Positions 1 to 64,000 of a DNA stretch of 64,000 bases are shown piece after piece. Position numbers and translations under genes: made by a program. Origin of the DNA: Arenimonas daejeonensis (GTDB taxonomy: Bacteria; Pseudomonadota; Gammaproteobacteria; Xanthomonadales; Xanthomonadaceae); contig NZ_CP042453.1 of assembly GCF_007993735.1 (NCBI RefSeq), forward strand, positions 1,798,001-1,862,000, read 5' to 3'. The number at the start of each line of letters is the position of its first letter. Positions within the stretch are counted from its first letter, which is position 1. The notes below the pieces were generated by a model. It saw nothing but the letters and a program-made list of their open reading frames with translations, was not told where the DNA came from and made no database searches.

Positions 1-1
1 C

Positions 2-511
2 ACGCTGGACCGCCTGGGCTTGAACGTGCTGCAAGCGCGCGTGCTCAACTCCGCCGACGGCCACGCGCTCGACTCGTTCCAGGCGATCGCGCCGCAGGGC
101 ATCGCGCCGGAACCCTCGGCCGTGGTGGCCGCGCTGAAGGCCGCATTGCGCGACCCGGCCCGCGTGCGTCCGGCCAAACGCGCCGCGCCGCGCCAGCTGC
201 GGCATTTCCGCGTGCCCGCGCGCGTGGACTTCGACCACCTGGCCGACGGCAGCCGCACCCGCATGTCCCTGGTCTGCACCGACCAGCCCGGCCTGCTGGC
301 CGGCGTGGCCCAGGTGCTGCGCCAGCACCGCCTGCGCCTGCACGACGCCCGCATCGCCACCTTCGGCGAGAAGGTGGAGGACTTTTTCCTGCTCACCGAC
401 GAGCGCGACCGCGCCATCGAGGACCAGGCCCTGTTGGACGAGCTGCGCCAGGCCATCGTGGCCTGCGTCGATGGAGAGACGGAAGATGGCAAGAAAGAAG
501 CCAAACACTGA
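2..511 (+). CDS. glnD: Bifunctional PII uridylyltransferase/uridylyl-removing enzyme GlnD, C-terminal part
   Basis: Partial gene; its start lies left of the window and the last 169 residues are present. GlnD modifies the PII signal protein (GlnB/GlnK) in the cytoplasm according to glutamine level. The visible part is the C-terminal pair of ACT regulatory domains: the end of the first ([19 protein letters not shown]) and the whole second ([20 protein letters not shown], then [15 protein letters not shown]). ACT domains bind glutamine in this family. The stop lies 26 bases beyond the dapD start codon, so the two genes overlap and are probably co-transcribed. The nucleotidyltransferase and HD domains are outside the window and were not checked. 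Confidence 0.9.
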
Positions 512-1334
512 ACAACTGCAGGCGATCATCGAGGATGCCTTCGAGCGCCGCGCCACCCTGAGCGTGGCCGAGATCGACGGCTCCACGCGGCCGGCGGTGG
601 AAGAGGCGATCGCACTGCTGGAATCGGGCAAGGCGCGCGTCGCCACCCCGGGCGCCAAGGGCTGGGAAACGCACCAGTGGCTGAAGAAGGCCGTGCTGCT
701 GTATTTCCGTGTCAACGACATGCAACTGGTGGAAAGCTACCCGGCGCCGTACTGGGACAAGGTGCCGCTGCGGTTCGAGGGTTTCGACGAGAACGACTTC
801 CGCGAGCTCGGCGCGCGCGTGGTGCCGGGCGCCGTGGTGCGCGCCGGCGCGCACATCGGCAAGGACGTGGTGCTGATGCCCAGTTTTGTCAACATCGGCG
901 CGTACGTCGGCGCCGGCACCATGGTGGACACGTGGGCCACGGTGGGCAGCTGCGCACAGGTCGGCAAGAACTGCCATCTGTCCGGCGGCGCCGGCATCGG
1001 CGGCGTGCTGGAACCGCTGCAGGCCGGCCCGACCATCATCGAGGACAACTGCTTCATCGGCGCCCGTGCCGAAGTGGTGGAAGGCGTGGTGGTGGAGCAG
1101 GGCAGCGTCATCGGCATGGGCGTGTTCATCGGCCAGAGCACACGCATCTACAACCGAGCAACGGGCGAAATCAGCTACGGCCGCGTGCCGGCCGGCAGCG
1201 TCGTGGTCTCGGGCTCGCTGCCTTCGGCCGACGGAAAATATTCGCTGTACTGCGCGGTGATCGTGAAGCAGGTGGATGCCAAGACCCGCGCCAAGACCTC
1301 GGTGAACGAACTTCTTCGCGGCGCCGTGGAGTGA
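486..1334 (+). CDS. dapD: 2,3,4,5-tetrahydropyridine-2,6-dicarboxylate N-succinyltransferase
   Basis: DapD transfers succinyl from succinyl-CoA to tetrahydrodipicolinate in the succinylase branch of lysine/diaminopimelate synthesis (cytoplasm, trimer). The 282-residue protein matches the family length (274 in E. coli). The N-terminus [19 protein letters not shown] is typical, and residues about 100-250 carry hexapeptide repeats of a left-handed beta-helix ([40 protein letters not shown]). I place the start at 486 rather than the in-frame ATG at 471 because GGAGA lies just upstream of 486 and the protein then begins [10 protein letters not shown]. It overlaps the end of glnD. dapE follows two genes later, so the pathway is clustered. 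Confidence 0.95.
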
Positions 1335-1341
1335 TTTTTAC

Positions 1342-1434
1342 CACGGATTTACACGGATAAAGGCGGATAAAAGCGGATGAATCAGTTGAGAATCCCTATC
1401 CGCTCTTATCCGGATTTTTCCGCGTGAATCCGTG
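1342..1434. repeat. Long imperfect palindrome between dapD and the ArsC-like gene
   Basis: Two 37-base arms (1342-1378 and 1398-1434) are near-perfect reverse complements around a 19-base loop. Each arm holds repeats of the motif CGGATAA (ACACGGATAAAGGCGGATAA in the left arm). The stem starts 7 bases after the dapD stop and ends 6 bases before the ribosome site of the next gene. It could act as a transcription barrier or RNA stabiliser between the two genes. The multi-motif form resembles dispersed intergenic palindromes of xanthomonads, which is inference from its look only. Confidence 0.75.
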
Positions 1435-1455
1435 TTGAAAAGAGGAATGTTACAA

Positions 1456-1815
1456 ATGGTCACGGTTTATGGTCTGGACGCCTGTGATACGTGCCGGAAG
1501 GCGCGCAACTGGCTCAAGCGCTTCGAGCTGGAGCACACGTTCGTTGACTACCGCGCCAACCGCGTGCCGGCCGAGACCCTGAAGACCTGGGCCACGCAGC
1601 TGGGCGGCTGGGACAAACTGATCAACAAGGCCTCCACCACCTGGCGCCAGCTGCCCGAGGGACGCAAGTCGCCGGGCAGCGACCCGGAATGGACCCTGCT
1701 GCTGAAGGAACATCCGGCCCTGGTCAAACGCCCGGTGCTGGTGACCGAAGACGGCACCATCAGCGTCGGTTTCACCGACAATGCCTGGAAACTGCGCTTC
1801 GGGATCAAAAAATGA
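1456..1815 (+). CDS. ArsC/Spx-family reductase-like protein (YffB type)
   Basis: A 119-residue thioredoxin-fold protein of the ArsC family. The N-terminus [16 protein letters not shown] has the redox-type CxxC (Cys10, Cys13), followed by a family-typical [14 protein letters not shown] segment and a C-terminal [16 protein letters not shown] strand. Three starts are possible (GTG 1432, ATG 1447, ATG 1456). I choose 1456 because AGAGGA at 1441-1446 lies nine bases before it and the homologous core begins there. The stop overlaps the dapE start (ATGA), and a YffB-dapE pairing is also known in E. coli, so it is probably co-translated with dapE. Its substrate is unknown; a true arsenate reductase role is not shown. 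Confidence 0.85.
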
Positions 1816-2941
1816 GCGACGTGCTGGCCTTCACCCGCGAACTGATCGCCCGGCCCTCGGTGACACCGGAGGACGCCGGCTGCCAGGCGCTGATCTCGGC
1901 ACGGCTGGCCAAGGCCGGCTTCCGCTGCGAGCAGCTCGATTTCGGCGCGGTGAAGAACCTCTGGGCCACCCATGGTGAGGGCGGCGAGGTGCTGTGTTTC
2001 CTCGGCCACACCGACGTGGTGCCGCCGGGCCCGCGCGAGGCCTGGGCCAGCGATCCCTTCGTGCCCACCGAACGCGACGGTTTCCTCTACGGCCGCGGCG
2101 CCGCCGACATGAAAGGCAGCGTGGCCGCGTTCGTGCTGGCGCTCGAACAGTTTGTCGCCGCGTTTCCGGAACATCCGGGCATCATCGCGCTGCTGCTGAC
2201 CTCGGACGAAGAGGGTGATGCCATCGACGGCGTGCGCCGCGTCGCCGACCATTTCCGCGCCACCGGCCAGCACATCCACTTCTGCATCACCGGCGAACCG
2301 TCGTCGAAGGAAAAACTGGGCGACCTGCTGCGCGTCGGTCGTCGCGGCACACTGTCGGGCACGCTCATCGTGCACGGCATCCAGGCCACGTGGCCTACCC
2401 GGAAAAGGCCCGCAACCCGATCCACCAGGTCATGCCGGTACTGGCCGAACTCGGCGCGCGCACCTGGGACACGGGTTATCCGGAGTTCCCGGCCTCGAGC
2501 TTCCAGATCTCGAACGTGCACGCCGGCACCGGCGCCAACAACGTCATCCCGGGCAGCTGCGAAGTGGTGTTCAACTTCCGCTACAACCCCGGCTGGAAAG
2601 CCGAGGCGCTGGAGCGGGAAGTGGAGACGGTGCTGGACCGCCACGGCCTGGAATACGACCTGCGCTGGCACCGCGGCGGCGAACCCTTCCTCACCGGCGA
2701 GGGCCGCCTGCGCGCCGCGGCACGCGCGGTGCTGGTGGAACAGTGCGGGGAACTGCCGGACGAAAACACCGGCGGCGGCACTTCGGACGCCCGCTTCATC
2801 GCGCCCCTGGGCGCCGAAGTGGTGGAGCTGGGGCCCATCAACGCCAGCATCCACAAGGTGGACGAACGTATTGCCCTGGATGAACTCGAGCGTCTCCCCA
2901 CGCTGTACCGAGCCATCGCCGAGCGACTGCTGTCCGCCTGA
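1812..2941 (+). CDS. dapE: Succinyl-diaminopimelate desuccinylase (frame broken once)
   Basis: DapE is a di-zinc M20-family hydrolase that releases succinate from N-succinyl-L,L-diaminopimelate. Motifs are in order: [10 protein letters not shown] (His66), [10 protein letters not shown] (Asp99), [10 protein letters not shown] (catalytic Glu), [14 protein letters not shown], then GGGTSDARF and [10 protein letters not shown] near the end. The reading frame breaks at 2384-2385: codons read GIQ-ATWPT where homologues have [18 protein letters not shown], which is restored by one extra G in the run. After repair it has 376 residues, the usual length. Since dapE is normally essential, I read the break as a sequencing error. 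It starts by ATGA overlap with the previous gene. Confidence 0.92.
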
Positions 2942-2965
2942 CCTCCGCCATCTCCCCGGTGTGTG

Positions 2966-3399
2966 TCAGGCCGCGGCTTTCTTGAACCAGGCCTGTTCGG
3001 CCGGCTCCGCCACCTTGTTGTCCTTGAGTTCGCGCAGGATGCCCAGCACCTCGCGGTGCACGGCCACCAGGCCTTCGTCACGGGCCTGCCGGGTTTCGTG
3101 ATAGACCACCGCCAGCCACATCGCGATGCTGCGCTGGCGCAGCTGGATCGAGCGGTCGCCGACGCGGCTGGCCGCGGTCGCGGCGACCGGGCCAGGGGGC
3201 GGTACATCGAGGCTTCGTTGTCGCCGTGCAGGTGCGGCTGTGGCAGCACCGCGGCGGCCTGGATCTCGGCGAGGGTCATGTCTGTCGCCTGCTTGCGCTG
3301 TTCCGCATTCAGGGCGAGCACGGCCTGGCGCACTGCGCCGGCCTGTTTCGTTAGCATCCTGCGACGCCATTGCGTCAACAAGCTGATCAAAAGGTCCAT
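2966..3399 (-). CDS. Conserved hypothetical protein (frame broken once)
   Basis: Unrecognised protein of about 144 residues once repaired. It begins [20 protein letters not shown] after a good ribosome site (GAGGTGG, seven bases upstream) and ends in an amphipathic helical part ([16 protein letters not shown]...WFKKAAA). The two halves are in different frames. They join at 3187-3190, where one extra base in a C run gives [20 protein letters not shown]. No signal peptide, catalytic motif or membrane segment is visible; the composition (many Arg, Gln, Ala) suggests a small cytosolic helical protein. It converges on dapE. Function unknown. Confidence 0.6.
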
Positions 3400-3559
3400 C
3401 TTCAATCCACCTCGCCGGTTCTTGGAATCGGTGCGGCAGATCGCTCCCCCTGACGGCGATCTTCCCGTCCCTGCGCCGGCGGAGCGGGCCGGGCAGCGCC
3501 CCGTTTATGGCCGAATTCGTGACGCCTGTCAGCTTCTCTTCTTCGAAATGTGAACAAGT

Positions 3560-5937
3560 TCACATTTTGGGCTGGAGCTGCAGGCGGTGTTCGGTGGCCT
3601 GGGGCAGGAAAGGCGTGGCTTCGCCGCGCACCCAGGCTTCGTGGCCGGCGCCCCAGAACGGCGACAGCGGGTGGCCGCTCTGGCCGCCGGGCATGTGGAT
3701 GATGCCGTCGGCCTCGTGGCCCGGGGCCACCACCATGCGCTGGCTGGCCCCGAACTGCGGGCCCTGTACGCGTGGCATGTTGCCGTCGCCGGGCAGCGGG
3801 TCGGCTGGCATGCACAGCCAGGATTTCGCGAACGCCGGCATCGCCCCGGCCATCGGGTGGCAGATCGCCGCGGTGTTGCGCGAACCCCAGGTGCGGGCAC
3901 CGAGCGGGCCGCGGATCTGTCCGCGCACCTCCTGCGCCGCATCGGCCAGCAGCGTTTCCCAGCTGCCGAACTTGCGCGGCAGCAGGTGCGCCGGGCGCTG
4001 CTGCAGCAGCGGCCAGGCCACCGATTCCATCTGCGGCAGGTCGGGCATGACGAAGTCATCGCCCAGCGCCACCTGGGCCGGCGCCAGCAGGCCGTTCTGG
4101 ATGCGCCCGATCACGGCCAGCCGCCAGGCCCGCACCAGCCGGTAGCTGGTGGAGTCCACGCTGGCGTGGCCGTCCCAGGTCGCCGCTTCGTGCGCCAGCG
4201 AACGCAGCGCCTCGTCGGGATTGGTCTTCGCTTCGTCCAGCAGGGCCTGGTGCCAGCGCTTCAGGAACAGCGCACGGTCGTCGAGCTGGATCGCCAGCAG
4301 GTCGGCTTCGGTGAATGATTCCTTCGCGTACAGGCCATCGCGGATCTGCTTCGCCCGCGCACCGTTGGCGTAACCGGCGTCGCCGACCAGCTTCAGCGCC
4401 TCGCCGTCCACGGTGCGGGCGTTCGCGGTCCACAGACGGCCGTCCACGGGATCCACCAGCGCCGGGTTCTCGGTCGGGGACAGCCAGCCGGCCCAGCGGC
4501 AGGCGGCTTCGACCTTCAGTGGCCCGGTGGCGTCGCAGTCGCCGGCGCGTTCGGGCATCTGCGCGGTCAGGCGCCAGGCGATGCGGCCGGTATGGTCGCC
4601 GATCACCAGGTTCTGCGCCGGGATGCCGGCGGTGTCGGCCACGGCCAGGCCGGCATCCAGGTCGGCGGCCCAGGCCATGTCGGACAGGCCGAAGTTCAGT
4701 GCACCCGGCAACTGCGCGGTCCAACGCAGCGCCAGCGACGATTCCCCGTCGAGCTCGGCGGTGATCGGGCCCCAGCGTGTGTCGCGCACCTTCAGCTCCA
4801 CCGGTTCGCCACCCTTCACGCGGATCCATTCGCTGGTGGTGCGCACGGCCGCCTGGCCACCGGGTACGTAATAACGCAGGCGCTGCTCGTCGGCCCAGTC
4901 CACGCGATAGAAATCCAGCCAGTCGCCGTAGCTGTTGGTGAACCCCAGGCCACGCGTCCATTGCTGCCGACGATCACCGCCGGGATGCCGGGCAGGGTGA
5001 AGCCCGACACATCCACCTTGCCGCCGGGTGCGCGGGCATCGGCGTACTGCAGTCGGGCGCGGAACCAGATGTTGGGCGCGCGAAGTCCCAGGTGCATGTC
5101 GTCGGCGACGATGGCACGGCCGTCGGCGGTGAGCTTGCCCGACACCGCGAAATTGTTGCTGCCGGGCGCGGCCGGTTCGGACACCTTGTGGTCGGGGTTG
5201 TCCCAGCTCGTAGGCAGCTTGCGCAGGTCCAGCACGTCCGGGCCGGGCAGCAGTACGTTTCCGCGCGCCTCGCCGACCAGCGGCGCATCCCATTCGCTGC
5301 CGTCGGTGGCGATCAATGCGTACAGCTCAGGCGGAACAGATTCACGGATGCGCCAGAGCGCCAGCTCGCGCGAGTTCGTTTCGTCCTGCAGGTCGAAGAA
5401 CATCGCGTACCCGACCAGCGCGGTGTCGGCCACGGTCCAGGGTTCGGGCTCGGTCTGCAGCAGCAGGTAGGGCCAGGGTTTATTGCGCAGTGCGGCCAGG
5501 CCGGCGTTGACCCCGTCGCGGTAGGCCTCCAGCACCGGCAAGCGGTCGCCGGCGACGTCGGCCAGGCTTTCCTCCAGGCGCGCACGCAGGCGGTGCACGC
5601 GGACCACCTTGTCGCGTTCCACCGCCATCGGACCGAACAGCGCCGACAGCTCGCCCGCGGACGAACGTCGCAGCAGGTCCATTTCGAAAAACCGTTCCTG
5701 TGCGTGCACGAAGCCCAGCGCGCGCGCGGCGTCGGCTTCGTTCGCGGCGGAAACGGTGGCCACGCCCGGGGCGTCGCGTTCGACGGTGGCCTCGGCCGAC
5801 AGGCCGGGCAGGGCACTTTCGCCGTCCAGGTCCGCCAGGCTGCCGCGCCAGGTCCACAGCCCCGCCAGTATCGCCAGCACCCCCAGGATCACGACCACGG
5901 CCAACAGGCGCAGGGCGACACGGAACAGCTTGGGCAT
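3560..5937 (-). CDS. Penicillin acylase-family (S45) N-terminal-nucleophile hydrolase, frame broken once
   Basis: S45 penicillin-amidase-type enzymes are made as a precursor, exported and self-cleaved before a serine that becomes the nucleophile. Residues 1-30 (MPKLFRVALRLLAVVVILGV...) form a signal or membrane anchor. The family motif HAQERFFEMDLLRRSSAGEL sits near residue 95 and the cleavage region is APGSNNFAVSGKLTADG, with Ser of SNN as likely nucleophile. The frame breaks at 4943-4946: a G-run one base short separates SNGRVAWG from FTNSYGDWLDFYRVDW. Repaired length is about 792 residues, normal for the family. The substrate (beta-lactam, acyl-homoserine lactone or peptide) cannot be told from sequence. 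It is divergent from the asnB leader, with only 46 bases between. Confidence 0.85.
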
Positions 5938-5983
5938 GGCGGGCTCGCTTGCGGCGGGTAAGGGACTGTGACTAGGATGGCCC

Positions 5984-6106
5984 ATGTCCTGCCGCCTCGC
6001 CATCGCCCTGAATCTCCGGACCGACCCGATCCGGGCCGGCGGCGACTGCGCGAACAACAACAACGCCAATAACAACAATCGTCCCCGAATGCGGGTCGAC
6101 GACTAG
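5984..6106 (+). CDS. Putative asparagine attenuator leader peptide
   Basis: A 40-residue open frame ahead of asnB, starting MSCRLAIALNLRTDP and containing the run NNNNANNNN (codons at 6053-6079, AAC and AAT), then ending RPRMRVDD at TAG 6104-6106. AGGA lies six bases before the ATG. Nine of 40 residues are Asn and the gene downstream makes asparagine, the same logic as the His-, Trp- or Thr-rich leaders of known attenuated operons. Ribosome stalling at the Asn run when charged tRNA-Asn is low would free the next RNA segment (see the attenuator entry). The peptide itself probably has no other function. No promoter could be assigned: only 46 bases separate it from the divergent acylase gene. 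Confidence 0.82.
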   Translation: MSCRLAIALNLRTDPIRAGGDCANNNNANNNNRPRMRVDD

Positions 6107-6173
6107 GCGCGCTCCACCCACAGCCCCCAGTCCCCGACGGCCCGCACTGACGAAGTGCGGGCCGTCTGCTTTT
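6022..6173 (+). promoter_or_regulatory. Transcription attenuator of asnB (four-segment RNA switch)
   Basis: Four mutually exclusive pairing segments are visible. Segment 1 (6022-6028, CGACCCG) pairs perfectly with 6092-6098 in segment 2, enclosing the Asn codons. Segment 2 (6088-6100) can also pair with segment 3 (6136-6148) over 11 of 13 positions, one being G-U. Segment 3 pairs perfectly with segment 4 (6154-6166) to form the terminator. With plentiful Asn-tRNA the ribosome reaches the stop codon at 6104 and covers segment 2, so 3:4 terminates. A ribosome stalled on Asn codons leaves 2 free to form the 2:3 antiterminator. Pairing was worked out by eye; no folding energy was calculated. Confidence 0.8.
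6136..6173 (+). terminator. Rho-independent terminator in the asnB leader
   Basis: A perfect 13-bp stem (GACGGCCCGCACT, loop GACGA, AGTGCGGGCCGTC) is followed by TGCTTTT. It ends 33 bases before the asnB start codon and 29 bases after the leader stop codon, the place expected for an attenuator. The 5' arm is shared with the antiterminator. Confidence 0.85.
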
Positions 6174-6206
6174 GTGCCCCCGAAAAACCGCCCAAGGAGT
6201 TTCCCC

Positions 6207-7876
6207 ATGTGTTCCATCCTCGGTCTGCATGACCCCCGCCCCGGCGCCGACGTGATGCCGCTGCGGCCGCTGGCCCTGTCGCTGTCGGCGCGCCAGCGCC
6301 ACCGCGGCCCCGACTGGTCCGGCGTGTACGCCGAACCGCGCTGCCTGCTGGTGCACGAGCGCCTGGCCATCGTTGATCCCGCCGGCGGCGCCCAGCCGCT
6401 GCGTTCGGGCGACGGGCGGCTGGCGCTGGCGGTGAACGGCGAGATCTACAACCACCGCGAGCTCGAACGCGCGTCCACAGTGGCTTATGAGTTCCAGACC
6501 GGTTCGGACTGCGAGGTCATCAACGCGCTGTACCTGGAACACGGCCCGGCCGGCGTGGCGAAGCTCAACGGCATCTATGCCTTCGCGTTGTGGGATGCCG
6601 CCGAAGGGCGCCTGGTCATCGCCCGCGATCCACTCGGCGTGTGCCCGCTGTACTGGGGCCACGACGCCGACGGCCGGCTGTGGGTGGCGTCGGAAATGAA
6701 GGCGCTGGCGCGGCATTGCGCGGATGTCTCCGCATTCCCGCCGGGCCATGTCTACGACAGCGCCACCGGCGAGCTCACCTTCTTCCACGAACGCGACTGG
6801 CGCGACTACGACGCCGTGCAAGGCAAAACGGTGTCGAGGCAATCTCTGCGCGAAGGCTTCGAGCAGGCCGTGCACCGGCAGATGATGACCGACGTGCCCT
6901 ACGGCGTGTTGCTCAGCGGCGGCCTGGATTCCTCGCTCGTGGCCGCCTGCGCCGCGCGTTTCGCCCGCCAGCGCGTGGAGGAGGACGATGCGGCCGAAGC
7001 CTGGTGGCCGCGCCTGCACAGTTTCGCCATCGGCCTGGAAGGTTCGCCCGACCTGGCGGCGGCCGAAGTAGCGGCGAAAGCGCTGGGCACCGTGCACCAC
7101 GGTTTCACCTACCGGTTCGACGAAGGCCTGGACGCGCTGCCCGACGTCATCCGCCACGTCGAGACCTACGACGTGACCACCATCCGCGCCTCCACCCCGA
7201 TGTACCTGCTGGCCCGGCGCATCAAGGCCATGGGCGTGAAGATGGTGCTCAGCGGCGAGGGCAGCGACGAGATCTTCGGCGGCTACCTCTATTTCCACAA
7301 GGCGCCGAACGCGCGCGAATTCCACGACGAATGCGTGCGCAAGCTCGGCGCCTTGCACCAGTTCGACTGCGCCCGCGCCAACAAGGCGATGATGGCCTGG
7401 GGTGTGGAAGCGCGCGTGCCGTTCCTGGACCTGGAGTTCCTCGACCTTGCGATGGGCATGGATGCACAGGCCAAGATGGCCGGCGGCGGCCGCATCGAGA
7501 AGGCGGTGCTGCGCGAGGCCTTCGAGGGCGCACTGCCGAAGGAAATCCTGTGGCGCCAGAAGGAACAGTTCAGTGACGGTGTCGGTTACGGGTGGATCGA
7601 CGGGCTCAAGGCCCATGCCGAGAGCTATGTGAGCGACACGATGATGGCGCAGGCCGCACTGCGTTTCCCGGTCAACCCGCCGCAGACCAAGGAAGCGTAC
7701 TGGTACCGCGAACTGTTCGAACGCGAGTTCCCCGGCGAGGCCTGCGCGCGCACCGTGCCCGGCGGCAAGTCCATCGCCTGTTCGTCGCCGGCGGCGATCG
7801 CCTGGGACCCGGCCTTCGCCAAGGCCGCCGATCCTCGGGACGCGCGGTCGCGGGGGTGCACCAGGCCCCGGTCTGA
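6207..7876 (+). CDS. asnB: Asparagine synthase B, glutamine-hydrolysing (frame broken near the end)
   Basis: Makes asparagine from aspartate, glutamine and ATP. The ATG at 6207 has AAGGAG seven bases upstream and places Cys2 (MCSILGLHDPR) as the glutaminase nucleophile, which must be exposed by Met removal. The N-terminal Ntn glutaminase domain (about 1-200) is followed by the ATP-pyrophosphatase domain with loop LLSGGLDSSLVAACAA and LSGEGSDEIFGGYLYFHKAP. Near 7833 a C run one base short shifts the frame; with repair the tail reads DPSGRAVAGVHQAPV, as in AsnB homologues, stopping at 7876 with 556 residues. Unrepaired, the frame runs on into the next gene. It is regulated by the upstream Asn attenuator. 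Confidence 0.95.
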
Positions 7877-7931
7877 GCCGGACGGCCCGATCGCCTATGA
7901 TGGCCGGGCAGTCGCCCAGGGGAGGGTGTGG

Positions 7932-9575
7932 ATGCGGAAGTTCTTCAACGAACTCAGGCGCCGCGGCGTGCTGTCGGCGATCGCCTATTACGCAGCCGGC
8001 GGCTGGCTGCTGGTCCAGGTCGCGACCCAGGTGCTGCCGTTCTACAACGTGCACGACTGGGTGGTGCGGGGGTTCATCGGCGCGGTGGTGGCGGGCTTCC
8101 CGGTCGCCATCGTCGTGGCCTGGTTCTACAAGTGGACGCCGGGCGGCTGGTTGCGCGAGGTCGATGTCGAGTCCGAGTCATCCGAGCCACCGAAGGACAT
8201 CCCGTTCGCCACCGATGCGTCGATCGCGGTGCTGCCCTTCGACGACATGAGCGCGCAGAAGGACCAGGGCTATTTTTCCGACGGCCTGGCCGAGGAGGTG
8301 CTGAACCTGCTGGCCCAGGTGCCGCAGTTGCGGGTGATCGCGCGCACGTCCTCGTTCTCGTTCAAGGGCCAGACCGCGGACATCGGCAGGATCGCCAGGG
8401 CGCTGAACGTCGCCAACGTGCTCGAAGGCAGCGTGCGCAAGTCCGGCGACAAGCTGCGCGTCACCGCCCAGTTGATCCGCTCGAGCGACAGTTCGCACCT
8501 GTGGTCGCAGAACTACGACGTCGAGTTGACCGACGTGTTCGAGGTACAGGACCAGATCGCCCGCGCCGTGGTCGCCGCGCTCAAGGTGAAGCTGCTCCCC
8601 GGCCAGCAGGGGATCCATGCGCACCGGCCGCGCGTACCCGAGGCCTATGACCATTACCTGCGCGGACAGGATGTGTTCCGGCGCGGCCGCTACGACGACA
8701 TCCAGCGCGCCGTCGAAGCCTTCGAGCGCGCCGTCGAACTGGACCCGGGGTATGCCGCGGCCTTCGCCGGCCTCGCCAACGCCCGCGGCGCGGTGGCCGA
8801 TTTCGCGCCGGACCCGGAAGCGCGCGCGGCGGGCAAACGTTCGGCGGCCGCCGCGGCCGAGCGGGCGATCGTGCTCGCCCCCGACCTGGCCGACGGTTAT
8901 GTCGTGCGCGGCCGCATGCGCATGGCCCTGCTGCGGGACTGGGCCGGCGCCGAGGCGGATTTCCGGCAGGCCCTGGCCGTCGAGCCGAACCGGACCGAGG
9001 TGCTGATTCCTTATGCCCTGTTGCAGAACAACCTGCTGCATACCGGGCAGTCGCTGAAGGCGGTGCGCCGCGCCCTTGATGCCGACCCGCTGTCCTGGGT
9101 GGCGTGGATGCTGCAGGGCGCCGTGCTGGCACGCGCCGGCCGGGTGGAGGACAGCCGGAGTTCGTTCGAGCGTTCGCTGCAGATCAGCCCGGCCTCCAGC
9201 TACAGCCGCTATGAACTGGGCTGCCTGGAGCTGGTGCATGGACGGCCCGAAGTCGCGCTCACGCACTTCAGGCTGGCGGGCGAGGCCTTCGGCCAGGCCG
9301 GCATCGCCATGGCCCAGCACACGCTGGGCAAGCCTCAGGAATCACAGGCCGCGCTGGACGAACTGGAAACGAAGTACGCCACCGGCTTCCTGTTCCAGAT
9401 CGCCCAGGTTCATGCCTGGCGTGGCGACCACGATGCCGCCTTCGCCTGGCTCGAACGCGCCTGCAACGAACACGATGCCGGCATCACCCGCCTGCGCAGC
9501 GACCTGGTGCTGGACCGGATCAGGGACGATCCGCGTTTAGCAGCCCTGGTGAAGAAGGTCGGGTTTCCGGACTGA
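7932..9575 (+). CDS. TolB-like/TPR inner-membrane protein
   Basis: 547 residues after a strong ribosome site (GGAGGG, five bases before ATG 7932). The N-terminus MRKFFNELRRRGVLSAIAYY leads into two membrane segments (residues about 15-60). It is followed by a TolB/FlgO-like domain (SIAVLPFDDMSAQKDQGYFS...NVANVLEGSVRKSGDKLRVT) and then several tetratricopeptide repeats to the C-terminus (for example YDDIQRAVEAFERAVELDPG). Proteins of this make-up are numerous in xanthomonads, often as accessory or regulatory modules related to adenylate-cyclase-associated proteins. No catalytic domain is visible here. The apparent fusion to AsnB in the raw sequence is an artefact. Role unknown. Confidence 0.85.
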   Translation: MRKFFNELRRRGVLSAIAYYAAGGWLLVQVATQVLPFYNVHDWVVRGFIGAVVAGFPVAIVVAWFYKWTPGGWLREVDVESESSEPPKDIPFATDASIAVLPFDDMSAQKDQGYFSDGLAEEVLNLLAQVPQLRVIARTSSFSFKGQTADIGRIARALNVANVLEGSVRKSGDKLRVTAQLIRSSDSSHLWSQNYDVELTDVFEVQDQIARAVVAALKVKLLPGQQGIHAHRPRVPEAYDHYLRGQDVFRRGRYDDIQRAVEAFERAVELDPGYAAAFAGLANARGAVADFAPDPEARAAGKRSAAAAAERAIVLAPDLADGYVVRGRMRMALLRDWAGAEADFRQALAVEPNRTEVLIPYALLQNNLLHTGQSLKAVRRALDADPLSWVAWMLQGAVLARAGRVEDSRSSFERSLQISPASSYSRYELGCLELVHGRPEVALTHFRLAGEAFGQAGIAMAQHTLGKPQESQAALDELETKYATGFLFQIAQVHAWRGDHDAAFAWLERACNEHDAGITRLRSDLVLDRIRDDPRLAALVKKVGFPD

Positions 9576-9626
9576 ACGCCTGCATGGAGTGTCCGTTCCA
9601 TGCGGCCGCAGCGGGGCAGGCGAAGC

Positions 9627-10169
9627 TCAGAACGCCGAGCCGGGCTCGGTCAGGAAAAGTTCCTCTTCCGGCGTGGACTCACGGCCCAGAATACTGTTCC
9701 GATGCGGATAACGGCCGAAGCGGTCGATGATGGCCTTGTGCCGCAGTTCGAACTGCAGGTTGTCGTCGGGGGCAAACGTCGCGAACAGCGGCACTGCCAG
9801 CTCGTGGATCGCGCGCGACTCGCTGTGCATGTAGGGCATCAGCAGGAAGTTCGCCTCGGTCGGCGCCAGGGCTCCGGTCGCGCCGGCACGGACAGCTTCC
9901 TGCGCCAGCACAAGGGCCATCGGGTCCTGCGCGAACGCGGCCGGCGTGCCGCGATGGATGTTGCGCGAGAACTGGTCCAGCACGATCACTTCGGCCAGGC
10001 GCCCGCGCGGGCTGTCACGCCAGGCATGCAGCTCGCCCGCGGCGGCCTGCAGCAACAAGCCGAGGAAACGCGTGCGCAGTAGCGTGTCGAAGTCCGGGTC
10101 GACCTTCCACCAGTTTTCGGTTGGTGTCTGGACGAACCAGAAATCCAGAATGTCTTCGATGGAGGACAT
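9627..10169 (-). CDS. DUF924 family protein
   Basis: 180-residue soluble helical protein of the DUF924 family (TPR-like fold). Conserved features are IEDILDFWFVQTPTENWWKV at the start, VIVLDQFSRNIHRGTPAAFA in the middle and FLLMPYMHSESRAIHELAV, then GRYPHRNSILGRESTPEEE near the end. The biochemical role of the family is not established. The start ATG lies two bases after the stop of the cytochrome-rhodanese gene, so both are likely translated from one message, which suggests but does not prove a shared task. Confidence 0.85.
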   Translation of the reverse strand: MSSIEDILDFWFVQTPTENWWKVDPDFDTLLRTRFLGLLLQAAAGELHAWRDSPRGRLAEVIVLDQFSRNIHRGTPAAFAQDPMALVLAQEAVRAGATGALAPTEANFLLMPYMHSESRAIHELAVPLFATFAPDDNLQFELRHKAIIDRFGRYPHRNSILGRESTPEEELFLTEPGSAF

Positions 10170-10171
10170 GG

Positions 10172-11260
10172 TCAGTGCGCCGCACCGGGGCTGGCCCGGC
10201 CCGCCACCACCGGATACCCCAGCGTGATCCAGCCCTGGATGCCTTCGTACAACACGGCGGTGTTCTTCACGCCGGACTCGCGCAGGCTGCGCACCACCGA
10301 TTCGGCGGCGGCGCGCGGGCATTCGCAGTAGGCGACGATCCAGGTGCCGTCGGCCGGCAGGCTGGCCAGCACTTCCTCGCGGCTGCTGTAGTAGGGCGCG
10401 GGCACGGCGCCGGCGATGTGGGTCATCTGCCACATCGAGGTGACGCGGGTATCGAGCAGCACCATCTTCTTGCCGGCCTTGAGTTCACGGTCGAGTTCGG
10501 CGGCGCTGACATACAGGCCATCGGCGAGCGTGAAATCCGGCGCGGCGGCTTCGGGGTTGAGCACGATCCGGTCCAGTGGCGGCGGCGTGGCCAGCACCGG
10601 CTTCTCGTGTTTCCAGCCGCTGCTGCGGCTGCGCAGGAAAGCAGTGACGCCATCGAGCTCGCCGGCGCTCAGCGTGTCCTTGAAGGCGGGCATGGGCGTG
10701 CCGTCGCGGCCCTCGGCGATGGCGTGCCGCAGGAAGCGGTCGGGCGTCAGGCCCAGCATCACCGGATTGCCCAGCGCGGTGCCGGTGCCGCCTTCGCCGT
10801 TGGCGCCATGGCAGCTGGCGCAGTTCTCCGCATAGACCCTGGCGCCGAGCGCTGCATCGCCAGCCACCGGGTCGTGGGTGACGCTGAAAGGTTCGACCTT
10901 CTCGACGGTCGCCAGCCACAGCGCGAGTTCGCGGACCTCGGGCAATGTCATCGGCCCGCCGATTTCATCCAGGTACCCGCCCATCGGCGTGCCGGGCCGG
11001 CCGTAGGCAATCGCTTCGCGCAGCGTGCGCGGGAAGCCCGAGGCCAGCAGCGACTTCGATTTCAGCGACGGCGCATGGTCGTTGACGTGGCCCTGGCGGT
11101 CGGCGCCGTGGCAGAGCGAGCAGTAGCGCTGGTAGCGTGCTTCCGCGGCCACCATCTGTTCGTCGGTGAGCGTGGGTAGGCTGGTCAGGGGCGCCTGGGC
11201 GCGAACCAGGCCGCTGGCCACGATCGCGGCTAGGAAAAACAGCGGGGCACTCGAGCGCAT
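10172..11260 (-). CDS. Secreted diheme cytochrome c fused to a rhodanese-like domain
   Basis: 362 residues with a signal peptide (MRSSAPLFFLAAIVASGLVRA). Two cytochrome c modules follow, with heme sites CSLCH (about residue 47) and CASCH (about 138), each with a later Met ligand region (GTPMGG, GTPMPAF). The C-terminal 120 residues are a rhodanese-like domain with MVLLDTRVTSMWQMTHIAGA and an active-site loop IVAYCECPRAAAESV, Cys being the likely sulfur carrier. Periplasmic electron transfer coupled to sulfur or thiol chemistry is plausible. It is transcribed toward the DUF924 gene with two bases between. Domains are clear; the specific reaction is not. Confidence 0.85.
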   Translation of the reverse strand: MRSSAPLFFLAAIVASGLVRAQAPLTSLPTLTDEQMVAAEARYQRYCSLCHGADRQGHVNDHAPSLKSKSLLASGFPRTLREAIAYGRPGTPMGGYLDEIGGPMTLPEVRELALWLATVEKVEPFSVTHDPVAGDAALGARVYAENCASCHGANGEGGTGTALGNPVMLGLTPDRFLRHAIAEGRDGTPMPAFKDTLSAGELDGVTAFLRSRSSGWKHEKPVLATPPPLDRIVLNPEAAAPDFTLADGLYVSAAELDRELKAGKKMVLLDTRVTSMWQMTHIAGAVPAPYYSSREEVLASLPADGTWIVAYCECPRAAAESVVRSLRESGVKNTAVLYEGIQGWITLGYPVVAGRASPGAAH

Positions 11261-11319
11261 GAGGGTCGTTTCCTGGCATCGGCCGTGTCGGCGGATGATA
11301 GCCCAGTGTGTCGCCGCGC

Positions 11320-12152
11320 CTAGATCCACAAGGTCGCCAGCCCCCACACGATCAACAGCGCACCGACGGTACGCGCGACCGCGCGGCCCGGCGCCAACCA
11401 TTTTTCCGCCATCACCAGCACCATCAGGCCGGCGATCCACGCCAGGTTCATCACGCCGCCTACGAACAGCAGGGCCATCAGGATCCAGCAGCAGCCGAGG
11501 CAAACCATGCCGTGCCGCAGGCCCAGCCGGAACGCGCCCATCGTCCCCGGCTGCCAGTAGCGGGTCAGGAAGGCGAAGGGCGCCCGACACTGCGCCAGGC
11601 AGGCGTCCTTGAGCGAAGAGAACTGGTACAGGCCGGCTGCGATCAACACCCCGGCCGACAGCCAGCGGCTCTGCGAGCCCATGCCCATCGCCGATTCCAG
11701 CCCGGCCAGTTCGAGCGCGTACTGCAGCGCCGTCGCCAGCAGCGCAAACACCCCCAGATCGCCAGGTAGCCGGCCGCGAACGGCGCCGTCGGTGCCAGGG
11801 CCGCCGCCTGGCCGCGCAACTGTGCCTGCCGGTGCACCCGGGCGTACAGCAGGATGGTCGGCGCCGCCGTCGGCGTCATCATCGCGACCATCATCGTCCA
11901 CCACATCGCCACGACCAGCGCGAAATAGGGCGGCGTCCAGTCCGTCGGCGCCATGGCCATGCCCGTGGCGTGCGGAAACAGCGCCAGCGACGTCATCTGC
12001 CAGGCGTCCATGCCCATGCCGGCGCCGGCGACAGTGTGGGCGCCCGCCAGCAACACCAGCACGACCAGGCCCGCCGATGTCACCCAGCGGTCGCGCCGCA
12101 GCAGTACCTCGATGGCGGGCACCGGCGCCCGGTCAGGCGCGGATGATCCCAT
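11320..12152 (-). CDS. DUF2182 integral membrane protein (frame broken once)
   Basis: About 277 residues after repair, with several membrane helices. Typical DUF2182 features are the Met-rich segment MWWTMMVAMMTPTAAPTILL and the C-terminal GLRHGMVCLGCCWILMALLF; the family is described as a predicted metal-binding membrane protein. The frame breaks at 11751-11755, where a G run one base short separates GYLAIWG from VFALLATALQ. I choose the start at 12152 (MGSSAPDRAP), which overlaps the upstream DUF1326 gene by 20 bases. The two families often occur side by side, so the pair probably forms one functional unit, perhaps for metal handling. Function unproven. Confidence 0.8.
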
Positions 12153-12765
12153 GGCTGTCCATGTGCAGCTCGGCGAACTGGCCATAGGTGTTCTGGAACG
12201 CGACCTGCACCGGCCCCTGCGTGCGGCTGGAGGCGCTGCCGATTTCGGCCACGGCGTATTCGAAGCCCTCGGGCAGTTCGATGCGCGCGCGCGTTTCCTT
12301 GCCGGTGACCTTGTTGCGGATCGGCTCGCCGACGGTGTCGATGTAACCGTGGACGAAGATGCGGCCGCGGCGTGCGTCCACGTCCACCGTCAGATCAATG
12401 TCGGTGAACACCGGTTCGTTCATGACCGTCACCGTGGATGCGAACACCGCGAACATGGTCGCGAACGGATCGGTGTCCTGGCCGGTCATGATCTTGAGCA
12501 GGGCCTCGCGCTGGGCCGCGTCCGCGCGCCGGTCGACGAAGGCGATCGCCTCGCCGTTGCCTTCGTGGATCGGACCGGGCCATTTGAAGATGGCGGCGAT
12601 GCGCAGCCCGTCGAGCCGGGTGTCGCCGTGGTGGCCGGTGTCGATCTGGATGCCCGCCACCGCATGGCAGTGGCCCTTGTCGGGCAACGCGTCGAACTGG
12701 CAGTTGCAGCCATATTCGCAGGAGCAGTTCACCAGCCCCCGACCCTTGATTTCCCATGTGGCCAT
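12133..12765 (-). CDS. DUF1326 domain protein
   Basis: 210 residues, no signal peptide. The N-terminal cysteine cluster GLVNCSCEYGCNCQFDALP followed by GHCHAVAGIQID is the DUF1326 hallmark and looks suited to binding a metal ion. The rest is a beta-rich soluble domain (ARIELPEGFEYAVAEIGSAS). It overlaps the start of the DUF2182 membrane gene, which it precedes in the message. The partner and the cysteine and methionine content point to metal binding, which is inference; no enzyme motif is visible. Confidence 0.82.
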   Translation of the reverse strand: MATWEIKGRGLVNCSCEYGCNCQFDALPDKGHCHAVAGIQIDTGHHGDTRLDGLRIAAIFKWPGPIHEGNGEAIAFVDRRADAAQREALLKIMTGQDTDPFATMFAVFASTVTVMNEPVFTDIDLTVDVDARRGRIFVHGYIDTVGEPIRNKVTGKETRARIELPEGFEYAVAEIGSASSRTQGPVQVAFQNTYGQFAELHMDSHGIIRA

Positions 12766-12839
12766 GGCGATCTCCCGGGGGTGGACGGTGGGGCGAATCT
12801 ACTCCTCGGCGGGGGCCGGAACAATCGCCAGGGTGGCAA

Positions 12840-12870
12840 CAGAAAACCCCGCGCCAGGCGGGGTTTTCTG
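12840..12870 (-). terminator. Rho-independent terminator after the VWA-OmpA gene
   Basis: A perfect 13-bp stem (CAGAAAACCCCGC / GCGGGGTTTTCTG) with a 5-base loop sits 27 bases after the stop of the leftward VWA-OmpA gene. Reading leftward, the stem ends in a TTTT-containing arm. It separates that gene from the DUF1326 gene. Confidence 0.75.
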
Positions 12871-12896
12871 CTCAATCGTTGCTGGCGCGCGGGCGT

Positions 12897-13927
12897 TTAT
12901 TCCGCAAGCGACAGTTTGACCTCGACCCGGCGGTTCTTCGCCCGGTTTTCTTCGCTGTCGTTGGGCACGATCGGGTTGGTCAGGCCGTGCCACAGCAGCA
13001 CGATCCGGGACGATTCCACGCCCTTGCCGACCAGGTAGTCGCCGACCATCTCGGCGCGCCGCTTGGACAGTCCCTCGTTGTAGTTGCGGTCGCCGACATC
13101 GTCGGTGTAGCCCGCGGCCACCAGTTTGACGTCCTTGTTCTCGGTCATGAACGTGGCGATCTTGTCCAGGTTCGCCTTGTCCTCGTCGTCCAGTTCGGTC
13201 CCGTCGAAGGTGAAGTTGAGGTTGTTCTGCGGAACCGGGCTCTCGGTGACCTTGACGTCCCACAGCGCGCTGCTCGAATACTCCGGATGCGCGAAGAAGT
13301 CGGCCAGCGGGATCATGCGCGAGCAGTTGTTGATTTTCGCGACGTTCGCGGCGAGTTCAGCCTGGCGTTCGCCTTCCGCACTGCTGACCACGTAGAAGCA
13401 CGCGTCGTGTTTCTTGGCTAGGTCCATGGCGGTACTGACCGGGCTCTTGCCGGTGTACTCGCCGTCCCAGAACACGAACACGGCGCTCCGGCCCTGCAAT
13501 CCCCGAGGATCGGGTCGAGCTTCTCCAGCGCGAACTTGAGCGGCGTCGGACCCCGGCCCTTGTCCGGCAGTCCCGTAAACACCGCGCTGATCTTGTCGCG
13601 GTCGAACAGGGCCGCCGGGTAGTTTTCCCGCCAGCCGGTGTAGGTGTAGATGCCGATCTGGTGGCCGAGGTCCGGGAACCAGGTGATCCGGTCGTTCAGC
13701 TCGATCTTCATCGTCTCGATGATCGGCTTGCCGGAGGCAGGGAAGATTTCGTTGGTCGAGGAAGAAGTGTCGAGCAGGAAGATGCCGTTGTCGGCGACCT
13801 TGATCAGTTGCTCCGTCCTCAGGACGCCGTCGGCGATTTCACGCTTTGTGATGATTTCGGTCGCGAACGTCGCCGGAGCGACGAGGCAGCCGATGGTTGC
13901 AGCCAGGATACCGATTCGAAGATTCAT
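12897..13927 (-). CDS. Secreted VWA-like protein with C-terminal OmpA domain (frame broken once)
   Basis: About 343 residues with a signal peptide (MNLRIGILAATIGCLVAPATFA). The first half has a MIDAS-like start GIFLLDTSSSTNEIFPASGK (DxSxS), typical of von Willebrand A metal-ion sites. The second half is an OmpA-type peptidoglycan-binding domain: VKLVAAGYTDDVGDRNYNEG, LSKRRAEMVGDYLV, ENRAKNRRVEVKL. The frame breaks at 13501-13504 (C run one short), rejoining LDPILGGLQGRSAVFVFWDG. It is probably anchored to peptidoglycan in the periplasm and may bind a partner through the VWA site. It has its own terminator downstream. Confidence 0.82.
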
Positions 13928-14012
13928 GAAGGTTCTCCATTTCCGCGATGCTTCCGCGGGAGCAAAGCACTCGAGATCCGACCTGGACGCGAAGTGGGCA
14001 CCCCAGTCGGCG

Positions 14013-14051
14013 CAACCTGCGGCAGGGGAGCCCCTCCCTCCCGTTCAGGTT
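14013..14051 (-). promoter_or_regulatory. Possible structured 5' leader of the VWA-OmpA gene
   Basis: In the 239 bases between the sensor kinase stop and the VWA-OmpA start, AACCTG (14013-14018) and CAGGTT (14046-14051) can close a stem around a second GGGAG/CTCCC pairing. No match to a known riboswitch class was recognised. GGAGA sits before the VWA-OmpA ATG. Otherwise I see no gene in 13928-14166. Confidence 0.3.
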
Positions 14052-14166
14052 CGCCCAAGCTAGTCCCCAGTCCCGCCCATTTCTACTGACCCTTGGCCCC
14101 ATGTCCTGGACGCGGCCACTCCAGGGGTGTGCAGGCAATTGCCCGCCGGCGGACGGCCTGGGGGCG

Positions 14167-15474
14167 CTACGGCAAGGTCAACGCGGTGCGCGCGCGCCGT
14201 TCAGCGGTTCTGCAGCCGAGGCGCCGGGGGGGCAGTGGAAAGCGCGCGCGGACCTGGCCGTCCACCTCGCGCACATCGAGCACGATGCCGTGGCGTTCGC
14301 ACAGGCGCCGGACGATGCCCAGGCCCAGGCCAAATCCGGGGCTGTCTTCGCGGCGATGCCCGAGCACGGCGTCGCCAGCGACCGGATTGGCAATGCACAG
14401 GTCGCCATTGCCGGAAGTGATGTGCACGATGCCTTCGGCACCGTGCACCAGCGCATTGCCGACCAGATTCGAGAGCAGGGAGCGCAGCACGGCTTCGGGC
14501 AGGTCGGTGGTGTCCGCATCCGCAACCTCGACCTGCAGCTCCATCGCCCGCCCTTCGGCCAATGGCGACTGATCCACGATCACGCGTTCGAGTACCGGCA
14601 GGACGCGCACCGGCGCCGACGGCACGATGCGTTCCTCGCGTGCCAGCGACAACAGCAGATCCACCGTCTGCTGCAGTTGCATGGCGGATTGTTGCAGGTG
14701 CTGCGCACTGGCCCGGGCGTCTGCATCGAGGTCCGTGCGCGCCAGCAGGCGTTCGGAGGCGCTGCGGATCACGGCCAGCGGCGTGCGCAGTTCGTGGCTG
14801 ACGTCGCGGGTGAACTCGCGTTCGCGCGCGACGAACTCGCGCAGGCGGTCGGCCAGCGATTGCAGGCCATGCGCCAGCACGCCGACCTCGTCGTGGCGGA
14901 AGCCGCGGTCCAGGCCGCGTGGCGGGTCGCCCGGGTCCAGTCGTTCCATCTCGCCGGCCAGGCGCGCCAGCGGGCCTGCGGTGCGATGGGCCAGCCAGGC
15001 CGCCACGCCCAGCGCCAGCAGCACCAGGACCAGCGCGGTGACCGCCAGCAGCGCCAGGATGTCGTCGCGCATCGGCCGCACCACCAGTTGCGCACTGACT
15101 TCAGCGACCAGCCAGGCCTGGGCCGTGCCGTCGGTGCCGCGCAGCGCGAGCAGGTGGTAGTGGCGACCGGCCTCGCCGGCGAACTCTTCGCGATCGGGTT
15201 CGCTGGCGTGGGCCCGGCGCAGGTCGTCGGGGAACGCCGCCGCGCTGTCGTGCAGCCGGATCCAGGGTTCGCGGGGCTGGCCCCAGGTGCCGGTGGTGGC
15301 GTGCTGGCGCTGCAGTGCCGCGCCTTCCTGCGCCAGCGTCGCCTCAAGGAAACTGTCTTCGACCGCGTACATGAAGACGACCGCGTACAGCCCGAACATC
15401 CCGGCCACCAGCAGCGTGAACGATCCAAACGCCAGCATCAGCCGCCGGCGCAGCGACGCCGCGCGCCGGCTCAC
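14167..15474 (-). CDS. Two-component sensor histidine kinase
   Basis: 435 residues. A GTG start at 15474 overlaps the regulator stop (GTGA), so the kinase is translationally coupled. N-terminal membrane helix (LMLAFGSFTLLVAGMFGLYA), periplasmic loop, second helix (LALLAVTALVLVLLALGVAA), HAMP-like linker, then HisKA with FTRDVSHELRTPLAVIRSAS (phospho-His) and HATPase with LRSLLSNLVGNALVHG (N box) and DSPGFGLGLGIVRRLCERHG (G box). It senses an unknown periplasmic signal and phosphorylates the adjacent OmpR-type regulator. Nothing in the sequence names the stimulus. Confidence 0.9.
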   Translation of the reverse strand: MSRRAASLRRRLMLAFGSFTLLVAGMFGLYAVVFMYAVEDSFLEATLAQEGAALQRQHATTGTWGQPREPWIRLHDSAAAFPDDLRRAHASEPDREEFAGEAGRHYHLLALRGTDGTAQAWLVAEVSAQLVVRPMRDDILALLAVTALVLVLLALGVAAWLAHRTAGPLARLAGEMERLDPGDPPRGLDRGFRHDEVGVLAHGLQSLADRLREFVAREREFTRDVSHELRTPLAVIRSASERLLARTDLDADARASAQHLQQSAMQLQQTVDLLLSLAREERIVPSAPVRVLPVLERVIVDQSPLAEGRAMELQVEVADADTTDLPEAVLRSLLSNLVGNALVHGAEGIVHITSGNGDLCIANPVAGDAVLGHRREDSPGFGLGLGIVRRLCERHGIVLDVREVDGQVRARFPLPPRRLGCRTAERRARTALTLP

Positions 15475-16160
15475 GCGTCCGGCTCCAGCTTGAAACCGAC
15501 GCCGTGCACGGTGCGCAGCATCGGCGTGGCGAACGGCCGGTCCAGCGCCTGCCGAAGCACGTAGAGATGCGAACGCAGCGGATCGGAGGCCGGCGCCTCG
15601 TCGCCCCAGACCCGCTGCACCAGCTCGCTGCGGGTGAGCGTGCGGGGCCAGGCCTCGGCCAGGGCCAGCAGCAGCTGGAAGGGAATGTTCGGCAGCTCGA
15701 TGCGCTGGCCTTCCCGCGTCACTTCGCTGGTGCGCCGGTCGATCGCGAGCGAACCGATGCACAGCCGCACCGGTTCGCCGACGCGATGGCGGCGTGCGAG
15801 CGCCAGGCACCGCGCCAGCAGTTCGGCGCCGGCGAAGGGTTTCACCAGGTAGTCGTCGGCGCCGGCCTCGAAACCGCGCACCTTGTCCTCGACCGCGTCG
15901 CGCGCGGTCAGCATCAGCACCGGAATGTGGCGGTCGGCTTCCTGGCGCAGCCGTTCGCAGACGCGCAGGCCGTCCAGGCCCGGCAGGCCCAGGTCGAGCA
16001 CCAGCACGTCGGGCGGATCGGCCAGGGCCAGCGCGAGGCCGATGCGGCCGTCCGCCGCGAAATCGACGCGATGCCCCTGCGCTTCCAGCAGACCAGCGAG
16101 CTGGGAACGCAGGGCCAGGTTGTCTTCGACGATCAGTAGGCGGAGGCCGGGAGCGGTCAT
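15471..16160 (-). CDS. OmpR/PhoB-family response regulator
   Basis: 229 residues. The receiver domain begins RLLIVEDNLALRSQLAGLLE, has the phospho-acceptor Asp in DVLVLDLGLPGLDG and the switch Lys in DDYLVKPFAGAELLA. The C-terminal winged helix has LTRSELVQRVWGDEAPAS and the recognition region SHLYVLRQALDRP...RTVHGVGFKL. It is transcribed just before its sensor kinase with a 4-base overlap. The start ATG at 16160 gives the standard length; upstream in-frame extension is not family-like. Target genes are unknown; the nearby VWA-OmpA gene downstream is a candidate by position only. Confidence 0.92.
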   Translation of the reverse strand: MTAPGLRLLIVEDNLALRSQLAGLLEAQGHRVDFAADGRIGLALALADPPDVLVLDLGLPGLDGLRVCERLRQEADRHIPVLMLTARDAVEDKVRGFEAGADDYLVKPFAGAELLARCLALARRHRVGEPVRLCIGSLAIDRRTSEVTREGQRIELPNIPFQLLLALAEAWPRTLTRSELVQRVWGDEAPASDPLRSHLYVLRQALDRPFATPMLRTVHGVGFKLEPDA

Positions 16161-16217
16161 CTCAATGAGTCGGGCGCGCGGGCAGGTCATGAGCTTGCTT
16201 GAGCTCCGGGAGCTTTG

Positions 16218-16256
16218 CCAGCCGCGCGGCCCGGGCGTTGCGCGGGCCGCGGCTGG
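16218..16256. repeat. GC-rich hairpin in the divergent intergenic region
   Basis: CCAGCCGCGCGGCCCG pairs with CGGGCCGCGGCTGG around a short loop, with one bulge. It lies in the 298-base gap between the response regulator and the rightward GNAT gene. It has no T run, so is not a standard terminator. The rest of the gap shows no gene. Confidence 0.45.
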
Positions 16257-16458
16257 CCGAGGCGCCGGTGCGCTTCCGTGATGGCCGGTGCGTCGACGTT
16301 GATCTCCGACGGGTGGATCCGGAGACTGCCGCAGCGATGTGAAGCCGATCTCAAGCGGGCGTTCTCCGCCAACTTGAGCGCCGCCGGGAGGCTGTGACAA
16401 TCTCGGTGCCGATCCAGGGCGGCGGCCACCCGTCGCACGAACCGGAGGCAAACGCGCC

Positions 16459-17124
16459 ATGTCCACCCAGCCGCCTGACGATGGTTTCCCCTGGATCGGG
16501 AGGCTCGAGGCCACCCACGCCGGCGAAGTGACCAGGCTGCTGTGCGAGGCCTTCTTCGATTACCCGGTGATGCGCTTCGTGCTGGGCGAAACGCCGGACT
16601 ACGCCGGCCGCCTCGTGCGCCTGATAGGCCTGTTCACCGCCGGACGCTGGTTACGCGGGCATCCGGTTCTGGGGCTGCGTGGCGCCGACGGGTCGCTGCA
16701 GGCCGCGATCACGATGACGCCGCGCGGTGCGTTCGACACGCCGCCTGCGCTGGCCGAATTGGCCGAGACCACCTGGAACATGCTGGGCGCCGAAACGAAG
16801 CAGCGCTACGCGATGCTGTGCGAAGCCTGGGCCGCCACCGAGCCCGCCGGTGAAAACTGGCACGTGAACATGCTGGGCGTGGCCAAGGCCGCGCATGGTG
16901 CCGGCCACGGTGGCCGACTGCTGGCCGCGGCGCTGGACCTCGCCGCAAAGGACCCCGTTGCACAGGCCGTGGACCTGACCACCGAGGATGCCGCGAACCT
17001 CAGTTTCTACACCCGCCGCGGTTTCGAAGTGACCGGACAGCGCCGTGTCGGCCCCACGCTGGAAACCTGGACGCTGGTGGCGCCGAGGCGTGCGGATGGT
17101 GGTTTCGGACCGGGCGGGGCATGA
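16459..17124 (+). CDS. GNAT-family N-acetyltransferase
   Basis: 221 residues. The acetyl-CoA binding motif A is visible as HVNMLGVAKAAHGAGHGGRL followed by LAAALDLAAKD, and the GNAT C-terminal strand-helix as DLTTEDAANLSFYTRRGFEV. The N-terminal LCEAFFDYPVMRFVLGETPD is like that of small-molecule acetyltransferases of this group. CGGAGG lies 10-15 bases before the ATG. It stands alone between a divergent regulator and a convergent pseudouridine synthase. The acceptor substrate cannot be deduced. Confidence 0.85.
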   Translation: MSTQPPDDGFPWIGRLEATHAGEVTRLLCEAFFDYPVMRFVLGETPDYAGRLVRLIGLFTAGRWLRGHPVLGLRGADGSLQAAITMTPRGAFDTPPALAELAETTWNMLGAETKQRYAMLCEAWAATEPAGENWHVNMLGVAKAAHGAGHGGRLLAAALDLAAKDPVAQAVDLTTEDAANLSFYTRRGFEVTGQRRVGPTLETWTLVAPRRADGGFGPGGA

Positions 17125-17215
17125 CGCGCGACCGGCCCGATCAACCGAACACCTCAGAATGTGAGCCGATGCCCCGTACTCGAGCCTTCTGCCTCGCCGC
17201 AGGTAGCGGGGTAGG

Positions 17216-18106
17216 TCAGGACAGGAGCAGCAAGCTGCTTGAGAACGTGCGCTCGATCCCGGTGAGCGGATCGATGAATGTGATCTGCCTGGCCAACAAC
17301 TGCAATGGCGTCGAATAGTCGTCTACTCGGTGGTTGGCAAGTGACGGATACACCACATCATTGGCCATGGGCGCCCCCAGCGCCGCCATGTGCACCCGCA
17401 GCTGATGCTTGCGCCCGGTAACCGGCATCAACGCATAACGCCAAGCCCCATCCCCACGTGCAATGACATCAATCCGCGTCTCACTATTCGCAGGCCCTTC
17501 AACCTCCCGCATGCGAAAGAACGGCTCCCCGGCAACGATCCGGCTGGTGCGGGTGTGCGGAAACTCGATATCCGGCAGCGGCGGCGCAATCGCCTCGTAG
17601 GTCTTTTGAATCCGCCGCTCGCGGAACAGCGCCTGGTACAGCGCGCGGGTTTTGGGGTTGGTCGAGAACAGCACCAGGCCGGCGGTTTCGCGGTCGATGC
17701 GGTGCAGGGGCACCAGGTCGGGGTTGCCGGTGCGGCGGATCAGGCGGCCCAGCAGGGTTTCGTGCACATGGGCGCCGGACGGCGTGACCGGCAGGAAATG
17801 CGGCTTGTCCGCCACCAGCAGGTCGGCGTCGGCGAACAGCACGGTTTCCTGGAACGGGATCGGCGCTTCGTCGGCCACTTCGCGGTAGTAGTGCACTTCC
17901 AGCCCGACCCGATACGGCGTGTCCGGCGTCAGCCATGCCCCGTCGTCGTCCACGACGCGCCCGCGCGCCATGCGGTCCCGCCAGGTCGCGCGCGGCACCG
18001 CCGGGAAACGTTCGCACAGGCCGTCCAGCACCGTCGGCCACGGGCCCGGCGGCAGCTGCAGGGTGCTGGCGGGCAGACCGTCGAGGGTGGGTGGGCGTTT
18101 GCGCAT
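17216..18106 (-). CDS. RluA-family pseudouridine synthase
   Basis: 296 residues. Isomerises uridine to pseudouridine in structured RNA. The RluA signature is present as LVPLHRIDRETAGLVLFSTN with the catalytic Asp in HRID, preceded by LLVADKPHFLPVTPSGAHVH and followed by RKHQLRVHMAALGAPMANDV. The N-terminal part (ATWRDRMARGRVVDDDGAWL) resembles an S4-like RNA-binding segment. It converges on the GNAT gene. The exact target (tRNA or 23S rRNA position) is not decided by these motifs. Confidence 0.9.
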   Translation of the reverse strand: MRKRPPTLDGLPASTLQLPPGPWPTVLDGLCERFPAVPRATWRDRMARGRVVDDDGAWLTPDTPYRVGLEVHYYREVADEAPIPFQETVLFADADLLVADKPHFLPVTPSGAHVHETLLGRLIRRTGNPDLVPLHRIDRETAGLVLFSTNPKTRALYQALFRERRIQKTYEAIAPPLPDIEFPHTRTSRIVAGEPFFRMREVEGPANSETRIDVIARGDGAWRYALMPVTGRKHQLRVHMAALGAPMANDVVYPSLANHRVDDYSTPLQLLARQITFIDPLTGIERTFSSSLLLLS

Positions 18107-18348
18107 GGCGGCAGTGTGCCGGCTGTGCGCGGTTTCTGCACATTGCCTTGTCCATGGGATGAGCGCTCGTTTGTGACCCGGGTCGGGCCTTGAACTTCAG
18201 GCGGTTGCGGGCGTCATCGCGAGTGCAGGAGGGCCGCTTCCGACCCGAAGCGGACATATGGCGTGTTTGGGTGGTCCTTCTCTGGTCGCCGACGCATTCA
18301 ATCCTTCGCTAGCGCTGCCACGAGTCTTTGCTCCACATTGAGGACCGG

Positions 18349-21300
18349 TCATCCGTCGCGATCGGGATCTCGGCTGACCTCTGGATCGCGTGTCGGCCCG
18401 GTTTCGCAGCGTGTGCGGCTCGTGCTCGGGCACGGATCGCACCCATCCGGAAGGCCGTCGCCATCGCTGTCGATTGCACGCGGACGATCCCTCGGGCAGG
18501 TGCCTGCCTCGCGTGCGCCGGCGATTGCCCAAACTGGATTGCTGAAAGCGTAGCGTGGGATGCAGCGCCCGATCTTGGTATCGATGGCGCAGGTAGCGCT
18601 GTCGCCGACCATAGGCTGCGACTTCGCAAAGGCACGCACGAACAGGCGATCGGGAATTAGCGGGACCAGTCGGTGGTTCACGTAGGCCTGCGTCAGGCGA
18701 AAACTATCAATGGGCAGGTCGATGCGTCGCGTGCCCGAGAATGACACCGGTGCAAAGCGCATGCGACCGCCAGTAGGGTCATCGTAGTAGCCGTCGCTGC
18801 GTTGGACGATCTGGCGGCCATCGCCCACCAGCTCCGTGTCCACGATCACGTCACCGACAGTGGTGAAGCGCGTTCGCGGGCCATTGTCCTTGGGCGCGAA
18901 CAGGCGGCTCTGGCCCGGCGCCGTTCCCAGCACGGCGCCCACGATGATGTCGATCTGGTACACGGTTCCCCACTCCTGATTCGATTGCCACTCCACCAGC
19001 AGGGGTAGGGAAGTGTCGCCGTAGGTCTCGATGATGCCGCCCATGGGGGTGTCCGCATCGTCGATCCGGCCGTTGTTGTTGCGGTCGATTGCAATGCGCA
19101 GTGCAGGCCCATCGGTCACTGAAAAGACCCCCTCCCTGAGCGCCGCGACGATCTGGGTTTGGTCGTAGGCGCGGATGGGATCGTCGAGCACGCTCGTGTC
19201 GCGAGGACGACGCGGCGGCGAAGCTGGAGGTTGTCGACGTCGTTCGCTCCGATCACGCGCGCTTTCGAAAGTGGTCAGCTCGGGTTCGGTGAGATTGGTG
19301 CGAGGCGCGCCGGCCATTACCAGGTTGCGCGGCTTGCCGATGGCCATGTCATCCACTCGTTCCAGGCCTTGGAAGTAGCCCGCGCGGTGATAGTTCAAAT
19401 CGCCGTGTGCATCCGACCCGCCGGCCATAAACCAGCGCCTCGGTTCGCCTGCCGGCAGCCACGGGATGTCGGCCGTCTCGGATGGCGCGAGGCCCTTGAG
19501 CAGCCAGCGGTCCCAGGTGACCGTGCCGGCGTGCAACATCCATTCCACTCCCTGGCAGTTAATCAGATAGCTGGGGCGTGCCGGCTCGGCCCAGGGTTGC
19601 AACTCGAAGGTTCGTGTTTCAAAGCCGGATGGCGAGTTGTTGCGGAACCCATAGCCACCATCATCATCGTCGCTGTGGAAGCCGACTTCACGCGTTTGGC
19701 CGTCGCCTTTGCGATTCATCATCCGGTGGTCTTCGTTCCACAGTTGCAGGCCCAGCACGGCCGGGGACCGGAATGCCTGGTCGAGCATGGTCGGCGTGTA
19801 GGGCACGACATCTGGACCAGGGCCACCCGACATGTCGGGTGCCCGGCCAAAACAATGGCCCATAGGCAGCGGATGGGCGAGGAATACATGGCCTTTGCCG
19901 CTTTCGATCTCAGGCAGCAATGCATCGTCGCCGCGGGTCATCTGCCGGCTGCCGCCACCGAAGCGTCCAGTACGGCTGGAGACGAAGGCATCCGGGTTGG
20001 CGGCCGTTGCCGGCAAATAGACCATGTGCGCGCGTGCAGGGTGGTACTCATTGATGCCCTGGACGTCCTTCAGGATCATTGCGCCGTTTCGTTGTTCGTG
20101 GATGCGGGTTACGTCGCAGCTCGTGATTGGGTGATTCCATCCCCCGCATAGGTTCGGCAAGTAATAGTGGTCATAGTCGCCCCCGTCCGCGATCGGAAAT
20201 GTGTTGCGATCGTAATCGGCCGGCAACTCAGGGATGACATCCACTTCGCCGCCCAGGAAAATCTGGGGTGCGACCCCGCGGCCGCGTATGTTCTGCGGGA
20301 CCTCGCCGGTGCTGGATTTGGTCGCACTTTCGCGGTTTGCGCCTTGGTCGCGCCACAGCTCGTTATGCAAGAACCGGAAACGCGCTGAGTTCATGTCGCG
20401 CAGGACGTGCGGAAAGTTCGGAAATGCGCCTTCGATTCCGCCGAAGATCACCGAAGCCACGCCGGTATAGTCGACATCAACGATCTGGCGTGAATCCGAA
20501 GCATGTTCGGTGGCGAATACGAAGTCCAGGCCCATAGCGCCCATGGCCTTGAGCGTGCCGCGGTAGCCGTACCCTTCCTCTCCTTCGTTGTCGGTACCCT
20601 GGCCGTGGTAGTGCAGGTCGCCATAGGCCCAGCGCTGGTCGAAACGCGGGAGTGGCGCTTCGCCGGCATGCACGGACACATGATTTACCAGCCAGAGGAA
20701 ATCTGCGTCGTGTTCGCTCTCGCAACCTATTTCCGGGCGGGTAGTGAAGACGGCCTTGAGCGTCAGGGGCAGGTCGGCGCCAGGAACGAAACTGTCGTCC
20801 CTAGTCGGCGTATACCAGGCGGTGGCATACCACTCGCTGCTGCCGTGAGGAGTACGGGAGGCTTCGCAAATTCCGGTGGCCGGCTTGCAGATCTCGTGCG
20901 GTGGAGGTTGGACGATGCCTGGCCCGGCGGGCCGCCAAGTGCCATTGATCCATGTGGTTGTCGAGTTCCCGGTGTGCTCGACTTCGGTCAGTTCGTTGAA
21001 GGCAATGGTTTTGCGCCAATTGCCATCGGCATGGAAGACCTGAAGTTCGCAGAAGTTGCCGATCTTGTATTTGAAGGGATCCTCAAGGGGTGCGTCGAAC
21101 GGGATAGCGTTCTCGTCGGTCACTACGATCGAAAGCGGAATGGCGCCGTAGCTGGCGCGTCCGTTGATATCCAGCACGGGCTCAATGCGCCACGGGGCAT
21201 CAATCGCGAATTCAAAGGTGCCTTCCTGACCGTTGTTGGCGGCTGCAGCCAAAGGCAGGACAAGCAGGACGGGGAAGCAGAACGAGGCGATCCGGCGCAT
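18349..21300 (-). CDS. Large secreted DUF3604 (PHP-like) protein with Ca-binding C-terminal motif
   Basis: 983 residues with a signal peptide (MRRIASFCFPVLLVLPLAAA). The family core begins YGDLHYHGQGTDNEGEEGY, and GLDFVFATEHASDSRQIVDV supplies further His/Asp/Glu metal ligands of PHP-like hydrolases. Later family segments are FLAHPLPMGHCFGRAPDMSG, YLINCQGVEWMLHAGTVTWD and WFMAGGSDAHGDLNYHRAG. The C-terminus holds a calcium-type repeat IDSDGDGLPDGCDPCP, suggesting an extracellular location. DUF3604 substrates are unknown. The frame is unbroken over 2.95 kb. It sits next to the mobile mer island, and its composition is less GC-rich than the flanks by eye. Confidence 0.8.
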   Translation of the reverse strand: MRRIASFCFPVLLVLPLAAAANNGQEGTFEFAIDAPWRIEPVLDINGRASYGAIPLSIVVTDENAIPFDAPLEDPFKYKIGNFCELQVFHADGNWRKTIAFNELTEVEHTGNSTTTWINGTWRPAGPGIVQPPPHEICKPATGICEASRTPHGSSEWYATAWYTPTRDDSFVPGADLPLTLKAVFTTRPEIGCESEHDADFLWLVNHVSVHAGEAPLPRFDQRWAYGDLHYHGQGTDNEGEEGYGYRGTLKAMGAMGLDFVFATEHASDSRQIVDVDYTGVASVIFGGIEGAFPNFPHVLRDMNSARFRFLHNELWRDQGANRESATKSSTGEVPQNIRGRGVAPQIFLGGEVDVIPELPADYDRNTFPIADGGDYDHYYLPNLCGGWNHPITSCDVTRIHEQRNGAMILKDVQGINEYHPARAHMVYLPATAANPDAFVSSRTGRFGGGSRQMTRGDDALLPEIESGKGHVFLAHPLPMGHCFGRAPDMSGGPGPDVVPYTPTMLDQAFRSPAVLGLQLWNEDHRMMNRKGDGQTREVGFHSDDDDGGYGFRNNSPSGFETRTFELQPWAEPARPSYLINCQGVEWMLHAGTVTWDRWLLKGLAPSETADIPWLPAGEPRRWFMAGGSDAHGDLNYHRAGYFQGLERVDDMAIGKPRNLVMAGAPRTNLTEPELTTFESARDRSERRRQPPASPPRRPRDTSVLDDPIRAYDQTQIVAALREGVFSVTDGPALRIAIDRNNNGRIDDADTPMGGIIETYGDTSLPLLVEWQSNQEWGTVYQIDIIVGAVLGTAPGQSRLFAPKDNGPRTRFTTVGDVIVDTELVGDGRQIVQRSDGYYDDPTGGRMRFAPVSFSGTRRIDLPIDSFRLTQAYVNHRLVPLIPDRLFVRAFAKSQPMVGDSATCAIDTKIGRCIPRYAFSNPVWAIAGAREAGTCPRDRPRAIDSDGDGLPDGCDPCPSTSRTRCETGPTRDPEVSRDPDRDG

Positions 21301-21518
21301 TGGCGGTTTACCTTAGACGCTGCTGTTGATCGGTCAAACGTCCGTCGTCGACCGAATCGGCCAAGTGGGGACCCACTGAGAGATGGACTGCCGCCAGCAG
21401 CCCGCTGCCATCGGCACAGGGCAGCGATGGGGCGTGGCCGTCCATCTCGGCGTACGTCGTGTCAAGGTGAATGTTCAAGCCACCTAGTTCGAAGCTACGG
21501 ACTCAAAGGTCCGATCCT

Positions 21519-21539
21519 GGCCTATTGTGTTGAAAAACT
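21519..21539 (+). repeat. Left terminal inverted repeat of the mer element
   Basis: 21 bases beginning GGCCTATTGTGTTG, matching the reverse complement of 24494-24514 with one mismatch. It lies nine bases beyond the merR stop codon. Confidence 0.75.
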
Positions 21540-21548
21540 ATCTCCAAC

Positions 21549-22013
21549 TCAGGCCGCATCAGCACGGATCGACCTGACGTGCTGCCCCCGCGACCGCGGC
21601 AACGGCTCGGTACCCGCATGCTCAAGCAGTTCGAGAGTGGGACAAAACGCGCCTACGCTGGCCTCGCCGCAGCTCGCGACCAATTGCGATAGCTGACGCT
21701 CGAGCTTGCGTAGTTCGCCGAGCCGCTTTCGAACGTCGAGCAACTTGTTTTCGGTTAGTCGCTTGGTTTGCTCGCAAGCGCGTCTGCCATTGAGCTCCAG
21801 CAGGCCAACAATCTCATCGAGGCTGAAGCCCATGGTCTGGGCACGGCGAATGTAGCGGAGGCGAGCGAGGTCGCTCGACGTGTAGCGACGGATGCCGCCA
21901 GCAGGGCGCTTGGGCTCGGACAGCAGCCCGCGCCGCTGGTAATAGCGCACTGTCTCAACGTTTACTGCCGCCGAGGCAGCCAGTTGACCGATCGTGAGGG
22001 CCTGCAAGTCCAT
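21549..22013 (-). CDS. merR: Mercury-responsive MerR regulator
   Basis: 154 residues. N-terminal winged helix-turn-helix LTIGQLAASAAVNVETVRYY, then RRYTSSDLARLRYIRRAQTM and a long dimer helix. The three mercury ligands of MerR are present with exact spacing: Cys80 (GRRACEQTK), Cys115 and Cys124 (ASCGEASVGAFC), offsets 35 and 9 as in the classical protein. It should bind the dyad at 22022-22039 and twist the merT promoter open when Hg(II) is bound. It is divergent from merT, standard for Gram-negative mer loci. Its end lies nine bases inside the left inverted repeat. Confidence 0.92.
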   Translation of the reverse strand: MDLQALTIGQLAASAAVNVETVRYYQRRGLLSEPKRPAGGIRRYTSSDLARLRYIRRAQTMGFSLDEIVGLLELNGRRACEQTKRLTENKLLDVRKRLGELRKLERQLSQLVASCGEASVGAFCPTLELLEHAGTEPLPRSRGQHVRSIRADAA

Positions 22014-22016
22014 GGC

Positions 22017-22048
22017 TTGACTCCGTACTTGGGTACGGAAGGTATTAT
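22017..22048 (+). promoter_or_regulatory. mer operator/promoter
   Basis: TTGACT (-35, 22017-22022) is followed by the dyad TCCGTAC-TTGG-GTACGGA (22022-22039) and a -10 like TATTAT (22043-22048). The spacer is 19-20 bases, too long for normal sigma-70 use and typical of MerR-controlled promoters, with the operator lying inside it. merT starts seven bases further on. Confidence 0.85.
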
Positions 22049-22054
22049 GCGCCC

Positions 22055-22409
22055 ATGTCCAGTAATCCCCCAAGTCGACCACACCGGCGATCCTGGTCGC
22101 ATCCCTCGCCGCCATCGGCGCATCAGTATGCTGCGTCGTGCCGCTGGTGCTGGTCTTGATGGGCATCAGCGGCGCATGGATTGCCAACCTGACGGCCATG
22201 GACGCCTGGCGGCCTTGGTTCAGCGCCGCCACACTGCTGTGCCTAGCGCTGGCTTTCTGGAATCTCTATGGCCCGTCGTCGCGATGCCGCAGCGACGGCG
22301 TCTGCGTCAGCCCGCAGGTCCTCGCCCGGCGGCGGCGCTGGTTGTGGCTGGCCGCCATCGGCATCGCAGTACTGTTGTTGTTTCCTACTACGTGGTCTGG
22401 TTCCTCTAG
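22055..22409 (+). CDS. merT: Mercuric ion transport protein MerT (frame broken twice)
   Basis: About 118 residues after repair, the length of MerT. It carries Hg(II) across the inner membrane from MerP. Visible parts are LAAIGASVCCVVPLVLVLMG (first helix with the vicinal Cys pair), SGAWIANLTAMDAWRPWFSA and a cytoplasmic loop with a second cysteine pair (SSRCRSDGVCVSPQVL), ending in a third helix and PYYVVWFL. Frame breaks at 22067-22071 and 22383-22385, each fixed by one extra C in a run. The start ATG at 22055 then reads MSSNPPKSTTPAILVASL. The stop is ten bases before merP. Confidence 0.85.
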
Positions 22410-22419
22410 GAGAGTCCCG

Positions 22420-22710
22420 ATGCGCAACAAATGGATAGTTGGCCTTACCTTGGCGTTGTCGGCTGGCCTAGCGGCCGCCGCGGCGCCGAAGAAGGCGGTG
22501 CTGGACGTGCAGAACATGACCTGCGCCGCGTGCAGCATCACCATCAGCAAGGCGCTCGACAAGGTTCCCGGCGTGCAAAGCAACCACGTCGATGCCGAGG
22601 CGGCGACGGTGACGGTGGTCTTCGATCCAAGCCGCACATCGATAAGCGCGGTCAGCCGTGCGATCACTGACGCAGGCTTCCCGGCCAAGGCTCGCTCAGA
22701 TGGCGGCTGA
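22420..22710 (+). CDS. merP: Periplasmic mercury-binding protein MerP
   Basis: 96 residues: signal peptide MRNKWIVGLTLALSAGLAAA, then one heavy-metal-associated domain with the metal loop DVQNMTCAACSITISKAL (Cys35, Cys38) and the closing TSISAVSRAITDAGFPAKAR. MerP binds Hg(II) in the periplasm and hands it to MerT. TAGGAGAG provides the ribosome site. It overlaps the start of the next small gene by 11 bases, so the transport genes and that gene are one operon. Confidence 0.93.
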   Translation: MRNKWIVGLTLALSAGLAAAAAPKKAVLDVQNMTCAACSITISKALDKVPGVQSNHVDAEAATVTVVFDPSRTSISAVSRAITDAGFPAKARSDGG

Positions 22711-22915
22711 GCTGGAGTTACAAAGTACGTTGACTTGTCCCCATTGTGGTCATCAGGCGACAGAGACGATGCCGACCAACGCCTGTCAGTTCTTCTACGA
22801 ATGCCTCGGCTGCGGCCAACTGCTGCGCCCGAAACCGGGTGACTGCTGTGTGTTCTGCTCATACGGCACGGTTGCCTGTCCGCCGATCCAGGAACAGAAG
22901 TCGTGTTGTGGCTAA
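22700..22915 (+). CDS. GDCCVxC domain protein
   Basis: 71-residue cysteine-rich protein with three Cys pairs: TCPHCGHQA (residues 13-16), ECLGCGQLL (35-38) and the signature PGDCCVFCSYGTVACPP (47-60), ending in KSCCG. This family is found in mer loci, sometimes with selenocysteine in the GDCCVxC motif; here all positions are ordinary Cys. It looks suited to zinc or mercury binding in the cytoplasm. The start ATG overlaps the end of merP. How it acts is unknown. Confidence 0.85.
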   Translation: MAAELELQSTLTCPHCGHQATETMPTNACQFFYECLGCGQLLRPKPGDCCVFCSYGTVACPPIQEQKSCCG

Positions 22916-23034
22916 AGTGCTAAGCGCACCGACATAATTGCCGCCATATCTCGCCAGTAGCTACGTAATGCTATTGATTGACCGCAACTGAAGTGGTCAA
23001 ATTATTTCCCATCGATCCAGCGGAAATCGCAGCG

Positions 23035-24396
23035 ATGATGGGACGTCAGGAAGCCGGGCAAGCGCCCCTGTTCTACGCGTTCAACTTCGAAGACCACGTC
23101 CCGGCGAGCCACATGCTCCGCGGCATCGACCACTTCCTGGACCTGGGCGAGCTGCACCAGCACCTGGCCCCGCACTACAGCCACACCGGCCGCCCCTCGA
23201 TTGATCCGGGCCTTCTGATCCGGATGCTGATCGTGGGTTACTGCTTCGGCATCCGCTCGGAGCGTCGGTTGTGCGAAGAGGTCCACTTGAACCTGGCGTA
23301 CCGCTGGTTCTGCCGGTTGGGCCTGGAAGATGCCGTGCCGGACCACTCAACATTCTCCAAGAACCGCCACGGCCGCTTCCGGGACAACGACACCCTGCGC
23401 TTCGTATTCGAGAAGGTGCTCGAGCGCTGCCTGGCCGAAGGCCTGGTCGGCGGCGAGGGCTTCGCGATCGACGCCAGCGTGATCAAGGCCGATGCTAACC
23501 GGCAGCGGGGCGTGCCGGGTGCCGATGCGGCCTGGGACCGGGAGTCGCCGCTCGCGCGCCCGGTCCGGGAGTATCTGCAGGCGCTGGACGACGCTGAGAC
23601 GCCGCGCACCCCACCCAAGAATGTGTCGCTGACCGACCCGGCAGCGCAGTGGACCGCCGCGCCCGGCGGCCCGGCCTTCTACGCTTATTCGACCAACTAC
23701 CTGATCGATGTAAAGGCGGGCGTCATCGTCGATGTGGAAGCCACGCCTGCGTATCGGACCGACGAGGTCCAAGCGACACGGACCATGGTCGACAGGGTCG
23801 AGCAGCGCTTCGACCTCAAGCCGACCCGGCTGATCGGCGACACCGCCTACGGCACGTCGGAAATGTTGGGCTGGATGGTGGATGAGAAGGGCATCGAGCC
23901 CCACGTGCCGGTCTGGGACAAAGCCGAGCGCAAGGATGGGTCGCTGGGGCGGTCCGACTTCAGTTGGGACGCGGAAGCTGACGAGTACCGCTGCCCCCAG
24001 GGCAAGCCACTGCTATCGAGCGGCAAGCCAACCGCCGACAACACGCTGATCTATCGCAGCAGCCTTCACGACTGCACCAACTGCGAACTGAAGGCGCGGT
24101 GCTGCCCCAACACGACGCATCGAAGGATCGCCCGCCAGGTGAACGAGTCCGCACGGGACGTGGCGCGCCAGCTGTCGACGACGAAGAGATATGCCCAGTC
24201 ACGGCGACATCGGAAGAAGGTCGAGATGCTGTTCGCGCACCTCAAACGCATCCTGCGGTTGGACAGATTGCGTCTACGCGGCCTGAAGGGCGCTAGAGAC
24301 GAGTTCCTACTGGCCGCAACGGCACAGAATTTACGAAGAATGGCAGCGTGGTTGATGCCGAAAAGCCCCGAAGCGGCAATGGCAACGGCCCTTTGA
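23035..24396 (+). CDS. IS1182-like transposase
   Basis: 453 residues from ATG 23035 (a TTG at 22978 would add 19). DDE-type transposase. The N-terminal domain has FNFEDHVPASHMLRGIDHFL and RPSIDPGLLIRMLIVGYCFG; catalytic acidic residues are expected at GFAIDASVIKADANRQRG, RLIGDTAYGTSEML and near KVEMLFAHLKRILRLDRLR. A four-Cys patch (HDCTNCELKARCC) lies between. The frame is intact, so it may be active. It is downstream of the mer passengers and 98 bases from the right inverted repeat. I chose 23035 because relatives begin MMG..., though the codons before it also look protein-like. Confidence 0.88.
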   Translation: MMGRQEAGQAPLFYAFNFEDHVPASHMLRGIDHFLDLGELHQHLAPHYSHTGRPSIDPGLLIRMLIVGYCFGIRSERRLCEEVHLNLAYRWFCRLGLEDAVPDHSTFSKNRHGRFRDNDTLRFVFEKVLERCLAEGLVGGEGFAIDASVIKADANRQRGVPGADAAWDRESPLARPVREYLQALDDAETPRTPPKNVSLTDPAAQWTAAPGGPAFYAYSTNYLIDVKAGVIVDVEATPAYRTDEVQATRTMVDRVEQRFDLKPTRLIGDTAYGTSEMLGWMVDEKGIEPHVPVWDKAERKDGSLGRSDFSWDAEADEYRCPQGKPLLSSGKPTADNTLIYRSSLHDCTNCELKARCCPNTTHRRIARQVNESARDVARQLSTTKRYAQSRRHRKKVEMLFAHLKRILRLDRLRLRGLKGARDEFLLAATAQNLRRMAAWLMPKSPEAAMATAL

Positions 24397-24403
24397 GGAC
24401 AAA

Positions 24404-24426
24404 GGGCGCTTGCGCGCCCATTTTCT
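24404..24426 (+). terminator. Terminator after the transposase
   Basis: GGGCGC-TTGC-GCGCCC stem followed by ATTTTCT, eight bases after the transposase stop and inside the element. Confidence 0.6.
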
Positions 24427-24493
24427 CGTCGCCCCTGGCCAAATAATCATTGATCCGGCCGAACCGCTAGACCCAGCCGCCCGCCAGAAAGCG

Positions 24494-24514
24494 AGTTTTT
24501 CAACAGAATAGGCC
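24494..24514 (-). repeat. Right terminal inverted repeat of the mer element
   Basis: 21 bases (AGTTTTTCAACAGAATAGG and two further bases), reverse complement of 21519-21539 with one mismatch. Confidence 0.75.
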
Positions 24515-24546
24515 GACAGCGGAACTGGGAAGTGGTCCTTTACGGC

Positions 24547-24900
24547 CCTCGGAGTGTCATCGCCTAGGCTCAAAGCCTCACGCGCGGAGCTCCGAGCTTC
24601 ATTGCTGAGCCTTTTTTCCTCATGCGCAGGGCTCCGAGCTTAAACGCCGAGTCTTTTTGCTTCATGCGCAAGGCTCCGGATACTCATCGTTGAGCAAATT
24701 TTGCTCACGCACTGAGCTCCGAGGGTCACCGTTGAAGCTCAGCGCTTCACGCATGAAGCTCCGAGGGTCACCGTCGAGGCTAAAAGGCTCACGCATGAAG
24801 CTCCGGGAGTCATCGTCAAGGCTAAAAGCCTTGCGCGTGGAGCAAAAAGCCTCACGGCCGAGGCTCAGAGCCTCGCGCATGAAGCTCCGAACTCCATCTT
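24547..24900. repeat. Tandem array of eight 42-bp units, many with a small hairpin
   Basis: Units start at 24547, 24589, 24631, 24673 (43 bases), 24716, 24758, 24800 and 24842, with a partial ninth at 24884. The consensus opens GCTCCGAGGGTCACCGT and closes CACGCATGAA. At unit positions 18-34 most copies hold a 5-6 bp stem with a 5-base loop, and the stems change in step: TGAAGC/GCTTCA, CAAGGC/GCCTTG, CGAGGC/GCCTCG. Because 42 is a multiple of three, both strands stay open as 14-residue repeats (leftward SFMREALSLDGDPR-like). It begins 33 bases outside the right end of the mer element. No known family recognised. Confidence 0.8.
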
Positions 24901-24954
24901 CGGGGCCAACTGGCTAGCGCAGATGCCTGAAATCGGGTCCGACCAACCCTTGGG

Positions 24955-25119
24955 ATGAGCGCCATCGACCCGCTGGGCACCTGGAAGGACTGGGAACAGG
25001 GCCACCGCGACCCGGCCGGCCCCGCCAAGGCCTTGCTGCAGGTCATCCGCAAGGACCCCACGCCTGGTCTTTCCGCCCCATCCGACGAGCGGCGCTCCCG
25101 GGCCTCCGGCCAGTGCTAG
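24955..25119 (+). CDS. Possible small open frame or gene remnant
   Basis: 54 codons reading MSAIDPLGTWKDWEQGHRDP and onward to RSRASGQC, between the repeat array and the next secreted gene. Codon use looks protein-like, but no ribosome site precedes the ATG and I know no homologue. It may be a leftover of a gene disturbed by the neighbouring element. Apart from this frame and the array, 24397-25147 holds only the element's right end. Confidence 0.25.
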   Translation: MSAIDPLGTWKDWEQGHRDPAGPAKALLQVIRKDPTPGLSAPSDERRSRASGQC

Positions 25120-25147
25120 ATTCCTGCCGTCCACTGGGAGAAGGGTC

Positions 25148-25886
25148 ATGCGCAACGCAAACTCTTGGTTAAGGTCCGTCGTGGTGTTGCTGGCTGGTCT
25201 GTCTGCCGTGGGAGCGGCCCAGGCGCAGTCCGAATCCAAAACCTGGTATGTGCCGTGGGCCTGGAGCCCGCGTGCCAGCGCGGACACAGGTTCGATCTCG
25301 GTAACGAACCTCAATGGCGAAGCGGTCCGCGTCAATGTCAGGGCGTTCAATGCGCAGGGCGCCGCACTCTCGGCGTCGTCGTCCGCGTTTTCCCTGTCAC
25401 CTGCCGCCTCTTCATCCGTCGCTTTTCCGGTTGACCCGAGAGGTTCGGTCGCCGCAGCGCCTGCCTTTGTCCTCGTACTCTCGGATCAACCCGTCCTCGT
25501 TCGCGCCAGGGCGGTCGTGCTGCTTCGTCCGTCCGTGGATGTCGAAGCGGACTGCCAGCGGATATCCTCGCGTGGCGAGCCCAATGGCGTGCTTTTTCTG
25601 CGAAGGCCAACTGGGCAGATACGATGCCGAGGGCAAGTTCCAGCGCGACAGCCTCAAGCCCTGGAAATACGCGACCCTCCAGGAGTGGCCCGCGTTCCCG
25701 ATCGACTGTGCCGGCAGTGCCCCGACACATTTCGCCTGTTCCAAGCGCGTTGTGCGACAGCCTCCCGGCGGGGACGATGCCGGCGGGCCACTGGCCGACG
25801 ATCGGGAAAGAGATCCGAGCGCTAGCGGCAGCGTGCCGTCTGCGCGCCGGTCATGCACGGAAGCGCGATGCCATCAACAGGCCTAG
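25148..25886 (+). CDS. Secreted protein of unknown function (frame broken once)
   Basis: Signal peptide MRNANSWLRSVVVLLAGLSA then AQAQ. The mature part starts SESKTWYVPWAWSPRASADT and has a beta-sandwich-like domain (GSISVTNLNGEAVRVNVRAF). Near 25550 the frame changes; the second half then reads ACFFCEGQLGRYDAEGKFQR and LKPWKYATLQEWPAFPID, with a CxxC pair and two more Cys. The join needs one base fewer. Repaired length is about 245 residues. The tail overlaps the rhomboid gene on the other strand by 36 bases, so the true end is uncertain. Function not recognised. Confidence 0.5.
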
Positions 25887-26456
25887 AAGCACGCCTGCGA
25901 CGTGTCCGGGTTTCGGGTAGTAGACATGGACCACATCGATCGCGAACGCCAGGGCGATCGCGAATCCGACCGACCACCGAAGGAACTTCGAGCGGTCGAC
26001 GCCGGTCCACGCCAGCCAAAGCCCGGCGCCGGCGATCGCCATGATCGCCTGGGAGGCGCCGGTGCCGAGATTCCAGGGCCACGGAACGAACAGGCTGCTG
26101 AAAAGCATCGCGATCGAACCGCCGATCAGCCAGAGCAGGAACAGGCGGAGGGAGCCCACCTGCCGCTCGACCGCCGTGCCGACCAGCAGCAGGCAGAACA
26201 CGTCCGACACCATGTGCGGTTGTTTGACATGGACGAGCTGGGCGGTGACCAGGCGCCAGAGTTCGAGATCACGCAGGTACCCGAAGCGCAGGCCGTAGTC
26301 CTCGAGTTGTACGATCCTGACCCGCCCGAGCCAGGTGCCGCTGATTTCAATCGCGGCGTGGACGCTGAGCATGGCGGTGGCCGCACAAAGCAGCAGCGTG
26401 CACCAGGGAATGCGGCGCGACGCCGCCGGCACGGCGATGGATTGCGATTCGGTCAT
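25851..26456 (-). CDS. Rhomboid-family intramembrane serine protease
   Basis: 201 residues with six likely membrane helices. The rhomboid catalytic Ser is in LGTGASQAIMAIAG (GxS) and the partner His in PKPGHVAGVLLGLL; the first-loop region RLVTAQLVHVKQPHMVSDVF also fits. It cleaves membrane proteins within the bilayer; the substrate is not evident, although the facing secreted gene makes a convergent pair. The start ATG at 26456 gives MTESQSIAVPAASRRIPWC before the first helix. Confidence 0.82.
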   Translation of the reverse strand: MTESQSIAVPAASRRIPWCTLLLCAATAMLSVHAAIEISGTWLGRVRIVQLEDYGLRFGYLRDLELWRLVTAQLVHVKQPHMVSDVFCLLLVGTAVERQVGSLRLFLLWLIGGSIAMLFSSLFVPWPWNLGTGASQAIMAIAGAGLWLAWTGVDRSKFLRWSVGFAIALAFAIDVVHVYYPKPGHVAGVLLGLLMASRFRA

Positions 26457-26618
26457 GCAAACAGCGTCGGGCCCGCTTGTGGCTTTTCGCAGGCAGGGTT
26501 GTGTCTTTTCGGGGGTGACCGACGCGGCCGCATGCGGGCAGGCCCTCTGATGAATCGGAATGAGACCAGGGGTGGGTCCGCGATATAGTGCCGAGGACAC
26601 GGCGAACCAGGGGGTCGC

Positions 26619-28034
26619 ATGCGCGGGCACAGGTATTCCGGCTTGATCGCGCTGGCGAGCGCCGCCTTGCTCCTCTCGATGTCGGTGAAGGCCCAGTCGC
26701 TGCTGCTCGACGATGTGCATCTGGTGCATGTGGAAGACGGCCGGATCGAACGTTCGCGTTCGGTGCTGGTGGAAGACGGACGGATCATCGCCGTGCAGCC
26801 GGCGGGCGTTTCGCCTCCGCCCGCGGTGACGCGCATCGATGGCCAGGGAATGTACCTGGTGCCAGGCCTGTGGGACATGCACACCCACGCGCACCGGGCC
26901 GGCCGTGCGTTATGGCATTACCCCCTTTACATCGCGCATGGCGTGGTCGGCATCCGGGACGCGGCGACGCACCTCGGCTCCAGCCTGGCCTTCCGCGCAG
27001 GGGAGCGGCCACCCGGGCCGGCCCCCAAAGTGATCTGGGGCTCACCGGCCCTGGACCGCGCACCGCCGATCCTTTCCAGTGGTCTGGCGGTGGAAACGCC
27101 GGAGGCCGCCCGGCAACTGGTGCGTCTGTTGGCCGCGCAGGACTACGACTTCATCAAGGTCTACGACGGTTTGTCGCGGGAAAATTACCTGGCGATCGTC
27201 GAGGAGGCCCAGCGTCTCGACATCCCCGTCGAAGGCCACGTGCCGCTGTCCATGTCGCCGTTCGACGTGGTGCGGGCGAAGCAGCGCACCATCGAGCACC
27301 TGACCCTGGTGCTCGAGGCCTGCATCCCCGGGACGCTAGACTGGATACACGCAGAGGAGTCGGCGGACTCGATGGCGCTCATGGCGGATCCCCGTCTGGT
27401 GGACAGCCTGGACCGCTTCGATGCGGCGGTTTGCCAATCCCTGTTCAAGGAATTCAGGGAGGCGGGCACCTGGCAGGTCCCCACGCTGGTGCAGACGCGC
27501 GGGTATTTCGTGGTGAGCCACGACGAGGAAGCCGACGAACCCCGGCTTTCGCAGGTGCCGCCGGCCGTGCGCGAGGCGTGGCTTTCGCACGTGGCCGACG
27601 GGGACGATGCAGAGCGCGAGTCGGGCGCCAAGGTCTTCGCCCGCCAGCATGCGCTCGTCGGTGAGCTGCACCTCGCGGGCGTCGGGATCCTGGCGGGCAC
27701 AGATGCTTCGGACGAGACCTGGGTTTTCCCAGGGTCGTCCTTGCACGATGAATTGGCCCTTTTCATCGACGCCGGCCTTTCGCCGCTGGACGCGCTGCGC
27801 ACGGCGACCCTCAATCCCGCCCGATATCGCGCCAATGGCAGCCCGGTCAGCGCGCTGCTGGCGCCGGGCGCGGACGCGGACCTGGTGCTGGTGGCCGACA
27901 ATCCGCTCGACGACATCGCCCATCTCCGGGACATCCGCGGCGTGATGCTGGCGGGGCGTTGGTACGGGGCGGAAGAGCTGCGCTCGATGGTCGACGAAGT
28001 GCGTGCACTCTGGCCAACCAACGAGGGCGAGTAG
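26619..28034 (+). CDS. Secreted amidohydrolase-family protein
   Basis: 471 residues with a signal peptide (MRGHRYSGLIALASAALLLS). The metal-dependent amidohydrolase fold is shown by GLWDMHTHAHRAGRALWH (HxH metal ligands), the region YDFIKVYDGLSRENYLAIVE (possible carbamylated Lys), VEGHVPLSM and TIEHL (further His), ILAGTDASDETWVF (Asp) and the C-terminal ALRTATLNPARYRANGSPVS. Such exported members often act on peptides or prolyl compounds, but the substrate is not determined. AGGGGG sits before the ATG. Confidence 0.87.
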   Translation: MRGHRYSGLIALASAALLLSMSVKAQSLLLDDVHLVHVEDGRIERSRSVLVEDGRIIAVQPAGVSPPPAVTRIDGQGMYLVPGLWDMHTHAHRAGRALWHYPLYIAHGVVGIRDAATHLGSSLAFRAGERPPGPAPKVIWGSPALDRAPPILSSGLAVETPEAARQLVRLLAAQDYDFIKVYDGLSRENYLAIVEEAQRLDIPVEGHVPLSMSPFDVVRAKQRTIEHLTLVLEACIPGTLDWIHAEESADSMALMADPRLVDSLDRFDAAVCQSLFKEFREAGTWQVPTLVQTRGYFVVSHDEEADEPRLSQVPPAVREAWLSHVADGDDAERESGAKVFARQHALVGELHLAGVGILAGTDASDETWVFPGSSLHDELALFIDAGLSPLDALRTATLNPARYRANGSPVSALLAPGADADLVLVADNPLDDIAHLRDIRGVMLAGRWYGAEELRSMVDEVRALWPTNEGE

Positions 28035-28050
28035 CGGGAATTTCCCCTGC

Positions 28051-28947
28051 TTACTGACCGGAGGCGCGATCGACGATCCACTCGACGATCGCATCGAACC
28101 GTTCCTGGTCCAGCGCATGCCCGCGGTCGACACGCAGTTCGGTGATGAAGTCGCCCGCGACCCTGGCCACCACCTGGTCCGCATCCCGCGAATATTTGTC
28201 TTCCGTGCCCGACACCACCATCGTCGGCCGCGGCCGGATGGCTGCAAGCACATCGTGCGTGTCGAGCAGGCAGGCGAGCCCGGGCACGGCTTCGAAGAGG
28301 GTGAACCCGGTGCCTTCGCGGCGGCGCGTTTCTATGCTGCACACCGCACCGCTGATGCAGGCGAACCGGCAGCGTGCATCGAGCGCCGCGTGGTAGAGGG
28401 AGGTGTAACCGCCGTAGGAATGCCCGGCGATGCCAACGCGGCGCGCATCCACCCCGGCGATCGACAGCAGCACGCTCACGGCCCGCTGGGCATCATCCAG
28501 GCCCTTCCGCATCAGCGTGTCGCCATCCAGCAGGCGGTAGTTCATGGCGTTGTAGTGCTGCAGCCAGTCGTAGTAGTCCGGCTCCACGCCTCGCACCGCG
28601 CCACGCCGATCCTCGAAAGAGAGGGCGTCCGGAGCCAGGACCACCAGGCCCCTGCGCGCCAGCGCCGGCCCGAAGGCCTGGAAGGCATCGCCCACGTCGC
28701 CGGCCACCTCGCTCTTGCCGAAGTGGAACTGCCCGTTGTGCTGGTGGAAAACGACCACGCCGCCGAGCGGGTCGCGCCCCTTGGGCGTGAACAGGAAGGC
28801 CGGGATGACGTCAGCGTCGAGACCCGGGTACTCGATGCGTTCCCGGTCGAATCCATCGCCCGCCACGACCTCGCCGCGTTCGAAGGCCACCGGAACAGGG
28901 TCCGCAAGCCCCAGTCGCTCTCGAAGGGTCGTGGCAAGGTCGGTCAT
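28051..28947 (-). CDS. Alpha/beta hydrolase (dienelactone hydrolase-like)
   Basis: 298 residues, cytoplasmic. Nucleophile elbow RRVGIAGHSYGGYTSLYHAA (Ser), oxyanion region GGVVVFHQHNGQFHFGKSEV, acidic residue in VSGTEDKYSRDADQ, and the catalytic His in ELRVDRGHALDQERFDAIVE. This layout matches dienelactone hydrolase-like or acetyl-xylan-esterase-like enzymes. It converges on the amidohydrolase with 16 bases between. Start ATG 28947; substrate unknown. Confidence 0.83.
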   Translation of the reverse strand: MTDLATTLRERLGLADPVPVAFERGEVVAGDGFDRERIEYPGLDADVIPAFLFTPKGRDPLGGVVVFHQHNGQFHFGKSEVAGDVGDAFQAFGPALARRGLVVLAPDALSFEDRRGAVRGVEPDYYDWLQHYNAMNYRLLDGDTLMRKGLDDAQRAVSVLLSIAGVDARRVGIAGHSYGGYTSLYHAALDARCRFACISGAVCSIETRRREGTGFTLFEAVPGLACLLDTHDVLAAIRPRPTMVVSGTEDKYSRDADQVVARVAGDFITELRVDRGHALDQERFDAIVEWIVDRASGQ

Positions 28948-29005
28948 CGGTTGCAATGGTAGCCTGCCATCGGAATGGCGCGGGAGCCGCCAGGGGAAGG
29001 CATCG

Positions 29006-30190
29006 ATGAAGGTAGCCATCAACGGGGCCGGCATTGCCGGTACGGCGCTCGCTTTCTGGCTTGGCAGGTTGGGCCACGAGGTGCTGCTGGTGGAGCGGGC
29101 GCCCGCGCTGCGCACCGGCGGCTTCGTGCTCAATCTCTGGGGCATCGGCTACGACGCGCTGGAGCGCATGGGCCTGCTGCCCGGGCTGCTGGCACAGCAG
29201 CACCTCACCGACGAGCTGCGCATGGTGGACCGGGCGGGGCGGACCCGCGGCGGTTATCCCTCGCGCGTGCTGCTGGATCTCGCCAAGGGACGCATGGCCA
29301 CGCTGGCGCGAGCCGATATCGCCGCGGCCATCTACGGGTCGCTGGATAGCCGGGTGGAACCCCTGTTCGGCGACAGCATCCGCACGATCGAGGATGACGG
29401 GACGCGGGTGCGGATCGGGTTCGAACATGCGCCGTCGCGGGAGGTCGATCTCGTGGTCGGCGCCGATGGCTTGCACTCGCGCGTTCGCGAACTCGTATTC
29501 GGGCCCGATGCCGGATTCGAATATCCGATGGGCTGCCACGTCGCCTCGTTCGAGGTCCCCGGCTATCGCCCTCGCACTGGCGACACCTACGTGGCGCATA
29601 CCGCGCCGGGCCGATATGTGGCCCGCTATCCGCTACGCGACGACCGCATGCTGTTCTTCGTGCTGCTGCGCGACGAACACCTCAAAGGGCGGGTTCCCAC
29701 CAACCACATCGAACGCAAGGCAGCCTTGACCGACGCACTGTCGGGCATCGGCTGGGAATCCCCGGCCATCCTGGCGGCCATCGAGAAAGTGGACGACATC
29801 TACTTCGACAGCATCAGCCAGATCCGCATGGACGCCTGGGCCAAGGGCAATGTGGTGCTGCTAGGCGACGCCGCGGCCTGTCCGTCCCTCATCGCCGGCG
29901 AGGGCGCGGGCTTCGCACTGGCGGAAGCCTACGTGCTGGCCGGCGAACTGCATCGGCACGCTGGCGACCGTGGCGCCGCCATCGCGCAGTACCAGCAGCG
30001 CCTCAAGTCAGTGGTCGCCCGCAAGCAGAAGCACGCGGAGAGCCTGGTGGCTTCGTTCGTGCCGAGGACGGCGCTGGGCGTACGCGCCCGCGACTACGCC
30101 ACGCTGCTGATGCGCCTGCCGGTGTTCCCGAAGTTGCTGATGGGGCGCTACTTCCGCGATGAAATCGCGCTGCCGGACTACGGCATCTGA
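29006..30190 (+). CDS. FAD-dependent monooxygenase/oxidoreductase
   Basis: 394 residues. Rossmann dinucleotide motif VAINGAGIAGTALAFWLGRL at the N-terminus, the DG motif VGADGLHSRVRELVF in the middle and the GD motif NVVLLGDAAACPSLIAGEGA, as in aromatic hydroxylase-type flavoproteins such as TetX-like and PHBH-like enzymes. The C-terminal tail has a hydrophobic segment (YATLLMRLPVFPKLLMGRYF) that may lie on the membrane. AGGGGAAGG precedes the ATG. It stands alone; the substrate cannot be told. Confidence 0.87.
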   Translation: MKVAINGAGIAGTALAFWLGRLGHEVLLVERAPALRTGGFVLNLWGIGYDALERMGLLPGLLAQQHLTDELRMVDRAGRTRGGYPSRVLLDLAKGRMATLARADIAAAIYGSLDSRVEPLFGDSIRTIEDDGTRVRIGFEHAPSREVDLVVGADGLHSRVRELVFGPDAGFEYPMGCHVASFEVPGYRPRTGDTYVAHTAPGRYVARYPLRDDRMLFFVLLRDEHLKGRVPTNHIERKAALTDALSGIGWESPAILAAIEKVDDIYFDSISQIRMDAWAKGNVVLLGDAAACPSLIAGEGAGFALAEAYVLAGELHRHAGDRGAAIAQYQQRLKSVVARKQKHAESLVASFVPRTALGVRARDYATLLMRLPVFPKLLMGRYFRDEIALPDYGI

Positions 30191-30199
30191 TTCCGCCCC

Positions 30200-30904
30200 T
30201 CAGTCGGTCGGCGCATCCTGCGGCCCACCCAGCCGCCGTTCCCACGACTCCACCTGGTTCTTCTCCAACCGGTGGTGGATCAGCTTCATCCACGACGTTG
30301 GCAGCGGCAGATGGCTGGCGGATTCCAGCACCGACCGGTCCAGCGTTTTCTGGAACAGCATCGCGACCAGGCGGCTCAACGGCCAGTCCGGGAATGGCCG
30401 TTCGACGCGCACCAGCGGGTCACCCGGGGCGAGTTCGCCTTCTTCCAGCACGCGGTAGTACCAGCCCGTGCGGCCGGTGGACTGCACCAGGGCGGCCACG
30501 CGCGGATGGCCGAAGCGGTCGTTGAGTTTCCAGCACGGCTGCCGGCCCTGCGACACCTGAAGAACGGCGGTGCCGGCGCGGATCACGTCGCCCAGGTGCA
30601 CGTTGTCTTCGGTCCAGCCCAGCGTCGAGATGTTTTCGCCGAACGCGCCCGCCTGCTGCAGCAGGTCGCTGCGCAGCTCGTGCTTCCAGAACGGGTAGTG
30701 GTCGAACGGGTAGTGGTGGATGGCCTTGTCCACGCCGCCGTGCACGCGCAGGTCGCCCTGTTCGTCGCCGGACAAACCCGTGCGGGTCACGCGTAGCGCA
30801 GACGCCACGGCGGTTTTCGCGATGGCGCTATGCGTCCCGGGGCGGGTGTAGGGCACGGCCTTGCCTGTCAGCAAGGTCAGCAGGGGCGTGGTGGGTCCGG
30901 TCAT
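30200..30904 (-). CDS. MOSC-domain protein (YiiM-like)
   Basis: 234 residues. MOSC domains bind molybdenum cofactor and carry a conserved cysteine; here SQGRQPCWKLNDRFGHP contains it. Other family segments are RVTRTGLSGDEQGDLRVHGG, AIHHYPFDHYPFW, AGAFGENISTLGWTEDNVHL and the C-terminal region of YiiM proteins. YiiM is linked to reduction of N-hydroxylated bases in E. coli. Start ATG at 30904 (a GTG two codons earlier is possible). It converges on the flavoprotein gene. Confidence 0.85.
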   Translation of the reverse strand: MTGPTTPLLTLLTGKAVPYTRPGTHSAIAKTAVASALRVTRTGLSGDEQGDLRVHGGVDKAIHHYPFDHYPFWKHELRSDLLQQAGAFGENISTLGWTEDNVHLGDVIRAGTAVLQVSQGRQPCWKLNDRFGHPRVAALVQSTGRTGWYYRVLEEGELAPGDPLVRVERPFPDWPLSRLVAMLFQKTLDRSVLESASHLPLPTSWMKLIHHRLEKNQVESWERRLGGPQDAPTD

Positions 30905-31016
30905 GGGCACCGATATTACCGATCCCCACTACTGCGTTGGGAGCGGTGACCACCCGGGTTGGGCGCGAAGCGGGACGCGGCGGCGGCCTGACGCAGGCGC
31001 CGCCCACGGCTCCGGT

Positions 31017-31765
31017 TCAGGCTTGCGCGCTGGCCTGTGCCAACAAACGCGCCGAACGCTGCTTTTCCAGCCAGCCCGTCAGCCCCTTGCCCGGGAAGAT
31101 GCTGCGCCAGCTCAGCAGGTAGGCCCCCTTGAGCGTCAGCGCGCGTCGGCCTTCGGCGTCCACCTGGGGAAGCAGTAGCCCATCTCCACCAGCAGGTCCG
31201 ATTCGTGGTCCATGAAGTCCTCGACCATGCGGAAGCCTTCTTCGGCGGAGTAGGGCACCGCGCGGGCGCTGTTCTCCAGGCCCGCGCGCAGTGAGCGGAA
31301 ACGCGCGTACAGCTCGCGCGGATCGGTGACGTCCGCGAAACGCACGGCCAGCTTCAGGGCCATGCGCGGATAGGTCGAGGGCATGTCCACGTTGCTGGTG
31401 CTCAGCAGCGAACCATCGTCATAGACCTGGGTGAACTCGACGTAGGTGAGGGTCTTGATCTTGGACACCATGGTCACGAGCATCGCGCAGGACTGGTCGC
31501 TGGCATGCGTGTACAGCGAGAAGCTGGCTTCGGTCTGGGTATCGCGCATGTAGGACGAACCGAGGTAGCCGAAGCCCAGGGCGCGGATTCCGCCGTCGAG
31601 CTGGCGGTAGCTGTCGTCGCGGTTCGCCAGGAATCCGGTTTCATCGTGCGGCTTGAAGCGGATACGGGCCGGCAGCTTCTGGGTCCGCCAGATCAGCAGC
31701 GGGCCGAGCAGGTTGAGCGCAAGCACGGGCAGCAGGATGAGCCCGATCAGTGTAGTCAAGGACAT
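31017..31765 (-). CDS. Hypothetical protein with N-terminal membrane helix (frame broken once)
   Basis: N-terminal membrane segment (MSLTTLIGLILLPVLALNLL), then a cytoplasmic domain with RFKPHDETGFLANRDDSYRQ, LGSSYMRDTQTEASFSLYTH and YVEFTQVYDDGSLLSTSNVD. The frame stops early at 31136, but one extra C at 31166-31169 restores FPQVDAEGRRALTLKGAYLL and SWRSIFPGKGLTGWLEKQ, extending the protein to 249 residues. The extension has good codon use, so I include it. AGGA precedes the ATG at 31765. No family recognised; position beside an AraC regulator gives no clear hint. Confidence 0.6.
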
Positions 31766-31903
31766 GGTTTCCTGGAGGGCCGGCCCGGTGGACACGCCGG
31801 ATATCGTCTGCGCGCGGCAGGTGACGGGTCAAGCCTTGGCGCGGGTTCGCAGGGCAGCGAGGGCTGGCTTAGACTTCCCGGGCTGCTGCGCCCGGGAGTG
31901 CCC

Positions 31904-32446
31904 ATGCGAAAACCCACTGTCGTCCCGCCCGAACCCGCGCCCCGGCACAAGCCGACGCACGCGCCGGTGCGCCAGGACCCCGCACTGCTGCGCCGTCTGC
32001 TGCGCGCGAAAGACCGCATGGACGCCGCCTCGCACGAAGCCTGGCCGGTGAAGCGGCTGGCGAAGGTCAGCGGCGTGTCCGAAGCCCACTTCGCGCGTTC
32101 GTTCAAGGACGCTTTCGGCCTGCCACCGCACCGCTACCTGCTGACGCGCCGGATCGAACGCGCCACCGCGCTGCTGCGCGACACAGACGCGCCCATCACC
32201 GACATCGCCTTCCAGACCGGCTGGAGCAGCCTGGGCACCTTCGGCCGCACCTTCCGCGACATCACCGGCCTGAGCCCGGGCGATTGGCGGGAAAGCGACA
32301 AGGCCGCCCTGCACGCGCTGGACCGGGTGCCGGCCTGTTTCGTCAATGCCGCCCGCCGGCCCGACCTGATCACCGCAGTTTCGGAGAAGCGGCGGCAGGA
32401 GGCGGCCGATAACCTTCCCTCAGACCAAACGAAGGAGGTTTCATGA
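31904..32446 (+). CDS. AraC-family transcriptional regulator
   Basis: 180 residues, essentially only the two helix-turn-helix motifs: WPVKRLAKVSGVSEAHFARS followed by FKDAFGLPPHRYLLTRRIER, then APITDIAFQTGWSSLGTFGR and FRDITGLSPGDWRES. There is no separate sensor domain, only about 40 Pro/His-rich residues in front. The stop overlaps the start of the VOC gene (ATGA), so it probably regulates its own operon. The signal is unknown. Confidence 0.88.
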   Translation: MRKPTVVPPEPAPRHKPTHAPVRQDPALLRRLLRAKDRMDAASHEAWPVKRLAKVSGVSEAHFARSFKDAFGLPPHRYLLTRRIERATALLRDTDAPITDIAFQTGWSSLGTFGRTFRDITGLSPGDWRESDKAALHALDRVPACFVNAARRPDLITAVSEKRRQEAADNLPSDQTKEVS

Positions 32447-32850
32447 GCCAGGGTGTCGGAGTGGTGGGCCTGTATGTCCACGATCAGGATGAAGCGCTGG
32501 GTTTCTACGTCGACAAGCTGGGGTTCCGCGTCCACACCGACGCGCGCAACGGCGACTACCGCTGGCTGACCGTGCAACACCCGGACCAGCCTTCGTTCCA
32601 GCTGGGTCTGTTCACGCCGCAGGCGCCGCTGGTGGATGCGGCGACCGCGCAGTCGCTGCGTGAGGCCGTGGCCAAGGGCGCGATGCCGCCGCTGGTGCTG
32701 GTGGTGGACGACTGCCGGGCGGCCTACGAACGTTTCCGCGCCCGCGGCGTCGAGTTCACCCAGGAGCCGATGACCCGCTACGGCAGCACGGATGCCAGCT
32801 TCCGCGATCCGTCCGGAAACGGCTGGAAGATGATCGAGGCGCGGGCGTGA
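32443..32850 (+). CDS. VOC-family (glyoxalase/dioxygenase fold) protein
   Basis: 135 residues, a single vicinal-oxygen-chelate unit: VGVVGLYVHDQDEALGFYVD, RWLTVQHPDQPSFQLGLF and the closing STDASFRDPSGNGWKMIEAR. Metal-ligand positions of true glyoxalases are only partly evident, so the reaction is unclear; similar proteins are detoxification enzymes or drug-binding proteins. It starts inside the AraC stop codon and overlaps a possible GTG start of the next small gene. Confidence 0.85.
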   Translation: MSQGVGVVGLYVHDQDEALGFYVDKLGFRVHTDARNGDYRWLTVQHPDQPSFQLGLFTPQAPLVDAATAQSLREAVAKGAMPPLVLVVDDCRAAYERFRARGVEFTQEPMTRYGSTDASFRDPSGNGWKMIEARA

Positions 32851-32897
32851 GCGCCGCGTCGCACTTCAAGTCGGGTCCCGGCCAACAGGAGGTTCCG

Positions 32898-33125
32898 ATG
32901 AACGTGAGCCAGTGGGTTCGGCAGTTCCATCGCTGGACATCGATCATCTTCACCCTGACCGTCATCGCCAACTTCGTGGCGATGACGCAGAAGCCGCCGC
33001 CGGCCTGGATCACCTATTCGCCACTGCCGCCGCTGTTCCTGCAGTTGTTCACCGGGCTGTACATGTTCTTCCTGCCCTATTTCGCGCGGCGGCGGGTGGG
33101 TGAGGGCGGAAGTCAGGTGTCCTGA
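32898..33125 (+). CDS. Small two-helix membrane protein
   Basis: 75 residues. I choose ATG 32898 because AGGAGG (32887-32892) lies five bases upstream; the in-frame GTG at 32847 lacks such a site. MNVSQWVRQFHRWTSIIFTL and PPLFLQLFTGLYMFFLPYFA form two membrane helices. It follows the VOC gene closely and is likely in the same operon. Function unknown. Confidence 0.7.
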   Translation: MNVSQWVRQFHRWTSIIFTLTVIANFVAMTQKPPPAWITYSPLPPLFLQLFTGLYMFFLPYFARRRVGEGGSQVS

Positions 33126-33138
33126 GTACACCGCGGCA

Positions 33139-33180
33139 TCCCCCTCTCCCCGGCCCTCTCCCGCGAGGGGAGAGGGGAGG
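33139..33180. repeat. CT/GA-rich palindrome beside parC
   Basis: CCCTCTCCC repeated twice is followed by GCGAGGGGAGAGGGGAGG, giving nested stems just past the parC stop. This motif is common between genes in this group of bacteria and may double as a terminator for either neighbour. Confidence 0.6.
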
Positions 33181-33186
33181 CAGAGA

Positions 33187-35435
33187 TCAGGCGCTTTCGA
33201 CCCGATCCACCTTGGTGAACCCACGCGGCAGCACGTTGCCACGCGCCGCGCGGCTGCCTTCGTAGGCCTGCAGGTCGCGCCAGCTCAGTACCAGTTTCTG
33301 GCGGCCGGAATAGATGGTCAGTTCGCCGCCCTGCTTGACGCTGGCGACGGCGATGACCTTTTCCTCGCCCGACTTCAGCTTCGCTGGCGGGATCTGCACC
33401 AGCTTGTTGCCCTTGCCCTTGTCGAGCTCCGGCAGTTCGGCAATGGGGAAGGCCAGCAGGTGGCCGGCGCTGGTGATGGCGACGATGAAATCGGTCTTGG
33501 GGTCGTTGACCGGCACCGGCGGCAGGATGTCGGCCGCAGCGTCGGCGTTGATCAGGGCCTTGCCGGCCTTGTTGCGGCCGGTGAAGTTCTCGAAGCGGGT
33601 GACGAAGCCGTAGCCCCAGCTGGAGGCGAGCAGGTAGCGCGCGTCGTTGTCGGCCGCGGCCAGGCCCACGAAGCTGGCGCCCGCCGGCGGCGAGAAACGA
33701 CCACTCAAGGGTTCGCCATTGCCACGCGCGCTCGGCAACGTATGCGCCAGCGCGGAATAGCTGCGGCCGGTGGAGTCGAGGAAGGCCACCTGCTGCGTGC
33801 TGCGTCCGCGCACCGCCTGCAGCAGGCCGTCGCCATCGCGGTAGCTCAGCGCGGCGGCTTCGACGTCGTGGCCCTTGGCGCTGCGGATCCAGCCCTTCTT
33901 CGACAGCACCACGGTCACCGGCTCGCTAGGCACCAGTTCGGTTTCGCTGATGGCCTGGGCGGCCTCGCGCTGCACCAGGGGCGAGCGGCGGGCGTCGCCG
34001 AACTTCTTCGCATCCGCCAGCAACTCGTCCTTGACCTGTTTCTTGAGCTTGGCCTTGCTGCCCAGGATGCCGATGATCTTCTCGCGTTCCTTGGCCAGCT
34101 CGTCCTGCTCGCCGCGGATCTTCATCTCTTCCAGGCGGGCCAGCTGCTTGAGCTTGGTCTCGAGGATGTATTCGGCCTGTTCCTCGTCCAGCCCGAAGCG
34201 CGCCATCAGCACCGGCTTGGGCTCGTCCTCGGTGCGGATGATGCGGATGACTTCGTCGAGGTTGAGGAAGGCGACCAGCAGGCCTTCGAGCAGGTGCAAT
34301 CGGCGTTCGACCTTGTCGAGGCGGTGCTTGAGGCGCTTGGCGACCGTATTGGTGCGGAACTCCAGCCATTCGGACAGGAAGTCCTTCAGGTTCTTCACCT
34401 GCGGCCGGCCGTCCAGGCCGATGATGTTGAAGTTGACGCGGAAGCTCTTCTCCAGATCCGTCGTAGCGAACAGATGGCCCATCAGGCCGTCGTAGTCCAC
34501 GCGGTTGCTGCGCGGGACCATGACCAGGCGCACCGGGTTTTCGTGGTCGGACTCGTCGCGCAGGTCTTCCAGCCAGGGCAGCTTCTTGGCGCGCATCTGC
34601 ATCGCCACCTGTTCCATGATCTTCGAGGGCGAGACCTGGTAGGGCAGGTTGGTGATGACGATGTTGGCGTTTTCGCGGGTCCACGTTGCCCGCGCGCGCA
34701 CGCTGCCGCCGCCGGTTTCGTAGATGTTCCGCAGGTCTTCGGCCGGCGTGATGATTTCCGCGGCGGTCGGGTAGTCGGGGCCGCGCACGTGTTCGCACAG
34801 GTCGCGCACGGTGGCATCCGGGTCGTCGAGCAGGCGCACGGCGGCGCTGACCACTTCGTTGAGGTTGTGCGGCGGGATGTCGGTGGCCATGCCGACGGCG
34901 ATGCCCGTCGTGCCATTGAGCAGCAGGTGCGGCAGGCGCGCCGGCAGCCAGCTCGGTTCCTGCAGGGTGCCGTCGAAGTTGGGCACCCAGTCCACGGTGC
35001 CCTGGCCGAGTTCGCCCAGCAGCACTTCGGCGATCGGCGTGAGTTTGGATTCGGTGTAGCGCATGGCCGCGAACGACTTCGGGTCGTCTGTGGAGCCGAA
35101 GTTGCCTTGGCCTTCGATCAGCGGATAGCGGTACGAGAACGGCTGTGCCATCAGCACCAGCGCCTCGTAGCAGGCGCTGTCGCCATGCGGGTGGAACTTG
35201 CCGATCACGTCGCCGACGGTGCGTGCGGATTTTTCGGTTTCGCAGCCGCGCCCAGGCCCAGCTCGCTCATCGCGTAGATGATGCGGCGCTGCACCGGCTT
35301 CAGGCCGTCGCCCAGGAAGGGCAGGGCACGGTCCAGCACCACGTACATCGAATAGTCCAGGTAGGCGCGTTCGGCGTACTCGCGCAGCGGGATCTGTTCG
35401 AAGCCGTGGAAGGTCGGGCGGGCAGGTTCGGTCAT
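33187..35435 (-). CDS. parC: DNA topoisomerase IV subunit A (frame broken once)
   Basis: Decatenates replicated chromosomes together with ParE. 749 residues after repair. The N-terminus [20 protein letters not shown] and [20 protein letters not shown] are type IIA topoisomerase A signatures. [20 protein letters not shown] is the quinolone-pocket helix, with Ser at the usual resistance site; [15 protein letters not shown] holds the active-site Tyr. C-terminal beta-pinwheel blades run to the end ([20 protein letters not shown]). The break at 35230-35234 is an A run (minus strand) one base short, between GLGAAAKPK and [17 protein letters not shown]. An essential gene, so probably an assembly error. 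Confidence 0.95.
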
Positions 35436-35524
35436 GCGAAACTCAGGCTCGGGCAGTAACGATGGCCGCCATTCTACCGGCCCCGGCCGCACAGGATGAG
35501 ACACCGTAACGGAGGAGCAAGCCC

Positions 35525-35665
35525 ATGAGCTGGTTGGGGATTTTCCTGGTGGTGATCGGCCTGGTGGCGGTCTGGAAGCTCACGGCGCTGGCCCTGCGGC
35601 TGGCTTTTGCCGTGTTGATCGTGTTCGGCCTGATGCTGTTGTTCGGGTCGCCGTTCGGGGTCTAG
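35525..35665 (+). CDS. Small hydrophobic membrane protein
   Basis: 46 residues: [20 protein letters not shown] continuing to LLFGSPFGV, one or two membrane helices. GGAGGAG lies just upstream of the ATG. It sits between divergent parC and convergent ABC transporter genes, so is its own transcript. Unknown function; too short for most gene finders. Confidence 0.65.
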
Positions 35666-35683
35666 CCGGGCTCTGGGGGCGGC

Positions 35684-37492
35684 TCAGGCTGGGCGGGTGA
35701 GGCTGGAGTCCTCCTGCTGCTGCAGGCGCCACATGCGCGCGTAGTGCCCGCGGCGGTCGAGCAGGTCGGCATGCGTGCCGCGTTCCAGCACGCGGCCCTG
35801 GTCCAGCACCAGGATCTCGTCGGCATCCATGATCGTGGACAGGCGGTGCGCGATGACAAGGGTGGTGCGGCCGACGGCGATGCGGTCGAGTTCGTCCTGG
35901 ATCGCCTGTTCGCTGGCCGAATCCAGCGCCGAGGTGGCTTCGTCGAAGATCAGGATGGCCGGGTTCTTCAGCAGCGCGCGGGCGATGGCCACGCGCTGTT
36001 TTTCGCCGCCGCTGAGCTTGAGCCCGCGCTCGCCGACCTCGCTGTCGTAGCCGTCGGGCAGGGTGAGGATGAAGTCATGGATGTGGGCGGCGCGTGCGGC
36101 GGCCTCGACCTCGGCGTCGCTGGCGGCGGGGCGGCCGTAGCGGATGTTGTAGCGGATGGTGTCGTTGAACAGCACGGTGTCCTGCGGAACGATGCCGATG
36201 GCGGCGCGCACGCTGTCCTGCTGCAGTTCGCGCAGGTCCTGGCCGTCGATGCGGATGCTGCCCGAACCGATTTCATAGAAGCGGTAGAGCAGGCGCGAGA
36301 GCGTGGACTTGCCGCTGCCGGAGTGCCCGACCACGGCCAGGGTGCCGCCGGGCGGAATGGTGAAGCTGACGCCGTGCAGGATCTCGCGGCGCTCGTCGTA
36401 GCCGAAACGCACGTCCTGGAACTCCACCTGCGGCTGGTGCGTGACCAGGGCGCGGGCGTCGGGGCGGTCGCGCACTTCCTGGGCTTCGTCCATCAGGCCG
36501 AACAGGCGCTCGATGTTGGTGATGGCCTGCTTCACTTCGCGATAGACCATGCCCAGGAAGTTAAGCGGCGCGCTCAGCTGCAGCAGATAGGCATTGACCA
36601 GCACCAGGTCGCCGATGGTCATCTCGCCCGCGGCCACGCCGGCCGCCGCGCGCCACATCAGCGCGGTGATGCCGATGGCGATGATGCCGCTCTGGCCCAG
36701 GTTCAGCACCGCCAGCGACTTCAGGCTCTTGACTGAGGCGTTTTCCATGTCGCGCAGGTGTTCGTCGTAGCGGCGGGCCTCGTGTTCTTCGTTGTTGAAG
36801 TACTTCACCGTCTCGTAGTTGAGCAGCGAATCCACGCCGCGGGCGCTGGCGCGGGTGTCGGCCTCGACCGCGGCGCGGTAGAAGGTGGTGCGCCACTCGG
36901 TGACGCGGAAGGTCCAGGCCACGTACACGGCGATGGTGGCCAGCGTGATCGCGGCGAAGCCCCAGTCGTAGTTCCAGACGAGCACCGCCGTGACCAGGGT
37001 GATCTCGAGAAGGGTCGGCAGGATGGTGTAGATGGTCCAGTCGAGCAGGTCGGAGATGGCGGTGCCGCCGCGCTCCACGTCGCGCGCCACGCCGCCCGTG
37101 CGCCGGTTCAGGTGGAATCGCAGGGAAAGCGCATGAAGATGCCGGAACACGCGCAACATCACGGTGCGCGAGCTGCGCGCCATCACCCGGGCGAAAACAA
37201 TCGTGCGCAGCTCGGTGAACAGGGTCACCGACAGCCGGGCGGCGCCGTAGGCCAGCAGCAGGCCGACCGGCAGCATCAGCAGCGAAGGCTCGACATCCAG
37301 CCCGTCCACCAGCTTCTTCAGCACCAGCGGCACGCCGAGGTTGGCGAATTTCGCCAGTACCAGGCAGGCCATGGCCAGGGCGATCCGCCCCCAGTAGGGC
37401 CGCAGGAAGGGCAGCAGTTCGCGCAGCACGGCACCCAGGCTGCGTTCGGCGACCGGCGGGGCTTCGGGCGTGGCGGGGACGGCGTCGGTCAT
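35684..37492 (-). CDS. ATM1-type heavy-metal/thiol ABC exporter
   Basis: 602 residues, a half transporter with membrane domain (six helices, residues about 30-320) and nucleotide-binding domain. RFHLNRRTGGVARDVERGG and NYETVKYFNNEEHEARRYDE are signatures of the ATM1/HMT1 group, which exports glutathione-conjugated metals or sulfur compounds. Walker A is VVGHSGSGKSTLSRLLYRFY, the ABC signature KLSGGEKQRVAIARALL, Walker B ILIFDEATSALDSASEQ and the switch His VIAHRLSTIMDAD. Start at 37492. It is divergent from a drug efflux gene with 88 bases between. Confidence 0.92.
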   Translation of the reverse strand: MTDAVPATPEAPPVAERSLGAVLRELLPFLRPYWGRIALAMACLVLAKFANLGVPLVLKKLVDGLDVEPSLLMLPVGLLLAYGAARLSVTLFTELRTIVFARVMARSSRTVMLRVFRHLHALSLRFHLNRRTGGVARDVERGGTAISDLLDWTIYTILPTLLEITLVTAVLVWNYDWGFAAITLATIAVYVAWTFRVTEWRTTFYRAAVEADTRASARGVDSLLNYETVKYFNNEEHEARRYDEHLRDMENASVKSLKSLAVLNLGQSGIIAIGITALMWRAAAGVAAGEMTIGDLVLVNAYLLQLSAPLNFLGMVYREVKQAITNIERLFGLMDEAQEVRDRPDARALVTHQPQVEFQDVRFGYDERREILHGVSFTIPPGGTLAVVGHSGSGKSTLSRLLYRFYEIGSGSIRIDGQDLRELQQDSVRAAIGIVPQDTVLFNDTIRYNIRYGRPAASDAEVEAAARAAHIHDFILTLPDGYDSEVGERGLKLSGGEKQRVAIARALLKNPAILIFDEATSALDSASEQAIQDELDRIAVGRTTLVIAHRLSTIMDADEILVLDQGRVLERGTHADLLDRRGHYARMWRLQQQEDSSLTRPA

Positions 37493-37580
37493 GGCGGACT
37501 GGGTGGGGGCATAACGCCGGTGTTCAAGCGCGGGCGGCGGCGGGCTTGTATGCTTGCACGGTTTTTCGCCCCCGGTACCG

Positions 37581-38831
37581 ATGATCTCCCACCTGCAAAT
37601 CTCCCGCGCCCGGCTCGCCTTCATCCTCGGTGGCCTGGCGATGTTCGGTCCGTTCTCCATCGACACGGTGTTCCCTGCCTTTCTGGTGATGGCGCGGGAC
37701 CTGGGCGTGGGCAAGGTGGCGATGCAGCAGACGATCAGCGTGTACCTGATCGGCTACGCGGCGATGTCGCTGTTCCATGGTCCGATCTCGGACGCCATCG
37801 GCCGCAAGAAGGTCTTGTTGGCGGGCATCGTGGTGTTCACCCTGGCCTCGGTCGGCGCGGCGCTGGCCAACGACATGACCACGATGCTGGTCTACCGCGG
37901 ACTGCAGGGGCTGTCGGCAGGTGTTGGCCTGATCGTCGGCCGCGCCGTGGTGCGCGACTGCCTGCAGGGCGACGACGCGCAGCGGCTGATGAGCCAGATC
38001 TCGATGATCTTCGGCATCGCGCCGGCGATCGCGCCGGTGATCGGCGGCTGGATACTCGGCTTCTCGGAATGGCACGGCATCTTCTGGTTCCTGGCGGTGT
38101 TCGGCCTGGTGCTGTTCGCGCTGACGGCCTGGGGCCTGCCGGAAAGCCATCCGGTCGAGAACCGGGTGCCGCTGCACGCGAAAACCCTCGTCACCGACTA
38201 CGCGCACATGCTGTCGAACCGGAAATTCCGGCTGCTGGCGCTGGCGGGCACCTTCAACTTCGGCGCGCTGTTCGTCTACATCGCTTCGGCGCCGGCCTTC
38301 GTGATGGACCTGCTGGACCTGGGCGAACAGGATTTCGTCTGGTTCTTCGCGCCGACCATCGGCGGCATGATGCTGGGCGCCTTCGTCAGCGGCCGCGCGG
38401 CGGGGCGCATCACCGGACGGCGGCTGGTGGAGTGGGGTTTCCTGTGCTGCGGCGTGGCCGCGGCCTACAACATCGGCTACAACGCGCTCACCGATTCGCC
38501 GACGCTGCCCTGGGCGGTGCTGCCGACGGCGCTGGGCGCATTCGGCATCGCGCTGGTGTTCCCGATCGTGACGCTGGCGATCCTGGACATGTACCCGCGC
38601 CACCGCGGCGGCGCTTCCTCGATGCAGGCCTTCGTGGGCCTGCTGTCGAACGCGGCGATCGCCGGCCTGCTGTCGCCGCTGGTCAGCGACAGCGGCCTGC
38701 ACCTGGCGCTGGCGGCATCGGCCTTCACCGCGACCGGTTACGCGCTGTGGCGCTGGTACATCACGCACGACAACCGCTGCCCCGATCCCGATCCCAACAT
38801 CGCCCGGCACGAACCCACCGGCGAAATGTGA
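37581..38831 (+). CDS. Bcr/CflA-type multidrug efflux MFS transporter
   Basis: 416 residues, 12 membrane helices. The DHA1 motif A appears as GPISDAIGRKKVLLAGIVVF, with D1-like start LAMFGPFSIDTVFPAFLVMA and the helix-4/5 region LVYRGLQGLSAGVGLIVGRA VVRD. Members export drugs such as bicyclomycin or sulfonamides by proton exchange; the substrate here is unknown. The start ATG 37581 fits the family length. It converges on the AI-2E-type permease gene. Confidence 0.9.
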   Translation: MISHLQISRARLAFILGGLAMFGPFSIDTVFPAFLVMARDLGVGKVAMQQTISVYLIGYAAMSLFHGPISDAIGRKKVLLAGIVVFTLASVGAALANDMTTMLVYRGLQGLSAGVGLIVGRAVVRDCLQGDDAQRLMSQISMIFGIAPAIAPVIGGWILGFSEWHGIFWFLAVFGLVLFALTAWGLPESHPVENRVPLHAKTLVTDYAHMLSNRKFRLLALAGTFNFGALFVYIASAPAFVMDLLDLGEQDFVWFFAPTIGGMMLGAFVSGRAAGRITGRRLVEWGFLCCGVAAAYNIGYNALTDSPTLPWAVLPTALGAFGIALVFPIVTLAILDMYPRHRGGASSMQAFVGLLSNAAIAGLLSPLVSDSGLHLALAASAFTATGYALWRWYITHDNRCPDPDPNIARHEPTGEM

Positions 38832-38853
38832 GCGGCCCGGTCCGGGCTCAGCG

Positions 38854-39977
38854 CTACGCGGGCCCGGTTTCTCCGGGTCTGGGGAGGGCGCCGGGGTCGG
38901 CTCCGCGGGTGCGGTCAGATCGACCCACTGCCAGAACAGCCGGTAGCCCACGGCCAGTGCGATCGGCCCGATGAACAGGCCGATGATGCCGCCACTGACC
39001 ATGCCGCCGAGTGCGCCGATCAGGATCACCGGCATCGGCACGTCCACGCCGCGACCCAGCAGGATCGGCTTGAGCACGTTGTCGGCCAGGCCGGCGACGA
39101 AGGTGTAGACGCCGAAAGCGATCGTCGCGGCGTTGGCGCCTTCCTTGTAGAACACGAAGGCGATGACCGGGATCGTCACCAGGGTCGCGGGCACCTGGAT
39201 GATGCCCAGCACCAGCACGACCAGGCACAGCAGGCCCGCGGCCGGAACGCCCTTCAGCAGGAAGGCGATGCCGACCAGCACCATCTGGATGAAGGCGATG
39301 CCGACCACGCCCTGCGCCACCGTGCGCACCGTCTGGGTGCAGAGCTTGGCCACGTCCGGGCCGCGCTCCTTGCCGAAGATGCGATTGCTGATGCGCAGCG
39401 TCGCCCGATGCCCTTCCTCGCCGAAGGCCATGATGATGCCGGCGACCGCCAGGGCCGCCATGAACACCAGGACCACGACACCCAGGCCCGCCAGCGTGCC
39501 GACGACATGCATGGAGCTGGCGCGGATCTGCGGCGCCAGCGGCTGCAGGAATGCCGCGAGGTCGGTGGAGGCTTTCGACCAGACGCCGTACACCTGCTTG
39601 CCGACCAGGGGCCATTCGGCCACGTCGGCCGGCGGCGGCGGAATGTGGATGGTGCCGCTCTTGGCGGTCTGCAGCAGGTCGTGGATCGACCCGAAGGCGG
39701 AGACGCTGATGAAGTAGATCGGCACCACCATGAACAGGATGCAGACCACCGCGATCAGGGTGGCCGACCAGCCGTTGCGGTTGCCGATGTGCGCGCGCAG
39801 CCACAGGTGCAGCGGATACAGGGTGATCGCGAGGATCAGTGCCCACAGCATCAGGTCGAGGAAGGGCTTGAAGACCTGGTAGCAGAAGATGGTCAGTACG
39901 GCGACCAGGCCTGCGCGGATCAGGACGTCGAGCAGCTCTCTGGAACGGTGGGTCTGCTCAGGAAGTTCTGCGGCCAT
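38854..39977 (-). CDS. AI-2E/PerM-family transporter (end restored by one frame repair)
   Basis: About 374 residues, eight membrane helices. Family features are WALILAITLYPLHLWLRAHI, the region VVGIAFIQMVLVGIAFLLKG and DNVLKPILLGRGVDVPMPVI LIG. These proteins export small molecules, AI-2 or act as Na+/H+ antiporters. As written, the frame has no stop at the family end and runs 440 codons antisense through the MFS gene. One extra base near 38870-38900 gives ...PEKPGPA and a stop at 38854. I prefer that end. The start is clear (MAAELPEQTHRSRELL). Confidence 0.82.
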
Positions 39978-40228
39978 GACTCATACCCCGGGACGGAGTT
40001 GGACTAGGCGCCTCACGGCGCATTCTGGTTGCAGCCTCGACCCCGCCGTCGGCCCCTGTGCCTGGGCAGGAACGCTTTATTGACAGGTCCCCTGCCGCGC
40101 AGGATGCTCCCCGCAGGGCAGGTGCAACCAAGGGCACTGGCCGGGAACCTGCGCCATCAGACCGGGTTCCGATGCCGGGCTGCAATTGACCGTTGGGCCA
40201 ACCGGGCGGTAACCGCCAAGGGCTTCGT

Positions 40229-40684
40229 ATGCTGATGAACCTGGTCTTCGGGATTCCGGTGATGCTGCTGTGCCTGGTGTTCCAGGCCGTCTTCATCACC
40301 ATCGGCCTGCGGCAGTATTCGCTGCGGGTCCAGCAGGTCGACCGGCTGGACAGCGCCGCGTTCCAGATCGGGCTGCTGGCCCTGGTGATGTTCCTGATGC
40401 TGCTCAGTAACTTCATCCAGATGATGGTTTGGGCGCTGCTGTTCGTCCTGCTCGACGAGTTCGACACCTTCGGCAAGGCCGTGTACCACTCGGCCGTCAA
40501 CTTCGCGACGCTCGGTTATGGCGACATCGTGCTGACGGAACGCTGGCGCATGCTGGGCCCGCTGGAGGCCGCCACCGGCATCCTGATGTTCGGCGTGTCG
40601 ACGTCGGTGATGACCGCCGCGATCGTCGACCTGATGCAGCGCAGCGCCAAGCGCCACGGGCGAAAGCCGGGCGACCCACCGTAA
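40229..40684 (+). CDS. Two-helix potassium channel family protein
   Basis: 151 residues. Hydrophobic helices at both ends flank a pore loop AVNFATLGYGDIVLTERWRM with the K+ selectivity filter TLGYGD. An additional helix precedes (LVFGIPVMLLCLVFQAVFIT). There is no RCK or cyclic-nucleotide domain. AAGGG lies six bases before ATG 40229 (a second ATG is six bases later). The 251-base gap before it (39978-40228) shows no gene. Confidence 0.85.
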   Translation: MLMNLVFGIPVMLLCLVFQAVFITIGLRQYSLRVQQVDRLDSAAFQIGLLALVMFLMLLSNFIQMMVWALLFVLLDEFDTFGKAVYHSAVNFATLGYGDIVLTERWRMLGPLEAATGILMFGVSTSVMTAAIVDLMQRSAKRHGRKPGDPP

Positions 40685-40704
40685 AGCCCGACGCGGGGCT
40701 GTCT

Positions 40705-41778
40705 TCAGGGCACGGCGCGATACGCGGCGCGCAGCAGCTCGTGATAGTGGAACACCGCGTTCTCGCGCAGCGGGTTCAGGCGACCGGGCACGTACGAACC
40801 CGAGGTCAGGCCACGCTGCACGTGCTCGCAGATCTCGATGTCCTCGTCCTGCACCTGGTGCGCGAAGTCGTGGTCGGCCTGCTTGCGCGCCTCGGCCTCG
40901 GCGCTGTCGTCGGCGCGGTAGTAATAGTCGAATTCGACGATGCAGCGGTCCGGACCCAGCGGCAGCACGCGGTTGGTCTGCAGCCGGCCCGGCAGCAGGT
41001 TCAGCATCGTGTTCGGGTAGATGAAGTAGTAGAGCGCGTCGCCGTCGCCGTACAGCGCCGGGTCGCTTTCCAGCGGGCTGTACTGGTAGGAGAACCAGTC
41101 GCCGCACTCGGTCACGTACTGGCGGTAATCCAGCAGGCTGTTGAGGCCCGGGTGGATGTGCGGCACGTGGTAACCCTCGAGGTAGTTGTCGCAGTACACC
41201 TTCCAGTTGCAGGCGACCTCGTAGCGGAAGCGCTTGTGGAAGACGAAGTCCTTCGGCGACAGCGCGCGCAGCGGATCGTCCAGACCCTTGCTGAATTCGG
41301 CGAAGGACACCGCACCCTCGCCAGCGATGAAGACCAGGCCCTGCCACACGTCCACGCGAAGTTCCGGCAGGCGGATCTCGGACGGAACGAAATCCTCGGC
41401 GGTCTGCATCTCCGGCGCGCTGCGCAGCACGCCCTCGAGCGTGTAGGTCCAGCCGTGGTACTTGCAGCGCAGCACCTTGGCGGCCTTGCCGTCGCAGGTG
41501 GCGAGCGGGCCGGCGCGGTGCCGGCAGACGTTGTGGTAGGCGCGCAGGCGGCCTTCGTTGTCACGGATCACGACGATGGGCAGGCCGGCGATGTCGGTCA
41601 CCAGGTGGTCGCCGGCATTGGCCAGCGCCAGCTCGTGGCCGACCAGCTGCCAGCTGCGCGCGAACACCGCCTCGCGGTCGCGCTGCACCATGGCCTCGCC
41701 CTGGTAGAACGGCGCGGCAAGGGCGACGGCGTGGGACAGCGTCTGCGGGGCGAGCGGATCGGGCAGTTGCGGGTTCAT
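40705..41778 (-). CDS. Rieske-type ring-hydroxylating oxygenase, alpha subunit
   Basis: 357 residues. Rieske [2Fe-2S] site YHNVCRHRAGPLATC ... LRCKYHGWTYTL, followed by the mononuclear iron site in ACNWKVYCDNYLEGYHVPHI (Asn-x-Asp/Glu...His-x4-His). This arrangement is close to choline or carnitine monooxygenase-like and aromatic dioxygenase alpha chains. No beta subunit or reductase gene is adjacent. It converges on the ion channel gene. Substrate unknown; oxidation of a quaternary amine is one possibility. Confidence 0.88.
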   Translation of the reverse strand: MNPQLPDPLAPQTLSHAVALAAPFYQGEAMVQRDREAVFARSWQLVGHELALANAGDHLVTDIAGLPIVVIRDNEGRLRAYHNVCRHRAGPLATCDGKAAKVLRCKYHGWTYTLEGVLRSAPEMQTAEDFVPSEIRLPELRVDVWQGLVFIAGEGAVSFAEFSKGLDDPLRALSPKDFVFHKRFRYEVACNWKVYCDNYLEGYHVPHIHPGLNSLLDYRQYVTECGDWFSYQYSPLESDPALYGDGDALYYFIYPNTMLNLLPGRLQTNRVLPLGPDRCIVEFDYYYRADDSAEAEARKQADHDFAHQVQDEDIEICEHVQRGLTSGSYVPGRLNPLRENAVFHYHELLRAAYRAVP

Positions 41779-41892
41779 GGCGGGACCAGGCTGGAACTGC
41801 GGTCAGTATTGCGCGCGCCGGAGCCGGGCGGAAGGGGCCTTGGCGGTGAAATCCGGATCCCGTGCACCGGTTTCCGGTGGCCCACAAACAAA

Positions 41893-41920
41893 GCGGCCGG
41901 CGAATTGCTTCGCCGGCCGC
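41893..41920 (-). terminator. Terminator after the M2 peptidase
   Basis: A perfect 12-bp stem (GCGGCCGGCGAA / TTCGCCGGCCGC) with a 4-base loop. Read leftward it is followed by TTTGTTTG, so it should end the leftward peptidase transcript 25 bases after its stop. Confidence 0.8.
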
Positions 41921-41944
41921 GGGGTATCGCTCAAACCCTCGGGA

Positions 41945-43883
41945 TCAGGACTTGGCCGGCTCCCAGCCGCAGGTCTTGCCTTCGTTCTGCTTGACCAGCC
42001 ATTCCTGCAGCGGCGCGAAGTATTCCAGCACCGCCGAGCCGTCCATCTGCTCGCCGCCGGTCAGCTCCTTCAGCGTCTGCTGCCAGGGCTGCGAGGCGCC
42101 GCGCTCCATCATCGCCCAGTAGCGCTTGCCGGCTTCCGGGTTGTTGGCGAAGTTGCAGGTGTACAGCGGGCCTTCGTGGCCGGCCGCATCGCACAGCGAC
42201 TTGTAGAACTGGAACTGCAGGATGTGCGACAGGAAGTAGCGCGTGTACGGCGTGTTGCCCGGCACGTGGTACTTGGCGCCGGCGTCGAAGAACTCCTCGC
42301 CGCGCGGCGACGACGGGGCGACGCCCCGGTGATTTGGCCTTGAGGTCCCACCAGGCCTGGTTGTACTGGTCCGGCGTGATCGACCCGTCGAACACGCCCC
42401 AGCGCCAGCGGTCGATCATCAGGCCGAAGGGCAGGAACGACACCTTCGCCAGCGCCATGCGCATCTGCGAGTTGATCACGGCTTCCTCGCTGACCGCCGG
42501 CTTGTCCACCAGGCCGATCGAGGCCATGTAGTCCGGGGTCATGGACAGCACGATGGTGTCGCCGATGGCTTCGTGGAAGCCGTCATGCGCGCCGTTCTGG
42601 AACATCGGCGGGTGCTGCTTGTAGGCCAGGTAATAATAGATGTGGCCGAGCTCGTGGTAGATGGTGGTCAGCTCTTCCTCGTTGGGCTTGATGCACATCT
42701 TCATGCGCACTTCGCCCTCGGTGTTCATCGGCCAGGCGCTGGCGTGGCAGACCACGTCGCGGTCGCGCGGCTGCACCAGCATCGAGTCGGTGTAGAAGCT
42801 GTCCGGCAGCGCCGGCATGCCCAGGCCGGTGTAGAAGCTCTCGGCCAGCTTGGTCATGCGGGTGGCCATTTCCAGGTCGGCCTGGCGTTCGATCTCGACC
42901 TGCTGGGCGGCGGTGAGGTTGCGCATGCCGCCGGCCTTGGACACGAGGTCGGCCTGGATCGCGTCGCGCTGCTTCTTCAGCGCGCCGGTGACGTCGAGGC
43001 TGCCCACGCCTTCATACGGCTGCAGCAGCGGCCAGAGGTTGCCCCAGTCCTGCTGCCAGAGGTTGCCGGTGAGGTGGGCCGGGATCATGCCGTTGACCGA
43101 ACCCTGTTCGCCGTACTCCTCGACCAGCTTCTCGCGGGTGTAGCACTGCAGCTGTTCGTACAGCGGCTGCACCTGGCCCCAGAGGCGGTCGGCCTCGGCC
43201 TGGAAGTCGGCCGCCGGCATGTCGTAACCCGCGCGCCAGACTTCACCGGTGTTGGCGAAGCCCATTTCCTTGGCGCCTTCGTTGGTCAGTTCGACGAAGC
43301 GCTGGTAGTCCTTGCGCATCGGCACGGCGATGGAGTGCCAGCCTTCCCAGGCGGCCTTCATCTGGTCGTAGCTGCTGCCCTGGGTGTCGGCGAGGATCTC
43401 GGACACCTGGCCGATGTCCTTGCAGTCCTGGCCGTCCACGCACCACTTGCCGGCGCCGTAGGTCGCGCCAAGGCGGCTGGTGATCTCGGTCAGTTCCTTG
43501 AGCTTGGCGGGGTCGCGCGGGGCGGGCAGGGAGGCGCCGACCTTCATCAGGTGCAGGGCGCGCGCGGTGTCGGCGTCCAGGCCGTCGGTGGAATAGGTCT
43601 TGGCCTGTTCGATGAAGGCGTTGTTGAGGGCGAGGTAACGCTCGTTGGCCGCGGCTTCGACACGCTGGCTGTCGGCGTTGATATAGGTGGCACCCAGCCA
43701 GGCGGCGGAGGTGAGCTCCGGGGTGATTTCCTTGGCGGTCTTGTTGACGCGGGCGACGAATTGATCGGCCGATTCCTTGGGCGCGTCGGCGGCGGTGTCG
43801 GTCTGGTCGGCAGGCGTGCAGGCGGCGAGGGCCAGCAGGCCGGCGGAGATGGCGAGCGCCAGCAGGGCGCGTTGGGATTTCAC
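41945..43883 (-). CDS. M2-family peptidyl-dipeptidase, lipoprotein (frame broken once)
   Basis: Bacterial relative of angiotensin-converting enzyme. Zinc site TIYHELGHIYYYLAYKQHPP (HExxH) with the third ligand in HEAIGDTIVLSMTP. The N-terminus MKSQRALLALAISAGLLALA followed by AC is a lipoprotein signal with Cys22-type lipobox, so it is membrane-anchored facing the periplasm. Near 42328-42331 a G run one base long shifts the frame; repaired, SPGVAPSSPRGEEFFDAGAK continues to GNTPYTRYFLSHILQFQFYK. The repaired length is about 645 residues. It cleaves dipeptides from peptide C-termini. Confidence 0.92.
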
Positions 43884-43987
43884 GGGGCAGGCTCCGGTTT
43901 CGGGTTCGGGATCCGCTGCTAGACGCAGGGTGCGGGCAGGCTAGACCCCCGCTTTCCCCGCGCAAGTGAGCCTCGCGAGAAACGGTG

Positions 43988-44440
43988 TCAGAAAGGAAGC
44001 AGGCCGCGGGTGGCGAGGAAGGCGCGGGCGTCTTCGGCATCGGATTCGAACCAGGCGCGGGTGGAGCCGAGGCGGAAGGTGTAGCCCCAGGCGTCCATGT
44101 CGGCCATCAGGCGGTCGCTGCCGACGCCGGGCAAGCGGTCGGCCAGCAGGATCTGCAGGTAGCAGGTGGCGTCTTCTTCGGGCACCGAATCGGTGGCGTC
44201 GGTGTGCACCGTCGCGCGGCGTTCGGGCGGCATCACGATCAGATGGCAGGCCTCGTGCAGCAGCGAGTGCACCGGCGTGTCGGGGCGGGCGAACACGTCG
44301 TGGCCGATCAGCCCGGCCTCGTTCTCGCCCCAGAAACTGCCGGGAATGGCCTCACCGGCGGCGACCGGCACCAGGCGCAGCCCGTAACCGGCCAACAGCG
44401 CGGCCGGCGCATCGAAACCGATGTCGCCGACCGTCAGCAC
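43988..44440 (-). CDS. Putative small zinc metallopeptidase-like protein next to minE
   Basis: 150 residues, no signal peptide. It contains HSLLHEACHLIVMPPERR, a HExxH-type zinc motif, then VPEEDATCYLQILLADRLPG with acidic residues that could complete a site. GTG start at 44440, one base after the minE stop, so it is translated from the min operon. I do not recognise the family; the motif and place are clear, the activity is inference. The role in division, if any, is unknown. Confidence 0.6.
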   Translation of the reverse strand: MLTVGDIGFDAPAALLAGYGLRLVPVAAGEAIPGSFWGENEAGLIGHDVFARPDTPVHSLLHEACHLIVMPPERRATVHTDATDSVPEEDATCYLQILLADRLPGVGSDRLMADMDAWGYTFRLGSTRAWFESDAEDARAFLATRGLLPF

Positions 44441-44441
44441 G

Positions 44442-44708
44442 TCAACCGTTGGCGGCGGCCTTGTCGGGCAGCGCGACCGAGATGTCGAGCAGCTCGCTGT
44501 CGCCGTCCTTGTGCAGGTCCACCTTCACCGCGTCTGCGTCCACGTTGATGTACTTGCGGATCACTTCCAGCAGCTCGCGCTGCAGCAGCGGGAGGTAGTC
44601 GGGCGCACCGCGCATCGAACGTTCCTGCTGGATCAGGATCTGCAGGCGGCTCTTGGCGGTGCTGGCGGTGTTCTTGTGGCGCTGGGTCAGGAAATCGAAG
44701 ATGCCCAT
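44442..44708 (-). CDS. minE: Cell division topological specificity factor MinE
   Basis: 88 residues. The N-terminal anti-MinCD/membrane segment [20 protein letters not shown] and the [10 protein letters not shown] contact helix are followed by the C-terminal topological domain ([20 protein letters not shown]). MinE stimulates MinD ATPase and drives pole-to-pole oscillation that keeps the Z ring at midcell. It lies three bases after minD in the order minC-minD-minE. Confidence 0.97.
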
Positions 44709-44711
44709 GGC

Positions 44712-45521
44712 TCAACCCCCGAACATCTTGGAGAAGAATCCCTTCTTCTCGACGGTGGTGAATCGCATCGGGCGCTCTTCGCCCAGGATGCGGGCGACCG
44801 CGTCGGTGTAGGCCTGGCCGGCCGGCGAGGCCTCGTCCAGGATCACCGGCACGCCGGCGTTGGAGCTCTGCAGCACCTCGGGCGATTCCGGGATCACGCC
44901 GACCACGTCCAGGCCAAGGATTTCCTGCACGTCGGCGATCGACAGCATGTCGCCGGCCTCGACGCGCTTGGGGCTGTAGCGGGTGAGCAGCAGGTGCTCC
45001 TTCACGCGCTCGCCGTTTTCGGCCTTCTTCGTCTTGGACGCCAGCAGGCCCAGGATGCGGTCGGAGTCGCGCACCGAACTGACTTCCGGATTCACCACCA
45101 CGACGGCGCGGTCGGCGAAGTACATCGCCAGGAACGCGCCCTTCTCGATGCCTGCGGGCGAATCGCAGACGATGAAGTCGAAACCTTCCTCGCCCAGCGC
45201 ATTGAGTACCTTCTCGACGCCTTCCCTGGTCAGTGCGTCCTTGTCGCGGGTCTGCGACGCGGCCAGCACGAACAGGTTCTCGAAACGTTTGTCCTTGATC
45301 AGCGCCTGCTTGAGGTTGGCCTCGTCGTTGACCACGTTGACGAAGTCGTAAACCACGCGGCGCTCGCAGCCCATGATCAGGTCGAGGTTGCGCAGGCCGA
45401 CGTCGAAGTCGATGACGGCGGTCTTCTTGCCGGCCTTGGCCAGGCCGCAGGCCAGTGACGCGCTGGTGGTGGTCTTGCCGACGCCGCCCTTGCCCGAGGT
45501 CACCACGATGATTTCAGCCAA
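44712..45521 (-). CDS. minD: Septum site-determining ATPase MinD
   Basis: 269 residues. Deviant Walker A VVTSGKGGVGKTTTSASLAC, switch region VIDFDVGLRNLDLIMGCERR and DFIVCDSPAGIEKGAFLAM. The C-terminal amphipathic membrane helix (EKKGFFSKMFGG) is present. MinD binds membrane with ATP, recruits MinC to block FtsZ and is released by MinE. Middle gene of minCDE. Confidence 0.97.
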   Translation of the reverse strand: MAEIIVVTSGKGGVGKTTTSASLACGLAKAGKKTAVIDFDVGLRNLDLIMGCERRVVYDFVNVVNDEANLKQALIKDKRFENLFVLAASQTRDKDALTREGVEKVLNALGEEGFDFIVCDSPAGIEKGAFLAMYFADRAVVVVNPEVSSVRDSDRILGLLASKTKKAENGERVKEHLLLTRYSPKRVEAGDMLSIADVQEILGLDVVGVIPESPEVLQSSNAGVPVILDEASPAGQAYTDAVARILGEERPMRFTTVEKKGFFSKMFGG

Positions 45522-45569
45522 TGTTCTTCTCCGTAACTTGTTCGCGCCCTGAGGGCGTCTGCGGGGGGA

Positions 45570-46328
45570 TCAGTCGAGTTGTTCTATGCGCAGCTTGTCA
45601 TGCTCCAGCCAGATCTGCACGGCCTTGCCGAGCAGCTCTTTCGGGATTTCCTCCAGCACCTTGTAGTGGCCGGCGACCGCGACCAGCTCCGCATGGAATT
45701 CACGGCAGAAGATGCGCGCGGTGGCCAGGCCGCCGGCGCCGGCCAGGGCACGGCCGCGCAGGGCGCCATAGATATGGATGGAGCCGTCGGCGATCACTTC
45801 GGCGCCGGCGCCCACCGTGGCGCAGACCGTGAGGTCGCGGTCCTGCGCGTAGACCTGCTGGCCCGAGCGCACCGGGTGTACATGCATCAGGCCGGGTTCG
45901 GAACGGGCGGCCGGGGGTGCGGGGGCCGGAGCCGGCTCGGCGGCGGCCTTGCGCGGGGTGGGCGTGGGTTCGGCTTCGCCGTCGCGTTCGTAGGACGCCC
46001 GGAACTTGGCCAGCAGCGGCAGGCCGACGTCCTTTGAGAGCTCCTCGACCGCGCTGGTGCCATAGGCCAGGGCCACCGGCATGACGCCGGCGTCGCGCAG
46101 GGCCTCGATCAGCACGCGCACTTCGCCGATCTCCGGGCAGCGGCTCAGGCCGCCGAAGTCGAGCACGACGGCCGCGCGGGCGAAGAGTTTCGGGGCCCGC
46201 TGCACGCGCTCGGCCATCTCGGCCGCCAGGCGGGTGGCGTCGAGGGTGCGGATGCGCAGGTTGGCGATGCCGACCTGGCCGAATTTGAGTTCGCCGGCCT
46301 GTTCGTAGTCGATCGTGGTCGCCGCCAT
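45570..46328 (-). CDS. minC: Septum site-determining protein MinC
   Basis: 252 residues: N-terminal FtsZ-inhibiting domain (LNLRIRTLDA-like region, RAPKLFARAAVVLDFGGLSR, EVRVLIEALRDAGVMPVALA), a Pro/Ala/Glu linker, and the C-terminal beta-helix that binds MinD (GQQVYAQDRDLTVCATVGAG, HIYGALRGRALAGAGGLATA RIFC). Its start lies two bases from the stop of the preceding GNAT gene, so both share a transcript. Confidence 0.95.
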   Translation of the reverse strand: MAATTIDYEQAGELKFGQVGIANLRIRTLDATRLAAEMAERVQRAPKLFARAAVVLDFGGLSRCPEIGEVRVLIEALRDAGVMPVALAYGTSAVEELSKDVGLPLLAKFRASYERDGEAEPTPTPRKAAAEPAPAPAPPAARSEPGLMHVHPVRSGQQVYAQDRDLTVCATVGAGAEVIADGSIHIYGALRGRALAGAGGLATARIFCREFHAELVAVAGHYKVLEEIPKELLGKAVQIWLEHDKLRIEQLD

Positions 46329-46330
46329 GC

Positions 46331-46927
46331 TCAGGTTCCGGTCGCGAGGTTCGGCGCACGGCCGGGCAGGGTGCGGGCACGCAGCCAGGGCTGGTCGGGC
46401 AGTTTGTCGCCGTAGGCCTGGGCCACGAAGGAGTAGCTGCACATCTCCTTCATCAGCATGGCCACGCGGATATCGGTGCCCGGCATGACCTGCTGGCCGA
46501 CCTCGCGGAAGCCGAAGCTGCCGTGGAAGAGCAGGGCCGGGTCGTTGCCCGACTGCAGGAAGACCTCGCAGCACAGCTGCGGCCAGCGCAGTTCGGCGAA
46601 GCTCTGCACGTCGGCATAAAAGGCACGGCCGCGACCGCCGCCACGGCGCGGCCGGGCGATGACGATGCGGTCCACGTACAGGAAACGCTCGTGGCGTTCG
46701 CGGAACCACAGGAAGTTCGGGCTGTCGTGCGGCGTGTCCTGGCCCAGGGCGACCAGGAAGCCGGTGATCAGGCCATCCTGCTCGGCGACGCGGAAGTATT
46801 CGGCGTGCTCCCAGAAGAACCGGACCTTGGCGGCGTCCATCGGCAGGATGGACGGCCCGGCCGCGTTGTTCAGGGCTAGAACGGAATCCAGCTCGTGCTC
46901 GCGCACGTCGCGGATGGTGATCGGCAT
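46331..46927 (-). CDS. GNAT-family acetyltransferase upstream of minC
   Basis: 198 residues. N-terminal MPITIRDVREHELDSVLALN, then VAEQDGLITGFLVALGQDTP and the acetyl-CoA loop region RFLYVDRIVIARPRRGGGRG, followed by ALLFHGSFGFREVGQQVMPG. These are typical of a GNAT fold. It precedes minC with two bases between. The acceptor is unknown, and a direct link to division is only positional. Confidence 0.83.
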   Translation of the reverse strand: MPITIRDVREHELDSVLALNNAAGPSILPMDAAKVRFFWEHAEYFRVAEQDGLITGFLVALGQDTPHDSPNFLWFRERHERFLYVDRIVIARPRRGGGRGRAFYADVQSFAELRWPQLCCEVFLQSGNDPALLFHGSFGFREVGQQVMPGTDIRVAMLMKEMCSYSFVAQAYGDKLPDQPWLRARTLPGRAPNLATGT

Positions 46928-47079
46928 TGTCTTTCGGACTCCGATGGCATGGGGGCCGCCTGGGCGGGAAACGCCGGCGGGCGATCGGGTGGGGATTATC
47001 GCACGGGTGCCCGGCCGCCGGGGCAAGGCCATGACTTTCGGGGGCCTTGCCCTGGCCCGGTCCGGCCTATGATGCGCGG

Positions 47080-48253
47080 ATGCTGAACAGGTTCTCCCAT
47101 ACCCAATTGTTGCGATATGCCGGCCTGTTCACCTGGGCGGTGCTGGGCATCCCGCTGGTGGTGTTCACCTGGAACTTCCCGGCCATCGAGGCCGCGGAAG
47201 GGGCGGGCGGCTTCGCCAACCCGCGGATCCTGCTGCTGATCCTGGCCTACGGTGCCTTCGGACTCATCTATTGGCGGGTCACCTACGCGCTGGGCGCGCG
47301 CAAGTCGCAGTTCCTCGACGTGGTGCTGCTGGCCGGCCTGACCCTGTCGGCCATCATCGTCAGCAGGAAACCGGCACCGGCATGGGCGCGGTGCTGATGA
47401 TGGTGATCGCCGGCGTCATCCCCTGGCTGGTGCCGCTGCGCATCGGCGTGATCTGGCTGGTGCTGCAGCACGTGGCCCTGGTGCCGGTGTTCAGCAAGAT
47501 GGAGGGTTTCACCCCGGGCATCGCCGTGCTGCAGGCGATGACCTACGTGGGGTACTCGAGTTTCGCCATGGTCATCGGCTTCGTCGCCAAGCAGCAGGCC
47601 CAGGCCCGCGAGGAGCAGCGCCGCCTGAACGCCGAACTGCGCGCCACCCGCGCCCTGCTGGCGGAAAGCTCGCGCATGAGCGAGCGCGTGCGCATCTCGC
47701 GCGAACTGCACGACCTGCTGGGCCACCACCTGACCGCGCTCAGCCTGAACCTGGAAGTCGCCAACCACCTCACCGAGGGCCGCGCCCAGGAACACGTGCG
47801 CCAGAGCCACACCCTGGCCAAGCTGCTGCTCACCGACGTGCGCGAGGCGGTCAGCGAGATGCGCGAGGACGGCGCCATCGACCTCAGCGGTGCCATCCGC
47901 ACCCTGGTCGAGGGCGTACCGGCGCTGGACATCCGCCTGGACCTGCCCGAACCGCTGAGCATCGAAGACCCCGAGCGCGCGCATGTGCTGCTGCGCTGCA
48001 CCCAGGAAATCATCACCAACGCCGTGCGCCATGCCGGCGCCTCCACCCTGTGGCTGAGCATCGCCCGGGACAGCCACGAGGCCCGCATCCAGGCCCGCGA
48101 CGACGGCCGTGGCGCCGACGAACCGACGCAGGGCAACGGCCTGCGTGGCATCCGTGAACGGCTTGGCGCCTACGGCGGCCGGGTCGATATCATCACCGGG
48201 CGCGGGCAGGGCTTCGCGCTGGACATCCGACTTCCCTGGAGAACCCCGCATGA
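47080..48253 (+). CDS. NarL/DesK-type sensor histidine kinase (two frame breaks)
   Basis: About 391 residues after repair. Several membrane helices fill the first 160 residues (WAVLGIPLVVFTWNFPAIEA; PWLVPLRIGVIWLVLQHVAL), then HisKA_3 dimerisation with RVRISRELHDLLGHHLTALS (phospho-His) and an HATPase domain with EIITNAVRHAGASTLWLSIA and DDGRGADEPTQGNGLRGIRE. The frame breaks at about 47369 (SAIIVSR to ETGTGMGAVLMM). A second repair near 48240 would end the gene at 48253 by ATGA overlap with the regulator, as in homologues; unrepaired it runs to 48353. The signal is probably sensed in the membrane. Confidence 0.87.
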
Positions 48254-48891
48254 TCCGTGTCTGCCTCGTCGACGATCAGACCCTGGTGCGCCAGGGGGTC
48301 AAGTCCCTGCTGGAACTGGCGGACGGCATCGAAGTGATCGCCGAGGCCGGTGACGGCCGCCAGGCGGTCGAACTGATTCCCCAGATCAAGCCCGACGTCG
48401 TGCTGATGGACATGCGCATGCCGGTGATGTCCGGCCTGGAAGCGCTGCAGGCGCTGTCGGCCCAGCAGGCCCTGCCGCCGACCATCATCCTGACCACCTT
48501 CGACGACGACCAGCTGGTGCTGGCCGGCATCCGCGCCGGCGCCCGCGGTTACCTGCTCAAGGACGTCTCGCTGGACCAGCTGGTCTCGGCGATCCAGACG
48601 GTGGCGGACGGCGGTTCGCTGGTGCAACCGGCGGTCACCCAGCGCCTGCTGTCGGGGCTGGAGGGCCTGCAGAATGAATTCGTCAGCCTCGATCAGCCCG
48701 ACCCGCTGACCGACCGCGAGACCGAGATCCTGCGCCTGATGGCCGGCGGTTTCTCCAACAAGGAGATCGCCAACTCGCTCGGCGTGGCCGAAGGCACGGT
48801 GAAGAACCATGTCTCCAACATCCTCTCCAAGCTGGGCGTGCGCGACCGCACCCGGGCCGTGCTCAAGGCTTTCGAACTCAAGCTGGTCTGA
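48250..48891 (+). CDS. LuxR/NarL-family response regulator
   Basis: 213 residues. Receiver domain MIRVCLVDDQTLVRQGVKSL with phospho-Asp in DVVLMDMRMPVMSGLEAL and Lys in GYLLKDVSLDQL; C-terminal LuxR helix-turn-helix DPLTDRETEILRLMAGGFSN, KEIANSLGVAEGTVKNHVSN and ILSKLGVRDRTRAV. It follows its cognate kinase. This kinase-regulator pair resembles DesKR-type membrane-state sensors, but the targets are not visible. Confidence 0.93.
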   Translation: MIRVCLVDDQTLVRQGVKSLLELADGIEVIAEAGDGRQAVELIPQIKPDVVLMDMRMPVMSGLEALQALSAQQALPPTIILTTFDDDQLVLAGIRAGARGYLLKDVSLDQLVSAIQTVADGGSLVQPAVTQRLLSGLEGLQNEFVSLDQPDPLTDRETEILRLMAGGFSNKEIANSLGVAEGTVKNHVSNILSKLGVRDRTRAVLKAFELKLV

Positions 48892-49051
48892 GCTCCGGAG
48901 CCTGTCCCCATGGTCATTCCAGCCCATCGTGGCGGGCTTTCAGGATCGTGACGCCGGCCCCCTGCCGGGGCCGTCCTGACCTGATATCCTCTCCCGTTCC
49001 TGCGGCCGGGCATCGTGAACCCGCCGGGGGCCGTTCCTGGAGAGCTTCCGA

Positions 49052-50339
49052 ATGACCCGAGTTATCGAGTGGATTGTTTCCGTGCTGATCGTCATCGCCA
49101 TGTTCGTGGTGATCGGCCTGTTCCTGCCTTCGACGCGTTCCGTCTCGCATTCCGTCGAGACCAACCGCCCGATGTCGACGGTGAACGACCTGTTGAACGG
49201 CTTTACCCGCTTCCGTGACTGGAATGCCCTGATCAACCATGACCCGCGCATGCAGCTGACGACCACGGGCCCCGAGTCCGGCGTCGGCGCCAAGCTCGAC
49301 TTCCGCTCCAACGACCGCGTCATCGGCGCCGGTTCCTGGGAGCTGGTCGAAAGCCTGCCGGGCGAGAAGGTCGTCTATGCGCTGCAGGTGCCGGGCCGCG
49401 GCAAAGACAAGCGCATGACCTTCACCTTCGAGCGCACCGGCCAGCGCAACCAGAACGTCAAGGTCACCCAGCGTTACACGGTGAACTACGGCTGGGACCT
49501 GTTCGGCCGCTACGCCGGCCTGTACGTCACCCGCAACGTCGGTGACGACATCAAGCGCGGCCTGGACAAGCTGGGCAACCTGCTGACCACCATTCCGCGC
49601 TTCGACTACAGCGGCCATGAGCCGGGTTACCAGTTCGTCGACCTGCCGGCCATCAATGCCCTGGTGGTGACGACGGCCGCCAAGCGCGCCAACGACGACA
49701 TCGCCCTGGCCATGACCAACCAGCTCAAGTGGATCGAGCAGGTCATGGAAAAGAACGACCTCGAGTCGGCCGGTCCGATGCGCATCGTCACCAACGAGTT
49801 CAGCACCGACACCTACGGCTTTGACGTCGTGATGCCGATCCGCCGCAAGGGCACCGGTCCGAAGCCGGCCGCCGAAGAAGGCGAAGATGGCGAAGCGGCT
49901 GAAGGTGATGCCGGCGAGACCGAGACCGCCGAGGTGGCTCCGGTTGCCGCGCCGGTCGACCCGAACGCGCCGCTGGAAACCTTCGAGGTCAAGCTCGAGG
50001 GCGAGAACAACCCGGTGCTGTACGTGCAGATGCCCGCCATCCGCGCCGCCTCGACGTCCTACGTCGGTCCGTCGCCGGGCCTGGCCCGCATCCGCGACCT
50101 GGTGCGTGCCTGGGCCATGGTCCGCGGTGCCGAGACCTTCGACCGTCCCTATGACGAGTACCTCGGTCCGATCAAGGACATGCTGTCGGAAGAGGCGGAG
50201 TTCCGCGTCTACTGGCCGGTGAAGGTGCCGGGCGTCGCAACCGCCGAGCCGGTGCAGATCGCGCCGCCGCCGGCTGTCGAAGGCGAGGCGGAGGAATCCG
50301 CCGAGCCGGCCCCCCGAGGAAGAGACCTCGGCCGCCTGA
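49052..50339 (+). CDS. SRPBCC (START-like) domain protein with membrane anchor (frame broken near end)
   Basis: About 428 residues. N-terminal helix RVIEWIVSVLIVIAMFVVIG, a SRPBCC/polyketide-cyclase-like domain (RPMSTVNDLLNGFTRFRDWN to YTVNYGWDLFGRYAGLYVTR), then a GyrI-like region and an acidic Glu/Ala-rich linker. A C run at 50311-50316 is one base long; removing one gives EPAPEEETSAA and a stop at 50339. The stop is backed by a hairpin 12 bases later (50352-50378). Unrepaired, the protein is fused to the ABC ATPase downstream, which I reject. Ligand unknown. Confidence 0.82.
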
Positions 50340-50351
50340 ATCGCGACACCA

Positions 50352-50378
50352 GCAGGGCGGGCCAAGTGCCCGCCCTGC
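50352..50378 (+). terminator. Terminator-like hairpin after the SRPBCC gene
   Basis: A perfect 11-bp stem (GCAGGGCGGGC / GCCCGCCCTGC) with loop CAAGT, followed only by CATTTCC. The T run is weak. It lies between the SRPBCC stop and the ABC operon, so supports separate genes. Confidence 0.6.
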
Positions 50379-50394
50379 CATTTCCGGCGGCCGC

Positions 50395-50439
50395 ATTTCC
50401 ATCAGCCGGACTTCCATCAGTCGGACTTCAATCAGCGAG
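50395..50439 (+). repeat. Three 15-bp direct repeats before the ABC ATPase
   Basis: ATTTCCATCAGCCGG, ACTTCCATCAGTCGG and ACTTCAATCAGCGAG follow one another without gap, ending 10 bases before the ATPase ATG. They may form part of its leader or a protein-binding site. Confidence 0.7.
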
Positions 50440-50449
50440 AAGAGACCGC

Positions 50450-51382
50450 ATGATCGAGGCACACGCCCTGCACAAGCGCTACGGCCGCCTGCTGGCCGTG
50501 GATGGCATCAGCTTCAAGGTCGAGCCCGGCGAGGTACTCGGCTTCCTCGGCCCCAACGGCGCCGGCAAGTCCACCACGATGAAGATGATCGCCGGCTTCC
50601 TGGCGCCGACCTCCGGCACCGCGACCGTCTGCGGCCATGACGTGCAGTCGGACCAGATGGCGGCGCGCCGCGCCCTGGGCTACCTGCCCGAAGGCGCCCC
50701 CGGTTACGGTGAAATGAGCCCCGAGGGTTTCCTGGGGTTCGTCGCCGACGTGCGCGGCCTGCGTGGCGCACGAAGGCAGGAGCGGATGAAGGCCGTGCTC
50801 GAACGCCTGGCCCTGCAGGGCGTGCTGCACCAGCCGATCGACACCCTGTCCAAGGGTTTCAAGCGCCGGGTCGGCCTGGCCGCGGCCATCCTGCACGATC
50901 CGCCGGCGCTGATCCTGGACGAACCCACCGACGGCCTGGACCCGAACCAGAAGCACGAAGTGCGTGGCCTGATCCGCGAACTGGCGCGCGAGCGCACCGT
51001 GCTGCTGTCCACCCACATCCTCGAGGAAGTGGAGGCCGTGTGCAGCCGCGCCATGATCGTCGCCCGCGGCAAGGTGCTGGCCGACGCCACGCCTGCCGAA
51101 CTGCTGGCACGTTCGCGCTACCAGGGGGCGGCCTCGCTGCTGGCGACCGACAGCATCGCCGCACGCGCCGCACTGGATGGCATGCCCGGCGTAAGCGGCT
51201 TCGACCAGGACGCCGGCGACGGCCGCCTGTACGTGTTCCCGCAGGGCAGCCGCCCGGTGTCGCTGGACGCCGTGGCCGAACGCCTGCGCCAGCGCGGCGT
51301 CGCCCACAGCGGCCTGCAGCCCGAACGCGGCCGGCTGGACGAGGTCTTCCGCCGCATCACCACCCCGGAGTCGCAGGCATGA
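50450..51382 (+). CDS. ABC transporter ATP-binding protein (Gld-like export system)
   Basis: 310 residues. Walker A FLGPNGAGKSTTMKMIAGFL, Q-loop and signature region LPEGAPGYGEMSPEGFLGFV, IDTLSKGFKRRVGLAAAI (signature variant LSKGFKRR), Walker B ALILDEPTDGLDPNQKHEVR and switch STHILEEVEAVCSRAMIVAR. It belongs with the following permease, GldG-like and DUF4340 genes, all overlapping or within four bases. Such sets move unknown cargo across the inner membrane; in gliding bacteria relatives are called GldA/F/G. Confidence 0.92.
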   Translation: MIEAHALHKRYGRLLAVDGISFKVEPGEVLGFLGPNGAGKSTTMKMIAGFLAPTSGTATVCGHDVQSDQMAARRALGYLPEGAPGYGEMSPEGFLGFVADVRGLRGARRQERMKAVLERLALQGVLHQPIDTLSKGFKRRVGLAAAILHDPPALILDEPTDGLDPNQKHEVRGLIRELARERTVLLSTHILEEVEAVCSRAMIVARGKVLADATPAELLARSRYQGAASLLATDSIAARAALDGMPGVSGFDQDAGDGRLYVFPQGSRPVSLDAVAERLRQRGVAHSGLQPERGRLDEVFRRITTPESQA

Positions 51383-52113
51383 GCGCGGTGATGGCGGTGT
51401 TCAAGCGCGAGTTCGCCAGCTATTTCGCCACGCCGCTGGCAGCGGTGTTCCTAGTGATCTTCCTGATGCTGGCGATGGCCTTCACCTTCTACCTCGGCGG
51501 CTTCTACGAAGCCGGCCAGGCCGACCTGCAGCCGTTCTTCCGCTTCCATCCCTGGCTATACCTGCTGCTGGCGCCCGCGGTGGCGATGCGGCTGTGGGCC
51601 GAGGAACGCAAGGCCGGCACGCTGGAGCTGCTGCTGACGCTGCCGCTGGGGCTGTGGCAGGCGGTGCTGGGCAAGTTCCTCGCGGCCTGGGCCTTCCTGG
51701 GCCTGGCGCTGGCGTTGACCTTCCCTATCTGGGTGACGGTGGCCTGGCTGGGTGATCCCGACCACGGCACCATCCTGGCCGCCTACCTGGGCAGCTGGCT
51801 GATGGCCGGCGCCTTCCTGGCGATCGGCAGTGCGCTCTCGGCCGCCACGCGCAGCCAGGTGGTGGCCTTCATCCTTACGGTGCTGGTCTGCCTGCTGCTG
51901 CTGTTGGCCGGCTTCCCGATGGCGCTGGACCTGGTGCGCGGCTGGGCCCCGCAGTCCTGGGTGGACGCCTTCGCGGGCCTGAGCTTCCTCACCCATTTCC
52001 ATGCCATCAGCCGTGGCGTGCTGGACCTGCGCGACGTGCTGTACTTCCTGCTCAGCATCGCCGCCTGGCTCACCGCCACGGTGCTGGTTATCGACCTGAA
52101 GAAGGCCGACTGA
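51379..52113 (+). CDS. ABC transporter permease (GldF-like)
   Basis: 244 residues with six membrane helices. MSAVMAVFKREFASYFATPL is the conserved N-terminus of GldF/ABC-2 permeases, followed by EERKAGTLELLLTLPLGLWQ. It starts inside the stop codon of the ATPase (ATGA) and ends three bases before the GldG-like gene. Membrane partner of the ATPase. Confidence 0.9.
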   Translation: MSAVMAVFKREFASYFATPLAAVFLVIFLMLAMAFTFYLGGFYEAGQADLQPFFRFHPWLYLLLAPAVAMRLWAEERKAGTLELLLTLPLGLWQAVLGKFLAAWAFLGLALALTFPIWVTVAWLGDPDHGTILAAYLGSWLMAGAFLAIGSALSAATRSQVVAFILTVLVCLLLLLAGFPMALDLVRGWAPQSWVDAFAGLSFLTHFHAISRGVLDLRDVLYFLLSIAAWLTATVLVIDLKKAD

Positions 52114-52116
52114 ACC

Positions 52117-53979
52117 ATGAAGCCCTTCAACAGACGTTCCTATCATGTGATCGCGCTGGCCCTGGTGGCGCTGGCCTTCGTCGCCCTGGTGGCGCTGTCC
52201 ACGGTGGCCCTGCGCGGCGCCCGCCTGGACCTGACCGACAAGCAGCTGTACACGCTGTCCGAAGGCACCCGCAATATCCTGGGCAAGATCGAGGAGCCGA
52301 TCACGCTCAAACTCTATTACTCCGAACACGCCACCCGCGACCTGCAGCAGTTCCGCGTCTTCGCCACCCGTGTGCGCGAGATGCTGGAAGAGGTCGCCGC
52401 CCGGTCCGGCGGCAAGGTGGTGCTGGAGGTGATCGACCCCGAGCCGTTTTCCGAGGCCGAGGACCAGGCCGCGGCCTTCGGACTGCAGGCGGTGCCACTG
52501 GGCGCCAGCGGCGACAAGCTGTACTTCGGACTGGTCGGCCTGAACAGCACCGACGGCGAGACCACGATGCCCTTCATCCAGCCGGACAAGGAATCGTTCC
52601 TCGAATACGACATCGCCAAGCTCATCTCCACGCTCAGCGTCGACACCCGGCCGGTGGTCGCCCTGATCAGCAGCCTGCCCACCGGCCCGAGCATGGATCC
52701 CACCGGCCGCCCGAACCCGGGCTGGGTGGTGGACCGCCAGATCAGCGAGCTGTTCGAGCTGCGACGCCTGCAGGGTTTCCCGACCAGCATCGCCGACGAC
52801 GTGGACCTGCTGATGCTCGTGCATCCGAAGCAGCTGCCGGAGGACACGCTGTACGCGATCGACCAGTTCGTGCTGCGCGGCGGCCGCCTGCTGGCTTTCG
52901 TGGATCCGGATTCCGAGGTCGACCAGTCCGGCGTGGATCCGCTGGATCCGCTGTCGCTGGATGTGCCGCGCACCTCTGACCTGCCGGCGCTGTTCAATGC
53001 CTGGGGCATCACCTACGACGTCAGCCGCGTGGTGCTGGACGAGGTGCACGCGCTGCAGGTGCAGCCCGATCCCAACGGCCCGCCGGTGCGCCACCTGGCC
53101 GTGCTGGGCCTGGGCAAGGACGCCCTGAACCAGGACGACGTGGTGTCGGCCGAACTCGAGACGCTGAATTTCTCCAGCGTGGGTGCGCTGGGCCTGGCGG
53201 AAGGTTCGCCGTTGGCGATGGAGGCCCCTGGTGCAGAGTTCCGGCGCCTCGGACCTGGCGCGTGTGCAGCGCGTGCGCGAAACCGCCAGCGAACCGGATC
53301 GGCTGCGCGAGGATTTCCAGGCCAACGGCCAGCCCTTCGTCCTGGCGGCGCGTTTCACGGGCACGCCGGGCACTGCCTTCCCGGCCCGTTCGGGCGACAA
53401 GCACCTGGCGCAGGCCCGTGCGCCGGTGAACGTGATCGTGGTGGCCGATACCGACATGCTCACCGACCGGCTCTGGGTGCAGGCGCGCGATTTCCTGGCC
53501 AGCCGGTCTACAACGCCTTCGCCAACAACGGCGACTTCGTCTACAACGCGGTGGACAATCTGGTCGGCAACTCCGACCTGATCGCGGTGCGCACGCGCGC
53601 GGTGGCGGCGCGTCCGTTCGAGCGGGTCGCGGCCCTGCGGCGCAGCGCCGAGGAGCGTTATCGCAGCAAGGAAATGGAACTGCAGCAGCAGCTCGACGCG
53701 CTGGAGCAGGAATTGACGCGGCTGCAGCAGCCCGGCCCCGAGGGCCAGGCGCAGGCGCTGACCACGCAGCAGCAGGCCGAGATCCTGCGTTTCCAGGACG
53801 AGAAGCTGCGCATGCGCAAGGAACTGCGCGAAGTCCAGCACCGCCTGAATGCCGACATCGAGACGCTGGGCGCGCGCCTGAAACTGATCAACATCCTGGG
53901 CATGCCGGTGCTGGTGGTGCTGGTGGCGCTGTTCGTGGCCTGGCGGCGCTGGGCGCGCCGGCGCGCGGCGGAGGCCTGA
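52117..53979 (+). CDS. GldG-family ABC-associated protein (two compensating frame breaks)
   Basis: About 620 residues: N-terminal membrane helix (YHVIALALVALAFVALVALS), large periplasmic part with LDLTDKQLYTLSEGTRNILG and PVVALISSLPTGPSMDPTGR, a coiled-coil near the end (residues about 515-590, rich in Gln/Glu/Leu), and a C-terminal helix ILGMPVLVVLVALFVAWRRW. From about 53228 to 53507 the true frame is the second one (VQRVRETASEPDRLREDFQA; PVNVIVVADTDMLTDRLWVQ). One extra base then one missing base explain it. A GATase-like/Gldg fold is known in this family. Third gene of the ABC set. Confidence 0.87.
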   Translation: MKPFNRRSYHVIALALVALAFVALVALSTVALRGARLDLTDKQLYTLSEGTRNILGKIEEPITLKLYYSEHATRDLQQFRVFATRVREMLEEVAARSGGKVVLEVIDPEPFSEAEDQAAAFGLQAVPLGASGDKLYFGLVGLNSTDGETTMPFIQPDKESFLEYDIAKLISTLSVDTRPVVALISSLPTGPSMDPTGRPNPGWVVDRQISELFELRRLQGFPTSIADDVDLLMLVHPKQLPEDTLYAIDQFVLRGGRLLAFVDPDSEVDQSGVDPLDPLSLDVPRTSDLPALFNAWGITYDVSRVVLDEVHALQVQPDPNGPPVRHLAVLGLGKDALNQDDVVSAELETLNFSSVGALGLAEGSPLAMEAPGAEFRRLGPGACAARARNRQRTGSAARGFPGQRPALRPGGAFHGHAGHCLPGPFGRQAPGAGPCAGERDRGGRYRHAHRPALGAGARFPGQPVYNAFANNGDFVYNAVDNLVGNSDLIAVRTRAVAARPFERVAALRRSAEERYRSKEMELQQQLDALEQELTRLQQPGPEGQAQALTTQQQAEILRFQDEKLRMRKELREVQHRLNADIETLGARLKLINILGMPVLVVLVALFVAWRRWARRRAAEA

Positions 53980-53982
53980 GCC

Positions 53983-55097
53983 ATGCGTCCGCGCCTGCTG
54001 GCCGGTCTGTCGGTGCTGGTGCTGGCCCTGGCCGGCAGCGCCTGGTGGCTGATCGAACGCCCGGTGGCGGGTGACGGCGAGGGCGGCGGGCTGGCCTTGC
54101 CGGGCCTGGACGAACGCCTGGATGCGCTGGAACGGCTGGAAGTCCGCGGTGCCGGCGACACCCTGCTGGTGGCGATCGAAAAAACCGACGGCCGCTGGCG
54201 CATGCCCGACCGCCTGGACTGGCCGGCGAACCAGCGCGAGGTCAGCCGTGCGCTGTTCCGCCTGGCACAGGTCCGCAAGCTCGAAGCCAAGACCGCCAAT
54301 CCGGCCCTGCACGCACGGCTGGGCGTGGAAGCCATCGTTGCCGCCGACGCCAAGGGCGCCGAGCTGCGCCTGCTGGGCGGCGGCGAGCCGCTGAGGCTGA
54401 CCATCGGCAGCAACCACCCCAGCCTGGGCGGCAGTTACGTGCGGGTGGGCGATGATCCGCAGGCCTGGCTGCTCGACGGGGACATCGGGCCGGCCCGCAA
54501 CCCCGCCGACTGGCTCGACCGCCGCCTGCTCGACCTGCCGCTGGCGCGCATCGCCGAAGTGCGGGTGGCGCCGGCGCGCGGACGCGCGTTCAGGCTGAGC
54601 CGCAGCGACGACGACCGCTTCGGCCTCGACGGCCGGCCCGCGGCGGCGCTCGCGAATGCCGACGACGGTACCGCGACGGCCGCCAGCACCGAACAGCTGC
54701 CGCTCGACGATGTCCGCGCCGACAGTGGCGCTGCGGCCGAGCAGACGGTGGTGTTCGAGAGCGTGGACGGCGTGACCGTCACCATCGCCGCCTGGCGCCA
54801 GGACAACGGCACCTGGGCGCGGTTGTCGGCGTCGCTGGACGAGGCGAAGGCCGCTGCCTGGTTCACGCAGCTCGCGGCCGCCGGCACCGGGGAATCGGCG
54901 GAGTCGGATACCGACCTGGCCGCCACCGGAACCCCGACGACCACACCGGTCCGTCCCCGGAAGAGCGCCTGCAGTCGCTGCGACAGCAGGTCGTGCGCTG
55001 GCAGGACCGCTTCGAGGGCAGGCAGTTCCTGCTGCCGCCGCAGAAGGCCGCCAACCTGATGAAAACCCGCGACGACTATCTCGCCGGGTCTCGATGA
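53983..55097 (+). CDS. DUF4340 domain protein of the ABC cluster (frame broken near end)
   Basis: About 371 residues. A membrane helix at the start (LLAGLSVLVLALAGSAWWLI) and then a DUF4340 periplasmic region with ALERLEVRGAGDTLLVAIEK, GRWRMPDRLDWPANQREVSR and NPADWLDRRLLDLPLARIAE. At 54932-54935 a C run one base short shifts the frame; repaired, the tail reads PEERLQSLRQQVVRWQDRFE and ends KTRDDYLAGSR at 55097. It begins four bases after the GldG-like gene and overlaps the next gene by ATGA. Probably a periplasmic partner of the transporter. Confidence 0.85.
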
Positions 55098-55453
55098 ACG
55101 CCGACGCGCTCCTGCGTCGTGGCCTGGCCGCATCCGGCGCGCTGGCCTGCGCCGTGGCGGTGGGGCTGTCGGCCTACGCAAGCCATGGGCTGCAGGGCCA
55201 GGACGCGCAGCGCGTGGGGCTGGCCGCGCTGTTCGCTTTCGGCCACGGCCTGGCCTTGCTGCTGCTGGCGCCCGGCGCCGCCTCGCGGCTGCGGGTGGTC
55301 GCGCTGGTGACGCTGATGCTCGGCCTGCTGCTGTTTTCGGGCAGCCTGGTCGGCGCTGCGCTGGCATCGTTGCCGGCCTCGCTGGCGCCGACCGGCGGTT
55401 TGCTGCTGATACTGGGCTGGCTCATGATCGCCGGCGACGCCCTGCGCCGCTGA
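55094..55453 (+). CDS. DUF423 membrane protein
   Basis: 119 residues, four membrane helices: GLAASGALACAVAVGLSAYA, SHGLQGQDAQRVGLAALFAF (family SHGL motif), then VVALVTLMLGLLLFSGSLVG and LAPTGGLLLILGWLMIAGDA. The YgdD-type family has no assigned function. It overlaps the DUF4340 stop and is eight bases from the glycosylase gene. Confidence 0.85.
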   Translation: MNADALLRRGLAASGALACAVAVGLSAYASHGLQGQDAQRVGLAALFAFGHGLALLLLAPGAASRLRVVALVTLMLGLLLFSGSLVGAALASLPASLAPTGGLLLILGWLMIAGDALRR

Positions 55454-55461
55454 GTACCACC

Positions 55462-56136
55462 ATGCCCCGACAATCCCGCGGCTTCGACCTTGATGCCGCC
55501 GCCGAACACCTGCGAAAGCGTGACCGCCGGTTCGCACGCTGGATCGAGCGCATCGGTCCGCTGGATGTCGGTGCGCGCTGGCGCAAGCCTTTCGACACCA
55601 CCGATTCGCTGGCGCGCGCCATCCTCTACCAGCAGCTTTCCGGCAAGGCCGCCGCCACCATCGTCGGGCGGGTGGAAGCGGCGATCGGATCGAAGAAGCT
55701 GCATGCCGACACGCTGGGCGGGATCGATGATGCCGCTCTGCGCGCCTGCGGCGTGTCCGGCAACAAGACCCTGGCCCTGCGCGACCTCGCCGCGCGTGCC
55801 GCCCGCGGCGAAGTGCCCGGCTCGCGCGAGATGGCGTCGATGTCCGATGCCGAGATCATCGAGCGGCTGACGGCGGTGCGCGGCATCGGCCGCTGGACGG
55901 TCGAGATGATGCTGATGTTCCACCTGGGCCGCCCCGACGTGCTGCCGGTGGACGACCTGGGCGTGCGCAAGGGCGCGCAGCTTCTGGACAGGCAGGACGA
56001 GATGCCCAAGCCCAAGGAACTCGCGGTGCGCGGTGAGAAGTGGGGGCCTTACCGCACGCTGGCGGGCCTGTACCTGTGGCGCATCGCCGATTTCGTGGCG
56101 CCGGACAAGGAACCGGTCAAACGATCGCAGGACTGA
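55462..56136 (+). CDS. DNA-3-methyladenine glycosylase II-like (AlkA family)
   Basis: 224 residues. Base-excision glycosylase of the HhH-GPD superfamily: hairpin and Gly/Pro-Asp segment IERLTAVRGIGRWTVEMMLM followed by FHLGRPDVLPVDDLGVRKGA, with the second Asp of PVDD as catalytic candidate. SLARAILYQQLSGKAAATIV is the preceding family helix. It removes alkylated purines in DNA. It lacks the AlkA N-terminal beta domain, so is the short type. Confidence 0.9.
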   Translation: MPRQSRGFDLDAAAEHLRKRDRRFARWIERIGPLDVGARWRKPFDTTDSLARAILYQQLSGKAAATIVGRVEAAIGSKKLHADTLGGIDDAALRACGVSGNKTLALRDLAARAARGEVPGSREMASMSDAEIIERLTAVRGIGRWTVEMMLMFHLGRPDVLPVDDLGVRKGAQLLDRQDEMPKPKELAVRGEKWGPYRTLAGLYLWRIADFVAPDKEPVKRSQD

Positions 56137-56148
56137 GGCCCGCGGCCT

Positions 56149-56937
56149 TCATTCCGCCGGGAACCAGCGCCAGTGCCAGGGTTCGTAGACGATGCCGTGC
56201 GGGTTGCCGCGCGGGTAGCTCATGCGGAAGCCGAAGTCGCCGGCACGCCGGTGCAGCCAGGCGAAGGCCGGCGTGGCCTCGAAACTCTCCTCGGCCGGCG
56301 GTTCGCCCGGCGTGCCGATGTCCATGGCGCAGCCACCGTGGTGTTCGCTGTAACCCGGTGCGGCATTCACCGCCAGGATCTGCTCGACGCTCAGGCCGCG
56401 CGCGAGTTTCCGTTCGAAGATGCCGAGTTGGTAGTCGTGGCTGCGGTAGCCGGAAATGGCCTCGATCGCGATGTCGTCTTCGTACGCTGCGGCCTGCATG
56501 CGGCGCCAGGCACGCGCGGCCGGATCGAGCAGCCACAGCGGGCGCCGGTAACGGTCGAAACCGGCGAACTCCAGTCGCACCGGTTCGGGCACGGGGAAGG
56601 CCGACCTCATCGCCGTAGCTTTCGTCCAGGCCCAGGGCGTGCAGGCGTTCAAGCAGGCCATCGAGCGGCAGCTCGAATCCGGCGCCGGCACGCTCGAAGG
56701 AGCGTGCAGCGCCTCCAGCGCCGCCGCCAGCCCGGGTTCACGATCCAGCCGCGGCACCAGCGCGGTCAGGCGCGCACCGTCGAGCGCGGCCAGGAAGCGG
56801 CCGTCGCGCTTGCGGCGCAGGCCCCATTCGGCGGTCGCGAGGGCACGGGCATCGGCGTTCGCGCGCGGCCGCAGCAGCCGGGCCGGCCAGGCCTCGACCT
56901 GTTCGCTGTTCACCAGATGCCAGTTCAGCGCGCGCAT
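56149..56937 (-). CDS. M15-family D-alanyl-D-alanine carboxypeptidase (two compensating breaks)
   Basis: 262 residues. The M15B/VanY zinc and catalytic residues are in SGYRSHDYQLGIFERKLARG, NAAPGYSEHHGGCAMDIGTP (SxHxxGxAxD) and HGIVYEPWHWRWFP (Glu and His). A stretch at about 56600-56710 is in the wrong frame; corrected it reads FERAGAGFELPLDGLLERLH and ALGLDESYGDEVGLPVPEP, restoring the N-terminal half. It trims D-Ala from peptidoglycan. No signal peptide is visible at the chosen start, which is odd for the family. Confidence 0.83.
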   Translation of the reverse strand: MRALNWHLVNSEQVEAWPARLLRPRANADARALATAEWGLRRKRDGRFLAALDGARLTALVPRLDREPGLAAALEALHAPSSVPAPDSSCRSMACLNACTPWAWTKATAMRSAFPVPEPVRLEFAGFDRYRRPLWLLDPAARAWRRMQAAAYEDDIAIEAISGYRSHDYQLGIFERKLARGLSVEQILAVNAAPGYSEHHGGCAMDIGTPGEPPAEESFEATPAFAWLHRRAGDFGFRMSYPRGNPHGIVYEPWHWRWFPAE

Positions 56938-56977
56938 GCGGCCAGCTTAGCGGCAGGATGCCGCGCGCGGGAAGCGA

Positions 56978-57511
56978 TCACGCCGCGGCGGCGCGGCGGA
57001 AGATGTCGAGCACCGCCTGCGGGTGTTCGAGGCTGATCAGCCAGACCCGGCCGTCGGCATGCGGCAGGGCCAGCACCTTCGACGGGTCGGTGACCAGGCA
57101 GAAGGCCTTGCGGCGGTCGCGCAGCCGGAAGTGCCCGGCATGGATGCCGGGCAGGGCGTAACCATTGGTCTTGATCAGGGGTTTGAAGCCGGTGTGTTCG
57201 CGGGTGTCGACGACCCGGGCCGAGGCCAGGTCGAACTCCGACAGCGGCGATTCGCGCGTATAGAACGTGGCCTTCACCCGCAGCCGCCTGCCGTCGAAGC
57301 TGGCCTCGCGCCGCCACATCGGCAGCACGATGCCGAGCACCGTCACCGCGACGATGCCCTGGATCAGCAGCATCAAAGCCGGCGACAGCGCCTCGCTGCG
57401 CACCTGCAGGATCACCACCACGGCGATTGCCAGCGGCAGCACCGCGCCGAAGCCGACCGCGAACAGCACGGGCGCTTTGCCCAGCGGCGTCAGGGCAAGG
57501 CGACGGTCCAT
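56978..57511 (-). CDS. PH-domain-like membrane protein
   Basis: 177 residues. Two membrane helices (APVLFAVGFGAVLPLAIAVV; ALMLLIQGIVAVTVLGIVLP) are followed by a bacterial PH-like domain: SFDGRRLRVKATFYTRESPL, RVVDTREHTGFKPLIKTNGY and VLALPHADGRVWLISLEHPQ. Similar domains occur near SPFH proteins. It starts one base after the 41-residue protein gene of this leftward cluster. Confidence 0.75.
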   Translation of the reverse strand: MDRRLALTPLGKAPVLFAVGFGAVLPLAIAVVVILQVRSEALSPALMLLIQGIVAVTVLGIVLPMWRREASFDGRRLRVKATFYTRESPLSEFDLASARVVDTREHTGFKPLIKTNGYALPGIHAGHFRLRDRRKAFCLVTDPSKVLALPHADGRVWLISLEHPQAVLDIFRRAAAA

Positions 57512-57512
57512 G

Positions 57513-57638
57513 TCACCGTCCCAGCAGCAGGGCGAGGCCTGCCAGCAGCATCAGCGCGGAGACTGCGGCAAGCGGCAGCGCGGCGGGCGTGGGGTTGTCG
57601 GCGCGGCGGTTCCGGATCATGTGCACGATGTGGATCAT
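57513..57638 (-). CDS. Small membrane protein in the SPFH cluster
   Basis: 41 residues: MIHIVHMIRNRRADNPTPAA then LPLAAVSALMLLAGLALLLG. One membrane helix. GGGAGAAG lies just before the ATG. It is placed between the RHH gene and the PH gene, all leftward and nearly touching. Unknown function. Confidence 0.6.
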   Translation of the reverse strand: MIHIVHMIRNRRADNPTPAALPLAAVSALMLLAGLALLLGR

Positions 57639-57653
57639 GGTCTTCTCCCGGCT

Positions 57654-57834
57654 TCAGGATGCTGCGTTGTCGTCGGAGTCTTCGGCCTTCTTGATGCGTC
57701 CTGACTTGCGCAGGGCATCGCGCAGCACGTACTCGATCTGCGCGTTGAGCGAACGCAGCTCGTCGTCGGCCCAGCGCTGGATGGCGTCCAGCACCTCGGC
57801 GTTGATGCGCAGCGGATAGGCTTTTCTCGGCCAA
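57654..57834 (-). CDS. Arc-type ribbon-helix-helix protein (start and frame uncertain)
   Basis: About 59 residues reading [20 protein letters not shown] and [20 protein letters not shown], an Arc/MetJ-like ribbon-helix-helix DNA-binding core, with a charged tail ending [12 protein letters not shown] propose a TTG start at 57834, ten bases after the SPFH stop, with GGCAGGG as ribosome site; that requires one fewer A at 57822-57825. It may regulate the cluster, since GATATC repeats lie upstream of the SPFH gene. Confidence 0.65.
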
Positions 57835-57844
57835 GATCCCTGCC

Positions 57845-58714
57845 TCAGTAGATCGAACCGGCATTGACCACCGGCTGCGTGCCGCGCTCGCCGCACAGCA
57901 CCACCAGCAGGTTGGACACCATCACCGCGCGGCGCTCCGGGTCCAGGTCCACGACCTTGCGGGCAGAGAGCTGCTCGAGCGCCATCTCGACCATGCTCAC
58001 CGCGCCTTCGACGATACGGGTGCGGGCGGCGATGATCGCGCCGGCTTGCTGGCGCTGCAGCATGGCCTGGGCGATTTCCGGCGCGTAGGCGAGGTGGCTG
58101 ATGCGCGCCTCGGCGACGTTGACGCCGGCCTGGGCCAGGCGTTATGGATCTCCTCGGTCAGGTGCTTGGCGATCTCGGCGGCGTGGCTGCGCAACGAGAT
58201 CTTGCCGTCCTCGTGCTGGTCGTAGGGATAGCTGGTGGCCATGGCGCGCAGCGCGGCCTCGGACTGGATGTGCACGAAGCTTTCGTAGTCGTCCACGTTG
58301 TAGACGGCCTCGGCCGAGTCCACCACCTGCCAGACGATGACCGCGCCGATCTCGATCGGGCTGCCGTCGAGGTCGTTGACCTTGAGCTTGCCCGACTCGA
58401 AGTTGCGCACGCGCAGGCTGATCTTCTTGGCCGAGAAGAAGGGGTTGTTCCAGCGCAGGCCTGGTCCTGACCGTACCCACGTACTTGCCGAACAGGCTCA
58501 GCACGGCGGCCTGGTTGGGTTCGACCATGTAGAAGCCGCCCAGCGCGACCGAAGCGACGGTGCCCAGCAGCAAGCCACCGATCAGGAAACCGGCATCCGG
58601 GTTGCCCGCGCCCTTTACGCCAAGCACGAACAGATAGACGGCCAGGGCTTCCAGCACGATCAGGAGCAGCAGGGCCGGAATGCCGGGGAAGGAGCGGATG
58701 GACTGTTCTTTCAT
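57845..58714 (-). CDS. SPFH/Band 7 membrane protein (two frame breaks)
   Basis: About 289 residues. Two N-terminal helices ([40 protein letters not shown]), then the SPFH domain: [40 protein letters not shown] and [20 protein letters not shown], ending with [15 protein letters not shown] and [20 protein letters not shown]. Breaks at about 58462 (one base extra) and 58146 (one missing). SPFH proteins build membrane microdomains. First gene of a leftward set with RHH, a small membrane protein and a PH-like gene. Confidence 0.87.
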
Positions 58715-58740
58715 GGCGGATCTCCCGAGTGGTGATCGGA

Positions 58741-58760
58741 AGATATCAGAAAGATATCAG
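58741..58760. promoter_or_regulatory. Tandem GATATC sites upstream of the SPFH gene
   Basis: AGATATCAG occurs twice, at 58741-58749 and 58752-58760, with centres 11 bases apart. Palindromic halves one helical turn apart suit a ribbon-helix-helix repressor, and one is encoded in this cluster. The link is inference. Confidence 0.45.
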
Positions 58761-58826
58761 TTTGCAATGGGCATGCGACGAACGGTAGCCAAGGCCCCAC
58801 AAGTCAATGGAAACAATGGCTTGGGG

Positions 58827-59713
58827 TCAGGGCTCGATCCGGTAACGCAGCAGGGGCGAGGGCAGTTGCTCGCTGCCGATCAGCAGCGATTGGCCGTCCA
58901 GGGCGAAGGCGATGGCCTCGGCCTGCGGCATCAGGGGCAGGGTGAGGTGGGAGGGTTTCCCGGCCAGCACCGGGCCCCAGTCCCCGTTGGCGGGCCGCAC
59001 CAGGAAATGCACCGAGCGGTAGTTCAGCACCGCCAGCACTCGGCCGTTCGGACTGAGGTCGGCGCCGGTGATCTGGGCGCGGTAGCGGCCGTAGATCGGG
59101 CTGCGGCGCAGGTCGCCGGCATCCGGCTGTTCGATGCCGGGCAGGGTGCCGATCAGCTCGGCCACCACTTCGTCGTCGCCGGTGGCGCGCAGGGGCAGGC
59201 GGAACAGTTCGGGCGGCACGCGTTTTTAGACAGCAGCAGCACTTCTCCGCGTTTCGGGTCCACCGCCACGGCCTCGCAGTCGCGCGGGCCGTCGGGCCAG
59301 CGGAAGCGCAGGCTCCAGGCCAGTTTCGCCGGGGTCGCCAGGTCGCTGGGTTCCTCCAGCACGTGCAGCACCAGGTCGCGGCGCAGGCCGCCGTTGTCGC
59401 CGGTGTCGGCGATCAGCAGGTAGGGCTTGCCGTCGAGCTCGAAAGAGGCCAGGTCTTCCCAGTCGATGTTGGCCACGCCCGCCGCGACGCTGCCGCGGTG
59501 CTGTCCGCTGCCGTCCATCAGCTGCAGTTCGGCGCTGTTGCCACTGTCGTTGATGACCCAGAAATCACCCGGATGGGTGCGCGAGGCGGCCATGCCGCTG
59601 ATTTCGTCCATGGCCGGGTCGGTGACCAGGCCGGCGATTTCGGGTTCGCCCCAGCGTGCGCCGTGGGCGAACGCGGGCAGCAGCAATAGCAGGAATAGGC
59701 TGAGTCGGTACAT
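58827..59713 (-). CDS. Secreted beta-propeller-like protein (frame broken once)
   Basis: About 295 residues with signal peptide MYRLSLFLLLLLPAFAHG. Repeated blades: DPAMDEISGMAASRTHPGDF, VINDSGNSAELQLMDGSG, IDWEDLASFELDGKPYLLIA and GARWGEPEIAGLVTD. The frame breaks at about 59225 in an A run (minus strand) one short; repaired, LLSKKRVPPELFRLPLRATG continues to RVLAVLNYRSVHFLVRP. It resembles secreted lipid/lactonase or adhesion propellers, but no catalytic residue set is clear. It is divergent from purT. Confidence 0.65.
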
Positions 59714-59811
59714 GCGGAACCGGAAGATTGAGGTCCGAGCATGACAGAAACGCCATCCGGCCTGAACCGCGGCCGTTACAATCACGCCCTTCCCCCGGAT
59801 GACCCGCCGCC

Positions 59812-61010
59812 ATGACCGACCCGCGCCCCGTGACCCTCGGCACTCCCCTCTCGCCGCACGCCCGCCGCGTGCTGATGCTCGGCTCGGGCGAACTGGGCAA
59901 GGAAGTGGTGATCGAACTGCAGCGCCTGGGCGTGGAGGTGATCGCCGCCGACCGTTACGACAACGCGCCGGCCATGCAGGTGGCGCACCGCTGCCACACC
60001 CTGAACATGCTCGACCCGGCCGCGCTGCGCGACCTGATCGCGCATGAGAAACCCGACCTGGTGGTGCCCGAGATCGAGGCCATCCACACCCCGACCCTGG
60101 TCGAGCTGGAGGCCGAAAAAGGCCAGCGCGTGGTGCCGACCGCACGCGCCGCGCGCCTGACCATGGATCGCGAGGGCATCCGCCGCCTGGCCGCGGAAAC
60201 GCTGGGCCTGCCGACCTCGCCCTACCGTTTCGTGGACACGCTCGAGGAATACCGCGACGCCGTCGCTGCCATCGGCCTGCCCTGCGTGGTCAAGCCGGTG
60301 ATGTCGTCTTCCGGCAAGGGCCAGAGCACCGTGCGCAGCGAGACCGACATCGACGCCGCCTGGGAATACGCCCAGTCGGGCGGTCGCGCCGGCCAGGGCC
60401 GCTGCATCGTCGAGGGTTTCATCCGGTTCGACTACGAGATCACCCTGCTGACCGTGCGCCACCGCGACGGCACCAGCTACTGCGACCCGATCGGCCACCT
60501 GCAGGTGGACGGCGACTACCGCGAAAGCTGGATGCCGCAGCCCATGTCCGATGCCGCCCTGCGCGAATCGCAGCGCATCGCCAAGACGGTGACCGACAAC
60601 CTGGGGGCTGGGGCCTGTTCGGCGTCGAGCTGTTCGTGCAGGGCGACCAGGTCTGGTTCAGCGAAGTCTCGCCGCGCCCGCACGACACCGGCCTGGTCAC
60701 GCTGATCTCGCAGGAACTGAGCGAATTCGCGCTGCACGCGCGCGCCATCCTCGGCCTGCCGATCCCGAACATCGCCACGCTCGGCGCGTCGGCCTCGTGC
60801 GCGGTGCTGGCAACCGGCCATGGCGTGCCCGAATTCTCGAACGTGGACGCCGCGCTGGTGGAACCCGACACGGCGCTGCGCCTGTTCGGCAAGCCGAAGG
60901 TCGAAGGCCACCGCCGCGTGGCGGTGACGCTGGCACGCGACGTGGACGTGGAAACCGCGCGCGCCAAGGCGCGGCGCGCGGCGGCGGCGCTGGGCGTCGC
61001 GCTGAAGTAA
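59812..61010 (+). CDS. purT: Formate-dependent GAR transformylase PurT (frame broken once)
   Basis: Second GAR transformylation step of purine synthesis, using formate and ATP. 399 residues after repair. ATP-grasp features: [20 protein letters not shown] (N-domain), [40 protein letters not shown] and [20 protein letters not shown] (metal/ATP site). At 60603-60607 the G run is one base short; with it [20 protein letters not shown] is restored. It stands alone, divergent from the propeller gene and convergent with the EEP gene. Confidence 0.95.
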
Positions 61011-61019
61011 GGCGCGCCT

Positions 61020-62238
61020 TCAGGGCGCCAGGTCCACCCACACCATCCGGTGGTCGGTGGCGTCGAGCCACTCCGTGCCCGGCTCGCCCGGCGCCGGCCA
61101 GAACACGCCGCTGGCCTGCAGCGGCAGGCCGACCGAAGGCAGCACGTAGTCGACGCGGAAGTTGCCGTTGCGCGCGCCGAACTGCGCGGTGTCATGGGCA
61201 GCCGAGGACTTGTGCCTCGTGTTCACCTCATGGACGCCGGCCGAAGCGACCGCGCCCTCGCTGCGGGGCGTGGCCATGCGCTGCACGCGTGGGTGTTCCA
61301 GCAACTGGTGGATCGCGCCCGGCAGGCTGGCGCCGTCGGCGGGGTCGGCGTTGTAGTCGCCGACGATCACGAAACGCGCATCCGGCGCCAGCCCGCCGCA
61401 GCGGCCGGCGTCGTCGCACAGCCAGGGTTTGTCGCCGGGCGAGACGTATTCCGCCCAGAGCCTGATTTCGTCGTGGTTGCGCGCGGCGTTGCGGCGTTCG
61501 GGGCCGTCGAACACGGCGGCGTCGGGTGCGCGGCCAGCAGGTGGATGCGGCCCAGCGGCGTGTCGATCGGCAGGTCCCAGTGCGACTTCGAACTCAGGCG
61601 CAGCTGCGACCAGACTTCGGGCGCATAGAAGGGCCGGCCGGTGTCTGGCATCACCGGCTGCAGGGCGCCCGGCATCGTGCTCCAGCGCAGCAGGCGGAAG
61701 CTGCGGGCCGCGGCGGTGTCGATCGGGAACTTCGACAGCACCAGCATGCCGTACTGGCCCGGGTGCAGGCCGTAACCCCAGGTGTCGTTGCCGTGGTAGC
61801 GGCCGACGCCGCCGACCTTGCCGTCGCCGTCCAGGTCCAGGCCGCTGGGCACGCCGGTGTTGACTTCGGCCAGGTAGCGGTAGGGGTAGTGGATCGGCGC
61901 TTCGCCGAACTGGCCGACTTAAGGTATCGCCGTTGGAACAGGTCGGCGGCGCGACCGGCCGCGTCGTAGTCGAATTCGTTGAGCAGCACCACGTCCGGGC
62001 GCTGGTGCTGGAGGATGGCGGCGATCTTGCGCGCGTCCTCGTCGCCGGTGTCCAGGCGGGCGATCAGTCCGCCGTGTTCCTCGTCGTACAGCGAGGTGTT
62101 GAAGGTGGCGAATCGCAGCGGCATGGCGGGCGTCACCGGGTCGGGCGATGGCGCGGTGGCCAGGGAGCTGCCGGCGCGGCAGCCGGCGAGCGTGAGCAGT
62201 GCCAGCAGACCGGCGGACAGCAGGGCAGGGATTCGCAT
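61020..62238 (-). CDS. Endonuclease/exonuclease/phosphatase-family lipoprotein (two frame breaks)
   Basis: About 406 residues. Lipoprotein signal MRIPALLSAGLLALLTLAGC (lipobox LAGC). EEP-fold markers: MPLRFATFNTSLYDEEHGGL, RPDVVLLNEFDYDAAGRAAD, RIHLLAAHPTPPV, DARFVIVGDYNADPADGASL and DYVLPS ... WLDATDHRMVWVDL (DHR). One missing base each near 61919 and 61515 breaks it. DNase/phosphodiesterase or sphingomyelinase-like activity is possible; as an outer surface or periplasmic protein it may use environmental substrates. Confidence 0.87.
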
Positions 62239-62259
62239 GGGCGCGATTGTGCCCGCAAA

Positions 62260-62973
62260 TCAGTCGTCCGGCATTGGCCGCCAGGAGGTGCCGTCGAGGA
62301 ATTCGAGCGGACGGAAGCTGCGCTTGTAGGCCATCTTCGGATGGTCGCCGAGCCAGAAGCCGAGGTAGAGGTGGTCGCGGCCCTCGTCGCGGGCCCGCTG
62401 CACCTGGCGCAGGATGGCATAGGTGCCGAGGCTGCGGGCGGCGTGTTCAGGCGCATAGAAGGTGTAGACCGCCGACAGCGCGCCGGGCACGACGTCGGTG
62501 ACCGCGAGCGCGATCAGTTCGCCGTCCAGGCGGAACTCCATGAATTCGGTCGGGCTCCAGCCGCAGGCCAGGAAGGCGTCGAAATTCTCCGGCGCCGGGT
62601 CGTCCATGCCGCCGCCGACGTGGCGGGTGTCTAGATAGCGGCGGTACAGCGCGAAGTTCTCGGCGGTGCGGCGCGGCGCGGCCAGGCGCAGTTCGAGGTC
62701 GGCGTTGCGGGCCAGGCAGCGTTTCTGCGCGCGGTTGGGCTGGAACCGCGCCACCGGGATGCGCACCGAGATGCAGGCCCGGCAGCCGTTGCAGTAAGGC
62801 CGGTAGACATGGCCGCCGGAACGGCGGAAGCCCATGGTCAGCGCCTGCGCGAACACGCTGGGCAGGTGCGGGTCGGCCGGGTCGATGATCAGGTCGCGCG
62901 ACAGCCGGTCGGGCCAATACCCGCAGGCATGCTCGAGCGTCTGGAACAGGCGGATGGCGTGCTGGTTGCCCAT
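62260..62973 (-). CDS. bpt: Aspartate/glutamate leucyltransferase
   Basis: 237 residues. Bpt attaches leucine from leucyl-tRNA to proteins with N-terminal Asp or Glu, marking them for the N-degron pathway (ClpS/ClpAP). Family features: [40 protein letters not shown] (Cys residues), [20 protein letters not shown] and GLFWLGDH-like [20 protein letters not shown]. It follows psd on the same strand with a REP-like palindrome between. Confidence 0.93.
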
Positions 62974-62992
62974 GACCCCAGTCTAGCCCCCG

Positions 62993-63049
62993 AAAAAGGG
63001 GACAGAGAATAGTTTCGTTTCAAACAAATATATTCTCTGTCCCCTTTTT
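62993..63049. repeat. REP-like palindrome between psd and bpt
   Basis: Arms 62993-63011 (AAAAAGGGGACAGAGAATA) and 63031-63049 are perfect 19-base reverse complements around a 19-base loop. The A5...T5 ends make it a good bidirectional terminator too. The GGGGACAG core is typical of dispersed intergenic palindromes in gammaproteobacteria. Confidence 0.8.
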
Positions 63050-63057
63050 TCCTGAGG

Positions 63058-63900
63058 TCAGCGCAGGACCCGGCCGAGGCGCTGGCCGACGCGGGTCCGG
63101 GTTTCGGTGGCGAAGGCGTCCAGGGCCACGGCGTCGCGCGGGAACAGCAGGATCACGGTCGAGCCGTAGTTGAAGCGGGCCATCTCGGCGAAGCGGGCGA
63201 GGGTGATGCCCTGGCCGCGCCAGTCGCGGCGCACCGGCTTGTGGGCGTAGGGCGGGATCTCCTCGCCGTTCCACACCGACTCCACGCCCGACACCAGCAG
63301 GGCGCCGACCATCACCGAACACATCGGCCCGAAGTCGGTGTCGAAGTGGCAGACCAGGCGCTCGTTGCGCGCGAACAGCCGCGGGATCGCCTGCACGCCC
63401 CAGGGCGCGACGGTGAACAGGCGGCCCGGCACGTGCAGCGTTTCCACCAGCGTGCCGGTCCAGGGCATGTGCACGCGGTGGTAATCGCGCGGCGAAAGAT
63501 AGATGTTGGCGAACCAGCCGTCGGCATAGGGCGCGGCCATGGCCTCGCTGCCCAGCAGCTCGGCGGCGGTGAAGGACTGGCCCTTGGCCTGGAAGATGCG
63601 CCCGGCCTCGATGCGCCCGGCCTGGCTGATCTTGCCGTCGGCCGGCATCAGCAGCGTGCACGGGTCGGCATCTGCGGTGCGCGCGCCGGGCTTGAGCTCG
63701 CGGGTGAAGAAGGCGTTGAAGTGCAGGTAGTTGGTCGCCACCGGGTCGGCGGCCTCGGCCATGTCCACGTTGAACCTGCGGACCACCAGCCCGATCAGCC
63801 AGTTCTTGAACCAGGTGGCGCGGGCCCGCGCCACGCCATGAGCCATGCGCGAAAGCAGGCGGTGCGGCAGCACGTATTGCAGGAAAACCCTGGGGCTCAC
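63058..63900 (-). CDS. psd: Phosphatidylserine decarboxylase proenzyme
   Basis: 280 residues. Makes phosphatidylethanolamine. It self-cleaves to form a pyruvoyl group; the site is [20 protein letters not shown] (GST, Ser becoming pyruvoyl). Other parts: [57 protein letters not shown] (Asp-His). GTG start at 63900 overlaps the stop of the gene upstream (GTGA). Membrane-bound in the cytoplasmic leaflet. Confidence 0.95.
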
Positions 63901-64000
63901 GGCGCGACCTCTGCGAGCCGGGCCAGGTCGGCGGCGATGTCGGCCGGCAGCAGCGGTGGCCGGATCAGGCCGGCCTGGCGGCCCTGCGGGTCGATCACCA
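63897..64000 (-). CDS. C-terminal end of an unidentified gene upstream of psd
   Basis: 34 codons ending [20 protein letters not shown] and [13 protein letters not shown], running off the right edge. The stop overlaps the psd GTG. The VIDPQGR...IRPPL pattern looks like the end of a thioredoxin-fold protein (SCO/redoxin type), but too little is present to be sure. Confidence 0.6.

Follow-up and report, generated by a model that had tools for sequence, protein, structure and literature searches.

A conserved leader-peptide attenuator of the asparagine type predicted upstream of asnB

Leader-peptide attenuators are known for the trp, his, thr, leu, ilv and phe operons, and the 2004 survey of proteobacterial attenuators by Vitreschak and colleagues reportedly treats the branched-chain, histidine, threonine, tryptophan and phenylalanine cases. 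By the evidence of its sequence, the leader upstream of asnB that we describe here is a real and conserved attenuator of this kind, with asparagine as its amino acid, and it is new to us as an asparagine case. Like the attenuators of the amino-acid operons, it combines a short ORF rich in codons for the amino acid that is produced, an antiterminator and a terminator that exclude each other, and a biosynthetic gene downstream; it differs from them in having asparagine as the signal, no conserved pairing between segments 1 and 2 (1:2), and a predicted start of transcription at the leader AUG. The start at the AUG, which we infer from the spacing of promoter-like boxes, and the apparent lack of a segment 1 would be its two unusual traits.

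Two described systems come close in other respects. According to the available part of PMC7298713, the transcript of the trp attenuator of Sinorhizobium meliloti (rnTrpL/peTrpL) begins at the leader ATG, the 5' end of rnTrpL being the ATG of trpL; the same arrangement is predicted for the asnB leader, and the S. meliloti system has Trp codons, precedes trpE(G) and belongs to an alphaproteobacterium. The leader uORFC-8-2, located before cysS in Rhodobacterales, resembles the asnB leader in its codons for a single amino acid, in the read-through predicted upon stalling, and in a downstream gene that restores the corresponding aminoacyl-tRNA, but differs in its amino acid (cysteine), its gene (a tRNA synthetase) and its alphaproteobacterial hosts, as far as the accessible portion of that paper goes (PMC8632094). 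In a literature search we recognised no Asn leader peptide or asnB attenuator, though subscription journals and supplementary files may contain one; within the available portions of the two papers, 'asparagin' is absent from PMC2965389 and PMC8632094, 'asnB' is absent from PMC8632094, and 'asn' appears once in PMC2965389, within a reference.

In the window (the whole 64-kb stretch of DNA that was analysed; all features given here lie on its + strand), the leader ORF spans 5984..6106, with an ATG start, 40 codons (40 aa; translation MSCRLAIALNLRTDPIRAGGDCANNNNANNNNRPRMRVDD) and a TAG stop. Its control codons, NNNNANNNN at 6053..6079, are Asn in 8 of 9 positions, and the 40-codon leader with this run is present just as a preliminary description of the locus had it. 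With up to 3 mismatches allowed, the 8-of-9 AAY pattern occurs a single time in the 64-kb window and a single time in the 3.03 Mb genome, and the AAY run appears in none of 100 shuffles of the window. At the level of sequence, this is a short ORF rich in the codons of the regulated amino acid, and its translation is predicted.

The leader ORF overlaps segment 2, the 5' arm of the antiterminator (6088..6100), whose core TGCGGGTC at 6090-6097 begins 14 nt ahead of the stop codon. Segment 3 (6136..6148) is shared between the 3' arm of the antiterminator and the 5' arm of the terminator, and segment 4 (6154..6166) forms the 3' arm of the terminator. Pairing is found at 11 of 13 positions between segments 2 and 3 (2:3) and at 13 of 13 between segments 3 and 4 (3:4), in agreement with what had been claimed for both helices. 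Directly 3' of the 13/13 helix stands TGCTTTTGTG, and the T-rich tail TGCTTTT (6167..6173) is the predicted termination point. Sequence and covariation both place an intrinsic terminator between the leader ORF and the structural gene (termination itself being predicted), and pairing, covariation and folding point to an antiterminator that excludes it. None of 200 shuffles folds as well as the 223-nt leader (z −3.27), and 3 of 1000 shuffles of the segment-2 region equal its 2:3 duplex. When the complete RNA is folded to equilibrium, 3:4 is favoured over 2:3 (0.76 vs 0.17), and antitermination must therefore be kinetic.

The gene behind the terminator supplies the same amino acid: it is asnB, encoding glutamine-hydrolysing asparagine synthase B (6207..7831; NF006949, 812 bits against a cut-off of 499), with a probable ribosome-binding site, AAGGAG (6194..6199), 7 bases ahead of its ATG at 6207. 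The normal frame is lost at about 7831, some 14 codons short of the expected end (window 7815-7880), where the window and the relative locus L002 differ by one base in length; in the alignment with L002 the expected C-terminal residues carry on in another frame. This frameshift is probably an assembly error (the genome is 86% complete). Elsewhere in the window (1689-3101), a gene that we read as dapE-like is seemingly split over two frames, as ORFs 1689-3101 and 2390-2941, which would fit further indel errors.

The sharing of the leader by relatives had been set beforehand as a test of the preliminary description, and the leader proved common. A search for AsnB in 61 genomes gave 30 loci, in 24 of which an Asn-rich ORF and a terminator precede asnB (the terminator of L026 escaped the first rule but was identified afterwards). 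Two loci were uninformative for lying at contig ends (L008, and L012, whose contig begins inside asnB) and were dropped before the first alignment. The leader is missing in the remaining four, namely L025, from one genome of the window's family that has asnB without it, and L028, L029 and L030, from other families of the order. Among 80 named AsnB loci, an Asn-rich ORF stands before asnB in 40, as judged by a loose rule of at least 3 Asn in 10 codons. The titles of 39 of these come from the window's order, L083 being titled only Pseudomonadota, and they include Xanthomonas, Stenotrophomonas, Lysobacter, Luteimonas, Thermomonas, Pseudoxanthomonas, Rhodanobacter, Dyella and Frateuria; the leader is absent from L062, L077 and L092, AsnB loci with titles from other phyla. 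The loose rule is weak when used alone, since 11 of the other 40 named loci, which have no leader unit, also pass it (with at most 5 Asn in 10 codons, many of them in AT-rich genomes). R1, a covariance model that we built from 24 leaders of the window's order, matched all 39 named leader loci to which it was applied (L061 was left out) at E up to 1e-6.

With R1 at E up to 0.01, matches were obtained in 383 of 395 family genomes, the weak part of them including other terminators. At E up to 1e-6 the model matched 139 of 299 genomes of the order, comprising, by our count among the matches listed, 71 of the window's family (f1), 3 of f2 and 1 of f9, and by subtraction 64 of f12; the one in f9 is, by our reading, not an Asn leader, and the others fall in three families of the order. 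Among 369 genomes of the class, 4 match at E up to 1e-8, all in the window's family and none outside it, a count in which unrelated Asn leaders elsewhere could be missed, since R1 was built from this order and the large searches used stricter filters. Within the window's genus (27 genomes), an AsnB ortholog of at least 70% identity is present in 17, of which 16 give a strong R1 match (1.5e-13 or better); the sole exception, G022, offers merely 164 odd-looking upstream bases at a contig end. None of the 10 genomes without the ortholog has a strong match, and none has one below 2e-5. In this genus the genomes without asnB are thus also without the leader, and the loss of asparagine synthesis could easily be followed there.

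A single match was found when R1 was run on 45 AsnB loci outside the main set (the other 40 named loci with L008, L025 and L028-L030). This locus, L129 (2013-2178), comes from a metagenome-assembled genome titled Rubrivirga sp. and has a GTG-initiated ORF with LIRNLTNANRN (4 Asn in 8 codons), followed by a GC-rich terminator before asnB. Its 2:3 pairing is no better than that of shuffles in a duplex test (688 of 1000 as good); L129 is a possible Asn attenuator outside the order.

Covariation of the stems in relatives, the other test set beforehand, was found for both 2:3 and 3:4. We used alignment A3, which holds 99 leaders (96 distinct) matched by R1 at E up to 1e-6 and superseded a 116-row alignment (A2) containing reverse-strand terminator matches. 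Because A3 was fitted to 3:4 and not to 2:3, the test of 2:3 is the fairer of the two. By measures that sequence relatedness inflates, the 3:4 terminator had 94.8% of cells paired against 24-53% in slid controls (96 distinct leaders) and 156 double changes against 10-45, and the 8-pair 2:3 antiterminator had 85.7% of cells paired against 31-40% and 27 double changes against 1-16. Two further counts on A3, of pairs altered on both sides and of additional pair types, showed no excess over shuffles for either stem. When segment 2 partners were swapped between leaders, cognate 2:3 duplexes averaged −20.1 kcal/mol, compared with −17.1 for permuted partners, and none of 5000 permutations equalled them; the cognate energy was reached by 6% of composition shuffles of segment 2. 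In 6 of the 96 sequences, a joint change in segments 2 and 3 turns G-C into A-U, with G retained in segment 4, which leaves a weaker U-G pair in the terminator; since 2:3 stays Watson-Crick at the expense of 3:4, these sequences argue for selection on 2:3 itself. When mapped onto a quickly built tree of AsnB proteins (95 rows, without L159 and L160), double switches per tested pair amounted to at least 3 to 8 changes in the terminator and 2 to 5 in the antiterminator, counts that the poor resolution of such a tree can inflate. In the common register, 2:3 is weak in L076, L078, L072 and L026.

In the leader peptide, Asn accounts for 594 of 3163 codons across 93 leaders. The other parts of the peptide vary among clades (RVDD, ASLPRAGD, NNRARPMRVCD, NANRWRARA), which indicates that the codons, rather than the peptide, are kept. 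It could be supposed that the ORF encodes a functional Asn-rich small protein with a terminator of its own, with asnB transcribed from a separate promoter and the hairpins having no regulatory part. The conserved position of the ORF, and its ending ahead of a strong terminator, would suit such a protein; yet the variable non-Asn residues, a length ranging from 20 to 46 aa, and a covarying antiterminator to which this explanation gives no role make it very improbable. As a separate observation, AAT is favoured among the leader Asn codons, at 269 of 594 in the 93-leader set as compared with 48 of 305 within asnB itself at the set's named loci.

The 93-leader set excludes L158 and L160, in which the promoter box is absent by the rule used. 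(L160, in G317, holds what look like tandem leader copies, two identical 127-base copies flanking a run of N, which we took as a scaffold artefact.) In 70 of the 93 leaders the stop codon lies 14 nt past the start of the segment-2 core, so that the placement noticed in the window, by which a terminating ribosome would cover segment 2, holds across relatives; the first Asn codon of the cluster lies a median of 34 nt ahead of the core. We then folded the leaders with a ribosome masked in place, taking one at the first Asn codon to cover 13 nt downstream of the A-site codon. With the ribosome there and segment 4 not yet made, the probability of 2:3 exceeded 0.5 in 89 of 93 leaders; with the ribosome at the stop codon, that of the 3:4 terminator exceeded 0.5 in all 93. 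Judged on geometry, a ribosome at the stop would cover segment 2 and one at the control codons would leave it free.

No such regularity was seen for segment 1. The preliminary description had called the attenuator complete in the four-segment trp sense, on account of a classic 1:2 helix between 6022-6028 and 6092-6098. All 7 of its 7 pairs exist, but in 37 of 100 shuffled leaders the pairing with the segment-2 core is at least as good. Across the 93 leaders the mean best 1:2 pairing was −11.00 kcal/mol against −10.95 for shuffles, and 5 of 93 beat 95% of their own shuffles. As 1:2 pairing thus shows no excess over shuffles, the window's 7-bp helix is likely a coincidence, and we dropped segment 1 as a conserved part; a conserved 1:2 helix protecting segment 2, as in attenuators of the trp type, was not found in this set.

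Upstream of the leader, the window has a −35-like box, TTGCGG (5949..5954), beginning 35 nt upstream of the leader ATG, and a −10-like box, TAGGAT (5973..5978), 5 bases ahead of it, which would place the start of transcription at the A at 5984. A TTGC/TTGT/TTTAC box beginning 35-38 nt upstream of an in-frame start (ATG in 91, GTG in 2) was found in 93 of 95 leaders, as compared with 4 of 199 other in-frame start codons, the latter count serving as the control because the start codon was picked by the −35-like box and the composition is partly selected. From the best −10-like hexamer to the start codon there are 6 or 7 bases in 85 of 93 leaders and 5, the window's spacing, in 5 of 93; 89 of 93 have C at −1. 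The hexamers fit poorly, with 3 or 4 of 6 positions matching in 92 of 93, and a generic sigma-70 scan of the window reported no promoter at the 5949-5978 boxes. In these 93 of 95 leaders the box spacing would put the start of transcription at the leader AUG, and the leader is probably translated from such a transcript.

An AUG start and a strong terminator, both predicted, would together release an RNA like rnTrpL (as described in the available part of PMC7298713), and the terminated leader might accordingly act mainly in trans, as a small RNA or a leaderless mRNA, whether or not it also attenuates asnB. We regard this as a slim prospect, given that the leader accompanies asnB in the window's genus and that a large ORF starting with Met-Cys lies within about 260 nt downstream of the leader loci on the tree (95 rows, a set that does not include L159 and L160). 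Still less credible is a metabolite-binding riboswitch or a T-box that senses Asn or uncharged tRNA directly, with the ORF incidental: T-boxes of Asn specificity are known in Firmicutes, but the Asn codons and the distance from stop to segment 2 are conserved, no Rfam family, T-box or other known leader, matches at gathering score in window 5000-9000, and a relaxed scan of 5900-6260 gave only ten weak matches.

The state of asparagine metabolism bears on the signal. Profiles of AsnRS, AsnA and GatB were scanned in 41 relatives, among them the window's own genome, and 25 genomes of the window's genus were scanned for GatB. AsnRS was over its cut-off in 39 of the 41, the window's genome included (we judged by the cut-off; a looser E-value rule also matches all 14 control genomes). 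AsnA was found in 1 of 41 relatives and not in the window's genome, where absences lean on relatives given its 86% completeness. GatB was found in 9 of 41 (8 of them over the cut-off), with no case among the 25 genomes of the genus. With AsnRS present and AsnA and GatB not found, free Asn made by AsnB should set the charging of tRNA-Asn, to which an attenuator of this kind responds.

Taken together, the presence of AsnRS where no AsnA or GatB was found, the conserved Asn-rich leader, the covarying 2:3 and 3:4 stems and the placement of the stop support the proposal of the preliminary description that asnB is controlled by an asparagine-responsive, ribosome-mediated transcription attenuator, a reading to which we assign a probability of roughly 0.9. 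The predicted parts of this model are that the leader is translated, that the ribosome stalls, that asparagine supply changes the outcome and that transcription begins at the AUG. RNA polymerase would start at or beside the leader AUG, and a ribosome would translate the nascent leader. With ample Asn-tRNA, the ribosome would get to the stop codon and cover segment 2 (6088-6100), the 3:4 terminator would form, and transcription would stop near 6173. When Asn-tRNA is scarce, the ribosome would stall at the Asn codons and leave segment 2 free to pair with segment 3 ahead of the synthesis of segment 4, and the polymerase would read into asnB.

Somewhat short of even odds, in our estimate, is the narrower version of the asparagine attenuator in which it is leaderless and three-segmented, with a transcript that begins at the AUG and is without a conserved 1:2 helix, and with an untranslated leader that defaults to the antiterminator. 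The default would follow from the lack of a conserved 1:2 helix (with no ribosome and before segment 4 is made, 2:3 exceeds 0.5 in 72 of 93 leaders). If this version is true, the leader would sense both the supply of Asn-tRNA and the capacity of the cell to translate leaderless mRNA, and read-through would be the failure state, opposite to the trp archetype. The conserved promoter-like boxes ahead of the leader AUG make leaderless attenuation testable on a large natural set.

If the asparagine attenuator is true in its general form, asparagine would join the amino acids known to be under leader-peptide attenuation, in relatives such as Xanthomonas, Stenotrophomonas, Lysobacter, Rhodanobacter and Dyella. 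The attenuator would then be a feedback route for asnB, apparently the main asparagine synthetase in those relatives.

Several smaller observations concern genomes without AsnB and leaders for other amino acids. Nine genomes of the window's genus that are without an AsnB ortholog (G001, G009, G011-G014, G020, G024 and G025) are candidate asparagine auxotrophs, unless a paralog takes its place; eight of them (all but G025) were scanned and are also without AsnA and GatB, with AsnRS over its cut-off. The nine GatB-matching genomes among the 41 scanned, all of this order, have no ortholog of AsnB either (they give no match, or one of E 1e-39 or weaker at best), as if they made Asn-tRNA by transamidation. 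Nine of the weak R1 matches (L183-L191) were read as possible second Asn targets, and in our judgement not one of them has an Asn leader ahead of an asparagine gene. Four of them (L183, L184, L185 and L187) have a leader with LVLVLITSPTGAGRTG or a near variant and a terminator before an ilvC-like gene. This branched-chain leader of the window's family is similar to the asnB leader in architecture and terminator, and differs in its Leu/Val/Ile codons (LLVLVLITSPTGAGRTG) and in preceding a gene that, by our own reading of the ORF, is ketol-acid reductoisomerase-like.
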